DNA from: Holophagaceae bacterium
Lineage (GTDB): Bacteria; Acidobacteriota; Holophagae; Holophagales; Holophagaceae
Length of the DNA: 34,394 bases
Assembly (NCBI GenBank): GCA_025357545.1
Contig: JANXPB010000067.1
Coordinates: 1-34,394 of the forward strand
Direction of reading: 5' to 3'
The position numbers and the translations under genes were made by a program. Each line of letters opens with the position of its first letter. Within the stretch, counting starts at the first letter, position 1. Shown here piece after piece: positions 1-34,394 of this stretch. Below the pieces are notes generated by a model. It was given only the letters and a program-made list of their open reading frames with translations. It had not been told where the DNA came from and ran no database searches.

Positions 1-316
1 TTTATCACCGACTTTTTTGGTGATCGTGGCGACATGGACAGACAGATCGGAGAGATTCATACCCACAAAGATAGGTCGAAGCGTTCATGGATCAAGATAT
101 TATTCTGTCTACATGATGCAACCCGAAATGAACCCAAACCCAGACCACGCCTGCATCCATTCTCGAAATCCATATGGAACTTCAGCCCGATAGCCCTCCA
201 CATCCGGTTACCGACTAGGTTTCATCCAGCCCTGGGTTGCGAGCGCATCACCTCAAAACCACCGGGAAAAGCGGGTCATAGGAGGACATCGGATGTGCAG
301 CGGCGGGACCTCCGGG
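1..316. other. Left-edge non-coding stretch, possible start of a leftward gene
   Basis: No convincing complete gene lies here. On the minus strand an ATG at position 60 opens a frame of 20 codons that runs off the left edge (it begins MNLSDLSVHVATITKK). It is preceded by an AT-rich patch (about positions 76-105) that could hold a -10 element, so it may be the first codons of a leftward gene. There is no clear ribosome binding site and 20 codons are too few to assign a family. The plus-strand frame at 34-342 has the Pro/Arg-rich, low-complexity look of a chance reading and is not called. Confidence 0.3.
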
Positions 317-790
317 CTACTTCGCGGAAACCTCAACTGTGAAAGTAAAGCGCTCGGCCGGTTCAGCATCCTTTTCGAAGGGTCGTTTGAGCACGAATTT
401 CAAGGTGCTGGATCCCTCCTGCAGGGCTTTGTAATAAAACACGGTCGTTTCCGTGGCGCCGGGCATTTGTTTGGGGGCGGCTTCATGGACGGGCTTGCCG
501 TGGGGTTGGAACCGTTTCGGGTCAGGGTTTTCCAAGGTCCATGAATAGCCAGTGCCAGGGTTCCCTTCCAGGCGAACGGCTAGGTGGCCACCCTTGGCCA
601 TATGAAGGGTCGCATCATGGTCCTTCTTGCTCACGGTCAACACTTTGCTCACCTTGGCGGCTCTGGGCGGGTGGGAGGGCGCATCAGGTCGCGCAAGGGC
701 TGCGACAACCCGGGCGTCCGCCGCCGTCGCGGACATCAGGAGAGCGCCAAACAGGTAGATCAGCTGGGTGGAATTGCGTTGGGTCCACAT
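317..790 (-). CDS. Chagasin-like (I42) secreted cysteine protease inhibitor
   Basis: A 157-residue exported protein of the I42 family, whose members block papain-type cysteine proteases by inserting three loops into the active-site cleft. Residues 9-27 form a signal peptide (hydrophobic stretch ending in ATAADA). The family's first inhibitory loop is visible as NPGTGYSW at residues 77-84 (consensus NP-T-T-G-Y/F-x-W), and the third loop as KRPF at 135-138 (family R-P-W/F). The length fits a single-domain member with an added linker of about 25 residues after the signal peptide. The ATG at 790 has a strong GAGGAGG seven bases upstream. It lies 125 bp downstream of a papain-family protease on the same strand, so an inhibitor paired with its own protease is the natural reading. 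The family call rests on the motifs; the partner is inferred from position. Confidence 0.85.
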   Translation of the reverse strand: MWTQRNSTQLIYLFGALLMSATAADARVVAALARPDAPSHPPRAAKVSKVLTVSKKDHDATLHMAKGGHLAVRLEGNPGTGYSWTLENPDPKRFQPHGKPVHEAAPKQMPGATETTVFYYKALQEGSSTLKFVLKRPFEKDAEPAERFTFTVEVSAK

Positions 791-857
791 TTGTCAGCCT
801 CCTCGGGTGAGGTAGAACATGTTCACATTGTTAGACAACGCCGATCCCTAAACAGTC

Positions 858-882
858 CACCCCAGCCAGACCGACTGGGGTG
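858..882 (-). terminator. Hairpin between protease and inhibitor genes
   Basis: A perfect 8-bp inverted repeat, CACCCCAG at 858-865 and CTGGGGTG at 875-882, with a 9-nt loop. It lies just after the stop of the papain-like gene as read on the minus strand. The following T content is weak, so it may be a partial terminator or attenuator, or an mRNA-stabilising hairpin, rather than a full stop. Confidence 0.5.
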
Positions 883-915
883 AACCTTCGGCGTGAACTA
901 TAGTTCTGGCCTGAA

Positions 916-2028
916 TCAATAAGAGCCGTGCTTCGCCTGGACCCATGCCGAGGCGTAACCGATGTTGTTGCTGTTGTATGAGATCCACATGTAGCCCTTT
1001 TCGGCGCCATAGCCACAGGTGTCGCCCCAGGAGGTGCCCCAAGAATTCCGCATCAGCCAGGCCTGCTTGGTGTCATCCCATCCAATGAGCACTACGGCGT
1101 GGTTGATTCCGTGGGTCGTGTCGTGTTCGTTGAACACACCACCGACATAATGTTGGAACGCGGAAGTGGCATAGACCGCGACGGCAACCGATCCATGGGT
1201 GCAGATAGCCTGTTTGATCTGGGCGACGGTGGGGATTCCACCGGAGGGGCCCACGAACCCCCAAGCCACGGCCTTATTTGGTGAAGGCAGCCCGGTCCAG
1301 GCGGGTTTCATGGAGGCCATGTCGTTGTGTTGGTAGGGGCAAGCGGTCTCGGGGGCCACACCATGGCTGATCATCCAATTGAAGACCGGCATGTACCAAC
1401 CGCCCCCGCAGCTGCCCGCACCGGCGCAGGTGAGGATCTGTTGTTCGGAGAGGTCGACGTTGGTCCCGTTCACCATGCGATTGCTGATCTCCCAGGCCCC
1501 CACGGCCGCGAAGTCCCAGCAACTGCCACAGGCGGACTGGTCCCGGATGGGGGTGACCTTGCCGGCCGCCCGCTCGTCCCATTTGCTGGCGGAAGCGCTG
1601 CATGTGGGCCGGATGATGAATTTGAAATGCGGGTTGAGCTTGACGAACTCCGCGCGTTTGACGTCATACATGCGGATTTGATCAAGGCTCTTGGCATTCA
1701 CCTCGGTGGCGATCTGGGCGAGGTTCGCGGGAATGACCGTGCCGCAAAGTTGTTTCAGGTCCTTCTCGGCTGCAGCGGTATAGCCAACGCTGAACGTGAA
1801 TTTCTGAGCCACGATATTGGCCCGCAGTTCGGATAGCTGGACTTTGGCCGCGGCGGGGGCGGCCGCTTCCCGGTGCTGATAATCCGGATGGAGCTGGGCG
1901 ATCATCTTTTGGTTCGTTGCAGCATCCAGCGAGACCTTTTTTTGGTCGAACTTCTGGGCGAAAGCGGGGCCAGCGCAGAGTACCGCTAGCATCAACGCGC
2001 AGGCCCTGGGATTAGTGCCTCGTAACAT
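916..2028 (-). CDS. Secreted papain-family (C1) cysteine protease
   Basis: A 370-residue exported thiol protease. Residues 8-24 form a signal peptide (cleavage likely after FAQ or near it). About 115 residues of propeptide-like sequence follow, and the mature C1A domain spans about 150-365. All catalytic positions are visible: the oxyanion Gln164 in RDQSACGSCW, nucleophile Cys170 (spacing Q-x5-C as in papain), His310 in INHAVVLIGWD, and Asn328 in RNSWGTSWG. It should therefore be an active endopeptidase, made as a zymogen and acting in the periplasm or outside the cell. The start has GGAGGT upstream (ATG at 2028). It is followed on the same strand by a chagasin-like inhibitor, which would protect the cell from stray activity. 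The closest alternative, a bleomycin-hydrolase type C1B enzyme, does not fit the length or the exported N-terminus. Confidence 0.93.
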   Translation of the reverse strand: MLRGTNPRACALMLAVLCAGPAFAQKFDQKKVSLDAATNQKMIAQLHPDYQHREAAAPAAAKVQLSELRANIVAQKFTFSVGYTAAAEKDLKQLCGTVIPANLAQIATEVNAKSLDQIRMYDVKRAEFVKLNPHFKFIIRPTCSASASKWDERAAGKVTPIRDQSACGSCWDFAAVGAWEISNRMVNGTNVDLSEQQILTCAGAGSCGGGWYMPVFNWMISHGVAPETACPYQHNDMASMKPAWTGLPSPNKAVAWGFVGPSGGIPTVAQIKQAICTHGSVAVAVYATSAFQHYVGGVFNEHDTTHGINHAVVLIGWDDTKQAWLMRNSWGTSWGDTCGYGAEKGYMWISYNSNNIGYASAWVQAKHGSY

Positions 2029-2460
2029 GAAGTACCTCCATTTGGTTGAGTTCGCACCGAATAGGTGCAGGGTTTGAAAATGAATAAATTGAACACAAAT
2101 TCGTAAAGAATTAAGAAATATGATTTATAAAATTTATAAATATGAATATGTAAAAAAAGCGCTTGGATGAAAACTACAGCGATTTGTGGATAGCCAAAAT
2201 TAGATCTCATTAATTCTTGGTCGAAACCCTTCGCGCGTCAATGTACAGACGCATTTATTTCATCTGATAGGGCAAATTTTGCCGAATCAGACCCATGGAA
2301 TGGACAAGATATTTAACCGGGCGTCAGCTGGATTTGTTCCAGCCTATGGGATGTTAGGGCATCATTCACCCAACCCCTACCGTCCCGCCTCACTGCCTTG
2401 ACCTAACCCTTTTGTCATGCCACCACGATCGCCTTGCATCCCTAGTTCCTTGGAGGACCT
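2029..2460. promoter_or_regulatory. AT-rich divergent control region
   Basis: A 432-bp gap between the leftward protease gene and the rightward small exported protein gene. About 2075-2220 is strikingly AT-rich compared with its surroundings, including a near-palindrome of TTTATAAA blocks around 2122-2140. This is the likely promoter zone for one or both genes, and possibly a site for a nucleoid-associated repressor. A 15-bp hairpin, GCACC-GAATA-GGTGC at 2054-2068, falls in the predicted 5' leader of the protease mRNA. The rightward gene has its ribosome binding site (TTGGAGGA) at about 2450-2457. No exact -35/-10 pair can be fixed by eye. Confidence 0.5.
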
Positions 2461-3117
2461 ATGCGCTCACTCCCCTTTATGCCGTCCATGGCGATACTGC
2501 TTTTGGCCCTGCCTTGCGCGAGCCGCGCTCCGGCCCAAGCGGCCCCGAAGGCGCCAGAGTCGGACTGCTTGACCGAGAATGCCAATCTCAAAAACAAGAT
2601 GCAGTTCTTCGTGTGCCTCAATGCCAAACGCGAGTACTGCCAGGATCAACTGCTGAAGCTCCAGACAGAATGCCCACCGGGTTCGGTCAAATACAGTGGC
2701 GCCTACAACAAGTACCTGGCCGTGAAAAACAAGGCCAATCAACTTTTGGACATGGTGGTCGCGGAACTGAAATACCACGACAAGACTCCGCCCGAGAAAT
2801 TCAAGCAGCTCATGAAGGAGGTCAGCGACAGTACCCAGGAATTCGACCGCTACGTGCTTGGTACGACCTGTGAAGGCGCCAGCAACCGCTTCCTTCCGCT
2901 CCTGATTCCGATCATCACCGCGGCTTTGTTGGACCGCAGCCGCACGTTGCTGGACGGTTGGCTCTCAGGAAACCAGAACATGAAGGAACAGCGCGCGGCT
3001 GAACTGGCTTCGCAGCGGTGGAGGTCCCCGAATGAATTCGGCGCTCCAGCCCCGGTAGTCCCAGTCCCCGTGGTCGCGCCGGCCACGGATCCTGCGTCAC
3101 CGCCATCAGGGCAGTGA
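2461..3117 (+). CDS. Small exported protein of unknown function, five cysteines in mature part
   Basis: A 218-residue protein that I do not recognise. It begins with a clear signal peptide (residues 1-27, with LLLALPCA as the core). The mature part has five cysteines at about residues 38, 53, 61, 72 and 140, enough for two disulfides in the periplasm. Residues 75-135 are Lys/Glu-rich and helical in character. A hydrophobic patch (FLPLLIPIITAALL, about 146-159) is followed by a Pro/Val/Ala-rich tail that looks disordered. The ATG at 2461 is supported by TTGGAGGA just upstream. The stop lies 26 bp before the start of the caspase-like gene, so the two are probably one transcript with coupled translation. 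That suggests a role with the caspase-like protein, but nothing in the sequence shows what that role is. Confidence 0.75.
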   Translation: MRSLPFMPSMAILLLALPCASRAPAQAAPKAPESDCLTENANLKNKMQFFVCLNAKREYCQDQLLKLQTECPPGSVKYSGAYNKYLAVKNKANQLLDMVVAELKYHDKTPPEKFKQLMKEVSDSTQEFDRYVLGTTCEGASNRFLPLLIPIITAALLDRSRTLLDGWLSGNQNMKEQRAAELASQRWRSPNEFGAPAPVVPVPVVAPATDPASPPSGQ

Positions 3118-3143
3118 ACTTGATGGTGACGAGGAATTGCAAC

Positions 3144-6100
3144 ATGAAGTGGAAACGAACCATGGGTGAACTTCGCTCCAGCAGGAACGGTTTCCTTGCC
3201 CAAGTTTTCGGACTCGGGCTCCTTCTGGGCCAGGTGCTGAATGCTCAAGAGCTGTTGAAGTCTGCGGCCCCGGTGATGGTGTTTGAAGGGGCCGAGGCCA
3301 TCCTGAAGGTCGCGGTGTCCGATGATGGGAATTCGGGCTTGATTTTCCGGCAGGACGGCAGCCTTAGGACTGTGGATTTCCGGAGCGGCCGGACCACGAA
3401 AAAATGGGGGCAAGTGCCGGACCGCATCATGGCCATGGCCCTCGCGAACGCTGACGCTGAAACCTCGCGGGTGGTCATTATCGCAACTGAACGGGCTCTT
3501 TGGTCTAGCGACCTGGATGGCGCTGATGCCTTCCAAAAGGTTTGGGAGACCAAAGCCAGCATTTATGGCGTCAGTCTAGCGCCCAACCGGGAGCTAGCAG
3601 CGGTAGCCACTTCGGAAGGTTGTTTCGTTTTGAATCTCCAGACGGGAGCCAAAGTCTTCTCCACCAGTGAAGCAGACTGTCCCGTGGCCCTCTTCTCACC
3701 TGATGGGATGGCCCTGGCCATCGGCCTGGGCAAGCAGGTGCGGATCTATGAAGCCGCGCGCTTCACTCAGCAGCAAGCCTGGCCCATGGACTTCTCACCA
3801 CATACGTTGGCCTACGCGGCCAACTCCCGGTTCATTGCCGTGGGCGGCGATCGCGAGACCATCGTGGTCAAGGAAACTGCGGAAGGCAGGACGATCAAGA
3901 CCCTGAAACTCGATGCCGCCGCCCAGGATGGAGCGGTAGTGTGTTTCGCGGGTGACACGACGGGGCTGTTTGTGGGTTCCGACCATCGACTTGTCGTCTT
4001 TTCGGGCCTCGACAAGGAAAAATCACCAGCGAAAACCATCAAGACCAAGGATAGGATTCTGTTCCTGGCTTTTTCAAGAGCTTCAGCGTCGCTCTTCGCG
4101 GTGACGGAGGGGAGCCGGTCCCTTGGTCAATGGGGCGTTGCCCTGCCCAAACCTTTGACGGGAACTCTCGCCGGCACCCAACTTCGCAATCCCGCTGCGG
4201 CCCCTCCCGCCCTTACTGTGTTAAGCCCGACCGCAGCGACCCAGGTCAAGAATGGGACCCTTCAGCTCACGTTCAAAGTGAGCTCCTCTGTGGACCTTCC
4301 GGTTGCCAGAGTCAGGGTTCTGGTGGACGGCCGACCCGCGCGGATCACAGTGGCCACACCGACCACCGCAGCGACTGCCCCTCCCGTTGAAGGCGCGATC
4401 ACCGGCCCTTTTGTGAATGGTCAGGAATACACCTACCAGGTGGCTTGGGCCGATCGGGATGCCACCTTGCTGGTCCAGTCGGAGAGCCGCGCGGCCACCA
4501 GCGTCCCGGTGGTGGTGAAGCTCCGGGAGAACGAGCTTGCCCGAACGCAGCCCAAACTCACAACCAAGGTGGCACCTCCAACTCTCACTTTGACGATGGC
4601 TGCCCGGAGCGAGACTCCGTTGAATTCAGCAGTCACGGAGCCGATGGTGGAGCTCCTGGTGCGCGTCCACAGCTTCCCGGACCAGCCGGTGCTGCAACTG
4701 AAGATTCTTGTGGACGGCAGACCCGTCTCAGCCAGTGGAATGCCCGAAGCCAGCGCGGCGCCCTTCAATCCTGTCGTGGGGTACATCAGCGGGGAAAACT
4801 ACAAAATTCCGGTCCATCTGCCCCGAAGGGACAGCACCGTGGCGGTCATCGCTCAAACTGCCTATGCCGATAGTGAAACCGCGGTGGCCAAACTCGGGTG
4901 GAAGTCCCAGGCGGCCTCGGTTTCCCCATCGACCACCCGCCTGATGGAACCACCGACCGCGGAACTCCCGGCTTCAGGCGTCAATCCTGGCACCAGTGAC
5001 GGCGAGGGCTTGAGGTCGGAGGAAGCGCCGCTGATTCGGAAAGCGGATGGAACTCGCGACAGTGATGCGACCCGGATCCTGGACGGCCCCCGGCAGAGCC
5101 AATCCGTACCCTTGGAGGTAGATGCCAATGGTCGGTTGCGTTGGCAGAGCCCGAAGCATGATGGCAAGTCAAAACCAACGTCGCGGCAACCCGGGGAAAG
5201 CGCTCCCATCGGCGTTCAGATCCTGTCTCCAGCCAGTGGCGTCACAAGCAAAGAAAAGGAAATCCTGCTCACCGTGAAAGTGGGATCGACGCCCGGTCAT
5301 GACATCAGCAAGCTCCAAGTATTGGTGGAGGGGATTCCGGTTGATGTGGTTCCCACCACCTTGAGCGGTTCGGCCTTGAGCGGTCCTCCGGTGAATGGGC
5401 AGGTCCTCAAATACCGCCTGATATTGCCTCCCCAGGATTGTCAGATCACCGTGTTGGCCGAGAGTGCCGCCAGCCATAGCAAACCCGCGACCATCCGCAT
5501 TCTTCGCGGCGGGAAAGCGGCTCCTGCCGGTGTGGCCAAAACTTCCGGTGCATTCAGCTCGAACGGGTCTGTGGGCAGAATGGCGAAGCCGCTCGTCACC
5601 ATTACGGATCCCCCGCAAGATTCGGTGGTCAAGGGGAACACGGTCCGTGTGGGTGTGCGAGTCAGCGTTCAGCCGGGCCAGGCGGCCCCGGTTGTCCGGA
5701 TTCTGGTGGACGCGCAGGATGCCAAAGCGGACCGGGCTCCGGCGATACCAAGCGCTCCCGGCGCCCCCCTTCCGGCCGCCGATCGGGGCGCCGTGGAGGA
5801 AATCCAGTATTTCACCGTCGCCATTCCGAGCAAGGACTGCACCTTGATGGCCTACGCTGAAACGCCCTATGCGACCAGCGATCCAGCCCTGCTGAAACTG
5901 CGGTGGGATCGGTCGGGGTTGTCCAACCCTTCAACTGGACTGCCCACGCTCTATCTCCTTGCGGTGGGCGTGAGCAAGTACAAGGACAAAAGCTATTCCC
6001 TAACCTATCCGGCCAAGGATGCCCGCGATTTTGCGGATGCCATGAAGGCCCAGAAGGGCAAACTCTACAAAGATGTGGTGATGAAAATTCATACGGATGA

Positions 6101-6686
6101 AGCCGCTACGCGGGACAACGTCATGGACGACCTGGAATGGATCCAACGGCAGGCCACCCAGCAGGACATGGTCATCGTATTCTTCGCGGGCCACGGCATC
6201 AACGACACGGTCACTGGGAATTATTACTTCCTGCCCCACGACGCCAACCTGGAGGCGGTCAAACGCACCATGATCCCAGGATCGGAAATCCACTCCACCC
6301 TGGCGCGGCTGACGGGCACCCGCCTGCTGTTCATGGACACCTGCCATGCGGGAAACATCACGGGAACAGCGGTTCGCGGAGTCCCCGACATGCGGCAGTT
6401 CCTTCAGGATTTGAAGGACGGCGGGCAGGGCTTGGTGGTCATCACCTCTTCCCGGCCGGGGCAGAAATCCCAGGAGCATCCATCCTGGAAGAACGGAGCC
6501 TTCACCAAGGCCTTGGTGGAAGGCCTGAAAGGCAAGGCCCAACGGGACAAACAGGGCTTTGTGACCTTCACGGCGCTGGATGCCTACATCACGCAGAGGG
6601 TGAAGGAATTGACCAACGGCACCCAGGCCCCAACCACCCAAAAGGGCACCGAGGTCTCAGATTTCCCGCTGGCCTTGGTCGATTAG
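3144..6686 (+). CDS. Exported beta-propeller / Ig-like repeat / caspase-like (C14) protein
   Basis: A protein of about 1180 residues. I chose the ATG at 3144 because GAGGA lies upstream and the N-terminus then reads as a signal peptide (residues 1-34, core FGLGLLLGQVL). Residues 40-345 resemble a WD40-type beta-propeller with repeated blocks such as SPDGMALAIG. Four repeats of about 100 residues follow (roughly 355-458, 480-587, 688-790, 815-921), each with an 'xVLVDGxP' strand in the middle, 'G...NGQ.Y' and a final strand; these look Ig/fibronectin-like. The last 245 residues are a caspase-fold domain: His1017 in FFAGHG and Cys1067 in MDTCHAGN make the catalytic dyad. In this family, cleavage is usually after basic or acidic residues, but specificity cannot be read here. 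It lies between the small Cys protein and the FHA-Lon gene. An envelope location is inferred from the signal peptide. Confidence 0.88.
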   Translation: MKWKRTMGELRSSRNGFLAQVFGLGLLLGQVLNAQELLKSAAPVMVFEGAEAILKVAVSDDGNSGLIFRQDGSLRTVDFRSGRTTKKWGQVPDRIMAMALANADAETSRVVIIATERALWSSDLDGADAFQKVWETKASIYGVSLAPNRELAAVATSEGCFVLNLQTGAKVFSTSEADCPVALFSPDGMALAIGLGKQVRIYEAARFTQQQAWPMDFSPHTLAYAANSRFIAVGGDRETIVVKETAEGRTIKTLKLDAAAQDGAVVCFAGDTTGLFVGSDHRLVVFSGLDKEKSPAKTIKTKDRILFLAFSRASASLFAVTEGSRSLGQWGVALPKPLTGTLAGTQLRNPAAAPPALTVLSPTAATQVKNGTLQLTFKVSSSVDLPVARVRVLVDGRPARITVATPTTAATAPPVEGAITGPFVNGQEYTYQVAWADRDATLLVQSESRAATSVPVVVKLRENELARTQPKLTTKVAPPTLTLTMAARSETPLNSAVTEPMVELLVRVHSFPDQPVLQLKILVDGRPVSASGMPEASAAPFNPVVGYISGENYKIPVHLPRRDSTVAVIAQTAYADSETAVAKLGWKSQAASVSPSTTRLMEPPTAELPASGVNPGTSDGEGLRSEEAPLIRKADGTRDSDATRILDGPRQSQSVPLEVDANGRLRWQSPKHDGKSKPTSRQPGESAPIGVQILSPASGVTSKEKEILLTVKVGSTPGHDISKLQVLVEGIPVDVVPTTLSGSALSGPPVNGQVLKYRLILPPQDCQITVLAESAASHSKPATIRILRGGKAAPAGVAKTSGAFSSNGSVGRMAKPLVTITDPPQDSVVKGNTVRVGVRVSVQPGQAAPVVRILVDAQDAKADRAPAIPSAPGAPLPAADRGAVEEIQYFTVAIPSKDCTLMAYAETPYATSDPALLKLRWDRSGLSNPSTGLPTLYLLAVGVSKYKDKSYSLTYPAKDARDFADAMKAQKGKLYKDVVMKIHTDEAATRDNVMDDLEWIQRQATQQDMVIVFFAGHGINDTVTGNYYFLPHDANLEAVKRTMIPGSEIHSTLARLTGTRLLFMDTCHAGNITGTAVRGVPDMRQFLQDLKDGGQGLVVITSSRPGQKSQEHPSWKNGAFTKALVEGLKGKAQRDKQGFVTFTALDAYITQRVKELTNGTQAPTTQKGTEVSDFPLALVD

Positions 6687-6907
6687 CGGACGCGGTTGGA
6701 TAACCAGGATTTTTGCCTGTTCCGCATCGGCTTCAGAGGTCGGCTGCAGGCCGACGCGATGGGTGGTGCTCAGCGCAAGGGCTAAGCGAGTTACGGCCCT
6801 TCTGTCGGCTGAAGGCCAATGCCGCCCGTGGTAACCTTTGCGAAATTCAGGTCCACCTCTGGTGGTAGTTATGATGCGGAGAGACTATCTTTTTCCCTGA
6901 TTCCTTC
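6687..6907. repeat. Intergenic stretch with two GTCGGCTG-AGGCC repeats
   Basis: The 221-bp gap holds two direct copies of a 16-base motif, at 6740-6755 and 6804-6819, matching at 14 of 16 positions. The first copy is part of a perfect hairpin, GTCGGC-TGCAG-GCCGAC at 6740-6756. The second lies inside a looser hairpin flanked by GGCC and AAGGCC. A related core, CGGCTGAAGGC, occurs in reverse orientation near 31859-31869, within another non-coding repeat region. This looks like a REP-type dispersed palindrome that may also slow transcription between the caspase-like and FHA-Lon genes. Confidence 0.5.
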
Positions 6908-9604
6908 GTGATCCTTATCCACGCGCCGGGCTTGGCGCCGCAACGGCTTGAGATCTCCCAGGACCGTACGGTGATCGGGCGGGTGGCTGGGGATATCGTG
7001 CTGCCCGACCCGCTCTGCTCACTAACCCACGCTGAAATTCTGTTTGATGGCAAATCAGTCCGGCTGAAGGACCTTGGCAGCACCAACGGCACCTTCCAGA
7101 ACGGCCAGCGCGTGACCGATCTGGTCTGGAAACTGGGATCGAGCATCCAGATCGGGGGCCACCGGCTGGAGTTCAAAGAGATTCTTCCGGCCTCCGTGGG
7201 GCCTGGTGGCACGATCGTAGCCGCCAACATCGAGGCGCTCAGCGCATTGCCTGTCCAGTTCTATGTCCTGGTCATCTACCCCCCGGACCAAGCTCCCCTT
7301 ACGCAGAAATTTTTCCAGGCCCGATCGGTGGTGGGGCGAAAAGAGGGCGACATCGTGTTGGCGGACCATGGGTGCTCCTCCACCCATGCGGAAATCCTTT
7401 TTGATGGCAGCACCGTGCAAGTCAGGGATCTGGGCAGCACCAATGGCACCTGGTGCAATGGCGAGCGCATCACCGAAATGCTGTGGGCCCCTGGGGTCAC
7501 GCTCAAAATCGGCGCCCACAAGCTGGAGTTGAAGGAAATCCATGCGGCAGCGGCGCCCAAGGTTGGCGCACCGATCCTCAACGACCCCGGTCTTGGGGGC
7601 CCACAGGACCCTCCTAAGCCCGCATCCACCGGGAGACCCCCGAAGAGTCTGTTGGTGGCCGGCGCCGTCCTCGCCCTCGGCGTCCTCGGATTGGGCGGTT
7701 GGCTGCTGGCGCGGGTGCTCGGGTTTGAATTGGGAGGGGGCGCAGACTCTCGACCCCAGCTTTCCGAATCCAGAGAAGCCACGGTGCAGTTTGTCTGGTT
7801 CGCGGGACAGGCGGGCCCCACTGCCACCGGAGGGGTCGCTCCCGCACGCATTCGCGTGGGCCCGAACAAGACCGGCACAGTATCCGTCGGAGTTTCCGAG
7901 GAATTCGCCGGCGGGGGCGGCAACCAGTGGCGCACGGCCATCTGGCTTGCGGCCTTCAACGCCACCCGGGCGGTGGGGGCCTCCCTCGCGGATTACGAAT
8001 TCAATGTCCATGTGGGCGGGCATACGGATGGGCCTTCGGCCGGCATGCTGACCACATCGGCCATGTTGGCCCTTCTGCGGGGCAGGGAGATTAGGCCGGA
8101 CACCACCATGACCGGCACCATCAACCCCGATGGCACCGCCGGCCCCGTGGGTGGGATTGTTCAAAAGATGGAAGCTGCCAAACAGGCTGGCCTCAAGCGT
8201 TTCGGCTTTCCCATCGGATGCCGCAACCACAAGGATCTGAAAACGGGCCAGGACGTGGACCTCATCGAGGTTGGCCGGCGCCTGGGGCTGGAAGTCAAAG
8301 AGATTGGGGACCTCAACGAGGGCTATGAGTTCCTGACCCATGACAAGCTGCCCCGCATCGAACCTATCGCCGAAGCGGAAATGGAGCCCGGTCCACAGAC
8401 GCAACTCCAGTTGCGGGCCAAGCTCCAGGTCTGGAAATCGCGCATTGAAAGAAAAGCCTCAGAACTAAAAAAGGAAGCCAAGGCCTCGGGAGTTCCGCCC
8501 CAGGTCTATGGGCCCTTGCTGGCCGAGGCCGACAAGGCCTATGAGGCCGCTAAGCGGGACGAGCGGAATGGTTTCCTCATCTCGGCGCTCCAGGGCTACG
8601 TCCAGACCGCGCTCTCGTATTCGGTGGCCACCCGGGTGACGACAGCCTACGCCTTCATGATCAAAGGCGATGAATCCGGCCTCATTGAATCCATCCAATC
8701 CGGCTCGGAGATCAAAGGTGAGATTGATGCCTTGGGTCAGGAAATGGAAATCAAGACCCAAGCCAAAACCCGTGGCGGGCAACTGAACACCACCTATGCC
8801 TTCACGACTTACGTCAAGGCCCGGGCCTCGGCCCTGATCGCTGATGATTTCCTGGCGGCCTCCATTAGTCTTCTGAAGGACATCCAGGGACGGAAACTCC
8901 TGCTTAGACAGGAGAGCCTAGGCACGCTCATGACGCGCATCACCCTCCCCATGCGGTTCTACGAAATGTCCAAGGTCTATCTCGAATTCGCCAAGGATCT
9001 TCAGGACTTGATGACCGAGGAGGGCGACACCAAGCCCCTCAGTGCACGGTTCGTGGATCGCTCGTCGACTTGCTATGCCTCTGGAGCAGCCGCGGTCCTG
9101 GCCTATTTCGATGCGCTCATCACGGAGGAGGCGGCGAAGGTCAAGGGGCTTTCCCTCGAGGAGGCCCAGGCCCAAATCGCCACCCGGGAGATGGATTATT
9201 TCCTGGCGCGCAAAGCGAAGGCGCTGTCGGAATACACCGGTAAAAACGGAATGAACGAAGGTGTGAAACTCATGCGCCTGGCAGCGGCCAGCTCTGCCTT
9301 GCTCGATGGCGCCAAGCTCGTGAATAAATGGTATTCACTCGGTGGGAGCTATGACGCCAATGGTGGCGTGGTCCTGGAAAATCGCCGGGCCCTCACCGCC
9401 CAGCTGGAACTGGCCCGGCGCAACGCCAGGGAAGCGGCGGCCCGGGCCAAAGATGCCGTGGGGTTCGTCCCCACGCCGGCGCGGCTGGCTTACCAGGTGG
9501 CCGGCGCCCGCCGGGAGGGCAATGACAGCGAAAAGCTGACGGCCCTGGCTTCCTATTGGCAGGCCACCTTCTGGAGCGAATTGGCGATTTCCTCGAGCAA
9601 GTAG
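6908..9604 (+). CDS. Membrane protein with two FHA domains and a Lon-type (S16) protease domain
   Basis: An 898-residue protein. FHA domain 1 is at about 1-92 and FHA domain 2 at about 118-212; each shows G-R near the start, a THAEI block and GSTNGT, the residues that bind phosphothreonine peptides. A Pro/Gly linker leads to one transmembrane segment at about 247-270 (LLVAGAVLALGVLGLGGWLL). Residues 290-470 form a Lon-type proteolytic domain: Ser377 in DGPSAG and Lys420 in GGIVQK are 43 residues apart, the same spacing as the Ser679/Lys722 dyad of E. coli Lon. There is no AAA+ ATPase module. The C-terminal 400 residues are largely helical and unrecognised. The start is a GTG at 6908 without a good ribosome binding site; no in-frame ATG lies between it and the upstream stop at 6872. 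The predicted topology puts FHA inside and the protease outside the inner membrane, as in YlbL-type PDZ-Lon proteins. Confidence 0.9.
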   Translation: MILIHAPGLAPQRLEISQDRTVIGRVAGDIVLPDPLCSLTHAEILFDGKSVRLKDLGSTNGTFQNGQRVTDLVWKLGSSIQIGGHRLEFKEILPASVGPGGTIVAANIEALSALPVQFYVLVIYPPDQAPLTQKFFQARSVVGRKEGDIVLADHGCSSTHAEILFDGSTVQVRDLGSTNGTWCNGERITEMLWAPGVTLKIGAHKLELKEIHAAAAPKVGAPILNDPGLGGPQDPPKPASTGRPPKSLLVAGAVLALGVLGLGGWLLARVLGFELGGGADSRPQLSESREATVQFVWFAGQAGPTATGGVAPARIRVGPNKTGTVSVGVSEEFAGGGGNQWRTAIWLAAFNATRAVGASLADYEFNVHVGGHTDGPSAGMLTTSAMLALLRGREIRPDTTMTGTINPDGTAGPVGGIVQKMEAAKQAGLKRFGFPIGCRNHKDLKTGQDVDLIEVGRRLGLEVKEIGDLNEGYEFLTHDKLPRIEPIAEAEMEPGPQTQLQLRAKLQVWKSRIERKASELKKEAKASGVPPQVYGPLLAEADKAYEAAKRDERNGFLISALQGYVQTALSYSVATRVTTAYAFMIKGDESGLIESIQSGSEIKGEIDALGQEMEIKTQAKTRGGQLNTTYAFTTYVKARASALIADDFLAASISLLKDIQGRKLLLRQESLGTLMTRITLPMRFYEMSKVYLEFAKDLQDLMTEEGDTKPLSARFVDRSSTCYASGAAAVLAYFDALITEEAAKVKGLSLEEAQAQIATREMDYFLARKAKALSEYTGKNGMNEGVKLMRLAAASSALLDGAKLVNKWYSLGGSYDANGGVVLENRRALTAQLELARRNAREAAARAKDAVGFVPTPARLAYQVAGARREGNDSEKLTALASYWQATFWSELAISSSK

Positions 9605-9719
9605 CCCTCTGGCCAGGCGGTGCTCACGATACCTGTACGCAGATCCAACCCAACTCCAGGACAGCTCATTCAGCCGCACTTGTTTGGAGCGGGAAGGCCC
9701 AAGGGCCTAGACTGTACCC

Positions 9720-10139
9720 ATGTCCTTCACACCCGGTTCCAAGCACGGCCAGATGGCCGACATCAACATGACACCGATGATCGACGTGATGCTGGTGCTG
9801 CTCATCATCTTCATGGTGGCGGCCCCTATGTTGACCACGGGTGTGGACGTGAACCTGCCTGAAGCCAAGACCGGCAAGAGCTTGGAATCCGAGGCCCTCA
9901 CCGTCACCTTGACCGAGGATGGCCGGATCCAGTTTGGCAAGACCTTCGTCCAGTTGGGCGTGCTGCAAAAGCAGTTGCGGGAGCAGGCCAAGCTGGACCG
10001 CAAGCGGCCGGTGATGGTGCGGGCGGACCACAACCTGCCCTATGGCCGGGTGATCGCCGTGGTGGACAGCATCCGCGAGGCGGGGTTCTCCCAGGTTGGA
10101 TTTGTCACCCAGGCCTCGCTGGAAACTGAAGGTAAGTGA
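9720..10139 (+). CDS. ExbD/TolR-family proton-channel subunit
   Basis: A 139-residue inner-membrane protein of the ExbD/TolR family. With ExbB/TolQ, these subunits turn the proton gradient into force on TonB or TolA. A short cytoplasmic N-terminus precedes one transmembrane helix (about 17-37), starting with the family signature MTPMIDVMLVLL. The Asp in it is the conserved proton-carrying residue. A periplasmic domain of about 95 residues follows and ends near ASLETEGK. Its stop overlaps the start of the TonB-like gene by one base (TGATG), so the two are translated together. No ExbB/TolQ gene is found next to it, although it is usually the preceding gene in such operons, so the partner must come from elsewhere. 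The gap from the FHA-Lon gene is 115 bp. Confidence 0.9.
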   Translation: MSFTPGSKHGQMADINMTPMIDVMLVLLIIFMVAAPMLTTGVDVNLPEAKTGKSLESEALTVTLTEDGRIQFGKTFVQLGVLQKQLREQAKLDRKRPVMVRADHNLPYGRVIAVVDSIREAGFSQVGFVTQASLETEGK

Positions 10140-10966
10140 TGTCCCAGGATCTGCAGGCCCTCCTCCAGGAGCGCGCGGCGCTGGGCCGGACCAGGCCCGG
10201 CGTGGCCCTAGGGCTGGGCGCTGCGGTCTTCGCACTCCAAGCCGGCAGCGTGGCGTTGTCCATGGTCCTTGGCCAGAACAGCGCCGCCGTGCCTGAGCCG
10301 AAAAAGGTCACTTGGGTCACGTTGCCGGGGGTGGTGACGGGCCCCAGCGGGGGCAGCGGTCCCCAGCAGGTGGGTGACACGGGACAGCGCATCCGCCGGG
10401 TGGAAGAGGTCGCCCCCAAGGTCACCGAGAAGCCCGTGGGCCGCATACCGGACGTGGTGGGGACCACCAAAGTGTCGGCGCCGATCAAGGGGACCAGCTC
10501 CGATTCCTCCAGCAAAGGGAAGAGCGCCGATTTCTCCAAGGGCAAGACCGCTACGGCCAACCCCAAGATCGGCGCGGCGGGGCAGGGTGATGGCAGCGGC
10601 ATCGGCGTCGGCGTGCCCATTCCCGGCCTGCGGGCCAGCGGGGCCAGCGATGGAGGAACCGGGCTGGTGGGCGGCCTGGACCAGGCCAATTTTCCCTACG
10701 CCTGGTATGTGCAGAACATGCAGAACACCGTCATCCGCAACTGGAGCCGCACCTCCAACGCCCAGGGCCGCGTGGGCGTCTACTTCCGCATTCTTCGGGA
10801 CGGCACCCTGGAAGGCTGGAAGGTGGAGAGCCCCAGCGGCAACTACGCCCTGGACCAGAGCGCCATCAACGCCGTGCGCCGCACCGGCCACATCCCCGCC
10901 CTGCCCGACGATTTCCAGGGAACCGAACTGGGTGTGCATTTCTGGTTCACCTACTTGGGGAATTGA
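10139..10966 (+). CDS. TonB-family energy transducer (TonB/TolA C-terminal domain)
   Basis: A 275-residue protein with the three-part layout of TonB-like transducers. One transmembrane helix near the N-terminus (about 21-44, GVALGLGAAVFALQAG) follows a short cytoplasmic part. A long Gly/Ser/Lys/Pro-rich linker (about 55-180) is suited to span the periplasm. The C-terminal domain is TonB-like (about 185-275), with the pattern GRVGVYFRILRDGTLEG, then 'ALDQSAINAVRR' and 'PALPDDF'. It would link the proton channel in the inner membrane to an outer-membrane receptor or to the Pal/peptidoglycan layer. The ATG at 10139 overlaps the ExbD stop. The gene ends 18 bp from the convergent short-chain dehydrogenase gene. 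A TolA-type role is equally possible. Confidence 0.85.
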   Translation: MSQDLQALLQERAALGRTRPGVALGLGAAVFALQAGSVALSMVLGQNSAAVPEPKKVTWVTLPGVVTGPSGGSGPQQVGDTGQRIRRVEEVAPKVTEKPVGRIPDVVGTTKVSAPIKGTSSDSSSKGKSADFSKGKTATANPKIGAAGQGDGSGIGVGVPIPGLRASGASDGGTGLVGGLDQANFPYAWYVQNMQNTVIRNWSRTSNAQGRVGVYFRILRDGTLEGWKVESPSGNYALDQSAINAVRRTGHIPALPDDFQGTELGVHFWFTYLGN

Positions 10967-10984
10967 GGCCCTGGGTCTCAAGCT

Positions 10985-11833
10985 CTAATTCAATCCGTAG
11001 CTTTTCCGCAGGAGCCACTCCCACGCCGGGGCCGGGAGCACGGCCTTGGCCCAGCCCGCAAGCCGGGCTTCGGGGCGGATGAGGATGCGGCGGGGTGGGT
11101 GTTTCCGGGTGAGAGCCTTCAGAATGCAGCGGGCGGCCTGCTCGGGGCTTCCGGCAAAGCGGTCCGCATGGCTTGCCCTGGCCTTCATGAAATTCGCGAG
11201 AAGGGGCTCATAGCAGGTGCCTTGGACCCGTCCGGGGAGATCGCCCCAGGCGTGGGCAAGGGTCTCGCGAAAGGAACTGGCGATGGCCCCTGGCTCCACC
11301 AGCACTACCGGGATTTCTTTCCCGATTTCGAGGCGGAGGGTTTCCGCCAGCGCCACCACCGCGTGCTTGGAAGCGCTGTAGGGCCCCGCGAGGGGGATGC
11401 TCAGGCGCCCGAGCATGGAAGCCACGTGGACGATGCGGCCTTCGCCTCGGGCGGCATTGTCCCGAATGAGCGGCAGGAACGCATTGGTGACCGCCTGGAG
11501 ACCCACCACGTTGGTTTCGAATTGCGCCCGAAGCTCTTCAGGCCGCAGGAATTCCAGGGGCCCCATCTGTCCGTAGCCCGCGTTGTTGATGAGGGCCACC
11601 AGCCGCAGATCCGCACAAGCCGAAACCGCCGCAGCAATGCTCTCGGCCGAAACCACGTCCAGGCTGAGGCAGCGTAGATCCTCCCCGCCGGGCAGATCCT
11701 CGAGATCGGATATGCGCCGGGCGGTGGCCACCACGCCCCACCCGACGCCCCGGCAGGCACCCACCAGGGCCTTGCCAATGCCTGTGGAGCAGCCGGTGAT
11801 GAGGACGAATTTCCGGGATCCAACCTCACTCAT
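10985..11833 (-). CDS. Short-chain dehydrogenase/reductase (SDR)
   Basis: A 282-residue classical SDR that uses NAD(P)H to oxidise or reduce an alcohol/ketone; the substrate cannot be read. The dinucleotide-binding motif TGCSTGIG is near residue 15. NNAGYG follows near residue 95. The catalytic Ser is in HVASMLG and the YSASKHA motif gives the Tyr and Lys. The downstream VEPGAI block is also typical. I chose the ATG at 11833 over the longer frame from 11878 because GGAAGG lies seven bases upstream and the protein then starts close to the first beta strand. The C-terminal part (RKHPPRRILI..) resembles SDRs annotated as oxidoreductases of lipid or retinol type, but this is weak evidence. It is 88 bp after the small exported protein gene and may be read from its own promoter. 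Confidence 0.9.
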   Translation of the reverse strand: MSEVGSRKFVLITGCSTGIGKALVGACRGVGWGVVATARRISDLEDLPGGEDLRCLSLDVVSAESIAAAVSACADLRLVALINNAGYGQMGPLEFLRPEELRAQFETNVVGLQAVTNAFLPLIRDNAARGEGRIVHVASMLGRLSIPLAGPYSASKHAVVALAETLRLEIGKEIPVVLVEPGAIASSFRETLAHAWGDLPGRVQGTCYEPLLANFMKARASHADRFAGSPEQAARCILKALTRKHPPRRILIRPEARLAGWAKAVLPAPAWEWLLRKSYGLN

Positions 11834-11921
11834 GCAGGTACCTTCCCAATGGAAAAGAGGCCAGAAGCGCGCAGCCACCAGCCTCCAGTTTCCAGTTCTG
11901 ACGCGAGTCCGGGTATTAACC

Positions 11922-12236
11922 TCAGGCGGCCTTCTTTTTAGGCGTAGCTTCCTTTTTGGGTTCAGCTTTCTTGGCGCCGGCCTTGGACTCTATTTCCGTG
12001 GCGGTCATGGTGTAGTACACGGTGACCTTGTCGCCCTTCTTCAGGGCAGTTGCGCCCTTGGTGCCTTTGGGCAGATTGATCTGCCAGGACTCGCTGCCTT
12101 TCTGCACGGTGATGCTATCAGCGGTCATATCCGTGATGGGGCCGGTCACCTGGTAAGCTTTGGCGCCTGCTGCGTAGCCAAGGATGGTACTGGCCAACAG
12201 GCCGGTGATGACGAGGGTGATGGTGCGGATGCGCAT
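11922..12236 (-). CDS. Small exported protein with a Lys/Ala-rich tail
   Basis: A 104-residue protein. Residues 1-24 are a signal peptide (ITLVITGLLASTILGYAAG). About 60 residues then form alternating strands (YQVTGPITDM.., ADSITVQKG, ALKKGDKVTVYYT), resembling the small beta-barrel (OB-like, DUF5666-type) exported proteins. The last 20 residues are Lys/Ala/Pro repeats (KKAEPKKEATPKKKAA), which could bind nucleic acid, acidic polymers or the cell surface. The start is supported by AGGAG seven bases before the ATG. It lies 44 bp after the alpha/beta hydrolase gene on the same strand. Its role is unknown. Confidence 0.75.
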   Translation of the reverse strand: MRIRTITLVITGLLASTILGYAAGAKAYQVTGPITDMTADSITVQKGSESWQINLPKGTKGATALKKGDKVTVYYTMTATEIESKAGAKKAEPKKEATPKKKAA

Positions 12237-12280
12237 GGGAGGCTCCTAGGAACTGGGTGGAAGAATAATGCGAAAATAGA

Positions 12281-13150
12281 TCAGCGGAGCGATGTCGAAA
12301 GCCTGCCGCCGCCGCTGGCTCCTGACACGATGCTGGTCTCGAAGTCGTTGAACAGGATCTCAAAGGTGTCGGGGTCATCCCACATGATCCAGTGCCAGGC
12401 ATCCACGAAATAGGACACGGTGAACTTGGGGATGCCGTCGCATCCCAGCTGTTTTAGGGATTCCTTTTCTTTGGCGGGATCGGGTGACAGGACTGTGGAG
12501 GCGAATAGGGTCACGGGCACCTGGATCGCCGTGACCCGCGTCCCCAGTGCCTCGCTGCCGAGGGCCCGGGCATAAGCCTTCAGCACGGGCACCTGAACTT
12601 TCAGGGCATCCTGCACAAGTCTGGCTTTTTGGGTTTCACCCTTGCAGAGCCCCCCGAAGAAATCGCCCAGGGCTGCGCTGGGGTTGGTGTCCAGATCCTT
12701 TTCAAGCTTGTCCGTGAATGCCCTGGGAATGGGTGCCAGGCTGCTGTCCACCAGGATGACCCCGCGCACGGCCTTGGGGTCTGCCAAGGCGACCCGGATC
12801 GCGATGGTGCCACCAAGGCTGTGGCCAACGAGCAGGGCGGGCTCGACCTTTTGTTTGCGGATGAGCTTGGCGATCTCCGCGGCCACCGCGTCCAGGTCCA
12901 CGGCTTTCTCCTTCAACGGCGGCGCAGAGTTGTCCGCGTGGCCTGGCAAATTCAGGGACAGCACCGTATGGCTGGTCTTCAGCCGCTTGGAAATCTCGGT
13001 CCAGACCTCGCGATTGCCGCCGAAGCCATGGATCAGCACGATCCCTGGACCCTTGCCCTCCTTTTTGAAGGCCAGCTCCGAGGCTCCCGTCAGCGGAGCG
13101 CAGAGGACGGCAAGCATCAGGGCAGGAAGCCAGGGACTCATGGAGAGCAT
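12281..13150 (-). CDS. Exported alpha/beta-hydrolase
   Basis: A 289-residue alpha/beta-hydrolase with a signal peptide (residues 5-24, LPALMLAVLCAPLTGAS). The oxyanion motif HGFGG is at 41-45. The nucleophile elbow GHSLGG gives Ser111. The catalytic His is probably in VDAWHWIMWDDP near residue 257, placed as in haloalkane-dehalogenase and esterase members. Substrates are likely esters or similar, but none can be named. The ATG at 13150 has no clear ribosome binding site and lies 9 bp after the stop of the beta-barrel gene, so translation is probably coupled; the ATG at 13141 is an alternative start. The pairing of an exported hydrolase with a beta-barrel protein hints at a shared envelope role, by position only. 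Confidence 0.87.
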   Translation of the reverse strand: MLSMSPWLPALMLAVLCAPLTGASELAFKKEGKGPGIVLIHGFGGNREVWTEISKRLKTSHTVLSLNLPGHADNSAPPLKEKAVDLDAVAAEIAKLIRKQKVEPALLVGHSLGGTIAIRVALADPKAVRGVILVDSSLAPIPRAFTDKLEKDLDTNPSAALGDFFGGLCKGETQKARLVQDALKVQVPVLKAYARALGSEALGTRVTAIQVPVTLFASTVLSPDPAKEKESLKQLGCDGIPKFTVSYFVDAWHWIMWDDPDTFEILFNDFETSIVSGASGGGRLSTSLR

Positions 13151-13159
13151 GATGGGCCG

Positions 13160-13984
13160 CTAGAAAATTCTTACAAGGTTGAATCCAAGGGTCCAATCAC
13201 CGCCGCGGTTGGGTCCGATGCCGCGGTAGTCCCCCGAGAGCACCTGATGGGGGGTGGTGCCCCCCACATTGGTCGCCAGCAGCGTGAAGCGGTGCCCCTT
13301 GGTGCGGAAGGCGTAGCCCAGGGCCCAGCCGCTCTCCAGGCTGCGGGTGGTGGTGCTGTCGAGTTGAACCTGGAGTTCCTTCACCTTGGAAGGCCGGGGA
13401 TAGTACTCGCCCATGAGGCTATGCCGCTCGGCCATGTCCCAGCGCAGGCCGAATCCCGCGGTGGTGACTCCCTTGCGTTGGGTGCTGGTGGAACTCAAGT
13501 AGGTGGGAACCACCAGCAGCGTGACGCCTCCGCCGCTCCAGGACATGGGCACCTGGGCCGCTGTTCCCACCAGGCCCTCCCGGGCGTTGACCGTGAAGCT
13601 CAGGTCGCGGATGGTCTCGTCGTAGCGCTCGACTCTCACCGCCATGCGGAAATCAGGACGTGACACCAGCACCTGGTGCAGAGCGACGGTGAAGGTCTTG
13701 TTGTCAGGGGTGCGGTAGATCTGGAAACTGGTGCCGGGTGTTGAAGGCATCGCAAAGTCTAGCCCCAGTCCCGAGTTGGAGTTGCCGTCAAGGCCGAAAG
13801 CCTCCTTACTGTTGGACCGGGCCCGCTCCTGGAAGCGGTGGGTGAAGCGGTAGGCGAAGCTCGAATCCATGAGCCCCTGGGCCGTGGGCAGGTTCAGCCA
13901 GAGCGGGACTTCGCTCTGTTGGGCGAAGGCGAGGGTGGATGATGCGGCCGCGAGGGCGAGGCCGAGCAGGGCGGTAGGGCGCAT
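13160..13984 (-). CDS. Outer-membrane beta-barrel protein (DUF5777-like)
   Basis: A 274-residue protein with a signal peptide (residues 1-21, ending in AFAQ). The rest is made of alternating amphipathic strands with aromatic girdle residues, ending in the beta-barrel C-terminal pattern 'LGFNLVRIF' with a terminal Phe. The opening 'GLMDSSFAYRFTHRF' is typical of the DUF5777-like barrel family, which often sits beside respiratory or YceI-type genes. It lies upstream of the alpha/beta hydrolase with a 9-bp gap (one transcript). The next gene upstream, ccsA, ends about 140 bp away, leaving room for its own promoter. A transport or sensing role is possible but not shown. Confidence 0.75.
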   Translation of the reverse strand: MRPTALLGLALAAASSTLAFAQQSEVPLWLNLPTAQGLMDSSFAYRFTHRFQERARSNSKEAFGLDGNSNSGLGLDFAMPSTPGTSFQIYRTPDNKTFTVALHQVLVSRPDFRMAVRVERYDETIRDLSFTVNAREGLVGTAAQVPMSWSGGGVTLLVVPTYLSSTSTQRKGVTTAGFGLRWDMAERHSLMGEYYPRPSKVKELQVQLDSTTTRSLESGWALGYAFRTKGHRFTLLATNVGGTTPHQVLSGDYRGIGPNRGGDWTLGFNLVRIF

Positions 13985-14124
13985 TGGAACTCCGATTGTT
14001 GGGCCCTAGCTTGCCACAAAAAGAAGTCTTGGGCCTTGGGTCCTCGGATATTCGACAGCAGCCGCGGCACACCTGACCACGTTAGGGCCAAAGGCTGAGC
14101 CCTCACTGAGCCTCAAGCCTCCCA

Positions 14125-15054
14125 TCAATCCATCTGCTTGTTCACACCTGGGAGGTTCTGGCCTTCGCCGGGCGCCGGGCGCTCCGTGAAGCGGTGCATG
14201 GATTGGCTGCTGGCGGGCACAAGGCCCATGCCGAAAAAAACGAAGAGGACGAAGCCCCAAGCCAGGAGGCTGGCCCAGACCGCCTTGGGGCCCTTGAGGC
14301 CAGGCACGTGATGCATGTGCAGGACCCCGGCGTAGACCAGCCAGTTCAGCAGGCCCCAGGTCTCCTTCGGGTCCCAGCCCCAACGGTCGCCCCAGGCGCA
14401 CTTGGCCCAAAGACTGCCGGTGACTAGCCCACAGGCCAGCATGAAGAAGCCAAAGCGGATCCATTGCCGGTTCAGCGTCTCAAAATCCACCTCGGCCGAC
14501 CCTAGGGCCAGGGCCCAGAAGGTCCCCGGTTCAGGTGCCCCGTTGCCCTGCCTCAGCAGGGACAACATGCCCACAACGAAGGCAGCGGTGAAGGCCCCGT
14601 AACCCAGGAAATAAAACGTTGCGTGGGGCAAGAACCAGGCGCTTTGCAGGGAAGGGGGCAGGGTAGCGAGCTCGAAATCGGCCTTGCCCAGCGCCCAGCC
14701 CAGGGCCCCGCACAAGATGAGCAGCGACAGCAAGCCCCGGAGGCGGACCGGCTTGAGCCATTCCCCGCTGAGGGCTATTAAGCCGAACAGCACGCAGAAA
14801 TAGACGAGGGATTCAGCCAAGGTCTTGAAGGGAGGGCGGTCTGCCGCCAGACCATCGGTGATCAGCGTGTAGGCGTTGAGCCCCCAGGCCAGGGTGAACA
14901 AGAGCCGGGCGCCCAGGTAGATGCGATCCTGGACATCCTTGAGCCGGTGCGCGGCGAAGCTGGCGGCATAGGCCAGAAGGGCCGCGAAGTAGGCCAGGCA
15001 GGTGACCTGGAAGGCAGGCTCGGCCAGGACGAAGTTGGCGTAGAGCGAATGCAT
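14125..15054 (-). CDS. ccsA: Cytochrome c maturation protein CcsA (ResC)
   Basis: A 309-residue multi-pass membrane protein of system II cytochrome c biogenesis. With ResB it moves heme across the inner membrane and attaches it to CXXCH motifs of apocytochromes c. About eight transmembrane helices are visible. The heme-handling tryptophan-rich motif is present as WGDRWGWDPKETW, with conserved His residues in the flanking loops (LPHATFY, VLHMHHV). A longer frame runs into resB, but the ATG at 15054 overlaps the ResB stop by one base (TGATG), which marks the natural coupled start. It is the third gene of the ispH-resB-ccsA string. After its stop lies about 140 bp without a gene before the beta-barrel start. 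Confidence 0.93.
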   Translation of the reverse strand: MHSLYANFVLAEPAFQVTCLAYFAALLAYAASFAAHRLKDVQDRIYLGARLLFTLAWGLNAYTLITDGLAADRPPFKTLAESLVYFCVLFGLIALSGEWLKPVRLRGLLSLLILCGALGWALGKADFELATLPPSLQSAWFLPHATFYFLGYGAFTAAFVVGMLSLLRQGNGAPEPGTFWALALGSAEVDFETLNRQWIRFGFFMLACGLVTGSLWAKCAWGDRWGWDPKETWGLLNWLVYAGVLHMHHVPGLKGPKAVWASLLAWGFVLFVFFGMGLVPASSQSMHRFTERPAPGEGQNLPGVNKQMD

Positions 15055-17093
15055 CAGACCTCCTTCACCGCAGCGGCCCGGCGCTTCAATACGGGCTTCA
15101 AATAGAACATCCAGGCGGTGCCCAAGAGCAGACAGCCGAAGCCCAGGCAGACCCACCAGAAACCCGGATCGCGCGTGACCATGACGCCGCAGCTGCGGGG
15201 ATCCTCGGGGTTGTAGTTGCTCAGGTGGAACCAATGGCCCCGGAAAATCAATGGATCATTCATGCTCGCGGTCTTTCGCGTGAGCTCTTGGCCCTGCTCG
15301 TCCAGGACCACGAGCACCGCGTGGAAATTCTTGGGCTCCGCCCGCCGGGTCTGGTAGACGAGGCCCACGCGGCGATCCAAAAAGGTCTCGGAGGTGGGCA
15401 GGCCATTCGGGCCTTTGGCTTCCAGCCATTTCTCCTCAGCCCGCCCGCTGCCTGGGTCCCAGACCCGCACCCGCAACACCGGACGGTTGAATTTCAAGGC
15501 CTCTTTGGGATCGGGATGGGCCGTGAATCCGGGCACATAGTCCGCGTGTTCCAGGGCCGCCACCGCAGTGGCCGACAGGCCTTTCGCGACAAGGAAGGGC
15601 TTGTTGAGCGTCAAGGGTTCGCTGCGCGCCACGCGGCCTCTTTCCACGAGCCGGATGGTGCGGTCGGTCCGGGTGAACACCACGAAGCGCGCCTGGGTTT
15701 CCTCTCCCTTCCTTTGGTAGCGCAGGCTGAAGCCTTGGGGAAGGTTCGGGGCGTTGAGCTGATCCGACAGGTCGGGATTCCGGGCGCTGAGCATCACCCG
15801 CCGGGCAGGTTGGCCGCCTTCGGCGAAGCTGAGCTCCAACCAGGGTTCCAGGGGATTGGCACTACGGGAATAGGCTTGGGGCTGTCCCTTCTCGTCTTTT
15901 CTGATGGCGAAATCCGGGTAGTACTTCAGCACTTTCAGTGTGAAGTCCGGGTGCTCCCAGGTGGCCCCCACGGGCGCGTCGTGCTCGAATGTCTGTCCCT
16001 TGGAATGCACGACCAATTTTTCCGACTTGGGTGCGCGGGGTTGCAGTTGGTCCAGCAATTCCAGAGTCCAACGGTCCTGGTACACCACCGCAAAGCGACC
16101 GCCCGGCTCGTCGCGGCGCGCGGCGTCGCTGCGGTGGGCGAAGAGGTCCCCCACCACCGGCCGCGGTTCGCCAATGCCCAGCATCACGCGTAGGGCGGGC
16201 TCTTCGGGCGCCTGGGGATTGTCGATGAATTCACCAGCCTCCAGCGCAGTGGGAAGGAGTTGCAGCACTTGGAATTGCAGGTGGGTGAGGGGCAGGCGCC
16301 CTTTCATTCCGGGGGTTACTTCAAAGGCTTTAGGATGCGGTTCGAAGCCGCCCTTGCCGTCGGGCTGCACGAAGGCATAGAGCTTGAATTCCGGGTCGTA
16401 GGTTTCGGTGGTGAATCGGTCCAGGCGCAGGCGGAAGCCCGGCAGAACGTAAGCATCCGAGCGATCGGCCTGCGATCCCTTCGTGCGGAAGAAGCGGCCG
16501 ACGGGTTCCCCCGCGCGCAGCTCCGCGTAGGCCCGCACCGCGCTGAACTTGCCCCAAAGCGCGCCCAGCAGGATCAAGGAGGTGGAAACATGCACCAGCA
16601 GGAAACCGAGGCGATGGGCCGGGTAGGGCCGCCGCTTCCAGGCCACGCAGAGCATCGAGAGGGCCAGCAGCGACAGCAGGGCATAGAACCCAAGGCTATG
16701 GTAGAGATCCGTGACGTGGGTCCAGGCCAGGAATTTCAGGGTGCCGGGGCCGTAGTGGCGGGCATAGTCGGCGGGGCCGGCCTGTTGCACAACCAGCGTG
16801 CCCACCACTAAGGCCATCGCCATGAAGAGCACTTGACTGATGGCGAAGGGCACCGACGTCAGCAACTGGAAGCAGGCCTGCCGCCGCAGCAGGAAGGCCG
16901 TTCCGCCAAGGCCCGCCAGCAGGGCCGCGAAGGCGGCCACCTGTTGCCGCGCCTTGAAGCCATTGCGGTCAAGCAGGCTCTCCACCAACATCCAGCCCAC
17001 CACCCAGAACAGGAGGGCGGCGATTTGAAGCCCGTGGTTCAGATGGAAGGGTTTGGCGATTGGCCTGTCGGCCTGAGGTTGAGCGTCGGTCAT
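15054..17093 (-). CDS. resB: Cytochrome c maturation protein ResB (Ccs1)
   Basis: A 679-residue ResB/Ccs1-type protein, partner of CcsA in system II heme delivery. Four to five transmembrane helices occupy residues 25-200 (the third to fifth include VLFMAMALVVGTLVV and LGFLLVHVSTSLILLGALWG; the His here is a candidate heme ligand). A large periplasmic domain (about 205-625) follows, and a final helix is at about 640-665 (WWVCLGFGCLLLGTAWMFY). It ends FRGHWFHLSNYNPED..., close to the family's C-terminal pattern of a redox- or heme-proximal periplasmic segment. It is longer than many ResB proteins because of its extended N-terminal helices. It starts 13 bp after the IspH-UbiA-like gene and overlaps ccsA. 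Confidence 0.88.
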   Translation of the reverse strand: MTDAQPQADRPIAKPFHLNHGLQIAALLFWVVGWMLVESLLDRNGFKARQQVAAFAALLAGLGGTAFLLRRQACFQLLTSVPFAISQVLFMAMALVVGTLVVQQAGPADYARHYGPGTLKFLAWTHVTDLYHSLGFYALLSLLALSMLCVAWKRRPYPAHRLGFLLVHVSTSLILLGALWGKFSAVRAYAELRAGEPVGRFFRTKGSQADRSDAYVLPGFRLRLDRFTTETYDPEFKLYAFVQPDGKGGFEPHPKAFEVTPGMKGRLPLTHLQFQVLQLLPTALEAGEFIDNPQAPEEPALRVMLGIGEPRPVVGDLFAHRSDAARRDEPGGRFAVVYQDRWTLELLDQLQPRAPKSEKLVVHSKGQTFEHDAPVGATWEHPDFTLKVLKYYPDFAIRKDEKGQPQAYSRSANPLEPWLELSFAEGGQPARRVMLSARNPDLSDQLNAPNLPQGFSLRYQRKGEETQARFVVFTRTDRTIRLVERGRVARSEPLTLNKPFLVAKGLSATAVAALEHADYVPGFTAHPDPKEALKFNRPVLRVRVWDPGSGRAEEKWLEAKGPNGLPTSETFLDRRVGLVYQTRRAEPKNFHAVLVVLDEQGQELTRKTASMNDPLIFRGHWFHLSNYNPEDPRSCGVMVTRDPGFWWVCLGFGCLLLGTAWMFYLKPVLKRRAAAVKEV

Positions 17094-17105
17094 CCGGCTA
17101 GTCTT

Positions 17106-18842
17106 TCAGACCAGCGCCAGCAGGCCCAACAGGTAAAAACTCAATTCCACACTCAGCTCGAAGCGGGGCTTACCGGTGGTGAAGCGCTCGTGGTAGTACC
17201 ACAGGTAGAGCAACGGGTAGGCCGCGCCAACGGTCAGGACGCTGGACACCAACAGTGGATGCAGGGAGGTGAAGGGTCCCGCGAAGGTGAACCAGAGCGA
17301 GCCCGCCAGGCCCAGGGCCAACAGTGCGATGAGCACCAGCTTCGCCTTGGGCTTCCCCAGCAGGATGGGGAGGGTCTCCTTGCCCAGGACCTGGTCGTTC
17401 TGCATATCGCGGATGTCGTAGATCACGGTGCGGGCGAACACCAGCACCGTCACCAGTCCCAGTGCCGCCAGGGCCTTCGCGTCCCAGGTCCAGGGCCAGA
17501 TGGAGCGGCCATGCTGCCAGACGGGCACGGCGATGGCGACGACCCCCAGGGCCATGGCCACCAGCACGTCTTTGGAACCCGGAATGGAGCGCAGGCTCCA
17601 GCGCTGGCCGCCGAGAGGGACCTCCACTTTGTACATGAGGCCCAGCAGGCTGGCGCCGAGGACCACCAGCAATGGGCGCAGGCCGAAGGAGGCCGCCGTG
17701 GCGAGAGCAATGGCGAGGGCCAGCAGGGCCGTGGCCATCAGGATGCGGCGGTTGCGTTCCAGGAAGCGTGCCCGGCCCGGGCCCTTGGCCCCCAGCCCCA
17801 TGGGGTCGAGGTAGGGAGTCAGGAGATACATGGCCAGCAGGTAGGAGGCTGTGATCAGGGGGTAGCGCCAGCTGAGCCCCAGCCCCATCCAAGCATGCAC
17901 CCCGAGGGTCATGAGGCCGGCGCCGACGGCCATGAGCAGGGGGGTGCCGAAGGCCGCGAACATGAAGCGGGTGAAGCGGCTCGGCGCGTCCCCCAACTGC
18001 TCCATGGTGTCCACCACTTCGTCCACCAGCCAGGTGGGAGTCGAAGCCCCGGCCAGCACGCCGACGGTCTCGTTCCCTTTAAACTGGGTCAGGTCCAATT
18101 CCGCGGCGGTTTCGATGTACTGCACGGGCTTACCATAGGTGCGCGCCAGCTCCGCGAGATGCTTGGTGTTGCTGGAGGCTTTGCCGCCCACGACAATGAC
18201 GTAGTCCACGGTCTGGGCCAAGTGCTGGGCCTCGTCCTGGCGCATCCAGGTGTCTTCGCAGATGGTGTTTTCCAGGATGCAATCCTCGGCGCGGGCCCGG
18301 ATGTATTCGCTGATCTCGCCGTAGTCCTTCACCGTGAAAGTGGTCTGGGCCACCACCAGCACCTTTTTCAGTTCTTCGGGGCTCAGTTCCATGGCTTCGC
18401 CCAGGTTGGCGACGATCTTGGAGCCGTGTTCGGCGAAACTGCGGTGGGCCACGCTTTCCGCATGGCCGTGGCTGCCTAGGATCACGGTGAAATAGCCTTT
18501 GGGGCTCCACTTCTTGATCTTGTTATGGACCTTGGCGACTTCGGGGCAGGTGGCGTTGACGATGTGGATCTCGCCGGCCTTCTGGCGCTCTTTCAGGCCC
18601 CGCAGGTCCTGGATGGGAATGCCATGGGCCCGGATGACGACGGTGCCGTTCTTCACCTGGTCAGGGGATTCCGCCACCGCCACGCCGCGCTTGCCGATGA
18701 GTTCCAGGGCCTGGGGGTTGTGGATGATGGGGCCGAGGGTCTGCACGTTCTTCTGGCCGCTGTTGGACGCTTCCAGAACTGCATCCATGGCGCGCTTGAC
18801 ACCCCAGCAGAATCCAGCGGTTTTTGCGACGATGACCTTCAT
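17106..18842 (-). CDS. ispH: IspH (HMBPP reductase) fused to a UbiA-like membrane domain
   Basis: A 578-residue fusion. Residues 1-285 are complete IspH, the last enzyme of the MEP pathway, which makes IPP and DMAPP from HMBPP with a 4Fe-4S cluster. Cluster cysteines are Cys12, Cys99 and Cys195; His41, His73, His127 and Glu129 match the E. coli substrate-binding set. Residues 290-578 have about eight transmembrane helices and resemble UbiA prenyltransferases: the second Asp motif YDIRDMQND (476-483) and the GxxTLP block are clear, but the first N-D-x-x-D motif is not, with only LDPMGLGAKG in that place. The start at 18842 puts Cys12 where E. coli has it, with AAGG upstream. A second ATG at 18863 has GGAGG upstream and is also possible. 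It is followed closely by resB and ccsA. Confidence 0.9.
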   Translation of the reverse strand: MKVIVAKTAGFCWGVKRAMDAVLEASNSGQKNVQTLGPIIHNPQALELIGKRGVAVAESPDQVKNGTVVIRAHGIPIQDLRGLKERQKAGEIHIVNATCPEVAKVHNKIKKWSPKGYFTVILGSHGHAESVAHRSFAEHGSKIVANLGEAMELSPEELKKVLVVAQTTFTVKDYGEISEYIRARAEDCILENTICEDTWMRQDEAQHLAQTVDYVIVVGGKASSNTKHLAELARTYGKPVQYIETAAELDLTQFKGNETVGVLAGASTPTWLVDEVVDTMEQLGDAPSRFTRFMFAAFGTPLLMAVGAGLMTLGVHAWMGLGLSWRYPLITASYLLAMYLLTPYLDPMGLGAKGPGRARFLERNRRILMATALLALAIALATAASFGLRPLLVVLGASLLGLMYKVEVPLGGQRWSLRSIPGSKDVLVAMALGVVAIAVPVWQHGRSIWPWTWDAKALAALGLVTVLVFARTVIYDIRDMQNDQVLGKETLPILLGKPKAKLVLIALLALGLAGSLWFTFAGPFTSLHPLLVSSVLTVGAAYPLLYLWYYHERFTTGKPRFELSVELSFYLLGLLALV

Positions 18843-18908
18843 CCAGGACCTTTCTCGACCCATTCCGTCGGACCTCCCAGAATACCGCCAAACTGCCCGG
18901 CCTGCCGC

Positions 18909-19556
18909 TCAGAGCAGGCGGATCCGATCTCCAGCAACCTCGATGTGGCCCTGTTCCCGCAGCTGTTTCAACAGCCTCGAGAGGGTTTCGGGCGCCATGC
19001 CCAGCTGGCCCGCGAGGACTTTTTTGGAAACCTTGAGGCGGAAGGTCCGGTTCGGCGCCGACCGGGCGGTGTCTTCTATCCAGCGTTTCAGGCGGCCGGC
19101 GCCGTCATTGCCGCTGAGCTGCTGCACTTGAAACGTCAGGCGGTGATGCCAGGCGGCCAGGCCTTCCAGGACCTTGAGACAGAGTTCCGGATCTGCCCGC
19201 AGCAGGGCCAGCAAGGGCTCCTTGGGAAAATGAGCCACCAGACTGGGCTCCAGCGCTTCGGCGCTGGCGGGGAAGATGCCTCCTGAAAACACGGCTGCTT
19301 CCGCGAAGCTGTACCCGGCCCGCACCACATTCAGCGTGCTTTCGCCGCCGACTTTAGGCGCGGGGCGGTAAAGGCGGACCTGCCCTTCCAGCACCACAAA
19401 GAACCCGGTGCAGGGATCTCCTTCAGTGAAGAGGAGTTGGCCTGATTCAAGCTTCCGTAGTTGCAGCAATTCACCCACTCTCGCCAATTGCACGGAAGTC
19501 ATGGAATGGAAGAGCGCGGTCTTGGACCAGAGGCCCTGGTAGGCGGCGGCTTGCAT
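18909..19556 (-). CDS. Crp/Fnr-family regulator (Dnr-like)
   Basis: A 215-residue regulator with an N-terminal cyclic-nucleotide-type beta-barrel (about 15-120; GQLLFTEGDPCTGFFVVLEG is the hallmark) and a long helix. The C-terminal winged helix-turn-helix is at about 165-215. Its recognition helix, APETLSRLLKQL, has the E-x-x-S-R pattern of FNR/Dnr proteins, which read TTGA/TCAA half sites. The FNR 4Fe-4S cysteine cluster near the N-terminus is absent, and the barrel lacks the exact cAMP-binding set, so an NO-, heme- or redox-sensing Dnr/NnrR-like role is more likely than oxygen sensing by a cluster. It is divergent from the RIC gene, and matching operators lie between them. It stops 66 bp before the ispH start and may lead the ispH-resB-ccsA transcript. 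Confidence 0.88.
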   Translation of the reverse strand: MQAAAYQGLWSKTALFHSMTSVQLARVGELLQLRKLESGQLLFTEGDPCTGFFVVLEGQVRLYRPAPKVGGESTLNVVRAGYSFAEAAVFSGGIFPASAEALEPSLVAHFPKEPLLALLRADPELCLKVLEGLAAWHHRLTFQVQQLSGNDGAGRLKRWIEDTARSAPNRTFRLKVSKKVLAGQLGMAPETLSRLLKQLREQGHIEVAGDRIRLL

Positions 19557-19589
19557 CTCTTGATCCTAGGACCTTGGCTGGTGCGCCGC

Positions 19590-19603
19590 TTGATGGAAAT
19601 CGC
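19590..19603. promoter_or_regulatory. Second, weaker FNR-type box
   Basis: TTGAT-GGAA-ATCGC matches the FNR consensus TTGAT-N4-ATCAA at 8 of 10 positions. Its centre is 25 bp from the stronger box at 19615-19628. It lies closer to the start of the Crp/Fnr gene and may serve autoregulation. Confidence 0.45.
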
Positions 19604-19614
19604 GCTCGGCCACC

Positions 19615-19628
19615 TTGAGATGCGTCAA
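19615..19628. promoter_or_regulatory. FNR/Dnr-type operator between regulator and RIC genes
   Basis: TTGA-GATGCG-TCAA, with the outer bases extending the palindrome to CCTTGA...TCAAGG (19613-19630). It is centred 65 bp upstream of the Crp/Fnr ATG and 68 bp upstream of the RIC ATG, a fitting position for control of both divergent genes. Its half sites match the specificity expected from the E-x-x-S-R helix of the neighbouring regulator. Confidence 0.7.
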
Positions 19629-19689
19629 GGCGGCCAGCACGCCCATACATCAGCCTGGGTCCCTGGGCGAAGGCCCGCAGGAGGAAGCC

Positions 19690-20433
19690 ATGAGCATTGG
19701 GATGCTGGAACGGACCGTAGGAGACCTGGTGGCGGAGCAGCCCTCGCGCTCCCGCATTTTCGAAAAGGTGGGGATCGACTACTGCTGCAAGGGGAACGTG
19801 GCCCTGGGCGCGGCTTGCGAGGCCAAGGGCGTGGCCGTGGAACCCATCCTGGCGGCCTTGGAGGTCGAGCCCGCCGTAGAAGAAGACGCCGCCATCCTGG
19901 CTCTTTTCAGTTCGGCCGAAGGGCTGGTGGATTACGTGGTGAACAAGCACCACGCCTACCTTCACGAGAATCTTTCCCGGATGAGCAACCTCGTCGAGAA
20001 GGTCGCAGCGGTCCATGGCCACGAGGACCCCCGCCTGGAACGGCTGCACAAGGCCTTCGAGCAGTTCAAAGCCGAGACCGAGGATCACCTCAGCAAAGAG
20101 GAAGTGCTGCTCTTTCCCTTCATCAAACTGCTGGCTACCGGCCAGCGCCCGCCCTTTCCGCCCACGGTGATGATGCCCATCCGCAGGATGTTGGAGGAAC
20201 ACCTGGCCCACGGCGAGAACCTGGAGCTGTTCCGCGGCCTGACGGACAATTTCCTGGTGCCAACCCATGCCTGCAATACCTACCGCGCCATGCTCCAGGG
20301 GCTCGAAGAAATGGAATTGGACCTCCACCGCCACATCCATCTGGAGAATACGGTTCTCTTCCCGTGGGCGGAGCGCATGGAGCGTGAACTGGGCGTGGAT
20401 TCAGCCGCCTTCGCCGGCCTTAGCTGCCACTGA
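19690..20433 (+). CDS. RIC-family (YtfE/ScdA) di-iron iron-sulfur cluster repair protein
   Basis: A 247-residue protein of the RIC family (repair of iron centres), which restores Fe-S clusters damaged by nitric oxide or peroxide. An N-terminal ScdA-type domain (about 1-65) carries the conserved DYCCKG motif at 30-35. A hemerythrin-like four-helix bundle follows, with His/Glu ligands in KHHAYLHENL, EDHLSKEEVLLFP, EEHLAHGENLEL and HRHIHLENTVLFPW. I chose the ATG at 19690 because AGGAGG lies five bases upstream and the protein then matches the usual family length (E. coli YtfE is about 220). The longer frame from 19615 would run through the operator. It is divergent from the Crp/Fnr gene, which is the likely regulator. 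Confidence 0.93.
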   Translation: MSIGMLERTVGDLVAEQPSRSRIFEKVGIDYCCKGNVALGAACEAKGVAVEPILAALEVEPAVEEDAAILALFSSAEGLVDYVVNKHHAYLHENLSRMSNLVEKVAAVHGHEDPRLERLHKAFEQFKAETEDHLSKEEVLLFPFIKLLATGQRPPFPPTVMMPIRRMLEEHLAHGENLELFRGLTDNFLVPTHACNTYRAMLQGLEEMELDLHRHIHLENTVLFPWAERMERELGVDSAAFAGLSCH

Positions 20434-20447
20434 TTTCCCGAAAGGTC

Positions 20448-20481
20448 GGGCGGGCTTCCCTGATCCTTGGGGAGCCCGCCC
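20448..20481 (+). terminator. Terminator-like hairpin after RIC gene
   Basis: Arms GGGCGGGCTTCCC (20448-20460) and GGGGAGCCCGCCC (20469-20481) pair at 12 of 13 positions around an 8-nt loop, starting 15 bp after the RIC stop. There is no T-tract, so it may be a factor-assisted or structural terminator. Confidence 0.65.
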
Positions 20482-20618
20482 AACCTGCGTTTAAGGGGAG
20501 GGGCGGGCCTTCGAAAGGGCTGAGCTTTTATCGGGGTTGCAAAAGTTCTGGCCCTGAGGACGGAATTCCAAGTACCTTGGGCAATCGCAAATCCTTTACA
20601 TCGCAAGGATCTTTGACC

Positions 20619-21059
20619 ATGGCCGCACCCCTCCTGCCCGTCACGCTGACCTGCAACACGGACCTGCGCTTCATCGACCTGATCCAGGTTGTGGGCAGCG
20701 AACTGCTGAAGCACATGAGTTTTTCCCAAGAGGACGGTGAGCGGCTGTGGCTGGCGATCCAGGAAGGTATCGCCAACGCCATGCGCCATGGCAACAAGCT
20801 GGATAAGCAAAAGCCCGTGAAAGTCACCTTCACGCCTAGCGCCGAGAAACTGGAGATCCGCATCGATGACCTGGGCCCCGGCGTGGACCTGGCCATGGTG
20901 CCCAACCCGAACCTCCCAGAAAATCTATTGAAGCCCGGGGGCCGCGGGGTCTACTTCATGCGCGCTGTTATGGACACCGTGGAACTGGAGCGGCGCTCCG
21001 ACGGCAGCACCCTGGTGCTGGTGAAGCATCGGAAGGCCAAGGATCCCGTAGCTTCCTGA
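20619..21059 (+). CDS. RsbW/SpoIIAB-like serine kinase or anti-sigma factor
   Basis: A 146-residue protein with a single GHKL ATPase domain of the HATPase_c_2 type. It shows the N-box (EGIANAMRHGN), the G1 box (DDLGPGVD) and the G2 box (GGRGVYFMRAVMD). Family members either bind and block an alternative sigma factor or phosphorylate an STAS-domain antagonist. The ATG at 20619 has AAGGA about eight bases upstream; an upstream in-frame start at 20577 seems less likely. It is convergent with the SRPBCC gene (2-bp gap). No STAS antagonist or sigma factor gene is in this window, so the partner is unknown. Confidence 0.85.
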   Translation: MAAPLLPVTLTCNTDLRFIDLIQVVGSELLKHMSFSQEDGERLWLAIQEGIANAMRHGNKLDKQKPVKVTFTPSAEKLEIRIDDLGPGVDLAMVPNPNLPENLLKPGGRGVYFMRAVMDTVELERRSDGSTLVLVKHRKAKDPVAS

Positions 21060-21061
21060 CC

Positions 21062-21625
21062 TCATCGACCCCGCAGGGCAGGATCGAAAAGTTCAGCTTC
21101 CAGCTGCTCCAGGCTGAAGTCACAGGCTTGGCGGGACCTTGGCGCCGGCCGCAGGCTGCGTAACCAGCTGACCCAGGTCGAAAACGGCCGTGGCGTCCGG
21201 GGCGCGCGGCCCTCCAGCTCGTCCTCGGCGCGGTCCAGCGCGTCCTCCACGCAGGCGTCATGAAGCCAGCGCAAGGAGAGAGGCCACACGAAGCGGGCCC
21301 AACCCTCCAGGCAGGCGTGAAGCTCATGCCTCAGGCGGACCCGGCCCGGCCCTAAAGGCTGCACCTCGAACCCGTGCCAGCCAATGAAACCGTCGGGTGC
21401 GGTGAAGCGGAACCGCACGGAACGCCCCGGTTGGATACCGTCCACCACATAGCTGATGGGCCCGTGGTAGCCCTTGGTACCCAGTTCCAGGGCGCCCTCC
21501 AGGCGCATGGGCGGCCAGCGGTGCTTGGGCCAAAGGCGATCCTTTGGGGTGCCCAGCTCCCGGAGCAGGGAACTGCATGCCTCCAAGTCCGCTTGGATGA
21601 TTCGTTCATGGATGTTGTGGACCAT
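21062..21625 (-). CDS. SRPBCC-type (START-like) hydrophobic ligand-binding protein
   Basis: A 187-residue protein resembling polyketide-cyclase/SRPBCC proteins: it opens 'HNIHERIIQADLEA', followed by strands such as GRSVRFRF, 'GFIGWHGFEVQPLG' and 'VRLRHELHAC', and then a long C-terminal helix (LRWLHDACVEDALD). Such proteins bind hydrophobic small molecules in a cavity. The ATG at 21625 is preceded by AGGAG. It starts 19 bp after the TetR stop, so it is most likely in one operon with the regulator and responds to the same compound. No ligand can be named. Confidence 0.72.
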   Translation of the reverse strand: MVHNIHERIIQADLEACSSLLRELGTPKDRLWPKHRWPPMRLEGALELGTKGYHGPISYVVDGIQPGRSVRFRFTAPDGFIGWHGFEVQPLGPGRVRLRHELHACLEGWARFVWPLSLRWLHDACVEDALDRAEDELEGRAPRTPRPFSTWVSWLRSLRPAPRSRQACDFSLEQLEAELFDPALRGR

Positions 21626-21644
21626 GGCGGGCTCCTGCGTTGGA

Positions 21645-22292
21645 TCAGATGGTTATGCGTGCATAGGGCTGGGCAAAAGTTTTCAATCGCTCCCGGATGG
21701 CCCTGCGGGCGAAGACCAGGGATTTGGGATCCCGGCGCAGCTGGAAGCCTGAGTTGCCCGCCATGCCCAGGGCGTTGAATTCGAAGGCCAGCTGTTCCGG
21801 GTCTGCGTGCCGGCCCAGTTCGCCGGACTCCTTGGCCTCCCTCACCAGCCGTGCGAGGGTCTCCATCCAAAGATCCATGCAGCCGAGGATCTCTTCCCGC
21901 ACAGGCCCCTCCCGGCTATCGAATTCGGCGCTGACCGAAGCAAAAAAACAACCGCCCCGGAAGATTTCCTGTTCCACATAATCCAGCCAGCCGTCGAGCA
22001 CCGCGCAGAGCCGCTTAAGACCTTTCGGCGCGCGCACGGCTGGCCCGAAGACCTCGGCATTGAAAACTTTCTGGGCGGCCTGGACGGTGGCGAGCTGCAA
22101 TTCCTCCTTGGACCCGAAATGCGCGAAGAGGCCGCTCTTGCTCAAGCCCAGGGCCTCGGACAGGGTCCCGATGGTGAGACCCTCCAGCCCCTTGACCGAA
22201 GCCAGGTCCATGGCTTCCCGCAGCACCGCATCCCGGGTGAAGGCGCCCTTGCGGGGTTTGGGAGCAGCCGAGGAGATCATTGCAAGGGGCAT
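21645..22292 (-). CDS. TetR-family transcriptional regulator
   Basis: A 215-residue repressor-type protein. The N-terminal helix-turn-helix is at about 18-65 (TRDAVLREAMDLASVKG, then TIGTLSEALGLSKSGLFAHFGSKEEL, the classic TetR signature). The C-terminal ligand-binding region is helical (LCAVLDGWLDYVEQEIFRGGCFF..) and resembles regulators of fatty-acid or phenolic response. It is divergent from the PhyH-family gene. The palindrome at 22321-22332 between them is the likely operator. It is followed by the SRPBCC gene. Confidence 0.92.
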   Translation of the reverse strand: MPLAMISSAAPKPRKGAFTRDAVLREAMDLASVKGLEGLTIGTLSEALGLSKSGLFAHFGSKEELQLATVQAAQKVFNAEVFGPAVRAPKGLKRLCAVLDGWLDYVEQEIFRGGCFFASVSAEFDSREGPVREEILGCMDLWMETLARLVREAKESGELGRHADPEQLAFEFNALGMAGNSGFQLRRDPKSLVFARRAIRERLKTFAQPYARITI

Positions 22293-22320
22293 GGGCAGTC
22301 CAATCTCAAATTAAAATAGC

Positions 22321-22332
22321 ACGAACGTTCGT
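22321..22332. promoter_or_regulatory. TetR-type palindromic operator
   Basis: A perfect 12-bp palindrome, ACGAACGTTCGT, 29 bp upstream of the tetR start and 50 bp upstream of the PhyH start. It is next to an AT-rich TTATATAA (about 22333-22340) that could be the -10 element of the PhyH gene. Sites of this shape (A-C-G-A-A-C-G-T-T-C-G-T) are common targets of TetR-family repressors, so control of both divergent genes is likely. Confidence 0.75.
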
Positions 22333-22381
22333 TTATATAACATTTTTGAAGGACCTTTCCTGAAGCTGACCAAGCTGGGGT

Positions 22382-23056
22382 ATGGACCGGGATTTCAGCG
22401 AGGCGCTAGAGCGGTTGAAGGCGCAGGGGGCCTGCCTGTGGCCGGGGGTCATTCCATCGAGGCAGATGGATGCGCTGGAGGTGGAGTTGGCTGTGGGGCC
22501 GCCCCGGCGGCCCGTTCCACTGGAGTACATCGGGATTTGGCTCAAGGGGACGGAGCTCCCCGGCTGGGCCGCGGGCGTTCTGGGGCCGGCAGCCCGCCCC
22601 GTGAGGGCTCTGCTCATGGGAAAAACTGCTGAAGACAACTGGGCCATCGCCTTCCACCAGGACACCACCGTGGCGGTGAAGGCCCATCGCGAAGTTCCGG
22701 GCTTCGGGCCGTGGGTGAACAAAGCGAACTTCTACCATGCGCAGGCCCCGGCTGAGGTGATGGCCCGGATGCTCTCGGTAAGGCTGCATCTGGACGACAG
22801 TGGTGAAGCCAACGGCCCTCTGCAGTGGATTGGCGGTTCCCATGAATTCGGGAAGTTGGGTGCCGCCATGATCGCCACGCTGGCGGCGGCAGGCCCCATC
22901 AATACGCTTCACGTGCGGCGTGGCGAAATGCTCTTCATGAATCCGCTGGTGCTGCACGGTTCCGGTCGGGCGTTGGCCTCGACCCCCCGGCGGGTCCTGC
23001 ACATCGAGTGGGCCGGCCTGCCCTTGCCCGGGGGATTGGAGTGGGCCTGGTTCTGA
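22382..23056 (+). CDS. Phytanoyl-CoA dioxygenase (PhyH)-family oxygenase
   Basis: A 224-residue Fe(II)/2-oxoglutarate-dependent oxygenase. The metal triad is seen as His-x-Asp in AFHQDTT (about residues 97-99) and the distal His in LVLHGSG (about 183). An Arg near the end (RRVLHIEW) fits 2-oxoglutarate binding. The beta-jelly-roll strands GPLQWIGGSHEFG and GEMLFMNPLVLHG are typical of the PhyH family. The substrate is unknown; hydroxylation of a small hydrophobic compound is plausible given the SRPBCC and TetR neighbours. The ATG at 22382 has only a weak ribosome binding site (GGGGT). Confidence 0.87.
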   Translation: MDRDFSEALERLKAQGACLWPGVIPSRQMDALEVELAVGPPRRPVPLEYIGIWLKGTELPGWAAGVLGPAARPVRALLMGKTAEDNWAIAFHQDTTVAVKAHREVPGFGPWVNKANFYHAQAPAEVMARMLSVRLHLDDSGEANGPLQWIGGSHEFGKLGAAMIATLAAAGPINTLHVRRGEMLFMNPLVLHGSGRALASTPRRVLHIEWAGLPLPGGLEWAWF

Positions 23057-23243
23057 TCCACGGAGGATGCGAGAGCGAATTCGAATGAGGGATGTCGAGC
23101 AATCGTGTCATTCGTGGAGCCGCACTGCCAAACTGTCCAGATGACCGAACGACGCCTATATCCCATCGATTGCTTCGCCCTCCTTCACCCGGTATCGCCT
23201 GTGACGCTGCGCGAGATTTCGTCGTTGGACATCGAGGTTGCCC

Positions 23244-26045
23244 GTGGCTGAGGAGCGCCTCTACCTGATTGATACCTTCGCCCTCATTTTTCGGGCCTAC
23301 TTCGCCAATATGCGGTTGAAGAACGGGGCGACGATGACGGTGGCGCGCATGCTACTGCACATCGTGAACCAGCATCGGCCCTCGCACCTGGCGGCCGTGT
23401 TCGACACGCCGGAGCCCACCTTCAGGCACCAGCTCTATCCCGACTACAAGGCCAACCGCGATGCGATGCCTGAGGATCTGCGGCCCCAGATCCCCCTCAT
23501 CCGCGGCCTCATCGAGGCGCTCAACATCCCCATCGTTGAGCTGCATGGTTTCGAAGCCGACGATGTGATGGGCACCCTGGCGCGGCAGGCCGCGCGGGAG
23601 GGCTTGGCCTCGGCCATCGTGAGCCCCGACAAGGATCTACTGCAACTGGTGGATGACGAAGGCCGCATCCAGGTGCTCAACAATCGCGATGGGGAAATCT
23701 GGATCGACCGGGCGGGGGTGAAGGAGCGCTTCGGCGTCTTCCCTGAACAGGTGGTCGGCATGCTCACCCTGATGGGGGATGCGTCGGACAATGTGAAGGG
23801 TGTGCCGGGCATCGGCGAGAAGGGTGCCCGGGCTCTGATGGAGACCTATGGCAGTCTGGACGAGGTCCTTGCCCACAAGGGGGACCTGAAACCCAAGCAG
23901 CAGGCCGGCCTCGAGGCAGCGCGCGAATGGCTGGACCTCTCCCGGCGCCTGGTCACGGTGGTCACGGACCTGGAACTGCCAGTAACCGTTCATGACCTCG
24001 TCTACAAAGGCGTGGACCAGGCCAAGGCCCGGGAGGCCTTCAAGGCTCTCGGCTTCCAATCCCTCACCAAGGAATTCACCGCCGCCTCGGGGGGCGAGGG
24101 AGGGACTGGCCGCGCCTACCGCCACGCCACGAGCATCCAGGATCTCGAAGCGGCTCTCGGCGAGATCCGCGCCGCCAAGCGCTGCGGCCTGGATACGGAA
24201 ACCACCAGCATCGATGCCACCCGGGGCCATATGGTGGGCCTCAGCCTCGCGTGGAAACCCAACGAGGGCCTCTATGTCCCGCTGGGCCACCTCAACCCGC
24301 CGACAGCGGATACGGAAGGGGCCCTGCCGGGGCTGCTGCCGGATTCGGGTCTCAGCGATTCGGAATTGGATTTGCGTGGCGATGCGGGGGACTATTTCGA
24401 TGGCTTGGCGGCCCATCTGGATTCCCGCAATCTGAATTTCCGTGAAGTACGCCGGGTCCTGGCCCCTTTACTTGCCGATGCGGGCATCGCGAAGGTAGGC
24501 CAGAACCTCAAGTACGACCTCCAGGTGCTGGCGCGCCACGGTTTCGAAGTGCAGGGCGTGGCAGGGGACAGCATGGTGCAGAGTTACCTGCTGGATTCGG
24601 TCCTGCGCCACAACCTGGATGATCTGAGTGCGCGCTGGCTGGACACCCGGCCCATTCCTTTTGAAGCGGTGGTGGGGAAGGGCAAGGCGCAGAAGCGCTT
24701 CGACGAAGCGGAGTTCGAACCGGCGGTGCAGTACGCCGCCGAGGACGCGGACCTGGCCCTGCAGCTAGTGAACAAGATGGACGCCGCCCTGCGCGACCCC
24801 CAGCTTCTCAACCTCTACCGAGAAGTCGATCTGCCCCTGGTGGAGGTCCTGGCCTTACTGGAACGGACGGGCATCCGCGTGGACTTGAAGGTGCTCTCAA
24901 CGCTGGCCAAGGACATGAATGCCCAGCGTGATGAGGCTGCGCTGCGGGTGACGGAGCTGGCGGGCGAGGCCTTCAACCTCAACAGCCCCGCCCAGCTCGC
25001 CAAGATCCTCTACGACAAACTGGGGCTGCCGGTGCTGCAGCGCACAGCCAAGACCAAGGCCCCCAGCACCGACGAGGACGTGCTGCTGGAATTGGCCCTG
25101 CGGGAGGACGGCGAAATCGCCCGGCAGCTCCTGAAACATCGGCAGATGGTGAAACTCCTCGGCACCTACGTGGAGGCGCTGCCCGCCATGGTGAACCCCG
25201 TCACCGGCCGCGTACACACCAAGCTCCACGCGGCGGTGGTGGCGTCGGGCCGCCTGGCCTCCAGCGACCCGAATCTTCAAAACATCCCCATCCGCACCGA
25301 AGCGGGCCGCCGCATCCGGGGCGCTTTCGTGCCCGAGGAAGGGTGGGTACTGCTGGATGCGGACTACTCGCAGATCGAGCTGCGGGTCGTGGCTGCCCTG
25401 GCGCAGGATCCGGTGCTGCTGGGCGCCTTCGAGGCGGGTGAGGACATCCACCGGCGCACGGCCTCGGAAGTGATGGGCGTGCCTCTGGACCAGGTGAGCG
25501 CCGACGATCGCGCCAAGGCCAAGGCCGTGAATTTCGGGCTGCTCTACGGCCAGGGCGCCTTCGCGCTGGCGGCATCCTTGGGCATCACCACCAAGGAGGC
25601 CAAGGCCTTCATCGAACGCTACTTCGAACGCATGCCCCAAGTGGCCAAGTGGATCGAAGGCACCAAGGAGAAGGCGCTGAAGGACTTGCAGGTGCGCACC
25701 CACTGGGGCCGCATCCGGCGCATCGCCGAGCTGGAAAGTGCCAACCCCGGCCTGAAGGCTCAAGGCTTGCGGGAAGCGGTGAATACGGTGGTGCAGGGCA
25801 CCGCCGCCGACATCATGCGCCGGGCGATGGTGCGCCTGCACCGTATGCTGGCGGCCGAAAAACTGCACGCGAGGTTGCTGTTGCAGGTCCACGATGAACT
25901 GCTGGTGGAGGCGCCGCCGGAGGAAGTGGAACGCGGTTCGGAACTCCTGCGCGAAGCCATGGAGGGCGCCGACGACTTGGCGCCCTTGGGGGTGAAATTG
26001 GCGGCGGAAGTTCGGGCTGGAAAAAGCTGGCTGGAGTGCAAATAG
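23244..26045 (+). CDS. polA: DNA polymerase I
   Basis: A 933-residue, full-length Pol I for gap filling and RNA primer removal. Residues 1-290 are the 5'-3' nuclease (YLIDTFALIFRAYFA, then DYKANR, DASDNVKGVPGIG). The 3'-5' proofreading domain follows: Asp317 and Glu319 in DTETTS, QNLKYDLQ, and AAEDADLAL; all expected metal-binding motifs are present. The polymerase domain carries motif A (Asp707 in DYSQIELR), motif B (KAVNFGLLYGQGAF) and motif C (Asp884 in QVHDEL). A GTG at 23244 with GAGG six bases upstream is the best start; a TTG at 23238 is in frame but less likely. The 3' end is convergent with the minus-strand gene at 26155. Confidence 0.97.
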   Translation: MAEERLYLIDTFALIFRAYFANMRLKNGATMTVARMLLHIVNQHRPSHLAAVFDTPEPTFRHQLYPDYKANRDAMPEDLRPQIPLIRGLIEALNIPIVELHGFEADDVMGTLARQAAREGLASAIVSPDKDLLQLVDDEGRIQVLNNRDGEIWIDRAGVKERFGVFPEQVVGMLTLMGDASDNVKGVPGIGEKGARALMETYGSLDEVLAHKGDLKPKQQAGLEAAREWLDLSRRLVTVVTDLELPVTVHDLVYKGVDQAKAREAFKALGFQSLTKEFTAASGGEGGTGRAYRHATSIQDLEAALGEIRAAKRCGLDTETTSIDATRGHMVGLSLAWKPNEGLYVPLGHLNPPTADTEGALPGLLPDSGLSDSELDLRGDAGDYFDGLAAHLDSRNLNFREVRRVLAPLLADAGIAKVGQNLKYDLQVLARHGFEVQGVAGDSMVQSYLLDSVLRHNLDDLSARWLDTRPIPFEAVVGKGKAQKRFDEAEFEPAVQYAAEDADLALQLVNKMDAALRDPQLLNLYREVDLPLVEVLALLERTGIRVDLKVLSTLAKDMNAQRDEAALRVTELAGEAFNLNSPAQLAKILYDKLGLPVLQRTAKTKAPSTDEDVLLELALREDGEIARQLLKHRQMVKLLGTYVEALPAMVNPVTGRVHTKLHAAVVASGRLASSDPNLQNIPIRTEAGRRIRGAFVPEEGWVLLDADYSQIELRVVAALAQDPVLLGAFEAGEDIHRRTASEVMGVPLDQVSADDRAKAKAVNFGLLYGQGAFALAASLGITTKEAKAFIERYFERMPQVAKWIEGTKEKALKDLQVRTHWGRIRRIAELESANPGLKAQGLREAVNTVVQGTAADIMRRAMVRLHRMLAAEKLHARLLLQVHDELLVEAPPEEVERGSELLREAMEGADDLAPLGVKLAAEVRAGKSWLECK

Positions 26046-26154
26046 GCCCCCGGGATTTCATGAAGCCGGCGGAAGGAATCCAGTCTTCAATCCGGTGCCT
26101 GGCCGTCCCCCACCAGGGTCAGGCAGAACCGGTCCCTGGCGGGGATCACAGCGT

Positions 26155-26694
26155 CTAGGGCAGCGCGACGATATCCACCGAGGCGTGGGTGGCGGCGGCC
26201 AATTTCTCGCCCGGGAGCAGCACCCTCACATCGCCTTTGAGGGCCGTGTTCACGAGCAGTTCCCCGCGCGTGGCGTCGCCAATGACGAACCAGGCGCCCT
26301 GTTTCAGTGCGATGGGGGTGGTGGCCATGGTGGGGATGCTGTTGATGGCCATGCGGTGGATGATGCGGGAGGCGCCGATCATGCCATCCCCGGCAATGCG
26401 GTCATGGGGGAGCAGCACCACCGCATCCGGCTTGACCCGGTCCAGGTAGCTGGCCGCTTGGCCCACCTGGTCGAAGTTGCGTACGTCCAACACCAGAATG
26501 CGGTCCACGTCGGCCACCCGGGCCAGGTCGTTGACCGCATCGCGGCTGTTGGCGTAGTCGCATACCACCGCCAGGCATTTCGCCGCCGGTCGGTTGGCCT
26601 TGTACACCGCGACCATCGGGTCGAATTGCCCGGCGAGCAGGGGAACCCCAAGCGACACCAGACTGGATTTGAGGATGATATTGGGTAAGCGCAT
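26155..26694 (-). CDS. Exported protein of unknown function, weakly like ABC_sub_bind
   Basis: A 179-residue protein with a hydrophobic N-terminus (ILKSSLVSLGVPLLA) that could be a signal peptide. The rest alternates helix and strand: LAVVCDYANS, DRILVLDVRN, DAVVLLPHDR, 'GAWFVIGDATRG' and 'GDVRVLLPG'. The order and the last two motifs resemble the second half of periplasmic substrate-binding proteins of the ABC_sub_bind (TrpX-like) type, but the protein is only about half their length and no transporter genes are near. The start is well supported by AGGAGG five bases before the ATG. It stands alone on its strand between polA and purD. Confidence 0.65.
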   Translation of the reverse strand: MRLPNIILKSSLVSLGVPLLAGQFDPMVAVYKANRPAAKCLAVVCDYANSRDAVNDLARVADVDRILVLDVRNFDQVGQAASYLDRVKPDAVVLLPHDRIAGDGMIGASRIIHRMAINSIPTMATTPIALKQGAWFVIGDATRGELLVNTALKGDVRVLLPGEKLAAATHASVDIVALP

Positions 26695-27036
26695 TGCAGC
26701 CTCCTGTTTCGCCCGCCTGGGCTTGAGCGGTTCAAAGATCCGGGTCCATGACCTTGGCCCTGAGGTTTCCCTCCAACGGAAGGAATGAGCCCAGGATCGG
26801 CCGCGCTTGAACCCTGAAAATGGCTACGGGGCCGATGCCTAACAAATTGGGGTATGGACTGGAACCGGTGGGGCGAAGCGACAGGTTCCCGGGGGTCCAG
26901 CGGGGCCAGGCTTCAAGGCTGATTCATTCGTCCGGGCAGACTGCGGTCCGATCCAGGGCCCTGTGGGTGCAACTCAGGTCATGGACCCTTCGACCCAGGG
27001 ATTCCCGGGCCAGTACACTGGAAGTTCGGAGCATCT
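26695..27036. other. Intergenic stretch upstream of purD
   Basis: A 342-bp divergent gap between the exported protein gene and purD. I see no gene and no strong palindrome. The last 40 bases include a possible -10-like TACACT (about 27014-27019) and a CGGAG ribosome binding site six bases before the purD ATG. No purine riboswitch fold was recognised. Confidence 0.5.
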
Positions 27037-28341
27037 ATGAAAATCCTGCTGATCGGCTCAGGTGGCCGGGAACACGCGCTTGCCTTGAAGCTCATGGCCG
27101 CTCCGACGCCGGTGAAGCTCTTCGCAGCGCCCGGCAGCGATGCCATCGGGGATCTGGGCACCTGCCTGCCCTTGGCCGCCGAAGATGTGGCGGGCTTGAC
27201 CGCGTGGGCCGCGGAAAATCGCCCGGATCTCACCATCATCGGGCCTGAAGCCCCGCTGGTGGCGGGCCTTGCGGATGCCCTCAGCGCCCAGGGACTGGCG
27301 GTGTTCGGGCACGATGCGGCCACGGCCCGGCTGGAGGGCAGCAAGTCCTTTGCGAAGGACTTCATGAAGCGTCACGGCATCCCCTGCGCCGCCAGCGCCA
27401 GTGTCACGGACCTGCACAATGGCGAGGCCATCATCAGTACCTGGACCCACGGCTACCCGATCGTCCTGAAGGCCGACGGCCTGGCGGCGGGGAAGGGCGT
27501 GGTGCTGGCCACTACCCAGGAGGAGGCCCTTGCCACCTTGCGGAGCTTCCTGGAGGGCCAATTCGGCGAAGCCTCGAAGACCGTGCTGCTGGAAGCACCC
27601 CTTTTCGGGATGGAGCTGAGCCTCCATGTGCTGGTGGACGTGGACGCGAACCACGCGCGGTTCGTCATGCTGCCGGCCTGCCAGGACCACAAGCGCATTT
27701 TCGACGGCGATCAGGGACCCAACACCGGCGGCATGGGAGCCTTCGGGCCCATCCCCTTCCTCAAAGCCGAGGATATCGGCCAGTTGCGGGATGAACTGGT
27801 GGCGCCCACTGTACGAGGGCTCCGCCAGGATGGTCTGAAGGCACAGGGGGTGCTGTTCCTCGGGGTCATGTGGGACGCCACGGGACCCAAGCTGCTGGAG
27901 TACAACTGCCGCTTCGGCGATCCCGAAACCCAGGTGCTCATGCAGCTGCTCAACGAGGACGTGCCGCAGCTCCTGCTGGAAGTGGCGGAGGGGCGGCTGG
28001 ACCGCGAGCGGGTCAAGCTCCATCCAGGCTGCGCCATCTCGGTGGTGCTGGCGGCAGAGGGCTACCCCGGCGAGCCCAAGCAAGGCGTGCCCATCGAGGT
28101 GGGCACTCCAGCCATCACGGTCATCCACGCGGGCACCCGGAAGGCGGAGGGCCGCTGGGTGACCGCCGGGGGTCGGGTGATGAACCTGAGCACCCACGCC
28201 GGCAGCCTGGCCTCGGCCCGGGAGCGGCTGCAGGAGGGCTTCGAGTCGGTGCACTGGCCGGGCATGCAATACCGCAAGGACATCGGGCTGCGGGCCCTCC
28301 GGCATGCGGAGGCCGGCCTCACGGTGCGGGATCCCTGGTGA
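27037..28341 (+). CDS. purD: Phosphoribosylamine-glycine ligase
   Basis: A 434-residue GAR synthetase, the second step of purine synthesis, which joins glycine to phosphoribosylamine with ATP. The N-terminus MKILLIGSGGREHALALKL is diagnostic. The ATP-grasp region follows with SKSFAKDFMKRHGIP, PIVLKADGLAAGKGVV, the DHKRIFDGDQGPNTGGMGAFGP block (no break in the motif) and EYNCRFGDPETQ. The length matches the family. The start is supported by a CGGAG upstream. The gene is followed 13 bp later by a DinB-like gene, which may share its transcript. Confidence 0.97.
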   Translation: MKILLIGSGGREHALALKLMAAPTPVKLFAAPGSDAIGDLGTCLPLAAEDVAGLTAWAAENRPDLTIIGPEAPLVAGLADALSAQGLAVFGHDAATARLEGSKSFAKDFMKRHGIPCAASASVTDLHNGEAIISTWTHGYPIVLKADGLAAGKGVVLATTQEEALATLRSFLEGQFGEASKTVLLEAPLFGMELSLHVLVDVDANHARFVMLPACQDHKRIFDGDQGPNTGGMGAFGPIPFLKAEDIGQLRDELVAPTVRGLRQDGLKAQGVLFLGVMWDATGPKLLEYNCRFGDPETQVLMQLLNEDVPQLLLEVAEGRLDRERVKLHPGCAISVVLAAEGYPGEPKQGVPIEVGTPAITVIHAGTRKAEGRWVTAGGRVMNLSTHAGSLASARERLQEGFESVHWPGMQYRKDIGLRALRHAEAGLTVRDPW

Positions 28342-28354
28342 AATGGGAGTCTTC

Positions 28355-28840
28355 ATGATCGAGCTCATCCGGGATCTTTACGCTCACCCGGAATGGGCCG
28401 ACGCCCAGCACTGGCGGACCATCCTGGCCAGCCCGGCAGCGCTAGGGAACGACGGACTGAGGCAGGTGCTCTTCCACATCCATGGGGTCCAGCAGGTATG
28501 GCTGGCACGTTGGCAAGGCGCGGACCTCGGCTTCTCCAAGCCCGAGGACTATCCTCTGACTTTGAATCTCTATCCCTTTGCCAAGGCCTGTCACTCGGCC
28601 CTCAGGGCCTACCTGTCCCTTCGTTCTGAAGCTGATCTCCCGGCGGCCGTGACCTATCGCAACATCGCGGGGGAAACCTTCAGTCAGCCCTTGAGGGACC
28701 TGCTGCTCCATCTGCCCTACCACAGCCAATACCACCGTGGGCAGACCGCCCGGGCTCTGGTGGCGTTGGGTTCCCACGCCCCGGCCACGGATCTGGTGGT
28801 GTGGCAGCGGGCGGGGCGAGCGCAGGCCGAATGGCCTTGA
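28355..28840 (+). CDS. DinB-like four-helix-bundle protein (copy 1)
   Basis: A 161-residue DinB/YfiT-family protein. It starts MIELIRDLYAHPEWADAQ and ends with the metal-binding motif YHSQYHRGQ near residue 125; a third His is in FHIHGVQQVWL. Family members are often thiol-transferases or damage-linked metal enzymes, but the substrate is rarely known. The ATG at 28355 is supported by GGGAG five bases upstream, preferred over the longer frame that overlaps purD. It is followed by a second DinB-like gene. Confidence 0.85.
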   Translation: MIELIRDLYAHPEWADAQHWRTILASPAALGNDGLRQVLFHIHGVQQVWLARWQGADLGFSKPEDYPLTLNLYPFAKACHSALRAYLSLRSEADLPAAVTYRNIAGETFSQPLRDLLLHLPYHSQYHRGQTARALVALGSHAPATDLVVWQRAGRAQAEWP

Positions 28841-28872
28841 AGCCTGGAGGAATTTTTTCTCAAGGAGCCCTC

Positions 28873-29388
28873 ATGTTCGATAACCTCCGCGATCTCTTGA
28901 ACCACATGGCCTGGGCCGACGGCCAGTTCTTCCACGCCTGGTCCTTGGGGCCCCAGGATGACGCGGAGCTGCGGGAGCGCTGGTCCCATGTCCTGGGTAC
29001 CGCGACCTTGTTCACGGAGATCCTCCGGGGCGAGCACGAACTTCCCTGGGACAAGATCCAGTCCGGTGAAGTGCGCCCGCCCTGGCTGGACCAACCACTG
29101 AAAACCTTCGACGACCTCAAAGCCCGGACTCAGGCCCTCCATGCAAAGCTGGCCTCGACCCTTGCCGGCTGGAGCGAGGACGCCCTTGCCCAGCCGGTCC
29201 GCATCCCCTGGTTTCCGGAGCCTCCCTGCGTGATCACCGCCGCCGAGGCGGTCCTGCAGGCGGTGCTGCACACCCAGCATCACCGGGGGCAGTGCATGAC
29301 CCGCTTGAAGGCAGCGGGCGGAAGGAATTCCAATGTGGACTACATCATCTGGATCTGGAAGGGGCGGCCCGCGGCCCGCTGGGCCTGA
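28873..29388 (+). CDS. DinB-like four-helix-bundle protein (copy 2)
   Basis: A 171-residue second DinB-family protein, divergent from copy 1 but with the same frame: MFDNLRDLLNHMAWADGQFF at the start, a conserved His in 'WSHVLGTATLF', and TQHHRGQ as the metal-binding motif near residue 138. It ends in VDYIIWIWKG, a common tail of the family. The ATG at 28873 has AAGGAG six bases upstream. The tandem pair suggests duplication followed by divergence. Confidence 0.87.
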   Translation: MFDNLRDLLNHMAWADGQFFHAWSLGPQDDAELRERWSHVLGTATLFTEILRGEHELPWDKIQSGEVRPPWLDQPLKTFDDLKARTQALHAKLASTLAGWSEDALAQPVRIPWFPEPPCVITAAEAVLQAVLHTQHHRGQCMTRLKAAGGRNSNVDYIIWIWKGRPAARWA

Positions 29389-29464
29389 ACAGGCACCCGA
29401 CCATTCGAGGGGACCGAACACCGCAGGTGCTTGCAGCAGAGCCAATCTGGATATTCTTGGAGCC

Positions 29465-30604
29465 ATGCGCCCCCTCATTGTAATGCTCCTGGCCGCGTCT
29501 CTGCCCCTCTCCGCCCAGTTCTGGGCGCGACTCGCGAACCCTTCCGTCGAGGTGGGCATTCTGCATCCACCCGAACTGGGCTTGAAAATTTCACGAATGG
29601 CCCTGGCGCCTGCGCGCAACCCGGCGTCCATGGAATTGGCGGATGCCCTCGCGGCGGATCTGTTGCGGGAGCGCGACCTGGAGGTGGTGGCCAAGGGCGA
29701 CGTGGACCTGCTGGACCGGGCCCAAGATATGGCAGCGCGTGGAACCGTGGATCCTGATCTGGTGACCCAGTTGGGACGGGCCCTCGGCCCCGTGGTGCTG
29801 CTTACGGTCCATGTGAACCGCGCTGAGTTCAAGCATCAGGAAAGCTCCAAGGACACGAAAGATAAGGAGGGCAAGCTCACCGCCACCACACATACCCTCA
29901 CCACCACCTTGAATTTTGAAGCCGATCTGCAAGTGGTGGACGGGACCACAGGCAAAGTGCTGGGCGTGGCGCAGATCCGGGAGATGCCCGTTGTGAGCGT
30001 GAGTTCCGACAAGGGCCGGCCCACTCCACCTGATGAGCATGTGCTCCGTCGGAAGGCCTTCGATGTAGCTCTGGATCGGGTGTTGAAGCTCTTGTTGCCC
30101 TGGTCGGAAACCACCAAGCAAATCTACTTTGACGATAAGGCCTACCGCATGGATCAGGCCGCCACGTTGATGAAGGCGAATGATTTTCAGGGCGCCCATA
30201 AGCTTGCGGAGTCCGGCGCAGTGGAGGCCGAGGCCGATGCAGCGGGTGAAGCGAAACTCCGAGCTCGGGCCGTCTACAATCTTGGTGTGGTGGCTTTTGC
30301 CCAAGGGAACCCCGGATCGGCCATCCAGAAATTCCGCCGCGCCCTGGAGATTCTCCCGGATGCCGGCATCTTCAAGGACGCCCTGAAGGAGGCTCAGCGC
30401 GCCGTGGAAGTGCGCGCTACCTACGATCGCTACCAACGGAGCGCCGACCTCACCGCTCACACCGCGAACCGCCCTCGGCCTTCCAGCGACAAGGCCCGCA
30501 CGCCTGAAGAACGGCTGGAAGATCTGGAGCGCTTGTGGAAGAAGGGGCTGCTTAGCGAGGATGAATACAGGACCAAGCGCGCGGAGATATTGAAATCACT
30601 ATGA
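29465..30604 (+). CDS. Exported CsgG/LpoB-like protein with TPRs and a SHOCT domain
   Basis: A 379-residue protein. I chose the ATG at 29465, which starts a signal peptide (LIVMLLAASLPLSAQF). Residues 30-190 resemble CsgG/LpoB-type envelope proteins: 'ASMELADALAADLLRERDLEVVAKGDVDLLDRA' is the characteristic segment, followed by 'LGRALGPVVLLTVHV' and a strand pair 'ADLQVVDGTTGKVLG'. Residues 215-325 look like two or three TPR units (ARAVYNLGVVAFAQGNPGSAIQKFRRALEILP). The last 32 residues are a SHOCT domain (EERLEDLERLWKKG, then SEDEYRTKRAEILKSL). A paralogous SHOCT fragment lies at 33621-33722. No neighbouring curli or penicillin-binding protein genes are visible, so a role in outer-membrane assembly or peptidoglycan work is a guess. 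Confidence 0.75.
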   Translation: MRPLIVMLLAASLPLSAQFWARLANPSVEVGILHPPELGLKISRMALAPARNPASMELADALAADLLRERDLEVVAKGDVDLLDRAQDMAARGTVDPDLVTQLGRALGPVVLLTVHVNRAEFKHQESSKDTKDKEGKLTATTHTLTTTLNFEADLQVVDGTTGKVLGVAQIREMPVVSVSSDKGRPTPPDEHVLRRKAFDVALDRVLKLLLPWSETTKQIYFDDKAYRMDQAATLMKANDFQGAHKLAESGAVEAEADAAGEAKLRARAVYNLGVVAFAQGNPGSAIQKFRRALEILPDAGIFKDALKEAQRAVEVRATYDRYQRSADLTAHTANRPRPSSDKARTPEERLEDLERLWKKGLLSEDEYRTKRAEILKSL

Positions 30605-30729
30605 GGACATCTGGTTCTGAATATTATCAATTCTAAATAAAGAAGTTGGTGCCACTACCCCGCATGCACTTGCTCCACTATTTGCGAAACTTGCGGAGCG
30701 ACCCAGCTTATTGCGGTCAATCCGTTCCA

Positions 30730-30747
30730 TCAAACTCGGACGTTTGA
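30730..30747. promoter_or_regulatory. Short inverted repeat upstream of 30787 gene
   Basis: TCAAAC-TCGGAC-GTTTGA, a 6-bp perfect inverted repeat with a 6-nt gap, 39 bp before the ATG. It may be an operator or chance. The rest of the 182-bp gap (30605-30786) is relatively AT-rich near the preceding stop and holds no gene. Confidence 0.3.
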
Positions 30748-30786
30748 ATTTCCTCTACGCAGCTTTCATTTAGCATCGGAGTGCTC

Positions 30787-31284
30787 ATGCGCCGCCTCGC
30801 TACGGTTTTCCTCGCCAGCAGCGCCTTGGTCGCAGCAGGCAACGGGGGCGAAGGCAAAGTGGGGCCGGCCCAGGGCCGTGCCTCGAATGTGACGCTGTTC
30901 ACCGCAGCCAAAGAGCTTCCCGGCATCGCTGAAAAGCCCATCTACGAGCTGCATGGCGAGGTGGCGGGCCATCGGGTTCTGCTTCGCTTCCTGCCAAGCG
31001 GCCGCATCTACCTCCTCCAGGTGGACCTCGGCGATGACCAGTGGATCCCGGCGCTTGCCTTCGAGTACGTGAAGATCTACCCGCTGGCAGCGGGCCAGGA
31101 CCCAGCCCAGGTGGCCGCGAAGCTCAGGATGCCGAAGGCCCATACGGGCCCCATCACACCCTTGGCCCGGGTGCTGATCCAGTTGAAAGGCACCTTGAAG
31201 GGCACTGGCAATCAGATGGATCAGACCCAGGAAATGGACGTCTCTTTCTGGGCAGTGCTCGTCGAGCCCCCGCTCAAGGTCTGA
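30787..31284 (+). CDS. Small exported protein of unknown function
   Basis: A 165-residue protein with a signal peptide (MRRLATVFLASSALVAAG). The mature part has clear strand-rich segments (YELHGEVAGHRVLLRFLPSGRIYLLQVDLG, RVLIQLKGTLKG, VSFWAVLVEP) and no cysteines. I do not recognise a family. The ATG at 30787 is preceded by CGGAG at a short spacing; a GTG at 30781 is the longer alternative. It follows the SHOCT gene by 182 bp. A small hairpin (AGCCAG / CTGGCT, about 31323-31344) downstream could end its transcript. Confidence 0.6.
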   Translation: MRRLATVFLASSALVAAGNGGEGKVGPAQGRASNVTLFTAAKELPGIAEKPIYELHGEVAGHRVLLRFLPSGRIYLLQVDLGDDQWIPALAFEYVKIYPLAAGQDPAQVAAKLRMPKAHTGPITPLARVLIQLKGTLKGTGNQMDQTQEMDVSFWAVLVEPPLKV

Positions 31285-31697
31285 CCGAGACCTGGTTTCT
31301 GGGCGAAGGCCTGGTGGCGCTGAGCCAGCCCCTTGAGCTGGCTTATTCTGGGTGCTGCCCCAATTCGAACCGCGATGGTTCAGCCTCCTACTCCGCCCTC
31401 CACCGGCCATACAAGACATCCTGAGGGAGATGCCCTGCGCTCTCGACGCTTCATCTCGACCCTTGTCGCCCGGACACTCCTCTTGCCCGCCCCACACGCA
31501 TACACTCAAGGGATACTGCGGGATGTGCAGGCGATCCTTGAACAGGCGAATTCCCGCGAGCCACTCCCGGCCGGCGACAGCTGGGGGCAGATCAATGGTG
31601 GACAGTACACCATAGCGGCGGCGGGATAAGGATCGGGTCTCGCGAATGTCGCCGCGAGGCCAGGTTTGATACCAAGTTGCATTCAATAAAATAGAAC
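31285..31697. other. Non-coding stretch after the 30787 gene
   Basis: About 410 bp with several short overlapping frames on both strands, none with a good ribosome binding site or recognisable protein. It includes a weak AGCCAG/CTGGCT hairpin near 31323-31344. The minus-strand frame spanning 30766-31686 is antisense to the exported protein gene and looks like a chance reading, although its first 60 residues are less low-complexity than usual and could be a gene relic. Confidence 0.4.
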
Positions 31698-31983
31698 TAC
31701 CAAGACACCAAGGGCACCAAGTTTCACTTTGTCTCGTGTATCGGCGCAGCCGATGCCGAGAAGAGCTACCTCATGTGGCAGCTTCACGGATCAATTCAGG
31801 CGGTTCGGCGGTGGACTCACGCTCTGTGTGATCCACGCCGGACCGCCTGAATTTGCAGGCCTTCAGCCGGCAGGCGCTGCGCGCCCCACGAAGCAAGTTC
31901 GAGCAGGGATCAAGGGCGGCGGAGCTTGGTGCTTTTCTCGGTGTCTTCGTGCCTGCTCGGTATCGGCTTTGCCGGTACACGAG
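31698..31983. repeat. Nested palindromic repeat element
   Basis: A structured non-coding block. A 28-base unit at 31733-31760 is repeated in inverted orientation at 31956-31983, matching at 24 of 28 positions; each copy is itself an imperfect hairpin (TCGGC/GCCGA core). Between them a strong hairpin at 31793-31853 has a perfect 12-bp outer stem (AATTCAGGCGGT / ACCGCCTGAATT), one mismatch and a further 5-bp match. A CACCAAG-type motif (ACCAAGACACCAAGGGCACC at 31698-31717) also recurs inverted at 31925-31951. The layout suggests a REP/MITE-like mobile palindrome; no transposase gene is present. Confidence 0.65.
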
Positions 31984-32272
31984 ACGTAAAGATTAGGTGG
32001 TGGTAAATCTATATCTTTTGAGTGCAATTCAGTTTCAATCATCCCGATACTTGTCCCGATCGATCCTGTACTGCTTGACCTGTACCGCCGCAGGGCGCAA
32101 AAATAAGCTGGAATCCACCCATCACCCGCTCCACCCGCACTCAGGCGGCAAGCTCACCGAGTCGGTAAATTGGGGCCGGGAGCATTTTCCGTTGGCATGC
32201 CGATTCGATAGTGAAACCACGAAATGGACCTTGTGATGCACACTTCCCGCCGTCCACATTCAGGGGTGACCA
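31984..32272. other. Non-coding stretch before the discoidin-OmpA gene
   Basis: A 289-bp stretch with several AT-rich patches (about 31987-32050, 32097-32105). It probably holds the promoter of the following gene. No coding frame has support. Confidence 0.35.
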
Positions 32273-33520
32273 ATGAAGGCAGTTGCGTTTGGATTGACAC
32301 TTTTGTTGGCAGTCTGCCTCGGCACCAGTTCCGCGGCGCCCTTGCCGCCTTCGCAGGACATCAACCTCACCGCGTTCGCGAATGGCGCGCTGCGCGAGAG
32401 TGTGAGTTCCGAATATGGGGGCAGTTGGCAGGCGCGCTGGATCACGGATGAGAATCCGAAAACCGGCTGGGCGACCGAGAAAGGCGCTGTGGGGCCTTTC
32501 AGCATTGTGATCTCGTTGCCGGAGCGTTCCGAATTCCACTCGCTGGAGTTCGACACCGCTTCCGTGGACGGTGACGGCGGGCGGCGTGGCGCCAAGGACA
32601 TCGACGTGCTGGTGTCCGATACGTCGGCGACCGCAGGCTTCACCCCGTTGACGAGCGTCGCGCTCAAGCCCGGCAAGGACAGGCAACATTTCAATCTCAC
32701 CAAACCCGGCGCAGGCCGCTGGATCAAGCTGGTCTTCAAGAGCAACAACGGCGATCCAGAGTACACCGAACTGATGGAGTTCCGCGCGTTCGGCACGCAG
32801 CTCACGCAGACGTCGCTGCCGGCGAATCTTTCGGGCACCTACAGCAGCGACCTCTACGGCAGCTTCCATCTGCAACAGGACGGTGCGCGGCTCAACGGTT
32901 GCTACGAACACGACAGCGGGCTGATCCAGGGCGGGCTGGAAGCGCACCTCATGCGACTGACATGGCAACAGGGGCAACAAGCCGAAGGCAAGAAAACGGG
33001 CCCGGCCATCATGGTGCTCAAGCGGGATGGCAAGAGCTTCGAGGGTTGGTGGGCGGGCGATAACAGCAATGAATGGAACGCCGACTGGGATCTCAAGAAG
33101 GTCAGCGACACGGTCGGCTCCTGTCCCAACTGGAACCCCAGGAGCGCGAGCGGAAACATCGTCGCGACCCAGCTTGCCGCTGGCGAACACGCGCGCATGT
33201 ATGGCATCAACTTCGATCTCGACAGCGATCACCTGCGCGTGGACGCGAAGCCCGCCATCGATGAATTGCTGCAAGCGCTCAAGGCCAATCCGACGTGGCA
33301 TGTCAGCATCGAGGGGCATACGGATGCCACTGGCGACGCAGCGCACAACCTCGATCTCAGCAAGCGGCGCGCCGTTTCGGTGAAAGCTGCCCTGGTAGCT
33401 GCCGGAATCGCGGCGGATCGCCTAGCGGCGACTGGCTTGGGACAAACCAAGCCGGTGGCGTCGAACGATACGGGAATCGGACGCGCGCAGAACCGCCGCG
33501 TGGAGGCCGTGAAGCTGTAG
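32273..33520 (+). CDS. Exported discoidin-like / OmpA fusion protein
   Basis: A 415-residue exported protein. Residues 1-22 are a signal peptide (LTLLLAVCLGTSSAA). Residues 30-175 resemble an F5/8-type-C (discoidin-like) carbohydrate-binding domain: 'WITDENPKTGWATEKG' near the start and 'GRWIKLVFKSNNGD' and 'ELMEFRAFG' near the end. A middle segment (about 183-280) is rich in strands and aromatic residues (LSGTYSSDLYGSFHLQQDG, FEGWWAGDNSNEW). The C-terminal 110 residues are an OmpA-type peptidoglycan-binding domain: 'EGHTDATGD', 'NLDLSKRRA' and 'GLGQTKPVASNDT'. It may tether a surface binding module to the cell wall. It has AGGGGTG before the ATG. Its base and codon use look somewhat different from the neighbours and it is flanked by a repeat element and a gene relic, so recent arrival is possible. 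Confidence 0.85.
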   Translation: MKAVAFGLTLLLAVCLGTSSAAPLPPSQDINLTAFANGALRESVSSEYGGSWQARWITDENPKTGWATEKGAVGPFSIVISLPERSEFHSLEFDTASVDGDGGRRGAKDIDVLVSDTSATAGFTPLTSVALKPGKDRQHFNLTKPGAGRWIKLVFKSNNGDPEYTELMEFRAFGTQLTQTSLPANLSGTYSSDLYGSFHLQQDGARLNGCYEHDSGLIQGGLEAHLMRLTWQQGQQAEGKKTGPAIMVLKRDGKSFEGWWAGDNSNEWNADWDLKKVSDTVGSCPNWNPRSASGNIVATQLAAGEHARMYGINFDLDSDHLRVDAKPAIDELLQALKANPTWHVSIEGHTDATGDAAHNLDLSKRRAVSVKAALVAAGIAADRLAATGLGQTKPVASNDTGIGRAQNRRVEAVKL

Positions 33521-33620
33521 CGCTGGCCTATGCGACCCAGCCAACCTGACTCAGACCGCACTCGCCAGAAAACTGGGGAAGTCGGGCGATGGTGAGCGGG
33601 GCGGAGTACGGCACGGTCAC

Positions 33621-33722
33621 GAGAAGCTGGAGGATCTGGGGCGATTGCAGAAGAAGGGGCTCCCCAGTGACGAGGAGTGCAAGGCCAAGCGCACGGAGAT
33701 CCTCAAGGAGTTATTTGTCGGC
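33621..33722 (+). pseudogene. Relic of a SHOCT-domain protein C-terminus
   Basis: In the frame starting at 33621, the DNA encodes EKLEDLGRLQKKG followed by SDEECKAKRTEILKEL, which closely follows the last 32 residues of the SHOCT protein ending at 30604 (EERLEDLERLWKKG, SEDEYRTKRAEILKSL). DNA similarity to that gene is also evident. No proper start codon or N-terminal domains accompany it; upstream the frame reads into the end of the discoidin-OmpA gene's flank and downstream it has no stop right after the domain. It is best read as the surviving tail of a paralogous gene that was disrupted. Confidence 0.6.
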
Positions 33723-33797
33723 GAGGCCCGCGGCGGGGGTTCATCTAGCGTGCAGAGGGCGCCCATCATGGCTCAACCGTCGCACCGCACCGCCCGT

Positions 33798-34394
33798 TCA
33801 CATCTCCAGGTAGGTGTGCAGGCGCCGCTGCTCGGTGAGCAGGGACTTGAGGGCCTCGGCGGCGTCCTTCTGGGCGCTGGTCTTGCGGCGGCTATTGGGG
33901 GCCTGCACGAGTTGCGCGGGTTCGTAGTGGACACTGCGCAGCATGTGGTCGATGGTGTCCGCCTGGACGATGTGCTGCACCTTGAAATCGTCGTCCTCGT
34001 CCACCACGATGTGGGCTTCGTTGGGCGCGCCGAACAAGTTGTGGCGCATGCCCAGGATGTCCTGGTATGCGCCCGTCAAGAAAAAAGCCACGTAGTAGGG
34101 CTCGCCGGTCCGGGGCTCGTGCAGCGGAATCTCGTCCCGCACGTCCTTCAGGTCGATGAAGCGCTCCATCTTGCCGTCGCTGTCGCAGGTGATGTCGCAG
34201 AGCGTGGCCGAAAGTGTGGGCTGCTCCTTGAGCCGGTGGACGGGCATCACGGGGAAGAGCTGCTCGATGGCCCAGTGGTCGGGCATGGACTGGAAGATGC
34301 TGAAGTTGCCGATGAGCTTGTCCGCCAGGCTTTTGTTGAGGTCCTGGAATTCCTCGGGGATGTATTTCAGGCTCTTGTTGCCCAGGATGCGCGA
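33798..34394 (-). CDS. speA: Biosynthetic arginine decarboxylase (C-terminal part)
   Basis: The 3' end of speA, cut by the right window edge; 198 residues are visible. The enzyme decarboxylates arginine to agmatine with PLP for polyamine synthesis. The visible part is the C-terminal beta-barrel region: NFSIFQSMPDHWAIEQLFPVM, 'CDITCDSDGKMERFID', and 'YYVAFFLTGAYQDILGMRHNLFG' match the corresponding E. coli SpeA segments. The CDSD motif contains the cysteine and aspartates that contribute to the active site across the dimer. The frame stays open to base 34394, so the internal Met at 34286 is not the start. The tail (residues after QLVQA) is a charged helix. The stop is convergent with the SHOCT relic. 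Confidence 0.95.
   Translation of the reverse strand, partial: SRILGNKSLKYIPEEFQDLNKSLADKLIGNFSIFQSMPDHWAIEQLFPVMPVHRLKEQPTLSATLCDITCDSDGKMERFIDLKDVRDEIPLHEPRTGEPYYVAFFLTGAYQDILGMRHNLFGAPNEAHIVVDEDDDFKVQHIVQADTIDHMLRSVHYEPAQLVQAPNSRRKTSAQKDAAEALKSLLTEQRRLHTYLEM

Follow-up and report, generated by a model that had tools for sequence, protein, structure and literature searches.

The described proteins that come closest to the one analysed here are the YlbL/SepM (DdcP-type) proteases, which have one N-terminal helix and a Ser/Lys S16 domain without an AAA+ module, and act outside the cytoplasm (PMC6051672). YlbL is anchored in the membrane and acts on the cell-division inhibitor YneA; its Ser/Lys dyad is needed for function, and the protein purified without its membrane helix is inactive in vitro (PMC6051672). 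CalpL, the protease of the CRISPR-Lon (Lon-SAVED) system, likewise pairs a Lon domain that lacks AAA+ with a sensing module, in this case a SAVED domain that binds a nucleotide messenger, and it has a dedicated protein substrate (PMC9704534). LonA and LonB have the same S16 fold and Ser-x42-Lys dyad, together with an AAA+ module. A different kind of resemblance is offered by the YscD/PrgH-type proteins of type III secretion, in which an FHA-like cytoplasmic domain is followed by one helix and a periplasmic part made of ring-building modules. The bacterial WD40-caspases (orthocaspases), which combine C14 and WD40 domains, are relevant to the genetic neighbourhood.

The protein described here, FHA-Lon, is encoded by a lake bacterium of the family Holophagaceae (Acidobacteriota). 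The DNA analysed, called the window below, is a stretch of 34,394 nucleotides, and the features of interest are collected in Table 1.

Table 1. Features of the FHA-Lon locus, with coordinates as positions in the window and residues numbered within each protein.
Feature	Coordinates	Strand	Remarks
Chagasin-type (I42) cysteine-protease inhibitor	317..790	-	flanks some copies
Papain-family (C1A) protease, signal peptide	916..2028	-	divergent, flanks some copies, not all
ORF218, operon partner, secreted helical 218-aa protein	2461..3117	+	4-nt overlap with caspase start
Secreted WD40/C14 caspase, operon partner	3114..6686	+	signal peptide, WD40 propeller, Ig-like repeats, H1027/C1077
FHA-FHA-TM-Lon-helical protein (FHA-Lon), 898 aa	6908..9604	+	GTG start; true start maybe ~7 codons upstream
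FHA domain 1, residues 2-90	6911..7177	+	pThr-site residues R25, S38, H41, N60
FHA domain 2, residues 117-211	7256..7540	+	pThr-site residues R144, S157, H160, N179
Single transmembrane helix, about residues 248-270	7649..7717	+	hydropathy and model; N-terminus inside by charge bias
Lon-type (S16) peptidase domain, about residues 287-480	7766..8347	+	Ser377 8036-8038, Lys420 8165-8167
All-helical C-terminal domain, residues 481-898	8348..9601	+	co-inherited with Lon domain

The initial annotation placed two FHA domains, a membrane helix and a Lon-type domain in one open reading frame, and on this the coordinates, Pfam and Foldseek agree. It also compared the protein with YlbL. This comparison is apt as a functional likeness but not as a statement of family membership: YlbL/SepM has a PDZ domain and neither FHA nor a helical C-terminal domain, whereas FHA-Lon is the reverse, with no PDZ match in Pfam and a score of only 24.8 bits against the SepM-type model NF041438, for which the cut-off is 200. 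FHA-Lon would thus be expected to function most like YlbL/SepM without being a member of that group. It differs from CalpL in that its sensor is FHA and lies across the membrane, and no match to SAVED or CARF was found in it with Pfam or PADLOC. Unlike LonA and LonB it lacks the AAA+ module: the absence of an ATPase, noted at the outset, is confirmed by the lack of any AAA match in Pfam and by a Lon equivalog score far under the cut-offs. The YscD-type model PF16697 matches the protein at 85.7 bits, but here the predicted periplasmic part is a Lon peptidase with a helical domain, and no type III secretion genes were recognised in the window. In the open-access papers searched we found no description of this architecture. 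Within what was searchable, the new elements are the joining of FHA to Lon and a helical domain that lies outside the libraries searched, while an S16 protease without ATPase acting outside the cytoplasm is of a kind already known.

Several lines of evidence exclude a chance open reading frame or a frame artefact. The GC content by codon position (0.64/0.47/0.75) is that expected for coding DNA, the frame is kept end to end in an alignment of five full-length orthologs at 83-61% identity, and Pfam and Foldseek both give matches, those in Pfam being confined to PF00498, PF05362 and the FHA-like YscD model. A truncated ATP-dependent Lon was likewise excluded, because an architecture conserved end to end stands where the AAA+ part would be, and because the host genome has two separate full-length Lon protease genes elsewhere. 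There is some doubt about the GTG at 6908 as the true start, since the frame is conserved about 7 codons upstream of it in L027 (PDSF/YV), where the codon aligned to the GTG is GTA. The stretch 6875-6908 has no in-frame ATG, GTG or TTG, and an ATC codon in it follows a GGAG-like site; a non-standard start codon is therefore possible.

The FHA domains are clear. PF00498 matches in two stretches (E=1.5e-29, 102.6 bits against a cut-off of 20.7), the two sets of phosphothreonine-site residues in Table 1 are invariant across the five aligned full-length orthologs, and Foldseek matches the domains to GarA/FhaA with TMt up to 0.90, all in agreement with the FHA fold originally assigned to residues 1-212. 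In the full-length AlphaFold2 model they have a pLDDT of about 75-90. The two domains are 53% identical, and have therefore arisen by tandem duplication. From its residues the pair would be expected to bind phosphothreonine, and with 37 matches to Pkinase in the host genome, ligands are likely to be available.

For the Lon-type domain, Pfam gives a match to Lon_C PF05362 over residues 373-445 (E=6.5e-12, 45.9 bits against the curated cut-off of 21.1), and the modelled region matches the proteolytic domain of E. coli Lon in Foldseek with TMt about 0.70-0.72. Ser377 and Lys420 are 43 residues apart (Ser-x42-Lys), and in a profile alignment to solved Lon domains the GPSAG serine and GG..K lysine motifs are in register; the intact dyad with this spacing, as first proposed, is borne out. 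No misplaced Ser/Lys pair was seen in the model, in which the Lon region is too poorly modelled for a Ser-Lys distance. Among 23 family members from two phyla, the dyad Ser is kept in 21, the Lys in 22, and Asp374 and Gly403 in all 23, and the active-site loops rank among the most conserved stretches. On these residues FHA-Lon is probably an active protease. Two divergent Lon-helical lipoproteins, L093 and L094, have no catalytic Ser (DEMGSQ and D-ATAS in place of DGPSAG), and are possible pseudo-proteases; the genome of L093 (G453) also carries an intact copy, L086.

The remaining 420 or so residues have no meaningful match in Pfam, NCBIfam or PDB sequences, the sole PDB sequence match being to a short segment within a designed minibinder. 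The full-length AlphaFold2 model was built from ten sequences and has a mean pLDDT of 68; confidence for the Lon region is moderate, and the C-terminus is all-helical, as in the first reading, which had left a helical C-terminus of about 400 residues without assignment. Modelled separately, the C-terminal domain has a pTM of 0.75. Comparison of its fold with the PDB gave nothing convincing (best E=0.32), and on these sequence and fold searches a known fold was rejected. Since only ten sequences lie behind the model, the statement about the fold is provisional.

A single hydrophobic segment is found, at 248-266 by hydropathy, and the AlphaFold2 model has a helix at 249-270, in good accord with the helix earlier placed at 247-270. 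In 10 of the 11 FHA-branch members the net charge is +2 to +5 before the helix and -2 to +1 after it; the exception is L034, for which hydropathy set the segment too far towards the N-terminus. This bias indicates that the N-terminus lies inside. In addition, the Lon domain is expected outside the cytoplasm because its homologs in Myxococcota (described below) are secreted. Two lines thus support a Lon domain that is predicted to lie outside the cytoplasm with FHA inside, as in the original proposal of opposite sides of the membrane. A lipobox-like Cys (LGAC, LGTC, LGGC or similar) lies within the membrane helix of 8 of the 11 FHA-branch members, and is absent from the window protein's own helix. 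This suggests, without amounting to proof, that the membrane helix of the FHA branch may derive from a lipoprotein signal peptide. Taken together, the FHA-FHA-TM-Lon architecture, its family and its predicted topology are well supported.

A search of 60 relatives gave four genomes with full-length orthologs and a fifth with a fragment cut off at a contig end. A scan of GTDB contigs then gave nine loci in Holophagaceae and one, L043, in Polyangiaceae (Myxococcota). A search of the class of L043 found proteins with Lon and helical parts in about 35 further genomes. In the closest of these, L076 (G696), with 844 residues, a linker joins a single FHA domain to a membrane helix, beyond which come Lon and the helical part. 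FHA is missing from the remaining Myxococcota members examined, which start with a short hydrophobic signal and, in most cases, a lipobox-like Cys after it, as in L086 (MRRSLLPLVLIVSLFWLTGCPS). The non-FHA form is thus a secreted, mostly lipoprotein-like protein of ~650-700 residues found in Myxococcota. The Lon and helical parts are always inherited jointly and align end to end, in the window protein as in the others, and judged on this joint inheritance they are one family, a point absent from the initial annotation. The helical domain was found in 22 of 379 sampled Myxococcota genomes and in 5 of 396 sampled from Acidobacteriota, all five of them Holophagaceae.

In a maximum-likelihood tree of 39 rows, the FHA-bearing rows are all grouped in a single clade (100/100), which includes two Polyangia rows with N-termini cut by contig ends, and with a midpoint root Holophagaceae are nested inside the Polyangia rows. 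With this rooting, the tree supports a single FHA fusion, which would have occurred in a myxococcal lineage and been followed by transfer to Holophagaceae. It appears that in one branch FHA and a membrane helix took the place of the lipoprotein signal, and that FHA was duplicated in Holophagaceae. As far as these comparisons of sequence go, the FHA domains were acquired late and are specific to this lineage, which had been missed. Binning contamination is an unlikely source of the cross-phylum similarity, because the L043 contig has 67-74% GC throughout, with other coding frames adjoining, and L076 sits on a 90-kb contig among ordinary genes.

A mobile element was rejected on the results of plasmid and phage searches: on plasmids the Lon-helical query gave matches to the Lon domain only and none over most of its length, and the phage search gave one weak match, to the caspase only. 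The genes beside the Myxococcota lipoprotein forms resemble xerD, scpA/scpB and rib, which suggests that the lipoprotein-form gene holds a long-standing chromosomal position in Polyangia; no caspase was among the neighbour genes seen. In the Polyangia loci L078-L092, the lipoprotein form is often beside genes like xerD, M50/rhomboid proteases, scpA, scpB and rluB, as judged by sequence and clustering.

In Holophagaceae the setting is different. The gene order ORF218, caspase, FHA-Lon is found in every locus with enough upstream DNA except L041, and by gene order this is a conserved operon with a predicted secreted caspase, which the initial annotation had not recognised. The His and Cys of the caspase are intact (FFAGHG, DTCHAG). 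It has the C14 and WD40 domains of the orthocaspases, but is secreted and coupled in an operon to a membrane FHA-Lon protease and to ORF218. Against the model for the EACC1-associated caspase system (NF047832) it scores 86.6 bits, below the cut-off of 140. Of the nine genomes with FHA-Lon among 77 Holophagaceae searched, eight carry the operon, and full-length ORF218 is present in eight of the 77, all eight of which have a caspase ortholog and FHA-Lon. Were the nine FHA-Lon genomes placed at random, such a co-occurrence would have a probability of 4e-10, a value that is indicative only, given linkage and shared descent, and the co-occurrence over eight genomes may reflect linkage within one family.

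It is of interest that in three further genomes (G017, G1026 and G1027), in which FHA-Lon was not seen, a domain like ORF218 is fused in frame to a WD40-caspase (about 25% identity, E about 1e-9), which is evidence of a functional link between ORF218 and the caspase. Secreted proteins of this type (ORF218-like/WD40/C14, about 1100-1180 aa) are encoded at L162:1753-5304, L163:2567-6106 and L166:5755-9048, the ORF218-like domain being matched by search in L162 and L163 and by eye in L166. All three fusion genes adjoin further caspase genes, and FecR- and CHASE2-like genes, recognised by eye, are adjacent in L166 and L164. The papain-family protease and chagasin-type inhibitor occur as a pair again in L035 and L039; the protease is found alone in L031, and in L036 beyond the FHA-Lon gene. 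ExbD/TonB genes were excluded as members of the unit, since in L027 and L034 they lie about 3.7 kb downstream with another gene directly following FHA-Lon. Elsewhere in the window, 17106-18863 on the minus strand encodes a 585-aa protein in which IspH (LytB, PF02401) is fused with a UbiA-type prenyltransferase domain (PF01040), and 32273-33520 on the plus strand encodes a secreted-looking protein with a discoidin/SUN-like domain linked to an OmpA domain. The search for the caspase was negative in three genomes, those of L040, of the Polyangiaceae copy L043 and of the basal copy L041, although these are MAGs and its absence is uncertain; FHA-Lon therefore probably has a role without the caspase.

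On the basis of these observations we hypothesise, tentatively and at somewhat less than an even chance, that FHA-Lon is a periplasmic Lon-type protease, gated by phosphorylation, whose targets are envelope proteins and plausibly include its operon partners. The FHA pair in the cytoplasm would bind phosphothreonine on a partner, either a Hanks-type kinase or a kinase substrate, and this binding would recruit or cluster FHA-Lon within the membrane. In known Lon proteases the S16 domains act in oligomeric form, and clustering could therefore activate the protease outside. The clustered S16 domains would assemble in the periplasm and cut envelope substrates, which the helical domain may hold for them. 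In Holophagaceae the likeliest substrates or partners would be the co-encoded secreted caspase and ORF218, and there may be another, older envelope substrate besides these. That clustering does the gating, and which protein is cut, are both inferences. Several of the observations above count against this reading: the caspase was not found with L041, L040 or L043, the Myxococcota forms have housekeeping-like neighbours, L093 and L094 lack the catalytic Ser, confidence in the modelled Lon region is moderate, and YlbL purified without its helix showed no activity in vitro (PMC6051672). A more specific version, which we consider doubtful, is an inside-out cascade, in which Ser/Thr phosphorylation would act through FHA and the transmembrane Lon protease to activate the secreted caspase, and the protein would have originated by FHA fusion upstream of a lipoprotein signal peptide, which thereby became the membrane helix, and would then have crossed between phyla.

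Other explanations need to be weighed against this gated protease. The FHA pair could be a localisation device only, holding a constitutive periplasmic quality-control protease at a kinase-marked site such as a division or secretion complex, with the caspase as a passenger. The relatives in Myxococcota fit this well, being plain lipoproteins without FHA among housekeeping-like neighbours, as do the three genomes in which the caspase was not found and the example of YlbL, a comparable membrane-anchored S16 protease that acts on YneA (PMC6051672). However, a helix alone would be enough for anchoring, and the strict retention of the phosphothreonine-site residues together with the duplication of FHA suggests binding that goes beyond it; the operon, moreover, is kept in eight of the nine genomes. 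We regard localisation alone as possible but rather unlikely. It is distinctly improbable that the S16 domain is a scaffold for the helical domain, with its dyad kept for autoprocessing or by history. The loss of the catalytic Ser in L093 and L094 would be explained in this way, and the helical C-terminus is, like the Lon domain, strongly conserved in the FHA branch, but a scaffold does not account for the near-complete retention of Ser and Lys or for the conservation of the active-site loops.

Finally, the operon could be a defence or programmed-death module, in which a signal read by FHA would lead the Lon protease to free an envelope caspase and the cell would be killed or lysed, following a logic like that of CRISPR-Lon (CalpL) and caspase effectors. 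The distribution is indeed patchy (9 of 77 Holophagaceae genomes), the caspase has a weak PADLOC match, and ORF218-like domains are fused with caspases elsewhere. Against this, PADLOC gives no match for FHA-Lon or ORF218, Pfam finds no SAVED, CARF, TIR or NACHT in the three operon genes, the plasmid and phage searches gave no mobile copy of the unit beyond the matches noted above, and the Myxococcota homologs lie in chromosomal housekeeping neighbourhoods. We consider a defence function very improbable.

A family of secreted Lon-type proteases emerges from these results, its members sharing a helical domain that is absent from Pfam. One branch is tied to a secreted caspase, and little is known about how enzymes of that class are activated in bacteria. 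Many bacteria have large numbers of Hanks-type kinases, but there is limited understanding of how the signals of these kinases are transmitted outward across the membrane. With phosphothreonine read on the inside and proteolysis on the outside, a single chain of this kind would make the question directly testable.
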